From: a virus
Virus record (IMG/VR): IMGVR_UViG_3300031985_000012
Location: 1 to 32,967 of that record
Length of the DNA: 32,967 nucleotides
Strand: one strand, 5' to 3'
The notes beneath the pieces are model-generated. The model was not told the origin of the DNA. It saw only the letters and a list, made by a program, of their open reading frames with translations, and ran no database searches. Below, in pieces: positions 1 through 32,967 of this stretch. The position numbers were made by a program, and so were the translations under genes. Position 1 is the stretch's first letter; each line of letters begins with the position of its first letter.

Positions 1-2
1 TG

Positions 3-317
3 GCCTCCCAGGCCCCCGGGGCCGTCGCCGGGCTGGTGGACGTGGCCCTGGCCGCGCCGGTCGATGACCGGACCCGCGAGCAGATCGCCGCCTACGGCCG
101 CTGGGCCAACCTGGCCGCCGAGGCTGCCGCCGGAGTCGGCCAGGCCATGACCGCCTCCGAGGGCGTCAGGCAGGCCGCCGGGACCGTCCAGGCCGTCAAC
201 AGGCTCGTGCAACAGGCACCCGTGGACGAGGCCGTCAAGGCCAAGGCCTCCGGCTGGGCCGACTGGGCCATGCTGGCCATCAGGGCGGCCGCGACCATCG
301 CGCCGCTGGTGCTGTAG
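3..317 (+). CDS. C-terminal part of an unrecognised phage protein (5' truncated by window edge)
   Basis: The frame is open from the window edge to a TAG at 315-317, so this is probably the 3' end of a longer gene; a GTG at 36 is the first internal start but has no clear ribosome-binding site. The visible residues are Ala/Val-rich and mostly helical, with a hydrophobic C-terminal stretch (the last 15 or so residues, ending IAPLVL) that could be a membrane segment. I do not recognise the family. It lies just upstream of small membrane proteins and the terminase genes, a position where T7-like phages keep lysis genes, so a lysis-related role is possible but is inference from position only. Confidence 0.5.
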   Translation, partial: ASQAPGAVAGLVDVALAAPVDDRTREQIAAYGRWANLAAEAAAGVGQAMTASEGVRQAAGTVQAVNRLVQQAPVDEAVKAKASGWADWAMLAIRAAATIAPLVL

Positions 318-327
318 GGGGCCGGAC

Positions 328-537
328 GTGAGCCTCATGTCTCGCAAGCTGGCCGCCGGGGTGGTCGCCATCCTGCTCATCGCCCTCAACAACAGGCTGG
401 GCCTGGGCCTGGACGCCGGACAACTGGACTGGATCGGGACGCTGGCCCTGTCCGTGATCGGCAGCCAGGGGGCCGTGGACGTGCTCAGGGGATGGAGGGA
501 CGGCCAATGCAACTCAGGAGCGGGAGGCAGGCCATGA
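328..537 (+). CDS. Small two-helix membrane protein, holin-like
   Basis: A 69-residue protein with two hydrophobic segments (about residues 9-26 and 33-48) separated by a short polar turn, and a charged C-terminus. Small proteins of this pattern (Leu-Gly rich first helix, short loop, second helix ending near a conserved Val-Asp) are common next to phage lysis genes and are often annotated as holins. The GTG start at 328 follows a GGGG purine run at suitable distance; ATG at 337 is an alternative. The 3' end overlaps the next gene. Function as a holin is inferred from size, topology and position beside the terminase genes; no catalytic motif exists to confirm it. Confidence 0.55.
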   Translation: MSLMSRKLAAGVVAILLIALNNRLGLGLDAGQLDWIGTLALSVIGSQGAVDVLRGWRDGQCNSGAGGRP

Positions 538-812
538 TCTCCGCGTCAGAGGTCTTGCCAGCCGTCGCATTGACCCTGAATCCGTTGCTCGTGGGCATCC
601 TTGCCTGGATGCTCAAGCGTTGGATCGACCGGCTCGAGCATACCCTCATCGACTTTGGCCGACGTCAGACGGAGTGCCAGCTATCTTTGGCCAAGGTCTA
701 TCAGACCAAGGTCGAGGCCGATGACGACAGCCTGCGGCAGTGGGCTAAACTGGATGATCACAGTCAGCGCCTGGCTCGTGTTGAAACCAGGCTGAACGAT
801 GGGAGGGGGTAG
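534..812 (+). CDS. Membrane-anchored coiled-coil protein, possible lysis accessory
   Basis: The protein begins with a hydrophobic segment (residues 3-26 from the ATG at 534, including NPLLVGILAW) followed by a charged helical region with heptad-like spacing, ending in a stretch resembling RLARVETRLND. The ATG at 534 has GGGAGG about 7 bases upstream; an ATG at 507 with its own GGAGG is a real alternative and would add nine residues. One N-terminal membrane helix plus a coiled coil is a frequent design for phage proteins near holins (XhlA-like or spanin-like in shape, not shown by sequence). It overlaps the preceding gene and ends five bases before the small terminase start, consistent with one lysis/packaging transcription unit. 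Confidence 0.5.
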   Translation: MISASEVLPAVALTLNPLLVGILAWMLKRWIDRLEHTLIDFGRRQTECQLSLAKVYQTKVEADDDSLRQWAKLDDHSQRLARVETRLNDGRG

Positions 813-816
813 CCTA

Positions 817-1128
817 ATGGCCAAAGCCAAGCCTCCCGTCGGCAGGCCGTTCGCCAAGGGCAATCCCGGCCGCAAGCCGGGGTCAAAAAACAAGGTCACG
901 GTCCTGCGCGAGGGTCTGATGGCGGCCCTCAATCTGGAGGGGGGCGTGGAGTACCTGCGCCAGCAGGCCAGGGAGCACCCCAAGGCGTTCCTGGCGGCCC
1001 TGGCCAGGGCCAACCCCGCGCAGTTGGAGATCGAGCACCGTGGGTCCATCGAGCACGAACACAAGCTTTGCTCGCGCTCCGAGGAGATCCTGGGCAAGCT
1101 GACCGGCCAGGAGTCCTGCGGTGAATAG
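817..1128 (+). CDS. Putative small terminase subunit
   Basis: A 103-residue basic protein placed directly before, and overlapping by 8 bp, the large terminase gene. The N-terminus carries the sequence FAKGNPGRKPGSKNK (residues 11-25), a basic loop motif seen in phage proteins annotated as small terminases or DUF5681. It is followed by helices that could make the oligomerising part. The start at 817 is preceded by a GGAGGGGG ribosome-binding site (802-809) embedded in the end of the previous gene; the upstream ATG at 799 is part of that site and is not favoured. Small terminases select viral DNA for packaging; the assignment rests mainly on gene order and the basic motif. Confidence 0.6.
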   Translation: MAKAKPPVGRPFAKGNPGRKPGSKNKVTVLREGLMAALNLEGGVEYLRQQAREHPKAFLAALARANPAQLEIEHRGSIEHEHKLCSRSEEILGKLTGQESCGE

Positions 1129-2668
1129 GCTCCAGCGCGAGGCCCTGTACGCCGAGCTCTTCAAGACCTGTGGCCGGGACGGCTTCAAGGAGGCCGCCCG
1201 GCGCTTGTGCCTGACCGACCTGTACTTCCTGCTGACGAAGATATTGGGCCGGGCCGACATGGAGCGGGACTGGCTCCATGAGCGCTGCATTGAGGTCCAG
1301 GCCAGCCCCAACGGCCATTTGGACCTCTGGGCACGCGAGCACTACAAGTCGACCATCATCACGTTCGGGATGACCATCCAGGACATCCTGGCCCACCCCG
1401 AGATCACAGTAGGCATTTTCTCGTTCAACCGGCCCATCGCCAAGGCTTTCCTCCGCCAGATCAAGCGTGAGTTCGAGAGCAACGAGACCCTGCTGGAGCT
1501 CTTCCCGGATGTGCTCTGGGAGAACCCGCACCGGGACGCGCCCAAGTGGTCCGAGGACGAAGGTATCATCGTCCGGCGCAAGGGCAATCCGAAGGAAGCC
1601 ACGGTGGAGGCCTGGGGACTGGTCGATGGCCAGCCCACGTCCAAGCACTACAGCCTGGTCATCTATGACGACGTGGTGACCAAGGACTCAGTTACCACCA
1701 CGGACATGATCGCCAAAGTCACCGAGGCCTGGGAGCTTTCCCAGGCTCTGGGGAGCGACGGTGGGCACGCACGCTACATTGGCACCAGGTATCACGCCAA
1801 CGACACGTACAAGACCATCCTGGACCGCAAGTCGGCCATACCCCGCATCTACCCGGCCACCGTGGACGGGAAAATGGACGGTGAGCCAGTACTGCTCTCG
1901 CGCGAGAACCTGGCCAAGAAGCGCCGCGACATGGGGCCGTACACATTCGGCTGCCAGATGCTTCAAGACCCGGTGGCGGACAAGGTCCAGGGGTTCAAAG
2001 AGTCCTGGTTGCGGTTCTGGAAGGGCGAGAAGACTGAGGGGCTCAATCTCTACATGATCGTCGATCCGGCCAGCGGGAAGAAGAAGGAAAACGACTACAC
2101 CTGCGTGAAGATCATCGGCCTGGGCAGCGACAAAAACTACTACGTGGTGGCCATGGCAAGGGACCGCCTCAACCTGACCGAGCGCGGCCGACTGGTCATG
2201 CGCTGGCATCGCCGGTTCAAGCCCCGCGCCGTGGGCTACGAGCAGTACGGCCTTCAGGCCGATATTGAATTCGTCCGCTACCTCCAGGAGCAGGAGAACT
2301 ACCGGTTCTCCGTGATCCCCCTGGGCGGGAAGCTCTCCAAGGAAGACCGCATCCGCAAGCTCATCCCTCTCTACGAGCAAGGCAAGATGTACCTGCCCGG
2401 GACCTACACCTACGTGGACCACGAGGGGACCTACCGGGACATGACCCGTGAGTTCGTGGAGCAGGAGTACAAGGCGTTCCCCGTGGCCATCCACGATGAC
2501 ATGCTGGACTGCCAGGCCCGCATCCTCGACCCCGACCTGGGGGCCGTCTTCCCGGACGAGTTTGCTGACGTGCGCGCGTCCACTCCTCAGCCGGTGCGCG
2601 CCTACAATCCGCTCGACGGCCTCCAGCAGCAGGCCGCCAGCTATGACATGTTCGGGGGTGTGAGATGA
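1121..2668 (+). CDS. terL: Large terminase subunit (packaging ATPase-nuclease)
   Basis: A 515-residue protein with the two-domain organisation of phage TerL. The ATPase part has a Walker A-like segment AREHYKST at residues 71-78 and a Walker B strand YSLVIYDD at 177-184. The C-terminal RNase H-fold nuclease part has its first acidic residue in MIVDPASG (D315) and a later HDDMLD motif (458-463). It cuts concatemeric DNA and pumps it into the prohead through the portal. The GTG start overlaps the preceding gene (GTGAATAG). Length and motif order match podoviral TerLs of the T7/epsilon15 kind, so this gene seems complete and functional. Confidence 0.92.
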   Translation: MNRLQREALYAELFKTCGRDGFKEAARRLCLTDLYFLLTKILGRADMERDWLHERCIEVQASPNGHLDLWAREHYKSTIITFGMTIQDILAHPEITVGIFSFNRPIAKAFLRQIKREFESNETLLELFPDVLWENPHRDAPKWSEDEGIIVRRKGNPKEATVEAWGLVDGQPTSKHYSLVIYDDVVTKDSVTTTDMIAKVTEAWELSQALGSDGGHARYIGTRYHANDTYKTILDRKSAIPRIYPATVDGKMDGEPVLLSRENLAKKRRDMGPYTFGCQMLQDPVADKVQGFKESWLRFWKGEKTEGLNLYMIVDPASGKKKENDYTCVKIIGLGSDKNYYVVAMARDRLNLTERGRLVMRWHRRFKPRAVGYEQYGLQADIEFVRYLQEQENYRFSVIPLGGKLSKEDRIRKLIPLYEQGKMYLPGTYTYVDHEGTYRDMTREFVEQEYKAFPVAIHDDMLDCQARILDPDLGAVFPDEFADVRASTPQPVRAYNPLDGLQQQAASYDMFGGVR

Positions 2669-3276
2669 GCGGCGGCGGAGAGAACATGCTCGACATCGAC
2701 CAAGTTGCCGACGTCACGTCCAGGATCAAGCCCCCGGCGTGGGCCACCCCGTTGCCATCCGGGCTGGTGGACTTCAGCCTGGACGAAGAAAAGTCGCGCG
2801 AGCTGGACAGGCATTACGCCCGGGAGTCGGCGATTGCCGTCCAGAAATTGATGGGGCCGACCCCCCAGGAGCAGACGCAAGAGGCCATGCGTCTCATCGT
2901 GCGTGAGAGCGGGGCCGGGCGCATCCCTGACCCGGACTACGACCTCATGCCCCGCGCCGCCGAGTCCTACCAGGGCGTGGACTACAAGGCCCTCGCCCTC
3001 CAACGGGCACGCGACTACGCGGATGACCTCGAACAGGACCTGAAGGCCAAGGGCCAGGACGCCTACTCCAAGGCCGAGCGCGAGCGGATCATCGCCAACA
3101 GGCAGGAGGAGGAGCTCAAGCGCCTGTCCGAGAGCAAGGCCACGGACGAAGATCGGGCCAGAGCCCGCGACGAGAGGCGCATGCGCCTGCTCCTTGGTCA
3201 GGTGAAGCTCAAGGCCGGGTCCAGCCTCCTCAGCGACGAAAAAACCAGCAGCGGCCCCACGCTGCTCACGGGGTAA
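2665..3276 (+). CDS. Phage protein of unknown function upstream of portal, coiled-coil
   Basis: A 203-residue soluble protein, start overlapping the terminase stop (ATGA). The N-terminal half is mixed; residues about 108-175 are highly charged and helical (long runs of Glu, Lys, Arg, Ala), likely a coiled coil. The last residues read SSGPTLLTG, and a related TTLLTG peptide is present near the end of the next protein. I do not recognise a family with a known job. Between terminase and portal, a minor head or assembly protein is plausible, but this is inference from position. Confidence 0.65.
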   Translation: MSGGGENMLDIDQVADVTSRIKPPAWATPLPSGLVDFSLDEEKSRELDRHYARESAIAVQKLMGPTPQEQTQEAMRLIVRESGAGRIPDPDYDLMPRAAESYQGVDYKALALQRARDYADDLEQDLKAKGQDAYSKAERERIIANRQEEELKRLSESKATDEDRARARDERRMRLLLGQVKLKAGSSLLSDEKTSSGPTLLTG

Positions 3277-3279
3277 GCC

Positions 3280-3783
3280 ATGGGCGGAGGCGGGGGCGGC
3301 GACAACAGCGCCAGCATCCAGGCGCAGCAGATGCAGATGCTGGTCATGGCCATCCAGGGCGCGCAGGCACAGCAGGCCCAGGAACAGGCCGCCAAACAGG
3401 CGGCAGCAGAGCAAGCGCAGCGCGTGGAGAGCTACCGAGACCAGCAAGCCTCGTGGGAGCGGCAACTGGCCGATTCCAAGGCGGCCATGGATCAGGTGGT
3501 GGCCGACTCGAACTCCCGCGTGGACGAGATGCGCAAGGCCATGGAGGAGGAAGCCCGCCTCGCCCGGGAGGAAGCCGAGAGGCAGCGCTTGGCGGCAGAA
3601 GCGGCCGGGCGCGTTTCCGACATGAAAGAGGGCATGGCCGCCGATTTGACCGCCGAAGAAGACGAGCGCCTGCGCGTCAGGAAGCGCAGGGCCACGCTGC
3701 CAGGGTTCACCACCCTGCTCACCGGCGGCCAGGGCCTGACCACGACTCCGGACCTCGGGGTCAAAACCCTCCTGGGGCAGTAG
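3280..3783 (+). CDS. Gly-rich/coiled-coil phage protein of unknown function
   Basis: A 167-residue protein opening with a glycine run, then an Ala/Gln-rich helical region (residues 13-45) and a long charged coiled coil (about 48-125). The C-terminus is basic then hydrophobic (RKRRATLPGFTTLLTG, ending KTLLGQ). The start at 3280 follows GGGGTAAG; only three bases separate it from the previous stop, and the portal ATG follows its own stop directly. The TLLTG peptide shared with the preceding protein suggests that both dock on the same partner. It could be a scaffold-like or ejected minor protein; no family is assigned with confidence. Confidence 0.6.
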   Translation: MGGGGGGDNSASIQAQQMQMLVMAIQGAQAQQAQEQAAKQAAAEQAQRVESYRDQQASWERQLADSKAAMDQVVADSNSRVDEMRKAMEEEARLAREEAERQRLAAEAAGRVSDMKEGMAADLTAEEDERLRVRKRRATLPGFTTLLTGGQGLTTTPDLGVKTLLGQ

Positions 3784-5448
3784 ATGAGCAGCAATCAGAC
3801 TACCGAATTCCTCGCGCGCTTCAACGCGCTCAAGACCGAGCGGGAAGCGTCCTGGGATTCTCACTGGAAGGAGATCGTGCAGTACCTGCTGCCCGGTCGG
3901 GGCCGTTTCGCCGCTTCCGGCGACAAGCCCAACCGGGGCGAGAAGCGCAACGACAAAATCATCGACTCCCAGGGCACGCAGTCCCTGCGCATGATCGCGG
4001 CCGGCATGCACGGCGGCCTGACGCCGCTGTCCCGCCCCTGGTTCCGCCTCGGGACGGCTGATCCTGACCTGCAAAACGCGGCTGGCGTGCGCGACTGGCT
4101 GGCGTGGTGGGAACGGCGCATCCTTCAGGCCAAGGCCAAATCCAACTTCTACGAGTGCGCGGCCACGTTCTTCCTGGAGCTTCCCGGGTTCGGCACCGGC
4201 CTGCTCCTGGCTCTCGACGATGCACCCCTGGGCGTCCGCTACCACTGCGCCACCATCGGCGAATACTACCTCGGCACCAACTACAAGGGCCAGGTGGACA
4301 CGCTGTACCGCCTCTTCTGGATGACGCCCAGGCAGATGGAGCAGCAGTTCGGCCGAGCCAAGATGTCCCAGGCCGCGCAGAACCTCCTGGAGAAGTCCCC
4401 CTTCGAACCCATCAAGGTCATCCACGGCATCGAGCCGAACATGGGGCGCGATCCGAGCAAGGCGGACGGGCGCAACAAGCCCTTCTCCTCCTACTACGTC
4501 GAGGAGGGGGCGGAGGACTTCCTGTCCGTGGGTGGGTTCGAGGAGCGGCCCTTCATGGCGGCCAGGTGGGACGTAGTGGGCAATGACGCCTACGGGCGCG
4601 GACCGGGCATGGATGTCCTGGGCGACGTGAAGATGCTACAGTCGATGTCCGAGGCCGCAATCTACGGCATCCAACTCCAGGTCAAGCCGCCTCAGCTGAT
4701 TCCCTCGACCATCAAGGGTGTGCTGAACGACCTCCCCGGCGGCCGGACCTATTACGACGGCAACCCGGAGGGGATTCGACCATTGTTCCAGGTCAACCCC
4801 GACCTGAACGGCGTTCGGCAGTACCTCTTGGAGGTGGTCAAGCCGAACATCCGCGCCGGATTCTTCAACGACCTGTTCCTGACGGTCCAGAACCACCCGG
4901 ACATGACGGCCACGGAGGTGGCCGAGAGGCACGCCGAAAAGCTGCTGCTGCTCGGCCCGGTCATCGAGCGCACGCAATCCGAGGTGCTGGACCCGGACAT
5001 CCAGCGGACCTTCTCCATCCTGTTCCGCCAGATTCCGCCCGACCAGGCCCCGCCGATTCCGAAGGAGCTGATCGGGCAGGACATCAAGGTCGAGTACATC
5101 AGCCTGTTGGCCCAGGCCCAGAAGGCGGTGGGCACGGCGAGCATCAGCCAGTTCGTCTCCTTCGTGGGTGGCTTGGCCAAATTCAAACCGGAAGTCCTGG
5201 ACAAGGCTGACTTCGACGCCGCCGTGGACGAATACGCCGAAGCCCAGGGCGTGCCGCCGAAGCTCCTGGTGACTGACGACCAGGTTGCCCAACTGCGACA
5301 GGGGCGCGCTCAAGCGCAGGCGCAGGCGATGCAGGCCGAGCAGCAGCGAGCCGACGCGCTGGCCATGACCCAGCAAGCCAAAGACCTGGGGAGCATCTCC
5401 AGCGAGGGCAATGTGATGGCCGACATGGCCGGGGCGGTGGCGCAATGA
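3784..5448 (+). CDS. Portal protein (bacteriophage head-to-tail connecting family)
   Basis: A 554-residue protein of the podoviral head-tail connector family, which forms the dodecameric portal at one capsid vertex, serving as the docking point for terminase and later the tail. Family features visible are the N-terminal helical region with QYLLPGRGRF (33-42), the conserved AAGMHGGLTPLSRPWF segment (72-87), the FGTG region before the first beta domain, the NHPDMTATEVAER segment preceding the long clip/barrel helix (about residues 370-382), and a Gln/Ala-rich C-terminal barrel tail. Length fits the family. The start directly follows the previous stop, and its own stop overlaps the next gene by 4 bp. 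Confidence 0.9.
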   Translation: MSSNQTTEFLARFNALKTEREASWDSHWKEIVQYLLPGRGRFAASGDKPNRGEKRNDKIIDSQGTQSLRMIAAGMHGGLTPLSRPWFRLGTADPDLQNAAGVRDWLAWWERRILQAKAKSNFYECAATFFLELPGFGTGLLLALDDAPLGVRYHCATIGEYYLGTNYKGQVDTLYRLFWMTPRQMEQQFGRAKMSQAAQNLLEKSPFEPIKVIHGIEPNMGRDPSKADGRNKPFSSYYVEEGAEDFLSVGGFEERPFMAARWDVVGNDAYGRGPGMDVLGDVKMLQSMSEAAIYGIQLQVKPPQLIPSTIKGVLNDLPGGRTYYDGNPEGIRPLFQVNPDLNGVRQYLLEVVKPNIRAGFFNDLFLTVQNHPDMTATEVAERHAEKLLLLGPVIERTQSEVLDPDIQRTFSILFRQIPPDQAPPIPKELIGQDIKVEYISLLAQAQKAVGTASISQFVSFVGGLAKFKPEVLDKADFDAAVDEYAEAQGVPPKLLVTDDQVAQLRQGRAQAQAQAMQAEQQRADALAMTQQAKDLGSISSEGNVMADMAGAVAQ

Positions 5449-5798
5449 ACGCGGAGACGTGGGACAACCGCTACCTGGGCAACTTGGACCAGGAGCGCAA
5501 GCAGGAAGCGGACGCGCTCATGAAGGCGGACGCCGATATCCAGCGGTGCTTTCGCAAGTCCTTCCTGGACGACGAAGACGCTCGCAAGGTCCTCATGGTC
5601 CTGGCCGGGCGTTCAAAGCTCCTGTCCACCACATTCACCGGCAACAGCGTCTCCTACCTCAACGAGGGCAAGCGGGACCTGGCGCTCTTCATCTTGGAAA
5701 TGTGCGGCGTGCGCGACCTGTCCGCCGTCGCTCTCATCATGCAAGCGGCCTGCGAGGCCGAGGAGGAATTGAAACATGGCAGACCTCACGGCTCCTGA
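5445..5798 (+). CDS. Bbp19-like phage structural protein
   Basis: A 117-residue protein starting in an ATGA overlap with the portal stop. The central segment (residues about 35-80), with a KVL motif followed by SVSYLNEGKRDLALFIL, matches the pattern of the Bbp19-like domain known from Bordetella phage BPP-1, where a tyrosine-x2-glutamate-glycine-x-arginine stretch leads into a hydrophobic helix. The exact role of that family is not established; it accompanies portal and scaffold genes in epsilon15/BPP-1-type phages. The 3' end overlaps the scaffold gene by 23 bp, with the next gene's ribosome-binding site lying inside this one. Confidence 0.7.
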   Translation: MNAETWDNRYLGNLDQERKQEADALMKADADIQRCFRKSFLDDEDARKVLMVLAGRSKLLSTTFTGNSVSYLNEGKRDLALFILEMCGVRDLSAVALIMQAACEAEEELKHGRPHGS

Positions 5799-6483
5799 CG
5801 CCACCCCGCAGGCTGACACCGGGACGGGCGCGGACAACGGCAGCCAAGGCGCGCCCCAGGGCGGGAACCCCCCGACCGCGGGCGATACCCCGAACCCCAA
5901 CCCCCAGGGCCAGGCCCCGGACGGCGGCACGCCCTCCGAGGGCGGTGACAAAGGGGGCGACCCCAACGCCAAGCCCGAAGCCGGGGCCAAGCCCGGCGAA
6001 AGCAAGGGCGAGTGGGAGGGGGACAAGAAGCCCGAAGGCCCCAAGGCGGACGTGCAGAGCGCGGCCGAATACGGGCTGGATGGCGAGGACAACCTGACCA
6101 AGTGGTTCGCTGACGAGGCGTTCAAGAACGGCTTCACCAAGGCTCAGGCACAAGGCCTCAAGGCGGCGTGGGACGGGCTCCGTGAGCAAGCCGAGACCCA
6201 TGCCCGAAACGAGGCGGCCAAGGCCGTTGTCATGCTCCAGAAGGACTGGGGCGAAAACTACGACGCCAACATGACCGCCGCCAACAAGGCCATCAGCACC
6301 TTTGGCTCGCCAGAACTGGTGGCCGAGCTGGAGCGGACCGGTTTCGGCAGGAACCCGCACATGGTCAAGTTCGTCCACAACCTGGCGAAGCTGCTCTCCG
6401 AGGACTCGTTCATCACCGGGGCCACGGGGGGCGGGAGCGTGAACGCCAACGCGGCGAACGTGCTCTACCCCAACCAACAATAA
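5776..6483 (+). CDS. Capsid assembly scaffolding protein
   Basis: A 235-residue acidic protein just upstream of the major capsid gene. Residues 1-85 are low-complexity, rich in Gly, Pro, Asp, Asn and Ala and probably disordered. Residues about 95-220 are helical, with a Trp-Gly segment (LQKDWGEN) and a C-terminal region NPHMVKFVHNLAKLLSED. That combination of disordered acidic N-terminus and helical C-terminus ending in a Leu/Glu-Asp helix is typical of podoviral scaffolds. A GGAGG lies 9 bases before the ATG. It would nucleate coat assembly around the portal and then leave the prohead. No protease motif was seen. Confidence 0.8.
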   Translation: MADLTAPDATPQADTGTGADNGSQGAPQGGNPPTAGDTPNPNPQGQAPDGGTPSEGGDKGGDPNAKPEAGAKPGESKGEWEGDKKPEGPKADVQSAAEYGLDGEDNLTKWFADEAFKNGFTKAQAQGLKAAWDGLREQAETHARNEAAKAVVMLQKDWGENYDANMTAANKAISTFGSPELVAELERTGFGRNPHMVKFVHNLAKLLSEDSFITGATGGGSVNANAANVLYPNQQ

Positions 6484-6495
6484 GGAGACAACGAT

Positions 6496-7485
6496 ATGGC
6501 GACCGTTGGCGTGAACAGCCTCACCCTGGCCGACTGGGCCAAGCGGAAGGACCCCAATGGCAAGGTTGACAAGATCGTCGAGCTGCTCGGGCAGACCAAC
6601 GAGATCCTGGACGACCTCCCCTTCATCGAAGGCAACCTCGAAACCGGACACAAGGTGACCATCCGGACCGGCCTGCCGAGCGCCGCCTGGCGCATGCTCA
6701 ACTACGGCGTTCCCCAGTCGAAGAGCTCGACCGCCCAGGTCACCGACACCTGCGGCATGCTCGAGGCCTATTCCGAGGTGGACAAAGACCTGGCCGACCT
6801 GAACGGCAACACCGCCGAATTCAGGCTGAGCGAGGACCGCGCATTCCTGGAGGCCATGAACCAGCAGATGGCCGCGACCCTCTTCTACGGCAACACCCAG
6901 CAGTACCCCGAGCGCTTCATGGGCCTGACCCCGCGTTATCCGGCCCTGTCCGGGGCGCAGTCCTCGGCCAACATCCTGTCCGGCGGAGGCTCCTCCAACT
7001 TGACCTCCATCTGGTTGGCCTGCTGGGGCGACAACACCGGCTTCGGCATCTTCCCCAAGGGCAGCAAGGCCGGGTTCCAGCACAAGGACTTGGGAGAGCA
7101 GACCCTGATCGACGCCAACGGGGGCAAGTACCAGGGCTACCGGTCCCACTACCAGTGGAAGATCGGCCTGTGCGTCCGCGACTGGCGCTACTTCGTGCGC
7201 ATCGCCAACATCGACGTGACCGCCCTGACCAAGAACGCCGCCTCCGGCGCCGACCTGATCGACCTGATGGTCCAGGCCATCGAACTGCTGCCGAACCAGG
7301 GCATGGGGCGGCCGGTGTTCTACGTGAACCAGAAGATTCGCTCCTTCCTGCGTCGGCAGATCATGAACAAGACTGTGACCCAGCTGACCCTGGACAGCGT
7401 GGCCGGCAAGAAGGTCGTGGCCTTCGACGGCATCCCCGTGCGCCGCAGCGACCAGCTGCTCAACACCGAATCCCAGGTCAGCTAG
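6496..7485 (+). CDS. Major capsid protein, Gp7 (epsilon15/BPP-1) family
   Basis: A 329-residue protein directly after the scaffold, with a strong ribosome-binding site (AAGGAGA) and high-expression context. Its opening (LTLADWAKRKDPNGKV), the phrase LETGHKVTIRTGLPS, and the region covering LFYGNTQQYPERFMGLTPRY match the Gp7-type coat proteins of epsilon15-like podoviruses, which have an HK97-type fold. It forms the icosahedral shell. Length is typical for the family (about 330-340). The placement between scaffold and cement protein agrees with this job. Confidence 0.92.
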   Translation: MATVGVNSLTLADWAKRKDPNGKVDKIVELLGQTNEILDDLPFIEGNLETGHKVTIRTGLPSAAWRMLNYGVPQSKSSTAQVTDTCGMLEAYSEVDKDLADLNGNTAEFRLSEDRAFLEAMNQQMAATLFYGNTQQYPERFMGLTPRYPALSGAQSSANILSGGGSSNLTSIWLACWGDNTGFGIFPKGSKAGFQHKDLGEQTLIDANGGKYQGYRSHYQWKIGLCVRDWRYFVRIANIDVTALTKNAASGADLIDLMVQAIELLPNQGMGRPVFYVNQKIRSFLRRQIMNKTVTQLTLDSVAGKKVVAFDGIPVRRSDQLLNTESQVS

Positions 7486-7513
7486 GCCCGGGCCAGGCAC
7501 AGGAGAAGAAACC

Positions 7514-7915
7514 ATGTACTTCGACAAGCAGCTGATGTTCGACGAGTCCGCTGCGGCTATCACCGCCACGGGCGCTTCCGCGAACGTCATCGACCTGGGT
7601 TCGGCCGACGCGGGCAAGTCCGAAGACCTCGACATCTTCGCCAGGACCACGGAGGCCTTCAACAACCTGACCAGCCTGGGCGTGAAGCTCCAGACCGCCA
7701 CGGACGCGGCTTTCACCACCCCCGAGGACCTTCCGGCCCAGGAGACCATCACCCTGGCCTCGGGCGGCCTGGCCATCAACAAGGCGGTGCTTCGCACTTC
7801 GCTCCCCAAGGGATGCCTGCGCTACGTGCGTCTCTACTACACCGTGTCCGGAACCGCGCCGACCACCGGCAAGATCACGGCCGGCCTGATCCTCACCCGG
7901 CAGACCAACCCGTAG
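7514..7915 (+). CDS. Bbp16-like capsid cement protein
   Basis: A 133-residue beta-rich protein beginning MYFDKQLMFDESAA, an opening typical of the Bbp16 family, whose BPP-1 member is a cement protein stabilising the shell from outside (epsilon15 gp10 has the same role). It follows the coat gene by 28 bp with an AGGAGA ribosome-binding site. The rest is a Thr/Ala-rich single jelly-roll-like sequence without catalytic motifs. Expected in several hundred copies per virion, one or more per coat subunit. Confidence 0.85.
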   Translation: MYFDKQLMFDESAAAITATGASANVIDLGSADAGKSEDLDIFARTTEAFNNLTSLGVKLQTATDAAFTTPEDLPAQETITLASGGLAINKAVLRTSLPKGCLRYVRLYYTVSGTAPTTGKITAGLILTRQTNP

Positions 7916-7925
7916 GAGGCGCCCG

Positions 7926-8180
7926 GTGAAAGTCATCTGCCATACCACCTGCGAAATCGCCGGGTCCTACTTCGAGAAGGGCTGGGAAGGGGACCTCGAC
8001 CTTCCCGAGGACCATCCCTCGCTCGGGTACTTCACCGTGTCCGGCACGCCCGAAAGCGACGGCGAGGGCGGCGACATGACCAAGGCCCAGATCAAAGAAG
8101 CCTTGGACGCCAAGGGCGTGACGTACTCGCCCACGGCCAACAAGGCCACTCTCCAGGCCATCCTGGACGCCAACCAGTAA
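7926..8180 (+). CDS. Small virion-associated protein with C-terminal HeH/LEM-like domain
   Basis: An 84-residue protein with a GTG start preceded by AGGAGG. The first 45 residues form a short beta-type segment; residues 51-82 (MTKAQIKEALDAKG, then a Ser-Pro-Thr turn and a second helix TLQAILD) fit the HeH (helix-extended-loop-helix) fold, related to SAP/LEM domains and common at the C-termini of phage head proteins. The family often sits beside cement genes. Specific function is unknown; nucleic acid binding is possible, by analogy only. Confidence 0.7.
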   Translation: MKVICHTTCEIAGSYFEKGWEGDLDLPEDHPSLGYFTVSGTPESDGEGGDMTKAQIKEALDAKGVTYSPTANKATLQAILDANQ

Positions 8181-8222
8181 CATCGGGGGCCGGGCTTCGG
8201 CTCGGCCCTTTCCGAGGGCACC

Positions 8223-8537
8223 ATGAACGGACTCGTCAGCCTCAAGAGATCGAAGACGGAGCAGGACGATTGCTGCTGCGCACCGATGGAGAACGAATAC
8301 GGCTGGGGCACGTCAATCCGCCTGGAAGGCGATATCGTGGAAAGGCTTGGCCTGGAGGGTGTGGGTGCCGGGGAGAAGGTGGCAGTCCGTGGGATCGGTT
8401 TCATCCAGAGCGTTTCTCAGAACGATGACTCCGAGCACGGCAAGCGCATGGAGGTGAGCATCCAACTTACCGACATGGCCGCCAGCAAGGAGGAACAGGA
8501 AGCACCTGCTGCCGACGTTCTCTACGGGCAGGGCTAG
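8223..8537 (+). CDS. Capsid staple protein
   Basis: A 104-residue protein matching the pattern of the capsid staple family of epsilon15-like phages. It has an N-terminal extended arm with a basic patch, then a compact beta domain with GWGTSIRLEGDIVERLGL, a hydrophobic glycine-containing turn before KVAVRGIGF, and an ending in a strand (MEVSIQLTDM) plus an acidic tail. Such proteins link neighbouring coat capsomers. An unusual Cys-Cys-Cys run (18-20) lies in the arm. It starts after GAGGG, 42 bp after the preceding gene, and is followed 3 bp later by the tail gene. Confidence 0.75.
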   Translation: MNGLVSLKRSKTEQDDCCCAPMENEYGWGTSIRLEGDIVERLGLEGVGAGEKVAVRGIGFIQSVSQNDDSEHGKRMEVSIQLTDMAASKEEQEAPAADVLYGQG

Positions 8538-8540
8538 GCC

Positions 8541-9110
8541 ATGGGCGCTTCCCAGATCGAAATATGCAACCTGGCCCTCGCCAAGATCGGCGGGGGTGTC
8601 ATCACTTCGCTGGACGAAGGGTCCACGGCGGCTTCCACGTGCAAGCTGATCTACGGCGCCGTCCGCGATGAAGTGTTGCAGATCAGGCCATGGGCGTCCT
8701 GTGTGAAGCGCGCGAGCCTGGCCAAGCTGGACGAGGCCCCTCCCTTCGAGTGGGCCAACGCGTTTCAGTTGCCGCCGGACTTTCTGGACCTCTCGCGCCT
8801 CGGATCGGACCCAAACGCCCAGCCTCCCTACGCCATCGAGGGGCGGGTGCTGCTGACGAATGAAGGGACCGCTCCCGTGGTCTACGTTTTCCGAAACGAT
8901 GACCCCATGACTTACGAGCCGGTGTTGGTGGACCTTATCGCCACCCGCATGGCCGTGGACCTCTCCATGCCAGTTGCCGGGAGCGCCTCCCTCAAGACCG
9001 CCCTGGGCCAGGAGTACGAAATGAAGCGTCAGCGGGCCAAGGCCGTGGACGGGCAGTCCACCGGCCAGCCGAATTTCACCACCGTCACGTGGGTGGAGGC
9101 TCGGCAGTAG
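8541..9110 (+). CDS. Tail tubular protein A (T7 gp11-like adaptor)
   Basis: A 189-residue protein of the podoviral adaptor family, which sits under the portal and joins it to the nozzle. Recognisable features are the N-terminal ICNLALAKIGGG (8-19), the helix CKLIYGAVRDEVL (34-46) followed by a conserved Pro-Trp pair (50-51), an LPPDFLDLSRL segment about residues 76-86, and the late Tyr-Glu-x3-Lys region. Length fits the T7 gp11 group. It is followed immediately by its usual partner, tail tubular protein B. Confidence 0.85.
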   Translation: MGASQIEICNLALAKIGGGVITSLDEGSTAASTCKLIYGAVRDEVLQIRPWASCVKRASLAKLDEAPPFEWANAFQLPPDFLDLSRLGSDPNAQPPYAIEGRVLLTNEGTAPVVYVFRNDDPMTYEPVLVDLIATRMAVDLSMPVAGSASLKTALGQEYEMKRQRAKAVDGQSTGQPNFTTVTWVEARQ

Positions 9111-11465
9111 ATGGGCAAGGTCACGACCATCCAGGCCAGCTTCACCGCCGGCCGAATCTCCCCCCGGCTCTACGGCCGCGTGGACCTGGCCAAGTACCAG
9201 ACCGGCCTTGCCGAGTGCCGGAACATGGTGCTCATGCCGCACGGCGGCGTGACCCGCAGGAGCGGTACGATCTTCGTGCAGGAAACCAAGACCTCCAGCA
9301 AGAAGTCCCGGCTGGTGCCGTTCGAGTTCAGCACCAGCCAGGCCTACATGCTGGAGTTCGGCGACCTCTACATGCGGGTCTACAAGGACGGCTGGGCGGT
9401 GCTCAGCGGGGGCGCTCCCTACGAACTCGTCACGCTCTACGCCGAGGCCGACCTCCCTGGGCTCAAGTGGACCCAGAACGCGGACACGCTCTTCCTGGTA
9501 TGCCCGGGCCACCCGCCGCGCACGCTCACCCGCACAGGGCACACCTCCTGGACCCTGGCCAGCCTCCTTTTCATCGACGGACCCTATCTGGACGAGAACA
9601 CGGACCAGGCCAAGATGATCACCCCGTCCGGGACCGGGCAGTACGTCAAAAACGGCACATTCGACACCTCCATCAGCGACTGGACGAACAAAAGCGGGGC
9701 CGGGTCTGCCATCGCGTGGGACAGCAACTCCTACATGGTCCTGAACTCGAACGGGAACACGGCGGCCCACGCCCAACAGCAGGTGACGCTGCCGACAGCA
9801 GGGGTGGAGTACACCCTGGAGTTCGAGGTGAAGTCTGGCCCGGTGGTCTTGCGAATCGGGACCACGGATGGAGGCCAGGAGATCAAGGCCGACACGACGT
9901 TCGAGAAGGGAGAGCAGACGCTCAAGATCACCCCGGGCGCGACCAGCATCTATCTGGGCTTCCTGCACTCGTCGCTTGCAGCCAGGTCCATCGACAACGT
10001 GCGCATCAGCCGCCAGGAAGCCATCACCCTGACGGCCAACTGGAGCCATTTCGACGCCGGGCACGTGGGGGCTTTCATCCGCCTGCGGCATGGGGCCTAC
10101 ATCGGCTACTGCCGCGTGGACGCGGTGACCAACGCCACGACGGCCACGGCTACGGTGCTCGAACCCCTGGCGTCCACGGCGGCCACGCACACCTGGCGCG
10201 AGGGAGCCTGGAGCACGTTCCAGGGCTTCCCGTCCTGCGTGACCTTCCACCAGCAGCGGCTTTGCTTCGGTAACACGGTCAAGAGCCCGCAGACGATGTG
10301 GGCGTCCAAGTCCAACAAGTACACGGATTTCACCCCAGGGGTAGAAGCGGACGACCCGCTCAATCTGACCATGGCCAGCAATCAGGTCAACGCCATCTCC
10401 TGGATGGTGTCCGCCAAGTCTTTGGTGGTCGGAACCAGCGGCTCGGAATGGCGCGTCGGGGCGGCCGACTCGGAATCCCCCCTGGCCCCGGCCACGGCCG
10501 CAGCCAAGGAAGAGACCGCCTATGGGAGCGTCCAGAACGTGATGCCTGTGAAGGTGGCCGGCGTGACCCTGTTCGCCCAGCGCGGCGGGCGCAAGGTGCG
10601 GGAACTGGTCTACGACTACCAGACCAACGGCTGGGTGGCCCCGGACCTGTCCTTGCTCGCCGAGGACATCACCAAGGGCGGCGCCATGGCCATGGCCTTC
10701 GCCCAGAACCCGGACTCCATCCTCTGGATGGTCAGGGGCGACGGAAAACTTCTGGGCCTGACCTACAATCGAGTTGAACAGGTGGTCGGTTGGCACTGGC
10801 ACGACACGGACGGCGAAATCGAGGACGTGGCCGTCATCCCATCCGGCGAGAACGACCATGTGTGGATCATCGTCAAGCGCACCATTGGCGGCCAGGCCAA
10901 GCGCTACGTGGAGCGGCTCGCCGCACCATTCGTTGACCAGGCCCGGGAAGACGCCGTGTTCCTCGATTCCTGCCTGACCTACTCCGGGGCGGCGGCGGCG
11001 GCCTTCACCGGACTGGGCCACCTGGAAGGAAAGACCGTACACATACTGGCGGACGGCTCGGTCCGTTCGCCCAGGGTCGTGACCGGCGGTTCCGTGAGCA
11101 TCGACAAAGCGGCAACGAAGGCCACCATCGGCCTCCCGTTCATCTCCGAGATTCAGACCCTGCGCATCGAAGGCGGCGGGGACGACGGCACCGCCCAGGG
11201 AAAGACCAAGCGCATCAGCCGCGTGATGGCCAGGGTCCACCGCAGCCTCGGCTACTCCATCGGCGTGCGCCAGGGCAACACTTTCTCCCCGCCGCACCGC
11301 ACGACGGCAACGCCGCTTGGCCAGGCCCCGGACCTGTTCAGCGGCGATGAGGATGTGCGCATCAACTCTGGCTATGAGACCGAAGGCCAGGTCTGGATTC
11401 GCCAGGAGCAACCCTATCCTCTCACGGTACTGGCCGTGATGACCACGGTGCAGACGAACACATGA
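9111..11465 (+). CDS. Tail tubular protein B (T7 gp12-like nozzle) with inserted carbohydrate-binding-like domain
   Basis: A 784-residue nozzle protein; the ATG follows the preceding stop without a gap. The N-terminus has the family signature: FTAGRISPRLYGRVDLAKY, then CRNMVLMPHGGVTRRSGT (about residues 12-60). Between residues 181 and 301 is an extra module, starting NGTFDTSISDWTN and closing with SIDNVRISR, that has the layout of a CBM4/9-type jelly roll (opening N-G-x-F-x3-W-type strand, closing D-x-V-x-I strand). The nozzle fold resumes with the ITLTANWSHFDAGHVG stretch and the WMVSAKSLVVGTSGSEW segment typical of the family. It forms the distal tail tube through which DNA leaves. The extra module might bind surface sugars; this is inference. 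Confidence 0.85.
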   Translation: MGKVTTIQASFTAGRISPRLYGRVDLAKYQTGLAECRNMVLMPHGGVTRRSGTIFVQETKTSSKKSRLVPFEFSTSQAYMLEFGDLYMRVYKDGWAVLSGGAPYELVTLYAEADLPGLKWTQNADTLFLVCPGHPPRTLTRTGHTSWTLASLLFIDGPYLDENTDQAKMITPSGTGQYVKNGTFDTSISDWTNKSGAGSAIAWDSNSYMVLNSNGNTAAHAQQQVTLPTAGVEYTLEFEVKSGPVVLRIGTTDGGQEIKADTTFEKGEQTLKITPGATSIYLGFLHSSLAARSIDNVRISRQEAITLTANWSHFDAGHVGAFIRLRHGAYIGYCRVDAVTNATTATATVLEPLASTAATHTWREGAWSTFQGFPSCVTFHQQRLCFGNTVKSPQTMWASKSNKYTDFTPGVEADDPLNLTMASNQVNAISWMVSAKSLVVGTSGSEWRVGAADSESPLAPATAAAKEETAYGSVQNVMPVKVAGVTLFAQRGGRKVRELVYDYQTNGWVAPDLSLLAEDITKGGAMAMAFAQNPDSILWMVRGDGKLLGLTYNRVEQVVGWHWHDTDGEIEDVAVIPSGENDHVWIIVKRTIGGQAKRYVERLAAPFVDQAREDAVFLDSCLTYSGAAAAAFTGLGHLEGKTVHILADGSVRSPRVVTGGSVSIDKAATKATIGLPFISEIQTLRIEGGGDDGTAQGKTKRISRVMARVHRSLGYSIGVRQGNTFSPPHRTTATPLGQAPDLFSGDEDVRINSGYETEGQVWIRQEQPYPLTVLAVMTTVQTNT

Positions 11466-11911
11466 GCACGCGCCTGGAATCCCTCTCCCTGGAGCACCTG
11501 CGCGACCTGCGCATGCGGCCGGACCATCAGGCTTACGTGGACGCCCTGGGCGCGGCGAACGCTTCCGTTGAGCGCACGCTTGTGGCGAACGGCGGATTGG
11601 CGTTGGTCGCGCCGGAAGGCGTCGTGGCCTGCGCTGGCGTGACCGTGTTCTGGGAAGGCGCGGGGCAGATGTGGATGCGCGCGGGCGTGCTTTCGGGATG
11701 TTACCCGGTGGCCCTGGCCAGGCATTGCCGGGTGCTGATCCGGCGCTTCGAGGACGTTTTGCGGCTTCGGCGCATCCAGGCCACGGTGAAGGCGGACAAC
11801 GAGCCAGCCCTCCGCTTCATCCGCTGGCTGGGTTTCCGGGCCGAGGGCCTGCTCCGCGGCTACGGCCCTGAGGGCGCGGATTACATCATGTTCGCCAGGG
11901 TGAGGGCGTGA
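11462..11911 (+). CDS. GNAT-fold internal virion protein, T7 gp13-like
   Basis: A 149-residue protein in the position of T7 gene 13, overlapping the nozzle stop by 4 bp. The C-terminal half, with KADNEPALRFIRWLGFRAEG (residues 108-127), is the acceptor/beta-bulge end of a GNAT fold, but the acetyl-CoA loop usually written R-x-x-G-x-G/A is not present. It probably does not bind acetyl-CoA normally. Phage members of this group (DUF2833/gp13 type) are virion or assembly proteins despite the fold. A true, atypical acetyltransferase is less likely but not excluded. Confidence 0.7.
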   Translation: MSTRLESLSLEHLRDLRMRPDHQAYVDALGAANASVERTLVANGGLALVAPEGVVACAGVTVFWEGAGQMWMRAGVLSGCYPVALARHCRVLIRRFEDVLRLRRIQATVKADNEPALRFIRWLGFRAEGLLRGYGPEGADYIMFARVRA

Positions 11912-12333
11912 TGTTAAGGCCCGCTAGCAAAGAAGATTTCCCCGTCTTCGCGGATTTGATCAAGGCGATGATCAAATCTTCACCTGCGGCGTTGTTTGGG
12001 TTCTCACCGAAAGCGGTTGCCGCCTTGTTCGGCGGCGGGTGTCTCGGGCTGGTGGCGGATGTGGATGGACGGCCCGCCGGGTTCGTCCTGTTCTACGTGT
12101 CCCCCTCCATTTTCAACCCCAGCGAGTCAGCCGGGATGGTTTTTCTATGGGGGGTTCTCCCGGAGTTCCGGGGAGCGGGTGTCGGCCGGGCGCTGCTTGC
12201 GGCGGCGGCTGATGCTTGCAGGGAGGCCGGGGCCAGAGGCGTGTGCATCATGACGACCGAAGGGCCGCCAGCCCACACGGCGCGAACTCTCGGATTCGGC
12301 CCGTACAAGGTCGGACTCATCAAGGAGCTGTAA
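11911..12333 (+). CDS. GNAT family N-acetyltransferase with intact acetyl-CoA motif
   Basis: A 140-residue GNAT protein immediately after the gp13-like gene (TGATG overlap). It begins LRPASKEDFP, a typical first strand, and has a complete motif A: GVLPEFRGAGVGRALL, with the pyrophosphate-binding RGAGVG at residues 87-92. An AHTARTLGFGPYKVG segment forms the last strands. ATG at 11911 is preferred; the GTG 3 bases upstream lacks advantage. Unlike its neighbour it looks catalytically competent. The substrate cannot be told from sequence; acetylation of a virion or host protein is possible. Confidence 0.8.
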   Translation: MLRPASKEDFPVFADLIKAMIKSSPAALFGFSPKAVAALFGGGCLGLVADVDGRPAGFVLFYVSPSIFNPSESAGMVFLWGVLPEFRGAGVGRALLAAAADACREAGARGVCIMTTEGPPAHTARTLGFGPYKVGLIKEL

Positions 12334-12334
12334 T

Positions 12335-13426
12335 ATGCCGTGGGTTGTTCCAGCCGTAATGGTCGCCACCACCGTGGCGAGCACTGCCATGTCGGCCAAG
12401 GGCCAGGCGGACGCCGGGGCGGCGGCCGCAGCCTCAGCCGACGCGCAAAAGAAGCTCTCCCTTCTCGACAACGAGAAGTCCATCCTCAACTCGGTTCTCG
12501 CGCAGTACGAAGCCAAGCGCATCCAGGCCGAGACGGCGCTCGACCTCGACTACCTGTCGTTTGCCACCGAACGCCAGGCCCGTTGGCTCAAGAACGTCTC
12601 CGAGTTTGACAGGGCACAGGCCCAGGCCCAGGCCGCCGGACAAGCGAAAGCCATGGCCGACACCGCCATGGCCAGGGGCAAGGACGCGGTTGCCCTGGCG
12701 GAGTCCGAAGCCAAGGCCATCGAGGCCAAGGGCGATGCCCAGGCGGCCCAGGGCCGCACGCAGACTCGTTTCAAGCGGACCATGCAGGCCAGCGAAGATG
12801 CCAAGGCCTTGGGGTTGCAACGGGCCTCTTTTGGAGCCCGGATGGTTGCGGCCACCGGTTCCGCCCTGGACGTGCTCCAGCACGAGGAGGCTATGGCCGG
12901 AATCCGTCAGCAGGCGGTGGAAATTCTCGGGGGCATGCAGGTGGACGACATCCAACTGGACACCGCGCTCTCTGCCAGTCTCAAGCGCCAAGCCGCGCAT
13001 GTGCACGCCGCCGGGATGATGCGCGATGCCTTGACACAGATTGACGAACGAAACCTCGACCTCTCTTTCGCTTTGACGCGCAGCAAGGTCGAGTCTGACC
13101 GCGAGATCGCCTTGATCGAAGAGGAGGGATGGCGCACGGCCCTCAAGATGAAGATGGGCTCCGACAACAAGGTCAACCAGGTTGTCATGGGGGCTCACAA
13201 CCAGGCGCTGCAAGGCTCGGCTGCCGTGGGCTCCGCAGCCATGTACGACGCCGCCGGGTCGTCTGCCCTGAATGCTGGCTTCACCAAGGCCGGGACCAGC
13301 CTGCTCACCGGCGCCAGCGACGTCTACAAGATCGGGAAAGAAGCCGGATGGTTCAAGCCTACGCCCCCCTCCCCGGCATCAAGCTACGGCGTGTCCGGAA
13401 GCGAGCGCGTCGCCGCGAACTACTAG
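12335..13426 (+). CDS. Internal virion protein, T7 gp14-like position
   Basis: A 363-residue Ala-rich protein with an N-terminal hydrophobic segment (about residues 3-20), then long helices rich in Ala, Gln, Lys and Asp. The stretch FGARMVAATGSALDVL (residues 167-182) resembles the conserved A-A-x-G-S-x3-V-L element of podoviral internal core/ejection proteins. A short Gly/Ala hydrophobic patch occurs again near residues 292-315. In T7 the equivalent protein is ejected and forms the outer membrane part of the DNA channel. The ATG is preceded by AAGGAG in the end of the GNAT gene. The specific homology is moderate; the order nozzle - gp13-like - gp14-like - large ejection proteins supports it. 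Confidence 0.7.
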   Translation: MPWVVPAVMVATTVASTAMSAKGQADAGAAAAASADAQKKLSLLDNEKSILNSVLAQYEAKRIQAETALDLDYLSFATERQARWLKNVSEFDRAQAQAQAAGQAKAMADTAMARGKDAVALAESEAKAIEAKGDAQAAQGRTQTRFKRTMQASEDAKALGLQRASFGARMVAATGSALDVLQHEEAMAGIRQQAVEILGGMQVDDIQLDTALSASLKRQAAHVHAAGMMRDALTQIDERNLDLSFALTRSKVESDREIALIEEEGWRTALKMKMGSDNKVNQVVMGAHNQALQGSAAVGSAAMYDAAGSSALNAGFTKAGTSLLTGASDVYKIGKEAGWFKPTPPSPASSYGVSGSERVAANY

Positions 13427-13435
13427 GAGCCAAGC

Positions 13436-15598
13436 ATGCGCATCCCCGCTTTCGGTCTCGGCGGCACCCCAACGCCCTACACCTTCGTGGAGGAGTCCAC
13501 CAAGGGGCAGCGCGATGCCACGGCGACAGCCGGGCGCGCCCAGGCCATCGAGGCCGCCGCCCTGGCGGATGCCGGGCAGACCATGATGAACGTCGGCAAG
13601 GACGTCTACGCCTTCACCAAGCGCATCGAGGAGCAGGAGGCCCTGACGGCTGTTCAGGCTGGCCGGTCGGTCTACCGCGTCAAGAGCGCCCACGCCGCCT
13701 TGGACTGGGAAAACACCATCGACGGACCCACCGCCCTGAACTCGCTGAACGGACTCAAGGAGCGCTTGGAGCCCATCAAGCAGGAGATTATCGACAGCGC
13801 CCCAAACGAACTCGCCAAGGAGCGCCTCAAACTTGACCTGGACGCCCACGAAGCGGACGTTATGGTCCACGGCGAGAAGGTGGCCAGGAAGAAGTTCACG
13901 GAGCACTCCGTGGAGGTCGACAAGGAAACCCACAACAACCTCAGGCAGGCGGCGCGTCTGGCAGGGCAGCAGGGGGACGTTGCCGCGCTCCAGGGCGTCA
14001 TCGACCAAAGAAGTGCCGGGTTGATGGCCATGGGCGCGTCCGGCGTTGTTTATTCCAAGTCGGAAGCGGATCTTTTGAATAGCCAGAATGGCCGAACGTA
14101 CGTCGCGGACTTCCTGCAGGGTCAACTGGACAATGACCGCACTGCGATGAAGGCTATCCGGGATTTCGAGGCAGGCCAATACAACGAAAAGCTGGGGGCC
14201 AAAGAATACGACAGGATGAAGCACATGGTGGAGGTCCGCAAACACCACTTTATCGCCGAGGCCAGACGCGCTCAAGCCGAGGCGATGCAGAAGGCGCGCG
14301 AGGACGCCACCGACACCGTTGAATATCTCCAGGACCAAGTTGCCAGCGCCACGGCCACAGGGAGGGTCACGGGGGACACGGGCGGGGCGCTACTCAAGCT
14401 CCGCAAGCTGGGCGGCAAGTTCGCCAGGAAGGCGGACAACCTGGAAGCGGCCATCACCTCCGGCATGACGGTGCATGGCACCCTCCAGGAGGGCGTTTTT
14501 CTGCCCTTTGACGAACAACGGAAGCGGTTGCAGGCGCTGCAACCTTCTGACGGGGAAGAGAACTACGCTATCAAGGCCCAGGCGATTCAGCGGGGCCTCC
14601 ATGTCCTCGACACGCAAGAGGACGCCTTCCGGAAGAACCCGGCCGGGTTCACCATGCGCCGAGCGGCCACTCAGGTGGCCCAGAACGGCGGCGATCCGGC
14701 GGCGGACTTCTCCCGCGTGTTGAAGCTTTCGCTGGACATCCAGCGGCAGATGGGGCTTTCCGAAACCGAGTTGCGCGTTATCCCCGCCAAGGAGGCCAAG
14801 CAGATTGCCGGGCAGTTCCAGGCGGCTGACGCGGACGGGAGGCTTCAGATCATCAGCAAGCTTGCAGCCTACGGCCCCTACAAGGACAAGGCCCTGGCTG
14901 AACTCAAGATCGACCCGAGCGCTCTGCACGCCGCCGCGATTATGGACACAAACGACCCGCAGGCGCTCAACGCGGCCCGCCTCCTGGTGGACGTGAGCCC
15001 CGACAAGGTGAAGCTCACCCCGGACGAGGAGAAGGCCGCCACGACGGACGTTCTCAAGAATGCCGCCGTCCCTGCCCTGCTCCAAAAGCAGGCCGCCTTC
15101 ATGGCCCGGGGAGGCGTCTCGCGCAACGTCTACGCCCAAGAGCTCACATCTGTCGGCGCGCGGATAGCGCGGCTGACCGGCAACCCCCGCCGGGCCGCCG
15201 AAGTCCTGGACATGGCGTACACCACCGTCGATGACGACCGCCTGGCCTTGGCCCTTGTCCCCAAGGACATTTCGCAGCGCGAGGCCGTGCGCGGCTTTTC
15301 CATGCTGCGGGAAAGCATCTCCGAAGATGACTTGGCGGACATGAAGGCCGCTCTGGTGGCCTCGAAAGGGGCCGGGACAGGCGAGCGCCTTTTCCAGCAG
15401 CGTTTCCGGGACATCAAGCGAAGCGGCGTTTGGATCAACGATGGAGACGGATTTGCGCTCTACGACCCCGGGACGCAGCTTCCCGTCGCCGTCAAGGGTG
15501 GCCGCCCCTTCAGGGTGACAACCGCGCAACTCAAGGACGCCACCCGGCAACTGCCATCGGCCACCGATTCGGTTGCCGACGAAATACCCACGTTCTGA
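13436..15598 (+). CDS. Large internal virion/ejection protein, T7 gp15-like
   Basis: A 720-residue, almost wholly helical protein starting after GGAG. It begins MRIPAFGLGGTPTPYTF and runs through repeated charged helices (for example residues 110-170 and 255-300), with no membrane segment and no catalytic motif. Size, helical content and position between the gp14-like gene and two further internal protein genes fit the T7 gp15 class, which is stored inside the capsid and injected to build the periplasmic tunnel. Sequence-level recognition is weak, so the assignment is by architecture and order. Confidence 0.65.
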   Translation: MRIPAFGLGGTPTPYTFVEESTKGQRDATATAGRAQAIEAAALADAGQTMMNVGKDVYAFTKRIEEQEALTAVQAGRSVYRVKSAHAALDWENTIDGPTALNSLNGLKERLEPIKQEIIDSAPNELAKERLKLDLDAHEADVMVHGEKVARKKFTEHSVEVDKETHNNLRQAARLAGQQGDVAALQGVIDQRSAGLMAMGASGVVYSKSEADLLNSQNGRTYVADFLQGQLDNDRTAMKAIRDFEAGQYNEKLGAKEYDRMKHMVEVRKHHFIAEARRAQAEAMQKAREDATDTVEYLQDQVASATATGRVTGDTGGALLKLRKLGGKFARKADNLEAAITSGMTVHGTLQEGVFLPFDEQRKRLQALQPSDGEENYAIKAQAIQRGLHVLDTQEDAFRKNPAGFTMRRAATQVAQNGGDPAADFSRVLKLSLDIQRQMGLSETELRVIPAKEAKQIAGQFQAADADGRLQIISKLAAYGPYKDKALAELKIDPSALHAAAIMDTNDPQALNAARLLVDVSPDKVKLTPDEEKAATTDVLKNAAVPALLQKQAAFMARGGVSRNVYAQELTSVGARIARLTGNPRRAAEVLDMAYTTVDDDRLALALVPKDISQREAVRGFSMLRESISEDDLADMKAALVASKGAGTGERLFQQRFRDIKRSGVWINDGDGFALYDPGTQLPVAVKGGRPFRVTTAQLKDATRQLPSATDSVADEIPTF

Positions 15599-15605
15599 GG
15601 GTGAT

Positions 15606-17444
15606 ATGGTCACATGGTTTGAAGAGGTGAGACCGCAAGGCGCTGATGACGTCGCCAGGAGCTTCGCAAGCCGCGAGACGCCCCTTGGCGAGTACCTGGG
15701 GGCCAAGGTCACGGAGGGTTTCGACTACACCACCACCGGCCGGTTCATGGATGAGCGCCGCATCCGCCAAGCCGAAGAGGAGGCCTACGGCCGCGACACG
15801 CGCCCGGCGGTGGACTCCTACGACATGGCCTTCGCCGATCCCGGGGCGCAAGCCAACCTGACCCGCTCTACCCGCCCGGTGCTGACCAAGAAGCAGTGGA
15901 TCGAGTCCGAACATTTCCGCCCCTCCATCGACTTCGAGAAGGCCGGGGAGATGACGCCAGTCCGCGCGCAAATCCTGGCCGAGGACTTCGACAAGCGCCG
16001 GTACAGGGACAGCCTGATTGAGCGCTCCCCCACCGGCATGCGCTCCATCCTGGGTTTCGGGGCGGCCATGCTGGGCTCGCTACCGGACCCGGTGAACCTG
16101 ATCGGGTTCGGAGGCGTGGCGGCGGGCCGCACGCTTGGCAAGGCGGCGTTGATCGGCGCAGCCGAGAACGTGGCGGCCACGACGCTCGCGGACGCCGTTG
16201 TCCTCCCCGATCTGGCCGCGCGCGGCGAGAAGGTGGGCTTCCAGGAATTCGTCATGGACAACATGTTCGCTGCGGCCATCGGTGGCCTGTTCGGCCTGGG
16301 CGGGCAGGCCCTCAAAAACGCCACGAGCACGGCCAGGCTGCGCGCGCACATGACCGAGCGCCAGACCCTGGCGGGGAGCCTGGAAAAGGCTGTGGCGGAC
16401 GTGGCCGAGGGCCGCCCGGTGGACGTGCGGGAAGTTCTGCGGCTGGAAAAGGAGGCGCTGGGCAGGCTTTATGATGAAGCGCTGGTCCATCCTCTCGGGG
16501 GCGATCCGCACAACCCCCAAGTTCGTCTCGCCTTCGCGCAACTGGCGGACGAGCTGGACGTACAACTGGGGGACATCCTGGTTGATCGGGGTTCGGGCAA
16601 GCTCAGACCCAGCGGGGAGATCAAGACGGACCCCAAGTTCAACTTCGGCATGGTGAAGTTCATTTACAAGCACGGAGAGGGTTCGCACCTGCCGGAAAAA
16701 CTGCACGTCACGAAGGATGACATCTTGTCCTTCCCCGAGATTCTGCGGGACTACATGCCGGACTATGATCCCCGGTACGGAAGCTATCAGTGGGTTGTGG
16801 AGCGCGAGGACGGCAGGCGGGTGATGTACGTGGCCAAGCTGTTCGAGGAGGACCAGGCTGGGCACCTGGCAACGGTACACGTGCTCTTCGACGACAAGGC
16901 GGAATCGCGGCCACTTTCCCAAAAAATCGGCGCTGGTCCTGCTCCCGAAGCCTCCTCCCAAGGTTCCCGCTTGGAGGGAGATACTGCCGAAGGGGCTTTG
17001 AGTTCGCCCACATCGGAGTCGGGGGCCGCCAGCGCCACCGAAAAGAATATAACCACGGACGCGACTTCTGTCAAAGGCGAAGTGACGCCGCATCGCGCGG
17101 CCGTGGAATCGGCTTTGGCCCCGTTCGTGGCGGACGCTCCCGGAGCGGCGCCGACGCGCATCATAGAGGAGAAGCCACAAGCGAAGCCGGGCGTTGTCCA
17201 ATTTGGCGAGCCGAAGCCGGAACGCTTCGCAGAACCCAAGGAAGTGATCCAGCGCGCGGAGCAGTCCCCGGAGATGTCCCAACAGGCCATGCATGCCCAG
17301 ATCGAGGCCATGCGCGACAAGGGGCAGTTGCGCGGCGTGGACCACTTCGAGCTGCAAGAAGCAGGCGCGGCCACCGAGAGGGCCGAGCGCTACGGCGAAC
17401 ACCTTCTGAACATCGCCGAATGCGCGGCGAAGGTGGCTGGGTAA
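15606..17444 (+). CDS. Ejection protein fused to a probable PBECR-type (Barnase-EndoU-ColicinE5/RelE fold) nuclease domain
   Basis: A 612-residue protein; the ATG at 15606 follows TGAGGGTGA right after the previous stop. Residues about 1-290 look like an internal virion protein: a hydrophobic Gly/Ala stretch (about 137-165, starting ILGFGAAMLGS, then DPVNLIGFGG) and a second at 215-235. Residues about 300-430 differ: NFGMVKFIYKHGEG (H356), then LHVTKDDILSFPEILRDY and a Trp-containing strand. This matches the pattern of phage BECR-fold nuclease domains (PBECR group of polyvalent proteins), where a Lys-His pair precedes a D-I-x2-x-P-E-I-L helix. Residues 430-530 are a low-complexity linker; the C-terminus is helical. 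The nuclease would travel into the host with the DNA. Domain identity is inference from motif pattern. Confidence 0.65.
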   Translation: MVTWFEEVRPQGADDVARSFASRETPLGEYLGAKVTEGFDYTTTGRFMDERRIRQAEEEAYGRDTRPAVDSYDMAFADPGAQANLTRSTRPVLTKKQWIESEHFRPSIDFEKAGEMTPVRAQILAEDFDKRRYRDSLIERSPTGMRSILGFGAAMLGSLPDPVNLIGFGGVAAGRTLGKAALIGAAENVAATTLADAVVLPDLAARGEKVGFQEFVMDNMFAAAIGGLFGLGGQALKNATSTARLRAHMTERQTLAGSLEKAVADVAEGRPVDVREVLRLEKEALGRLYDEALVHPLGGDPHNPQVRLAFAQLADELDVQLGDILVDRGSGKLRPSGEIKTDPKFNFGMVKFIYKHGEGSHLPEKLHVTKDDILSFPEILRDYMPDYDPRYGSYQWVVEREDGRRVMYVAKLFEEDQAGHLATVHVLFDDKAESRPLSQKIGAGPAPEASSQGSRLEGDTAEGALSSPTSESGAASATEKNITTDATSVKGEVTPHRAAVESALAPFVADAPGAAPTRIIEEKPQAKPGVVQFGEPKPERFAEPKEVIQRAEQSPEMSQQAMHAQIEAMRDKGQLRGVDHFELQEAGAATERAERYGEHLLNIAECAAKVAG

Positions 17445-20014
17445 TGGCGACGAAAGCGGATTGCATCGACATGGTGCGGCGGGCTGGGGCCTCCGACACG
17501 GAGGCGGGCGAGATCGTGGACATGGTGCTAGCAGAGCGCAAGCGCATCGAGGCCGAAGGGCGGCTCGCCACGGCTTCTGACTTGGCCGCCTTCGCCACCA
17601 GCCAGGCCGAAAAGATGAAGCAGGCCGCCGCCATGGAACGCAAGCACGCGGCCCTTAACGTTCTAGCCCGCGCACAGGTGGCCGAGCACCTGACCACATG
17701 GGCGACCAACGGCGGGGAAGCGGTCGAAGGGCTCATGGCCTATCTGGTGGGCAGTCCCAAACAGATCGTCGGGGCGCGGGCTTCGGTGGGGGCCAAGGCG
17801 AGCGCCATTCTCAAGGATTGGGCGGGCGGCATGGTGGCCAAGGTCGAGCAGATTCCGGGCGCGATGAACCTCATCAAGCACGACCGGGACTTCCTGCGCG
17901 ACGTGGTGCGCGAGATGTACGAGATTCGCCCGAGCGGCAAGGCGGGAGTCTCCGGGAGCGACACGGCGCGGCAGGTAGCGGGCATCCTCTCGGACCATGC
18001 CGAGATGGCGCGCGTGCGCCTGAACGAGGCTGGGGCGTTTATCGGCAAGATCGACGGCTGGGTCCCCCAGGTCCACGACGAGGGCAAGATGGTGACCGCC
18101 GGAAAGGACGCGTGGGTGGAAACCGTCCGCCCGCTTCTCGACATGGAACGCTCTTTCGAGGGCAAGACCCTGGAGGAAGTGAGCGGCATTCTTGGGGAGG
18201 TCTTCGAGAACATCATCACCGGCCGGGACCACACCGTCACCTCCGGGGAGAAGGGACAGTTCCTGGGGCCGCGCAATCTGGCCCGGAGCATGGGCCAGCA
18301 CCGTGTGCTGCACTTCCTGGACGCGGACGCCTGGCTGAAATACCATGAGCAGTTCGGGCGCGGAAACGTGCTGGTCAACGTCATCCATCATCTGGAGGGG
18401 GCCTCGCGGAGGGTGGCCCTCATGGAGGCCCTGGGGCCGAATCCTGAGACCATGATGGTTTCAGTGGTCGAGGAATTGAAGCGCCGCGTCCGAGAGGCCC
18501 CGGCCATGAGCCCGCAGGACAAGGCCGGGACCATGCAAAAGCTCTCGCACGCCTGGGACGGAGGCGGGAAGGTCCGCCAGGCCATGGACGTGCTCATGGG
18601 AAACTCCGGGAACCCGGTGAACAGGCAGCTTGCTTCGTTCGCATCCGGCGTCCGTGCCGTCCAGAGCATGTCCAAGCTGGGTGGCGCGGTGCTGTCCTCC
18701 ATCACCGACATCGTGACCCAGGCCGCGAATTACCGCTACATGGGCCGCAACCTGTTCGAGGGCTACCTGGACGCTTTCCACAACCTCATGGTGGGGCGCG
18801 GCAACGAAGAACAGCGCCAACTCGCCATGGCCTTGGGCACGATCTACGACGGTATCCTTGGAGACGTGATGGCCCGCATGAACGTGGAGGACGCCCCGGT
18901 CCACGGGCGCGTGTCCTCGCTCCTGAATACGTTCTTCAAGGCTTCCGGCCTCAACTTCTGGACCGACGCCCACAAGGGGGGCTACGTGCGTGGTCTATCC
19001 GCATGGATAGGGGACCATGTCGGCCAGGCGTTCGACGAACTGGCGGACCCGCTGCGCAAGGTGCTCGAGTTCCACGGCCTTGGCGCTGAAAAGTGGGAGG
19101 CCATGCGCCACATGGTCCAGACGGCGGACGACGGGCGCACCTACCTGGTGCCGCATCTGGTGGACAAGATACCCGACGAAGCCTTGCGCCCCATGCTCGG
19201 CGAGCGCATGGAAGCCGTCAGTCAACGGGTCAAGGATCCCGAGACGCTGGCGAGCCACGAGGCGTTCTTGCTGCGCAAGGAGCGCGAGAAGCTGCGCACC
19301 GAGGTCATGGCCTTCTTCACGGACGAAACGGCTCACGCCGTGCTTGAGCCCGACTTCCGGACGCGGATGCGCATGACAGTGGGGACCCGGCCGGGGACCA
19401 TCCTGGGCGAGGCCATGCGCTTCGTGATGCAGTTCAAATCCTTCCCCCTGGCCCACATGCAGAAGACCCTGGAGGGGCGGCGGTTCGGCACGGCCGGGAC
19501 CAACGGCTTCGACGTGCCGGGCATCATCCACTATGCCGCTTCCTCCATGCTCTTCGGCTACGCGGCTGGCGTGGCAAAGGACTTCGTGAAGGGCAAGGAG
19601 CCCCGCGACCCGGCGAACTGGGAAACTTGGACGGCTGCGATGCTCCAGTCCGGCGGACTAGGCATCTTCGGCGACTTCCTGTTTTCGCAATACGACCGTT
19701 TCGGTGGCGGGCCGATTGACGCCGCCGCCGGGCCACTGGCCGGGACCCTCTCTCAGGCCATCAAGATCGGCTCCAAGGCCATCCACGGGGACGCGGACGC
19801 GGCGGACTTCTTCAAGCTGGCCATGGACAACACGCCCTTCGTGAACCTGTGGTACACGCGCGCGGCTGCTGACTACCTGCTGCTCTACCACCTGCGCGAG
19901 ATGATGAGCCCCGGTACGCTGCGGCGCATGGAGAAGCGGGCCAAGGAGGAGTACAATCAGGAGTTCATAGTGCCGCCGTCGCGGGTGATCCGGCGCGGTG
20001 GAGGGTTCAGGTGA
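17444..20014 (+). CDS. Large internal virion/ejection protein, T7 gp16-like position
   Basis: An 856-residue protein whose ATG overlaps the previous stop (TAATG). An in-frame open stretch extends upstream within the previous gene but has no coding character there. The sequence is mostly helical. The C-terminal third contains FVMQFKSFPLAHMQKTLEG followed by two hydrophobic helices (HYAASSMLFGYAAGVAKDF, and a Gly-rich region after WTAAMLQSGG), a layout seen at the ends of podoviral inner-core proteins. No lytic transglycosylase motif was found at the N-terminus, unlike T7 gp16. It likely forms the inner membrane end of the ejection channel. Confidence 0.7.
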   Translation: MATKADCIDMVRRAGASDTEAGEIVDMVLAERKRIEAEGRLATASDLAAFATSQAEKMKQAAAMERKHAALNVLARAQVAEHLTTWATNGGEAVEGLMAYLVGSPKQIVGARASVGAKASAILKDWAGGMVAKVEQIPGAMNLIKHDRDFLRDVVREMYEIRPSGKAGVSGSDTARQVAGILSDHAEMARVRLNEAGAFIGKIDGWVPQVHDEGKMVTAGKDAWVETVRPLLDMERSFEGKTLEEVSGILGEVFENIITGRDHTVTSGEKGQFLGPRNLARSMGQHRVLHFLDADAWLKYHEQFGRGNVLVNVIHHLEGASRRVALMEALGPNPETMMVSVVEELKRRVREAPAMSPQDKAGTMQKLSHAWDGGGKVRQAMDVLMGNSGNPVNRQLASFASGVRAVQSMSKLGGAVLSSITDIVTQAANYRYMGRNLFEGYLDAFHNLMVGRGNEEQRQLAMALGTIYDGILGDVMARMNVEDAPVHGRVSSLLNTFFKASGLNFWTDAHKGGYVRGLSAWIGDHVGQAFDELADPLRKVLEFHGLGAEKWEAMRHMVQTADDGRTYLVPHLVDKIPDEALRPMLGERMEAVSQRVKDPETLASHEAFLLRKEREKLRTEVMAFFTDETAHAVLEPDFRTRMRMTVGTRPGTILGEAMRFVMQFKSFPLAHMQKTLEGRRFGTAGTNGFDVPGIIHYAASSMLFGYAAGVAKDFVKGKEPRDPANWETWTAAMLQSGGLGIFGDFLFSQYDRFGGGPIDAAAGPLAGTLSQAIKIGSKAIHGDADAADFFKLAMDNTPFVNLWYTRAAADYLLLYHLREMMSPGTLRRMEKRAKEEYNQEFIVPPSRVIRRGGGFR

Positions 20015-20016
20015 TA

Positions 20017-20043
20017 GCCCCCAGGATGTCCAGTCCAGGGGGC
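20017..20043. terminator. GC hairpin between convergent genes, possible terminator
   Basis: GCCCCC (20017-20022) pairs with GGGGGC (20038-20043) around a 15-base loop, in the 38-bp gap between the last ejection gene (+) and the antirepressor (-). It could slow transcription from both sides, but neither strand has a T run after it, so it is at best a weak or Rho-assisted terminator. The tail fibre genes downstream on the + strand need read-through past this point or their own promoter. Confidence 0.35.
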
Positions 20044-20052
20044 CGCCGGGCA

Positions 20053-21063
20053 CTACCTGAACACGTGCAGGGGCTCACCGGCCTTGTAACGGCCCTTGGA
20101 GTCCCGCTCGATCTCGCGCAGCCTGCGGCGCGCGTTCTTCAACTCCAGGTGCGTGGCGATGCCCGCGAAGCCGAGCGTCGCCATGTCCTCAAGCTCGCGC
20201 AGCTCGTGGCGGATCGTCTCCGCGCGGGAGCAGACCAGCCCGGCAGACACCTGGGCCAGGGACGTGTTGAGCGTGATGCTGGACCCGTCCGCCTCGTGGG
20301 CGGCGCGGCGCACGGCGTCCTCGACGGTGAGGAGCAGCCCGCGCGCATCGGCCACGGCCCGCTCGATGGTGCGCAGCTCGGGCATGTAGTTGTTGTAGTT
20401 GGCCACGGCCAGGGCGCGGAGGTCCGGCCCTTCGGGTTCGGGCAGGGCCTTGGGTGCGGCGGCGTCGATCAGGTACTGGAGGAACACCTCGGCCTGGCCC
20501 ACCTGGTCAACGGTCAAGTGGGCGATTTCCTTGACGCCGCACAGTTTGTGGATTTTGCGCCAGGCCGTCTTGTAGACCTCCGGGCTGGGCGTAACGCCCA
20601 AGGCCCCGACGTAGGTGTCCATGAGCGCGGCGAGGCAGTTGCGCTCCTTGGCGGTGGACCGGTGCGAGAGGGCCGGGGCAGGCTCGGGCTGCGCATGGAA
20701 CTGCCCGGTCTTGCGGATCTCGGGAAGGACTTCGGACGCCACCCAGTTCGTGAACTCGTCCGCCTCGGGCTTGTTCGAGCGGAAGGCCAGCTTGTAGACG
20801 GCGGGCTCGGCTATCACGGTGATATCGCCACGGAGGCCACCGCGAGACGCTTCGTTTGGGGTACGGAGTTTCCGAACCCCAACCCACTCGGCCGGGATCA
20901 TCCGCAAGGTTTCTTGCCCGCGCCAGGGGACGGTCAATGCCCCGCAAACATCCTTGGCGACGAACCATGGCTTACCATCTCCGTTTACGACGGTGCGGAT
21001 TTGGTGGTCCTTGAAAGCGAAGGGAACAGGGGACGGCGAGGCGGTGGAGATGGGGCCAGTCAT
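20053..21063 (-). CDS. BRO-N domain phage antirepressor
   Basis: A 336-residue protein on the strand opposite to the late genes. Residues about 14-122 are a BRO-N (Bro/KilA-N-type) DNA-binding domain: FAFKDHQIRTVV, then PWFVAKDVCGAL (33-44), later AVYKLAFRSNKPEADEFTNW and SEVLPEIRKTGQF. Residues about 140-200 (a helix with TYVGALG, a Trp-Arg-Lys-Ile-His region, and a Leu-rich helix) resemble an ORF6C-type C-terminal module; the remaining C-terminus is helical and charged. Such proteins bind or displace prophage repressors and promote lytic growth. It has its own upstream control region, including a leader hairpin overlapping its ribosome-binding site (GAGAGG, 5 bases before ATG). Position between ejection and fibre genes parallels ant in P22 immI. 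Confidence 0.85.
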   Translation of the reverse strand: MTGPISTASPSPVPFAFKDHQIRTVVNGDGKPWFVAKDVCGALTVPWRGQETLRMIPAEWVGVRKLRTPNEASRGGLRGDITVIAEPAVYKLAFRSNKPEADEFTNWVASEVLPEIRKTGQFHAQPEPAPALSHRSTAKERNCLAALMDTYVGALGVTPSPEVYKTAWRKIHKLCGVKEIAHLTVDQVGQAEVFLQYLIDAAAPKALPEPEGPDLRALAVANYNNYMPELRTIERAVADARGLLLTVEDAVRRAAHEADGSSITLNTSLAQVSAGLVCSRAETIRHELRELEDMATLGFAGIATHLELKNARRRLREIERDSKGRYKAGEPLHVFR

Positions 21064-21069
21064 AAAAAC

Positions 21070-21133
21070 CTCTCAGGGAGCTGCTATTGGCACCCTCAAA
21101 TGAAGATGCCGGGCGCTAGCAACCGCCTGAGAG
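21070..21133 (-). promoter_or_regulatory. Leader RNA hairpin sequestering the antirepressor ribosome-binding site
   Basis: In the antirepressor mRNA, CUCUCAGG (from 21133-21126) pairs perfectly with CCUGAGAG (21077-21070). After a 3x3 internal loop, UUGCUA (21122-21117) pairs with UAGCAG (21086-21081); after an asymmetric loop, GGCAUC (21110-21105) pairs with GGUGCC (21094-21089), closing a 10-base loop. That is 20 pairs, two of them G-U. The outer stem covers five of the six bases of the ribosome-binding site GAGAGG (21074-21069). The structure is read directly from base complementarity; translational repression is inference. Confidence 0.65.
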
Positions 21134-21137
21134 CGGC

Positions 21138-21174
21138 CCCGTGGATTTCCCCGAAGGTATTGTATGTCCACGGG
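21138..21174. promoter_or_regulatory. Operator-like inverted repeat around a -10 box
   Basis: CCCGTGGA (21138-21145) and TCCACGGG (21167-21174) form a perfect 8-bp inverted repeat separated by 21 bases. The -10-like TACAAT of the minus strand lies between the arms. A third GTGGATTT-type half-site is at 21213-21220 in inverted orientation. Spacing of half-site centres is close to three helical turns, so a dimeric or tetrameric repressor could cover the promoter. Confidence 0.45.
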
Positions 21175-21305
21175 ACACCCGGCAGCCGGGCATATACGAC
21201 AAAAGGCGCAAAAAATCCACGAATTTCGGTCGCGGTCACCGTCTCAGGCAAGGTGTTGCTAGCACCTGAAAGCGTAGATACGGCGGGGGCTGGTGGGAAG
21301 TCAAG

Positions 21306-21329
21306 AAAAAAGCCCCGCTCGGGCGGGGT
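21306..21329 (-). terminator. Intrinsic terminator of the two small membrane-protein genes
   Basis: On the minus strand a GC stem (complement of GCCCCGC 21312-21318 with GCGGGGT 21323-21329, 4-base loop) is followed directly by six T residues (complement of the A run 21306-21311). This is a textbook Rho-independent terminator, 12 bp after the stop of the 68-aa gene. It separates that gene pair from the antirepressor control region. Confidence 0.85.
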
Positions 21330-21341
21330 CTGGGGGCACGC

Positions 21342-21548
21342 TCATTTAACCTTTCCGGGGGGAGGGGTGAAGGGTTCGCTCCAGTCAGGGGGCAAGCCGA
21401 GCGATTTTTCGATTCGAGCTATTCTCATGTTCGCTTCCATGGCACACCACCAGGCGTTACGCGCTTCTTCTTTTGCCAATGACGCCACATACAAAACGGT
21501 AAGCATCAGCACGGTGTTGATAATAAGCAAGGCGTCACGCCATTTCAT
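21342..21548 (-). CDS. Small single-span membrane protein, unknown function
   Basis: A 68-residue protein beginning MKWRDALLIINTVLML; residues 6-24 form a membrane helix, followed by a charged helix with EARNAWWCAMEANMRIARIEKSLG and a Pro-rich end. The ATG at 21548 has AGAGGT 6 bases upstream and lies 10 bp after the stop of its upstream partner; a GTG at 21593 in the same frame would overlap that partner and is less likely. GC content is lower than in flanking phage genes. It is the last gene before a strong terminator. Superinfection exclusion is one possible role for such immI-located membrane proteins, but no family is recognised. Confidence 0.65.
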   Translation of the reverse strand: MKWRDALLIINTVLMLTVLYVASLAKEEARNAWWCAMEANMRIARIEKSLGLPPDWSEPFTPPPGKVK

Positions 21549-21558
21549 GGAAGTACCT

Positions 21559-21777
21559 CTAGTCTTTCTTGCCGTCTTCAACGATTCGAACACAGACAGA
21601 CACGTCGCCCATTTCGCGCTGTTGTTTTTCCCACTCTATTGCCGCCCTGATCCGTTTTGCTTCCGCCCTGGAACGCAGCCAACTAATGCCGTAAACAATC
21701 GATCCAATGCCAAGGACGATGACCGTCAGGCGAATTTCACCGAGCATGTGATCGATATAAAAGCCCAGGATTTCCAT
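21559..21777 (-). CDS. Small membrane protein with cytoplasmic charged tail, unknown function
   Basis: A 72-residue protein with a membrane helix at about residues 14-35 (IRLTVIVLGIGSIVYGISWL) followed by a basic/acidic helix (RSRAEAKRIRAAIEWEKQQRE) and a short polar tail. A GGGGGGAGGG ribosome-binding site stands right before the ATG. It is cotranscribed with the 68-aa gene downstream. Only 49 bp separate its start from the divergent tail fibre start, and no convincing promoter is visible there; it may lie in the fibre coding sequence. Function not recognised. Confidence 0.65.
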   Translation of the reverse strand: MEILGFYIDHMLGEIRLTVIVLGIGSIVYGISWLRSRAEAKRIRAAIEWEKQQREMGDVSVCVRIVEDGKKD

Positions 21778-21826
21778 ACCCTCCCCCCTTTTTTGGTCCG
21801 CCTAACCCCATGGAGGAAATAATGCA

Positions 21827-23077
21827 ATGACCATCGCCACGCAGATCAACAAGGCGCTTTACGCAGGCGACGGGGTGCAAACCGTCTTCCCGTACACGTT
21901 CAAGATCTTCGCCGCCTCGGACATGGTGGTGATCCGCCGGGCCGTGAACGGGACCGAGACCACCCTGACCCTGACCACCCACTTCACGGTGTCCGGCGTC
22001 GGTTCCGATGCAGGGGGCAACGTGACCCTGGTTGGCACCCAGGCCGCCAACCCCCCAGCGGTTGGCGAGAAGCTCCTGGTCAAGCGGGTTGTCCCCCTGA
22101 CCCAGAACACCGATTGGGTGGACAACGACCCCTTCCCCGCAGCGGTCATCGAGAACGCCGTGGACCGGGCCGTGTGCATCGCCCAGCAGCAGCAAGAGGT
22201 GATCGACCGTTGCCTGAAGGTCGGCGAGACGAGCAGCCTCAGCGGCACGATCGACCCGGATCAGATCGCGGCCAACGCGGCGGCCTCGCAGACGAACGCC
22301 AACGCGGCAGCGGCCAGCGCCGCCCAGGCTGCGGCGAGCGCGGCCAGCATCAACCCGGCCAACCTGGTCCCGGTATCGTCCAAGGGCCAGCCCAACGGCG
22401 TGGCGAGCCTTGGTTCAGACGGGAAGGTCCCGTCCGGGCAGCTTCCGACGATCAGCAGCTATTCCGAATGGCAGACCACCGCCGCTTTCACGCGCACGGG
22501 GGCTGGTTCCGGCACGGTCACGGACAACGCCGCCAACCAGGCGCTTTTCCGTCCTGGAAGGCCGCTGCGCGCCCTTTCCGGCAGCACATACACCTACCAC
22601 ATCGTCACGGCCTACAGCGCAGGGACAGTGACCGTGGCAGGGCCCTCGCTCCCGTCTACCATCGACGCCCTGGCCTATGGCGACGTGAGCCGCGTGGTGC
22701 AGGAGACGTTCAATTTCAGCGGCTACTTCGCAGACAGCGCAGACTCGGCCCTCATCGAGCATGATCTGCTCGCCCGCTACCTCTGGCGGCGCGGCAAGGC
22801 GTACTGCGTCTGGTTCGCTGTGCGCCCGCTGGTGGACGACTCCGGGGCCGCACAGCCCCGCGTCAACGTCACCTGCGCCGGGTCCGCCGTCAGCACCAGC
22901 AACAGCAACGCAGGACTGGCCGTTGACGACACCCAATGGGTCTCCACCGCCACGGACATCTCCAGCGTCAACTACGACATCGCCTGGGGTGAAGCCCTGG
23001 AGGTGGCCGTTGATGCTAACGGAACCAACGACAACGCCCGCGACCTGACTGTGGTTGCGGTCTTCGTGCTGGAGTAG
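21827..23077 (+). CDS. Tail fibre protein
   Basis: A 416-residue protein with GGAGG 10 bases before the ATG. Residues 1-150 are the virion-anchoring domain common to many prophage fibres: LYAGDGVQTVFPYTFKIF, a THFTVSGVG segment, then KRVVPLTQNTDW, ENAVDRAVCIAQQQQEV and a DRCLKV helix. Residues about 145-175 are an Ala-rich coiled stalk (repeats of NANAAA and SAAQAAAS). A SLGSDGKVPSGQLP turn, frequent in trimeric fibres, follows near 190-205. The remaining part is beta-rich and of unknown fold. It likely binds the cell surface, alone or with the LamG protein encoded next. Confidence 0.85.
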   Translation: MTIATQINKALYAGDGVQTVFPYTFKIFAASDMVVIRRAVNGTETTLTLTTHFTVSGVGSDAGGNVTLVGTQAANPPAVGEKLLVKRVVPLTQNTDWVDNDPFPAAVIENAVDRAVCIAQQQQEVIDRCLKVGETSSLSGTIDPDQIAANAAASQTNANAAAASAAQAAASAASINPANLVPVSSKGQPNGVASLGSDGKVPSGQLPTISSYSEWQTTAAFTRTGAGSGTVTDNAANQALFRPGRPLRALSGSTYTYHIVTAYSAGTVTVAGPSLPSTIDALAYGDVSRVVQETFNFSGYFADSADSALIEHDLLARYLWRRGKAYCVWFAVRPLVDDSGAAQPRVNVTCAGSAVSTSNSNAGLAVDDTQWVSTATDISSVNYDIAWGEALEVAVDANGTNDNARDLTVVAVFVLE

Positions 23078-23081
23078 ACCC

Positions 23082-23729
23082 GTGTTCACGCAGCAAGGCC
23101 CGAAGAACAACGGCCAATGCCTCCTGAACATCCGCCCGGACGGCGGGCTGGTGGACTCTTCGCCCTACGTCAGGGCGCTGTCCAACCCTGGGGGCGCGGC
23201 CTGCGTCACCGGGCAGGGGAGCACCGGCGGGCAGGCTATCAACTTCACGGGAACGCAGTATTTCCAGGCTCCCGCCTCTGCGGACTGGTCCTGGGGCGAC
23301 GGCGACTGGACAATCGAGGCCGAATACTACCACCGGGCGAACGCCGCAGGCGGGGCGCTGGTGGCGCTGTCCTACGGTTCAGGGGCCAACAACTGGTCGC
23401 TCTATGCTGGCGACAGGTACTTGAGCTTCACGTCTTACGCGAGCGGGGCGACTGGTCTGCAAAACGTGGCCGCGTCCGCGTCTCCGTTCGCCGCGACGAC
23501 CTGGCTGCACCTCGCGGCAGTGATGCGCTCTGGCGTCCTGACGCTGTTCCACCACGGCGTGCCCGTGGCGTCCGGCAGCATCACCAACGGCGTGGGGCGC
23601 TCTGACGCAGCTATCCAATTCGGCTCGGATGGGGTCAACAACAAGATCAACGGCATGATCGCAAACCCGCGCATCCACAGGCGCGCAGTCTACACACGGC
23701 AGTTCACGCCGCCGACACGGCAGTTCTAG
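23082..23729 (+). CDS. LamG/concanavalin-like lectin-domain protein, probable receptor-binding tail component
   Basis: A 215-residue protein with a GTG start 4 bp after the fibre stop, using GGAG at the fibre end. The sequence follows the LamG/Laminin_G_3 pattern: FTGTQYF (55-61), GDGDWTIEAEYY (72-83), a WSLYAGDRYLSF strand, WLHLAAVMRSG, FHHGVPVASG, and the closing MIANPRIHRRAVYTRQFTPP, typical of the last strand and the Y-x3-F-x-P-P tail of phage LamG proteins. Such domains bind glycans and may determine host range. It is not in the same frame as the fibre gene, so simple read-through fusion is not possible. Confidence 0.8.
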   Translation: MFTQQGPKNNGQCLLNIRPDGGLVDSSPYVRALSNPGGAACVTGQGSTGGQAINFTGTQYFQAPASADWSWGDGDWTIEAEYYHRANAAGGALVALSYGSGANNWSLYAGDRYLSFTSYASGATGLQNVAASASPFAATTWLHLAAVMRSGVLTLFHHGVPVASGSITNGVGRSDAAIQFGSDGVNNKINGMIANPRIHRRAVYTRQFTPPTRQF

Positions 23730-23737
23730 GAGGGCTC

Positions 23738-24247
23738 ATGCGCGAATACAAGATCAGAGATGGCGCGGTGGTGGAGTTCCGCGAGGGGAGGGAGTTCCGC
23801 GAGGTTTTTTCGGTCCATCATGGCTATCTGACCTGGTTGGCCGCCGGGAACGCCCCGGAGCCGCTTCCCCCTCTGCCGGGACCGTCCTTGGAGCAGGCTA
23901 AGGCCACCAAGCGGGCCGCCATCCAGGCCCGCAAGGTCCAAGCGCGAGATGCTGGTTTCACCGTCAACGGTGTCCATTTCGACTCGGACTATCACGCTCG
24001 GGTGGCCTACCTCGAAGCCAAGACGAGCATCCAGGCGGACCCGACCTGGAGCACGCCCTGGAAGGCGTCAGAGGGCGTCTGGGTGGTTATGGACGCCGCC
24101 CTGTACGCTCAGGTCGAGGTGGCGGGGACAGCCCATGTTCGAGCCGCCTTCGCCCGGCAGGCCGAACTGGACGCGGCCCTGGACACCTGCGCCACCGTGG
24201 GGCAGGTAGACGCCCTGAACATCGAACACGGCTGGCCCAGCCAATAG
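23738..24247 (+). CDS. DUF4376-like tail fibre-associated protein
   Basis: A 169-residue protein starting after AGGAGG. The N-terminus contains a small tandem peptide repeat (EFREGR/EFREVF). Residues about 58-165 follow the DUF4376 pattern found at the end of tail fibre operons: a Lys/Arg-rich helix (KATKRAAIQARKVQARDAGF), VNGVHFDSDYHARVAYLEAK, a TPWKASEGVWVVMDAALYAQ strand-helix unit, and a final helix ending EHGWPSQ. DUF4376 proteins are thought to help fibre assembly; biochemical role unproven. Confidence 0.75.
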   Translation: MREYKIRDGAVVEFREGREFREVFSVHHGYLTWLAAGNAPEPLPPLPGPSLEQAKATKRAAIQARKVQARDAGFTVNGVHFDSDYHARVAYLEAKTSIQADPTWSTPWKASEGVWVVMDAALYAQVEVAGTAHVRAAFARQAELDAALDTCATVGQVDALNIEHGWPSQ

Positions 24248-24254
24248 GAGCGTC

Positions 24255-24746
24255 ATGCGCAGACTCCATATCCCACTCCTCCTGCTCTTCCTGTCCCTGC
24301 TCCTGTCCCTCCCGGCCTGGGCCTTCCGGGCCACTGTCGTGAGCGTGCACGACGGCGACACCGTGACGATGGACACCGGCCAGCGCGTGCGGCTGGTGGC
24401 CGTGGACGCCCCGGAGATGGCCGCCAGGGGGCGCTGGGGGGGACAGCCCGGCGCGGAGTCTGCCCGGGCGTATCTGGCCGCCCTGGTGCTGGGCCAGGCC
24501 GTGGACGTGCGCGAGGCGGGGCAGCAGCCCTCGCACGGCCGGATCGTGGCGGACCTCATCCTGCCAGGGGGCGTGAGCGCGGCCGCGTCCATGGTCGCGG
24601 CCGGCTGGGCCTGGGCCGAACCGCGCTACTGCCGGGGCTACTGCTGGCAGTTGCGGGAACTGGAGTCCAGGGCCAGGGGCGATGGCCTGGGCGTGTGGGC
24701 CGGGGAGGCCGTGCCTCCGTGGGAGTGGAGAAAGGGGCGGGAGTGA
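24255..24746 (+). CDS. Secreted thermonuclease (SNase-like)
   Basis: A 163-residue protein with an N-terminal signal peptide (basic MRRL, Leu-rich core, probable cleavage after AWA at residue 23) and a staphylococcal nuclease fold. Catalytic and calcium positions are all present: DGD (33-35), R46 with VDAPE (D51, E54), and HGR with R96, matching D21, R35, D40, E43 and R87 of the S. aureus enzyme. Cys126 and Cys130 lie close together after the domain core. It cleaves DNA and RNA outside the cytoplasm. AGGAG precedes the ATG. As the last late gene, next to the integrase, it may be a cargo gene useful to a lysogen or help degrade released DNA. Confidence 0.85.
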   Translation: MRRLHIPLLLLFLSLLLSLPAWAFRATVVSVHDGDTVTMDTGQRVRLVAVDAPEMAARGRWGGQPGAESARAYLAALVLGQAVDVREAGQQPSHGRIVADLILPGGVSAAASMVAAGWAWAEPRYCRGYCWQLRELESRARGDGLGVWAGEAVPPWEWRKGRE

Positions 24747-24771
24747 ACTGCTCGAAGTTTTCGAATGGTTG

Positions 24772-24796
24772 GGCCGTCCGAAAAGGGCGGCCTTTT
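24772..24796 (+). terminator. Intrinsic terminator ending the late operon
   Basis: GGCCGTCC (24772-24779) pairs with GGGCGGCC (24785-24792; one G-T pair) around a GAAAA loop, followed by TTTT. It lies 26 bp after the nuclease stop and should end late transcription before the oppositely directed integrase gene. Confidence 0.8.
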
Positions 24797-25017
24797 CGTG
24801 TCCGCATTTTGTCCGCGAATCCACAGCCGGTGTCCGCGCCAGTGCGTACAAACCTTTCCGGATAGAACCGGTTTTTTCCAAGCCCCATTTCATCGGTATG
24901 GACAGAAAACCCAGCCATGCGTAGGGTTTCCCCATGAGTCGCGCCGCTTCATGCCCCAACACGTTCAACATCCTCATGTATTCCCACGGTAGATAGACCG
25001 CAAGATTCAGGGCGGTG
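24797..25017. other. Non-coding gap between late terminator and integrase, candidate attachment region
   Basis: This gap is lower in GC than its surroundings and has open frames in several directions, none with a good ribosome-binding site or recognisable product. GTCCGC occurs three times in 38 bp (24800, 24811, 24832) and again at 25030, and TTTTGTCCGC is shared by 24807-24816 and 25026-25035, the second copy overlapping the last codons of the integrase. Integrase arm sites and a core could be here because attP usually lies next to int. No tRNA-like sequence was identified, and the core cannot be defined without the host site. Confidence 0.4.
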
Positions 25018-26052
25018 TTAGGCTTTTTTGTCCGCAAAGTGGGCGCAAAAGTCTGCCGGGCAGCCCCGCAGCGACCCCAGCGCGGCGGCCATCGCATCCT
25101 CGGACAGGTGCGCATAAATCTGCGTCGAGCGGATGTCGGAGTGGGCGAGCAATTCCTGCACGACGCGCAGTGACTGCCCGGCGATCACAAGGGCGCTGGC
25201 GAACGTGTGACGTAGGTCGTGCGGGCGCAGGTGGCCCAGGCCCGCTTTTCGGAGTGCCTGTTTGATCGCCGCGGACAGGGCGCTCACCCAGGTCCATCGC
25301 GGGAAGCAGCGTTCATCCTCGCGGGGCAGTGAGTCCAGCACCGACCGGAACATGGGGTGGAGCGGGAACCGCTTCCGCTGCTTGGTCTTGAAGATGGTGG
25401 ACCAGTAGTGCGTGTCTTCGATGTCTTCCCAGCGCAGCGCCAGCAGTTCGCCCTGGCGGCGCCCTGAGAAGATGAGTGCGGCGGCAGCGCGGCGAACGTG
25501 GACATCCTGGATGGACGCCAGGAAGCGGCCCAGGTTGGACGGGTCGATGAAGGCCGGGGGGCGCTTCTCGATCTTGAGTTTCTTGACCTGCCTGAACGGG
25601 TTGGACTGGATGTAGCCCCACTCCACAGCCTTTCCGAACGTGGAACGTAGCCCCGCCAAGTAGACGTTGACGCTGGTTGGTTTCTTCCCCTCGGCCAGGG
25701 CTCGTGACGCCAGCTTGTCCCAGTGGCGAACCCCCACGGCGTCCAGGCGCATGGATCGGCCACAGACGCTCACGAGCTTTCGCAGGGCGTTGCGCCAGAC
25801 GTGGTACGTCTCGGCGGCCTGGGTGGACGCGGCCCATTGCTGCACTTCGTCGTCGAAACTGCCCAGGCTGACGGTGCATTCACCGCGCATCTTGGACAGC
25901 TTCCCGGCGAGGTACAGCTTCTTGATCTCGTTGAAGAGGCGCAGGGCCTCGTCCCTGTTCTTGGTCTTCAAGGACAGGCGCTTGCGGTCCAGTTCATAGT
26001 ACCACCAGCCGCCGCGCTGGAAGGGCTTGCGGAGGGACATGAGCACGCTCAT
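25018..26052 (-). CDS. int: Tyrosine recombinase integrase
   Basis: A 344-residue phage integrase. Residues 1-50 form the arm-binding start, about 60-155 the core-binding SAM-like domain, and 170-330 the catalytic domain. The active-site set is complete: R199 in SGRRQGELLALRW, K224 in FKTKQRKRFPL, H278 and R281 in HDLRHTFAS, H304 in LLAHSDI, and the nucleophile Y313 in QIYAHLS. It inserts and excises the phage genome. The ATG at 26052 overlaps the stop of the excisionase-like gene by 4 bp, so it is the last gene of the early operon. A second ATG at 26040 is possible. No terminator is visible after it. Confidence 0.93.
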   Translation of the reverse strand: MSVLMSLRKPFQRGGWWYYELDRKRLSLKTKNRDEALRLFNEIKKLYLAGKLSKMRGECTVSLGSFDDEVQQWAASTQAAETYHVWRNALRKLVSVCGRSMRLDAVGVRHWDKLASRALAEGKKPTSVNVYLAGLRSTFGKAVEWGYIQSNPFRQVKKLKIEKRPPAFIDPSNLGRFLASIQDVHVRRAAAALIFSGRRQGELLALRWEDIEDTHYWSTIFKTKQRKRFPLHPMFRSVLDSLPREDERCFPRWTWVSALSAAIKQALRKAGLGHLRPHDLRHTFASALVIAGQSLRVVQELLAHSDIRSTQIYAHLSEDAMAAALGSLRGCPADFCAHFADKKA

Positions 26053-26270
26053 AGGCCCAGCCTTCGAATGTGGTCAAGCGCGGCGGCCTGGACGTTCTGG
26101 GGGTCCATGTGGGCGTCCAGCGAGGATTCCAGGATGCGCCAATCGCCCCTGGAGCCGTGCTTCTTGCCGATGATCTCGCCCTCCAGCAGTAGACGGCGCA
26201 GCGTGGGGCGCGAAAAGCCAGTCTTGCGGCAGGCCTGGCCCATGCGTAGCCAGCGGGCGGGGGCGGTCAC
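26049..26270 (-). CDS. Excisionase-like small HTH protein
   Basis: A 73-residue protein beginning at a GTG (26270) that overlaps the methyltransferase stop (GTGA). The open frame extends further upstream but only inside the methyltransferase. Residues 9-45 (RMGQACRKTGFSRPTLRRLL, then GEIIGKKHGSRGDWRIL) have the winged-helix/MerR-like layout of excisionase-family DNA-binding proteins: an HTH followed by a short wing with Gly-Ser-Arg-Gly before a Trp-Arg-Ile strand. It overlaps the integrase start by 4 bp, the expected place for a recombination directionality factor. It probably bends attachment-site DNA to favour excision. Confidence 0.7.
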   Translation of the reverse strand: MTAPARWLRMGQACRKTGFSRPTLRRLLLEGEIIGKKHGSRGDWRILESSLDAHMDPQNVQAAALDHIRRLGL

Positions 26271-27949
26271 GCCGCACGCTCCTGCCCGATCATTCTCCAC
26301 ACCCAATCGATCCTCCGGCCGATCCACCGCATGACGGGTACGGCCATGCCGTTTCCGACGGCCTTGTAGCGCGGGCCGTCCGCGGCGTGGCGGGTCCATG
26401 TTCCGTCCTGGTCCTTCTCGTAGAGGTCGCGGTAGCGCAGGAAGTGGCGGGTTTCCGGCCGCTTCTTGAACGTGCGGACCGGGATGCGGGTGTGGTTGTC
26501 CGGCATGCCCTGGAGCCGTTCGCATTCGATGGGCATGAGGCGGCGCACACGCATCCCGGTGGCCACCGCCGTCGGATTCTTCGCGCCCAGCGAGGGGTAG
26601 ACGACGGACTGCACCTCCTCCCTGGCCTCAATGGTATAGGCGACGCCTTCCTGAACGCCAACTCCGCCCGGTCCGCTGACGGGATTTTCGCGGAATGCCC
26701 CGGACTGGATCGCATACACCGACGTCATCACCCCGCAGGCCATGCGCTTGGAATCCCCGGCGGTGCATGGTGAGGCCACATCAGAAACAGTGCGCTGATA
26801 GGGATTGACCGCCACCGGCGCCAACACATGCGGCTTGTCTCCCCCTCCCTGGCTGGCGCGCAGGGCCGTGGCCACCTCGCCGGACAGCTCCGCCGTCGCG
26901 CCGCCCTCCCGGCCGCGCATGGCCACGGACTGGACAACCAGGGGCGTGCCTCGCCCCGTGCCGTCCTCGCTGGCGTCGAAGCCATCGGCCCGCAGCGCAT
27001 GGACCACCATGGCGTCGGACCCGAAGTCCAGGCGATAGCCGGAGCCTGAATCGTTGCACCCCAGGCGGGGGGACACTTCGATGGAGCCGGAGGTGTTGTT
27101 GCCGCCAAAGACCTGGACGGGAATGATGAATCCACCAGCCTCGAACTCCCGCTGTCCCCATCCCTGACCATGCTTGCGATCCGTCCCTCCGGCGGCAGGG
27201 ATGGTACCGCAGACATCGGGAATCAGCCCTCCGCCGCAGTCGAAATCTGTTCCGATGCCACCTCCGCCAGTGCGGCGTGCAGGGATGGTGGGAGCCGCTT
27301 GCCCCTGGCCTGGGCGCGCCGGATAATCCCGGAACAGGCTGCCGGGCTCGACCAGTATCGGGGGGCGATTCCACCAGTCTCCAAAATCTGCGAGAGCGAA
27401 GAAACGGCGGCGCCGCTGCGGCACTCCGAACCATTGCGCATCCAGAGTGCACCACTCAAGGAGCCCCCGCTCGCTTGCAGCACAACCGGTGTTTCGCCAT
27501 CCACCCTCCGGAACGCCGAAACGGCACCCAAGTATCTCTGCAACCACGGCCGCAAAATCATCTCCGCCGTTGCTGGAGTAGATTCCTGGAACGTTTTCGA
27601 GAAGAAGGAATCGGGCTCCGCTGGCCCGAACAATTCGCATTGCGTCGAAGAAGAGCCCCGACCGCGTCTTTTCGCCTGTTTCCTCATCGATCAAACCCCT
27701 TCTCTGCCCGGCCACGGACAAGTCCTGGCACGGGAATCCTCCAACCACCAAGTCGATGCGCCCGAGCGCGCGCACCTGGGCGTCCGTGACGCGCGTGACA
27801 TCGCCCAGGTTGGGCACGTGGGGCCATCGGTGGGTCAGGACTGCGGACGGGAATCGGTCCACTTCCGCGAAAGCCACCGGCTCCCAGCCCAACTCCTCCC
27901 AGGCCAGGGAGGCGCACTCGACACCGGAGAACAGCGAGAGATAGCGCAT
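26267..27949 (-). CDS. DNA (cytosine-5) methyltransferase
   Basis: A 560-residue C5 methyltransferase with motifs in order: I (LSLFSGVECASLAW, 4-17), IV with the catalytic Cys (GGFPCQDLSVAG, C74), VI (LLENVPG, E119), VIII (PQRRRRFF, 177-184), IX (RRLMPIECERLQGMP, from 469) and X (KAVGNGMAVPV, from 524). The ATG at 27949 starts at MRYLSLFSG and overlaps the previous stop (ATGA); the open frame continues upstream without coding character. The target-recognition region between VIII and IX is very long (about 200-465), with recurring T-[IL]-x-A elements. No restriction enzyme is adjacent, so it probably protects phage DNA or marks it epigenetically. Confidence 0.9.
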   Translation of the reverse strand: MRYLSLFSGVECASLAWEELGWEPVAFAEVDRFPSAVLTHRWPHVPNLGDVTRVTDAQVRALGRIDLVVGGFPCQDLSVAGQRRGLIDEETGEKTRSGLFFDAMRIVRASGARFLLLENVPGIYSSNGGDDFAAVVAEILGCRFGVPEGGWRNTGCAASERGLLEWCTLDAQWFGVPQRRRRFFALADFGDWWNRPPILVEPGSLFRDYPARPGQGQAAPTIPARRTGGGGIGTDFDCGGGLIPDVCGTIPAAGGTDRKHGQGWGQREFEAGGFIIPVQVFGGNNTSGSIEVSPRLGCNDSGSGYRLDFGSDAMVVHALRADGFDASEDGTGRGTPLVVQSVAMRGREGGATAELSGEVATALRASQGGGDKPHVLAPVAVNPYQRTVSDVASPCTAGDSKRMACGVMTSVYAIQSGAFRENPVSGPGGVGVQEGVAYTIEAREEVQSVVYPSLGAKNPTAVATGMRVRRLMPIECERLQGMPDNHTRIPVRTFKKRPETRHFLRYRDLYEKDQDGTWTRHAADGPRYKAVGNGMAVPVMRWIGRRIDWVWRMIGQERAA

Positions 27950-28140
27950 CACCGCTCCAGCAACTTGCCGTTGATGGTGTTCACGGCGGCCCTTGCGACC
28001 TTCTCCAGGCTTGCAATGCGCTCGTTGGCCTGGACAAGTTCGCCCCGAAGGCGTTTGTTTTCTCGCTCCAGGCAGATGATGCATGTTTTGGCCTTTTCCA
28101 CATGCACCCCAGCGTGTTCCGGACAGCGGTGGCGGCTCAT
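27949..28140 (-). CDS. Small zinc-finger/coiled-coil protein, unknown function
   Basis: A 63-residue protein with potential zinc ligands C6, H9, H13, C20, C23 in the first 23 residues, followed by a heptad-patterned helix (CLERENKRLRGELVQANERI...) likely to dimerise. Both ends overlap neighbours by 4 bp (ATGA), so it should be translated together with the methyltransferase and the 138-aa protein. The preceding protein also contains a QENKRLR helix. No known family recognised; a DNA-binding accessory protein is plausible but unproven. Confidence 0.6.
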   Translation of the reverse strand: MSRHRCPEHAGVHVEKAKTCIICLERENKRLRGELVQANERIASLEKVARAAVNTINGKLLER

Positions 28141-28553
28141 CTTGCCCTCAAGGCCTGTTGCGCCATCTTTGCCAAATCGTGCGGGCGCGTGACATGCCCC
28201 GGCTCAAAACCATATGAGCCAGCCTCCTCAATCCGCTGCAACGCTTCCCGCAGCCGTTTATTCTCTTGGTGCATCGCATTGAAACGGTTGACGGCCTGTG
28301 TGGTCGAATACCACGCAAAACCTCTGGTCCTGCATTCGTGTGGGGGACAGCAATCGCCGTGATGGATTTCACGACAAGACAGGCAACCGAATCTGGTAAT
28401 GTATTGGTCGAGTTCCCCTCGCAACTTGCGTATTTCGGCATCGGATTTGCCCTGCTGCTCCAGCAATTTGAGTCGCTGCGCCCGGCGCTTCTTGAGGGCT
28501 TTCCTGAGCAAAACCAGCGTGCGCTTGATGGCCTTCAGTTTTTGCAACGTCAT
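28137..28553 (-). CDS. Coiled-coil protein with Cys/His cluster, unknown function
   Basis: A 138-residue protein. Residues 1-52 are a strongly basic coiled coil (LRKALKKRRAQRLKLLEQQ). Residues 57-74 hold a dense Cys/His group (CLSC, HH, CC, PPHEC) fit for one or two zinc ions, and residues 95-110 form a second coiled coil (QENKRLREALQRIEE). The ATG at 28553 has GGGAG about 11 bases upstream; a GTG at 28631 in the same frame lacks a ribosome-binding site. The stop overlaps the next gene by 4 bp. No family recognised. Confidence 0.6.
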   Translation of the reverse strand: MTLQKLKAIKRTLVLLRKALKKRRAQRLKLLEQQGKSDAEIRKLRGELDQYITRFGCLSCREIHHGDCCPPHECRTRGFAWYSTTQAVNRFNAMHQENKRLREALQRIEEAGSYGFEPGHVTRPHDLAKMAQQALRAR

Positions 28554-28667
28554 CGTGTCTTTTCTCCCTTGAGCGATGCACTGGTATTCGTGCGCCTCTC
28601 GGTCCTCAACGTCTGTCCTTCGCTCATCCACGAGGCCGCGAGCGCGGCCCCATGGGGAGGGAAGGGG

Positions 28668-29774
28668 CTAGGCCTGACCGAGGGGCAGATTTTGGAAGAA
28701 CTCGCGCGGCGCGACCACCTTCCCGTTCGTGTCCAGGCCGATCCGGCTCCCGCACACGGCCGCCGGTACCTTCTGGCTGACCTCACAGGTGACGATGGCC
28801 ACGTCGCACTCGGACGGGCGGGTGTCTTTGTCGAAGGAGATTGCGAGCTTGGCACCGACCTCGCCCTTGTAGTTCACGACGTTCCGGCGCTTGGCGTCGA
28901 AGATGACTCCCTGCACGCCGTGGGCGATATCCCGGACGGCCTTGCCGTTGTCGATGCTCATGACGATGTAGAGTTGATCCAGGTTGGCGTCATAGCTTTC
29001 ATCCTCGGACAGACGCTTGATGTCGTTGAACCGTCTCAGGTCATCGAAGGCGTCGGCCAGTTCAAGGCGAAGCTTCCTGCACTCTTCCATGACCAGGGCC
29101 AAGGCAGCGCGGAGAGAGGCCAGCTCTCCGGTGATGCCCCGGAAGCCGCCCCAGGCCCTGGAGGTTTCCAGCGCCCACCAGTCGGCGCACTCGGGGTCCA
29201 TGAACTCCACCGGATGGAAGACGTAGAACAGCGTGGGACCGTCCAGCCAGGGGCCTTCGCCGGGCTTGACCACCTCCGGCAGGGCGGAGACGCCGACCAG
29301 GCAGTCCTCGCAGCGCCGGTAGCCCGTTCCCACGAACGTGCCCTGGGCCACACCGCAGCAGTCGCATAGGAAGTCCAGCATGAGGGATATCGCCGTGGCT
29401 GCCAGGGCCTCGTCCTGCATGAACTTGGCCTGCACGGCCTGGCAGTCGTCGCACATGGGCTGGCCGTCGTCCTCGGGGTAGTGGTGGGCGGGCTGGCCGC
29501 AAGCGCACATGACCACGCCCGCGAGCTTGCGGCCGTAGGCCAAGGCCGCCTCGCAGGCCCGCTTGTTCCAGGAGCCGGGCTTGCCCCAGTCCTGCTTCCC
29601 GGCGTGCTCCACGGTGGCCTCGTAGACGTTGAGGGCCTTGAGCTTGGCTTCGACTTCGGCGCGCAGGGCCTCGATCTGCTCCTTGCTGGGCCTGCCCCGG
29701 CCCTGGACCACGGTCAGATGGCCCTGTTCCTGGGACTGGCCGTTATCAGCCTGTGCGGCGGGGAATGCGGTCAC
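28668..29774 (-). CDS. Double zinc-ribbon-like protein with AT-hook-like N-terminus, unknown function
   Basis: A 368-residue protein started by GTG after a perfect AGGAGG. The N-terminus has QGRGRPSKEQ (24-33), resembling an AT-hook GRP core. Two Cys clusters follow: C90, C92, C108, C111 (with H97/H98) and C137, C139/C140, C155, C158, each like a zinc ribbon. The C-terminal two thirds are mixed alpha/beta (for example DQLYIVMSIDNGKAVRDIAHGV) without known catalytic motifs. It lies between recT and the methyltransferase group, and so probably acts on DNA in replication or recombination, but I do not recognise the family. Confidence 0.7.
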   Translation of the reverse strand: MTAFPAAQADNGQSQEQGHLTVVQGRGRPSKEQIEALRAEVEAKLKALNVYEATVEHAGKQDWGKPGSWNKRACEAALAYGRKLAGVVMCACGQPAHHYPEDDGQPMCDDCQAVQAKFMQDEALAATAISLMLDFLCDCCGVAQGTFVGTGYRRCEDCLVGVSALPEVVKPGEGPWLDGPTLFYVFHPVEFMDPECADWWALETSRAWGGFRGITGELASLRAALALVMEECRKLRLELADAFDDLRRFNDIKRLSEDESYDANLDQLYIVMSIDNGKAVRDIAHGVQGVIFDAKRRNVVNYKGEVGAKLAISFDKDTRPSECDVAIVTCEVSQKVPAAVCGSRIGLDTNGKVVAPREFFQNLPLGQA

Positions 29775-29807
29775 GTTGGTGTCCTCCTGTGGTGTGTGTT
29801 TTTCCCA

Positions 29808-29863
29808 CCAAGCGGCGGGAGTGTTCCCGCCGCTTGGCGGGGCCGGGAGTGTTCCCGGCCCCG
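29808..29863. repeat. Two back-to-back perfect GC hairpins with identical GTGT loops
   Basis: Hairpin 1: CCAAGCGGCGGGA (29808-29820) pairs perfectly with 29825-29837 around GTGT. Hairpin 2 starts at the next base: CGGGGCCGGGA (29838-29848) pairs with 29853-29863 around GTGT. Both share the core CGGGAGTGTTCCCG. They lie between recT and the 368-aa gene, 34 bases before that gene's start codon. Neither strand has a T run after the stems, so they are not classical terminators; an RNA processing, attenuation or mRNA-stability role is possible. Confidence 0.85.
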
Positions 29864-29866
29864 CCC

Positions 29867-29911
29867 TCGCCGTGCCTTGCCACGCCTTGCCCCGCCCTGC
29901 CTCGCCGCGCC
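29867..29911. repeat. Degenerate NNGCC pentamer tandem repeat (nine units)
   Basis: Nine consecutive 5-bp units of the form NNGCC (tcgcc, gtgcc, ttgcc, acgcc, ttgcc, ccgcc, ctgcc, tcgcc, gcgcc) run without interruption directly beside the double hairpin, just after the recT stop. The unit is out of step with codons and the stretch is non-coding, so codon bias cannot explain the 5-base period. Confidence 0.75.
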
Positions 29912-29923
29912 GCGATAGAAAGA

Positions 29924-30967
29924 TCAGGCCGCCTGGGGGCAGGCCTCGCGGTCCTTGCAGGACTCGCAGATTGAGCGGAGGACCCTCACGGGATTGCCTT
30001 CGCTGTCCATGCGGTTGGGGCAGGAGGTGGTGTTCTGGGCCGTGTCGGCCTTGGCCAGGGGCCTTGCGGGCTCGGCCTCGGGACGGGAAGGGAGGTCGAT
30101 GACGGCCCCCTGGGGAGCCTGTTCCAGGGCATGGGCGACGGGCTGCTGGGCGCGGGCAGCCTCGGCGGCGGCGGCGACTCTGGACGCGTGGTCATCGGGA
30201 CCTTCCTTGACGGTGAAGTCCACGTCCATGGATTCGGCCATGTCGAAGGTCTGCCTGGCTTCGGCGTCGGCCTGCTCGTCCAGGACCACGGCCCGCTGCA
30301 TTTCCGGAGACAGGTTCATGTACTTGCAGAGTTTGCGAATAGCGGTCTTTTTCCAGGCTTCCTCAACCCACTTGTTCCAGAGGAAGCCCCTCTCGGCCGC
30401 CTTGCTGGCCCCCTTGCGCTTGTTCACCTCCGGCTCGGTCACGAACTCGAAGTGTCGGTGGCCGTCGTGGAACACGGCCACGGCGTAGGCCAGGACGGGC
30501 TGATTGTCCTTGGACTCCAGACGCAGATCAGCGGACCTGATGATGTCGAAGTCGTGGCGGATGGACCTGGCGTCTCCCAGGGTGATCTGCACATTCCCGG
30601 CTTCAACCTCTTTCTTGAAAACTACGTCGGCGTAGATGTTGGCGACCTGCCCGGAGCGGTACGCCAGCTGCATGAGGCCTTTGTACCCAGGAATGAGCGT
30701 GGCCTCGTTCTTGTAGGGGACCAGGTAGGCGAGCCCACGGCTGTCGATCTCCAGGCCCAGGCTGGCGGCCTCCAGGATGGCCCCGCCCAGGCTTTCCGGG
30801 GTGCAGTTCAGCAGGTCCCGGTTGCGCCGGATGGTGGTCAGGGCCAGCCTGGCCATTCGGTCGGCGTCCATGTGCTTGGGAAGGGCCATGCCCAGGGCGG
30901 TCCTGGCTTTGGCCAACATCGCAGCGATGGTGTTGCTGCGTGCGGCGAGAGAATTTTCGGCGGCCAT
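29924..30967 (-). CDS. recT: RecT-family single-strand annealing protein with Cys-rich tail
   Basis: A 347-residue RecT protein. The N-terminal and central part holds the family signature: LGGAILEAASLGLEID (about 60-75), LAYLVPYKNEATLIPGYKGL, QLAYRSGQVANIYADVVF, and later a GFLWNKWVEEAWKKTAIRKL region before LCKYMNLSPEM. The last 35 residues carry C316, C334, C337 and C343, a possible zinc site not normal for RecT. The ATG follows AAGGAG; it lies three bases after the RecE-like gene. The pair anneals and processes DNA ends for phage replication and recombination. A disordered Ala/Pro linker (about 255-310) connects the tail. Confidence 0.88.
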   Translation of the reverse strand: MAAENSLAARSNTIAAMLAKARTALGMALPKHMDADRMARLALTTIRRNRDLLNCTPESLGGAILEAASLGLEIDSRGLAYLVPYKNEATLIPGYKGLMQLAYRSGQVANIYADVVFKKEVEAGNVQITLGDARSIRHDFDIIRSADLRLESKDNQPVLAYAVAVFHDGHRHFEFVTEPEVNKRKGASKAAERGFLWNKWVEEAWKKTAIRKLCKYMNLSPEMQRAVVLDEQADAEARQTFDMAESMDVDFTVKEGPDDHASRVAAAAEAARAQQPVAHALEQAPQGAVIDLPSRPEAEPARPLAKADTAQNTTSCPNRMDSEGNPVRVLRSICESCKDREACPQAA

Positions 30968-30970
30968 CTG

Positions 30971-31807
30971 TCAGGCTCCTTGTCGCGCCCACGCCGGAAG
31001 CGTGAGGGTTTCGATGTTCTGGGAATAGGCAGGCCATTCGTCCCTGGACATGCATTCGGCCAGGTCCAGCAGTTCGCGCCGGTAGACCTCCCGGCCGCGC
31101 GCCGCGTCTTCCGGGGCCAGTTGGTAGACGGCGACCGCGTAGGGTGCGGCCTTTTCCACAGCCACGAAGAAAAACGGAGTGTCCGGCGGCAGGCCCAGGG
31201 TGTCCACGTACCAAGCCTGCTGGACGTGGTAGCGGTGCTTGGCGACCGCCTTTGCGAACCCGGCCGGGCTTGCGTCCTCGGCCGTCTTGAGGTCCAGGAC
31301 GTAGCTCAGGCTGTCGAGCAGCTTGTCAGGGCGGGCCTTGGCCAGCACACCGCTGCGCTTGTCGGGATAGTTCCACCTGGAGGCCTCCACCGGACCGGGG
31401 ATGTCCATGAGGTCGCGGGCGGACCTGTGCGCCCGCACTGATTTCATCATGCCCTCCAGCGCGGCGTGCTCTTCGGCGCTGACGATCTCGGCCCCGGATA
31501 CCCGCTCCAGGAACTCGGCCCAGGCATCCTTGCCGGCCTTGGTGTTTTTGGCCGGCCCGTCGTAGACCGCGAGGCGACACAGGTCCGGCTCCAGCAGATA
31601 CCGGTGAAAGATGCGCCCGAAGCGTAGGGCGGGTGTGCTGCGCTCGTCCTGCTCCAGGAAGGCCCGGTAGTGCGCAGGGGACCGGGCGAAGTGCTCAAGC
31701 CCGGACCTGGAGACGCCCGGGGCGGCCCTGTAGACCTCGTGGGGGACCACGATCAGGCCCCGGCCCACGAGGTCGGCCCCTGGCGGAAGAGTGTCGGGGG
31801 TGAACAT
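30971..31807 (-). CDS. RecE-like 5'-3' exonuclease (PD-(D/E)XK, exodeoxyribonuclease VIII type)
   Basis: A 278-residue nuclease of the type encoded with RecT. It has VSRSGLEHFARSPAHYRAF (32-50) and ALRFGRIFHRYLLEP (60-74), with H68 typical of the family. The catalytic core follows: KARPDKL (D161), YVLDLKTAEDA with D172 and K174, and YHVQQAWYVD (193-202) with the conserved Gln and Tyr. It would resect double-stranded ends to 3' overhangs for RecT loading. Size is that of the isolated nuclease domain, not full-length E. coli RecE. The ATG follows the preceding stop by one base. Confidence 0.85.
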   Translation of the reverse strand: MFTPDTLPPGADLVGRGLIVVPHEVYRAAPGVSRSGLEHFARSPAHYRAFLEQDERSTPALRFGRIFHRYLLEPDLCRLAVYDGPAKNTKAGKDAWAEFLERVSGAEIVSAEEHAALEGMMKSVRAHRSARDLMDIPGPVEASRWNYPDKRSGVLAKARPDKLLDSLSYVLDLKTAEDASPAGFAKAVAKHRYHVQQAWYVDTLGLPPDTPFFFVAVEKAAPYAVAVYQLAPEDAARGREVYRRELLDLAECMSRDEWPAYSQNIETLTLPAWARQGA

Positions 31808-31808
31808 C

Positions 31809-32099
31809 TCAGGCCGCCCGTCCGCTTCCGGCCCGGCTCAGGCTGCCCGGGTAGTCGATTCCCGCCCCGCGCCGCAGGTCCGCCGCGTGGGCCGCTTCGT
31901 CCGCGGCCGCTTCCATGGCCTCGCCGCTGGGGTCGAAACGGGTGCAGTGCCCGCTGGCGGCCGTCCGGCACGGCGCGAGCCCGTGGACCATGAGCGGGGT
32001 CAGGCGCAGAGCCTCGGTAATCTCCTCGCAGGTCCCGCAGAGGCCGTCCTTGCTCTCCCAGTGGGCGCAATCCGCGCAACGCGCTCCGATGACGCTCAT
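31809..32099 (-). CDS. Small zinc-finger-like protein, unknown function
   Basis: A 96-residue protein with C8, C11, C21 and C24 (CADC and CGTC knuckles around a His-Trp) forming a probable zinc site, further Cys at 44 and 52, and an Ala-rich helical C-terminus. The ATG overlaps the stop of the 68-aa gene (ATGA), and the stop lies one base before the RecE-like start. Short phage proteins with a CxxC-HW start are common in recombination regions. Role unknown. Confidence 0.65.
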   Translation of the reverse strand: MSVIGARCADCAHWESKDGLCGTCEEITEALRLTPLMVHGLAPCRTAASGHCTRFDPSGEAMEAAADEAAHAADLRRGAGIDYPGSLSRAGSGRAA

Positions 32100-32302
32100 C
32101 TCCCGCCCTCCTTCCCCCGGAACTGCTCCAGGGCCTGGGCCGCGATGCGGCCGAATCCGGGGAAGGCCCCGGCGCGTCCGGCGTAGGTGATGGTCAGGCC
32201 CTGGCGCGCCAGGTCTGCCACCGCCCCGGACACCTCATCGGGCTCGCACTCCAGGCGGAGGCGTTGCCCGTCCAGCAGGTAGACCACTCTGGTGACGGTC
32301 AT
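32096..32302 (-). CDS. Small hypothetical phage protein
   Basis: A 68-residue protein beginning MTVTRVVYLLDGQRLRLE; two beta strands, a helix (DEVSGAVADLARQG) and another strand (LTITYAG) suggest a compact alpha/beta fold, with a basic helical end. Start and stop each overlap neighbours by 4 bp. The ribosome-binding site is weak, so coupling to the upstream 40-aa gene probably supports translation. No family recognised. Confidence 0.55.
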   Translation of the reverse strand: MTVTRVVYLLDGQRLRLECEPDEVSGAVADLARQGLTITYAGRAGAFPGFGRIAAQALEQFRGKEGGR

Positions 32303-32421
32303 TGGAGCAACCTGCCGATTTCGCGCTCGAAGGCCAGGAGGGCCAGGGCCATGATGCACACGGCCCCGTAGGCCCAGGTCAGGACCAGGTCCCAGTTGAT
32401 TGCGGCGATGAGCTTGCGCAT
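32299..32421 (-). CDS. 40-residue single-span membrane protein
   Basis: A very short gene with a strong ribosome-binding site (GGAGGGGAG) five bases before ATG. The product (MRKLIAAINWDLVLTW start, then AYGAVCIMALALLAFE) is one membrane helix of about 20 residues with a basic front and the end REIGRLLQ. Its stop overlaps the next start as ATGA, the same joint used by the neighbouring genes, which supports real coding. Function unknown; small early membrane proteins can be lysis modulators or exclusion factors. Confidence 0.6.
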   Translation of the reverse strand: MRKLIAAINWDLVLTWAYGAVCIMALALLAFEREIGRLLQ

Positions 32422-32445
32422 GTGTCTCCCCTCCCCCGTGCTTTC

Positions 32446-32478
32446 GGGCGGCCCTGGCCCAGGTTCCCAGGGCCGCCC
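32446..32478. repeat. 12-bp perfect GC hairpin in early operon
   Basis: GGGCGGCCCTGG (32446-32457) pairs with CCAGGGCCGCCC (32467-32478) with a 9-base loop. It stands just upstream of the 40-aa gene's ribosome-binding site. No T run follows on either strand. Confidence 0.75.
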
Positions 32479-32576
32479 CTACGTTGCCCACGATGGGCGT
32501 GCCCCTGCCGATCCGGTGCTTGCGGTGCGTGACGCGCCCGCAGCGCCCGGAAATTCGATCTTGCGGTCCTTGGTGA

Positions 32577-32603
32577 GGGCGGGAGTCTTGCCAACTCCCG
32601 CCC
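32577..32603. repeat. 10-bp perfect GC hairpin in early operon
   Basis: GGGCGGGAGT (32577-32586) pairs with ACTCCCGCCC (32594-32603) around a 7-base loop. The arm shares GGCGGGAGT with hairpin 1 at 29808. It follows the small ORF 32621-32743 on the minus strand; without a U tract it is not a standard terminator. The remaining sequence 32422-32620 shows no convincing gene. Confidence 0.75.
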
Positions 32604-32620
32604 CGTGGCTTGTGCCTGAC

Positions 32621-32743
32621 TTAAAGAATCGGGACTGACCATTCGCCAACCGAATGCGTTTGCCGACGGCGCAGGGGGCGATGCTCCCCTACAGAAGCCC
32701 GAGCCAGGCATCTCGGCAGCCACTCCGCGATCAGGATCAGCAT
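32621..32743 (-). CDS. Possible 40-residue protein
   Basis: An ATG at 32743 preceded by AGGAGAAACAAA, a good ribosome-binding site at the right distance, opens a 40-codon frame ending TAA. The product starts MLILIAEWLPRCLARAS and continues basic and polar. It lies between the repeat-protein gene and the hairpin at 32577. The evidence for coding is only the start signal and operon position; it may be a leader peptide or chance. Confidence 0.35.
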   Translation of the reverse strand: MLILIAEWLPRCLARASVGEHRPLRRRQTHSVGEWSVPIL

Positions 32744-32801
32744 TTTGTTTCTCCTGGTCACAGGTTGGGCCACCAAGGGCCGCAAGTCCGCAGCGCGAAT
32801 T

Positions 32802-32967
32802 TTACGCCACGGAATCCAAGATCAGCTTCACCAGCGTCTCGGCCGGGATGTCGGTGCGGGTCCCGGCGGCCTGGGCCACGGCCTGGCGCACGCGCCAGTC
32901 CGCGTCGGCGGCCAGCTTCACCAGCGTCTCGGCCGGGATGTCGGTGCGGGTCCCGGCGGCCTGGGCC
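32802..32967 (-). CDS. C-terminus of a HEAT/leucine-rich-variant-like repeat protein (5' end outside window)
   Basis: The visible 54 residues end in LILDSVA and contain almost two copies of a 30-residue unit built on ADADWRVRQAVAQAAGT followed by DIPAETLVKL. The W-R-V-R-x-A-V-A helix and the second Leu-rich helix (ETLVKLA) are the pattern of HEAT-like / LRV repeats, which stack into protein-binding solenoids. The repeat is exact at DNA level where both copies are visible. It appears to be the most upstream early gene in the window. Its partner and the total number of repeats are unknown. Confidence 0.6.
   Translation of the reverse strand, partial: AQAAGTRTDIPAETLVKLAADADWRVRQAVAQAAGTRTDIPAETLVKLILDSVA
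32823..32967. repeat. Exact coding direct repeat, 90-bp period
   Basis: The 55 bases at 32823-32877 recur without a mismatch at 32913-32967, where the window ends. The offset is 90 bp, i.e. 30 codons, equal to one protein repeat. Absence of synonymous differences shows recent duplication or gene conversion. Confidence 0.9.

Follow-up and report, generated by a model that had tools for sequence, protein, structure and literature searches.

The leader of the antirepressor gene in this phage is very probably an antisense module of the C4 type with an sRNA-Xcc1 family RNA at its core, which would keep antirepressor translation off until a target mimic encoded upstream relieves it. The window (the whole stretch of DNA analysed, 32,967 nucleotides, being IMG/VR record IMGVR_UViG_3300031985_000012) appears at 1121-31807 as a temperate podovirus-like fragment, with genes for terminase, head-tail adaptor, internal virion protein, tail fibre, integrase and DNA methyltransferase. 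The antirepressor gene lies on the minus strand between the virion and tail-fibre genes (Table 1). No CI-type repressor was identified in the window, and no close relative of the leader was found by DNA similarity in plasmids and phages.

Table 1. Features of the antirepressor unit and its upstream flank on the minus strand
Feature	Position	Strand	Sequence or description	Basis
Intrinsic terminator of preceding small genes	21306..21328	minus	CCCCGCCCGAGCGGGG then T6	sequence
Promoter-like pair	21275..21304	minus	TTGACT-18-TATCTA; would drive the unit	sequence
Hairpin displaying a1	21252..21266	minus	GGTG[CTAGCAA]CACC	also in L240 as GGAG/CTCC
a1	21263-21256	minus	GCTAGCAA; putative mimic of target a2	complementary to a' over 8 bases
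b1	21242..21249	minus	GCCTGAGA; putative mimic of target b2	complementary to TCTCAGGC (21132-21125), 8 bases
Terminator-like hairpin with T6	21210..21235	minus	predicted end of a short a1-b1 RNA (~57 b)	
sRNA-Xcc1 family RNA	21099..21184	minus	three-way junction	Rfam RF02221
b' antisense segment	21125..21133	minus	P3 loop and edge; outer 5' arm	pairs with b2 and b1
a' antisense segment	21115..21122	minus	TTGCTAGC; between P3 and outer stem; middle 5' arm	pairs with a2, and with a1 over 8 bases
Outer stem of leader hairpin	21133-21126 / 21077-21070	minus	CTCTCAGG / CCTGAGAG	sequence
Middle stem of leader hairpin	21122-21117 / 21086-21081	minus	TTGCTA / TAGCAG	sequence; one G-U
Inner stem of leader hairpin	21110-21105 / 21094-21089	minus	GGCATC / GGTGCC	sequence
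Hairpin between RNA and target	21089..21110	minus	the inner stem	MFE fold
a2 target	21081..21088	minus	AATAGCAG; just upstream of b2	pairs with a'
b2 target	21069..21077	minus	CCTGAGAG (21077-21070); overlaps GAGAGG (21074-21069)	8-base pairing with b'
Antirepressor gene	20053..21063	minus	336 aa, Bro-N domain	Pfam PF02498 E 2.2e-17; PHROG anti-repressor E 2e-31

An initial annotation of this sequence had described three stacked stems before the antirepressor start and read them as a switch hiding the ribosome-binding site. All three stems were found at the positions given there, and the 3' arm of the outer stem covers five of the six bases of GAGAGG, which is separated from the ATG at 21063 by a gap of 5 bases. 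The minimum free energy (MFE) of the leader (21180-21040) was -64.1 kcal/mol compared with -48.03 ± 3.97 kcal/mol for dinucleotide shuffles (z = -4.05), none of 200 being as low, and the annotated hairpin is present within this MFE fold. The closest relative, locus L240, keeps all the pairings with different sequences. Folding energy and pairing in relatives thus both support an RNA switch in which the ribosome-binding site of the antirepressor is sequestered. A role for the hairpin as a terminator or attenuator was rejected, its 3' arm not being followed directly by a T-run in terminator-like form.

The annotated picture of a simple cis hairpin did not survive. Its 5' arm lies inside an RNA of the Rfam family sRNA-Xcc1, which had gone unnoticed: with the whole window searched, RF02221 matched over its full length (model positions 1-87) at 53.8 bits (E 4.2e-7), just 0.8 bits above the curated cut-off of 53 bits. 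This RNA has an outer stem (21184-21176/21115-21107), a P2 carrying the conserved core ATACAATACC...GGGAA (motif at 21165-21156) and a P3 (21136-21123), and when folded alone it forms a three-way junction of -40.1 kcal/mol. The outer 5' arm of the annotated hairpin is the segment b' and the middle 5' arm is the segment a', their partners being b2 and a2; the "hairpin" is therefore the cis image of a target and of a separate antisense RNA directed at it, an arrangement like that of c4 in phage P1. The inner hairpin has four bases (21110-21107) in common with the outer stem of the sRNA-Xcc1 RNA, and a2 is short in the window, with a main run of 5 Watson-Crick pairs.

A second feature that had been overlooked is a copy of the hairpin 3' arm at 21264-21242, upstream of the RNA and behind a promoter-like sequence, which matches the 5' arm better than the 3' arm itself does. 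Within it, the a1/a' and b1/b' matches run over 8 bases each and are at least equal to the a2 and b2 target matches. The trigger is most likely this target mimic a1-b1 and not a transcript start inside the hairpin, one of the triggers suggested in the initial annotation: in 28 of 43 relatives TTGAC precedes a1 by about 40 bases (35-43 b), compared with 1 on the reverse strand. The TTGACT of the window is kept at the same spacing in L240. The -10 of the pair is a poor match to sigma-70 and weak, and a consensus promoter scan did not list the pair among its sites. The intrinsic terminator further upstream divides the preceding small genes from the antirepressor unit. Just upstream of the unit, at 21342-21777 on the minus strand, lies a pair of small ORFs (72 and 67 aa, counted from the ATG) that have likely membrane segments and had no match in Pfam or PHROG. 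Immediately before the sRNA-Xcc1 RNA, the sequence ATTCGTGGATTTTTTGCGCCTTTTGTCGTAT (21226-21194 on the minus strand of the window and L240:2340-2368) is invariant, unlike the a and b segments; it may be a processing or promoter signal.

In 34 of 43 relatives, a run of at least five T residues begins 29-38 b downstream of b1. A strict terminator search gave 16/56 loci against 8 on the reversed control, the count of T-runs at fixed spacing being the clearer of the two. Such a terminator would also suit control at the level of transcription, in which the sRNA-Xcc1 RNA and nascent a1-b1 set termination at 21235-21210 in the manner of the CI RNA described for phage P4 (PMC4825925), with pairing at the ribosome-binding site secondary. 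The fixed distance of the terminator past b1 speaks for this, as does the fact that a1 and b1 match at least as well as a2 and b2. Transcription control alone, however, would not require b2 to track the ribosome-binding site close before the start codon, as it does across loci, and we regard this explanation as rather unlikely.

Comparison with L240 showed that the pairings persist while their sequences are exchanged. The antirepressor of L240 has 66% identity to that of the window over residues 1-208 and its leader has the same layout; its sRNA-Xcc1 RNA scores 52.1 bits, just under the RF02221 cut-off of 53, with small E-values for both loci. In L240 a' is GTTCAAG, with a1 and a2 both CTTGAAC, whilst b' is CCGCAGAC, b1 is GTCTGCGG and b2 is CTGCGG. 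At each of the three sites the a and b sequences thus differ from those of the window although pairing is retained, and the stem of the a1 hairpin has changed from GGTG/CACC in the window to GGAG/CTCC. Predicted binding is specific to each locus: complex formation is favoured by 10.7 to 12.4 kcal/mol for cognate partners (10.7 kcal/mol for the window a1-b1 RNA, 21266-21210, with its sRNA-Xcc1 RNA) and by 0 to 2.2 kcal/mol for swapped ones.

For a test across the family, IMG/VR was scanned for ATACAATACCN{2,9}GGGAA, a pattern blind to the a and b segments, which yielded 56 distinct viral cores with an outer stem. Mean Watson-Crick runs of b' were 6.38 against its own downstream region (4.41 for swapped loci) and 6.48 against its own upstream region (swapped 4.67); for a' they were 6.62 downstream (swapped 5.10) and 7.41 upstream (swapped 5.23). 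None of 5000 permutations reached any of these own-locus values. In a position-constrained test, b2 pairing of at least 6 bases was present in 42/56 loci, with 39 distinct b2 sequences; 40 of these 42 loci had a2 too, and 35 had a1 and b1 as well. All four pairings were therefore in register in 35/56 loci, whereas 300 rounds of swapping gave 1.1 loci on average and never more than 6. The same pairings are present at loci in bacterial genomes. A first swap test based on whole-duplex energies had given a weaker signal (rank 1 in 4/56), because a' is partly conserved, and was superseded by these segment-based tests. A further covariance model (R1), derived from an alignment made with MAFFT, had its outer stem misaligned and was left unused. 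The unit is flanked by inverted copies, as might be expected if the repeats were DNA sites for an operator or for recombination and RNA pairing a by-product. Such a reading is extremely improbable, given that almost every locus has its own a and b sequences and yet complementarity is maintained (the 39 distinct b2 sequences) and that the RNA core is conserved and folds as a three-way junction.

For the antisense module, these data suggest the following course of events. A single promoter would give a short RNA made up of a1-b1 and the terminator and, by read-through, the sRNA-Xcc1 RNA together with the antirepressor mRNA, so that a1-b1 would lie upstream on one transcript with the sRNA-Xcc1 RNA. 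Pairing would form between the P3 loop segment b' and b2, which overlaps the ribosome-binding site, and between the junction-strand segment a' and a2, either in cis, as the annotated hairpin, or in trans after excision of an RNA of ~86 b. This pairing would leave the antirepressor untranslated, which would be the default state in the lysogen. Either on its own as a short RNA or within the nascent transcript, the mimic a1-b1 would then take up b' and a' and free the ribosome-binding site. In predicted folds of the window, a1-b1 lowers the cost of opening this site from 10.6 to 6.6 kcal/mol; in L240 the cost falls from 13.2 to 6.9 kcal/mol, and there the MFE structure itself switches between the pairings.

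Nested folding of 36 relatives revealed no significant general effect of the sRNA-Xcc1 RNA or of a1-b1 on site opening. The family as a whole therefore does not commonly work by nested cis folding, and the models make trans or pseudoknot pairing in general more likely than a nested cis hairpin. This bears on whether the leader could be a self-contained cis RNA switch, sensing a ligand, a protein or temperature, with no antisense RNA and with an upstream copy that has no role. In the window phage the nested hairpin is indeed very stable, and opening costs more than 10 kcal/mol from the RNA start onward. The nested hairpin is not the dominant predicted fold in the relatives, however; its 5' arm sits in an independently folding RNA family, and the upstream copy of the target is retained in 35/56 loci while its sequence changes. 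We thus consider a self-contained switch improbable.

The unit follows the annotated order of P1 c4 (promoter, a1, b1, c4, a2, b2, icd, ant). Its RNA also has the topology of C4 (P1/P7; RF01695, with c4-a1b1 as RF03163), namely an outer stem, P2, a P3 loop holding b' and an unpaired a' before the outer 3' strand, and both RNAs target a ribosome-binding site. As in a C4-type RNA, the two antisense segments, in the P3 loop and the junction strand, are complementary to the target ribosome-binding site (b2) and to a site just before it (a2), and the a1-b1 copies of these targets lie upstream of the RNA. For P1 C4, RNase P carries out processing at the outer stem, and both loops of the RNA bind the target (PMC5320573). 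There are two differences: P2 in the window RNA carries the ATACAATACC...GGGAA motif whereas that of C4 is a plain hairpin, and P1 acts via icd whereas the window unit would act directly on the antirepressor. RF01695 and RF03163 had no match in the region up to E 10, RF01394 (the isrK model) had none in the region and RF02221 had none in phage P1. Plain membership of the C4 or isrK families was ruled out by this lack of covariance-model matches.

The upstream half resembles a second known system. In the Salmonella prophage Gifsy-1, a terminated short leader RNA, IsrK, activates a silent read-through mRNA in trans, with experimental support (PMC4825925). The window unit similarly has a predicted terminator-ended short leader RNA (21266-21210) that is complementary to its own read-through mRNA, and by analogy this RNA may be an IsrK-like activator in trans. 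Unlike the window unit, isrK accompanies a C4 RNA and works through orf45. Another known antirepressor system, likened here by description only, is controlled by a processed leader RNA, as proposed for the window. The principle is already known from C4, IsrK and N15; what is new, as far as the searched literature shows, is sRNA-Xcc1 as a C4-type antisense RNA over antirepressors. A literature search, with thin coverage of subscription papers, found no paper with both sRNA-Xcc1 and an antirepressor. In published work sRNA-Xcc1 (Xanthomonas, Xylella) is tied to HrpG/HrpX and virulence, and the targets given for it are predicted ones; in X. campestris it was mapped as an RNA of 88 b (PMC2996969). 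It also occurs upstream of symE in integron cassettes (PMC12444791), a placement that fits a C4-type antisense RNA.

Among 48 proteins encoded downstream of the RNAs, the domains found were Bro-N (10), P22_AR_N (8), Phage_pRha (7), KilA-N (7), AntA (6) and ORF6N (3), i.e., antirepressor-type domains of six Pfam families in up to 41/48 proteins if the family sets are disjoint. PHROG anti-repressor families agreed with these Pfam domains. Other downstream targets were SymE toxins and hexapeptide-repeat proteins. We give roughly equal weight for and against a broader reading, in which sRNA-Xcc1 would form the centre of an RNA toggle that is widespread and self-contained (autonomous promoter, mimic RNA, antisense RNA and target, with addresses that diverge freely) placed before at least six antirepressor-type domain families and SymE toxins. 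Co-resident prophages could therefore run copies that do not interfere with one another, and the role of the RNA in Xanthomonas and Xylella would be control of such genes, not direct control of virulence. This would give a testable job to an Rfam family treated in papers as an orphan, virulence-linked sRNA, and would extend the logic of P1 C4, in which an antisense RNA controls an antirepressor, both to another RNA fold and to many unrelated target proteins. As the addresses diverge while pairing is kept, the target of such an RNA should be predictable from sequence alone and the orthogonality of co-resident prophages measurable.

At three loci (L242, L244 and L261) the sRNA-Xcc1 RNA lies directly before SymE toxin genes, with b'/b2 runs of 5 to 7 bases at the ribosome-binding site. 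RF02221 matches were found in 18/369 gammaproteobacterial genomes (E 1e-6). Two genomes, G040 and G043 (loci L271-L284), hold 14 and 18 matches in 2.0 and 2.3 Mb, respectively; several of these copies precede AntA, Rha or YdcK/hexapeptide-repeat proteins, with a TTGACT...TATAAT-like promoter at the RNA 5' end. The sRNA-Xcc1 copies examined in Bartonella-like genomes may be linked to the Bartonella Brt RNAs (PMC5387305), but Brt genes stand before helix-turn-helix proteins and these copies before AntA, Rha and hexapeptide-repeat proteins. At L001:662-1781 (minus strand), a Gifsy-1-like operon runs from isrK, c4-a1b1 and C4 through a complete sRNA-Xcc1 unit to an ORF6N-type antirepressor and then isrJ, such that two RNA switches of different families are stacked before one gene.
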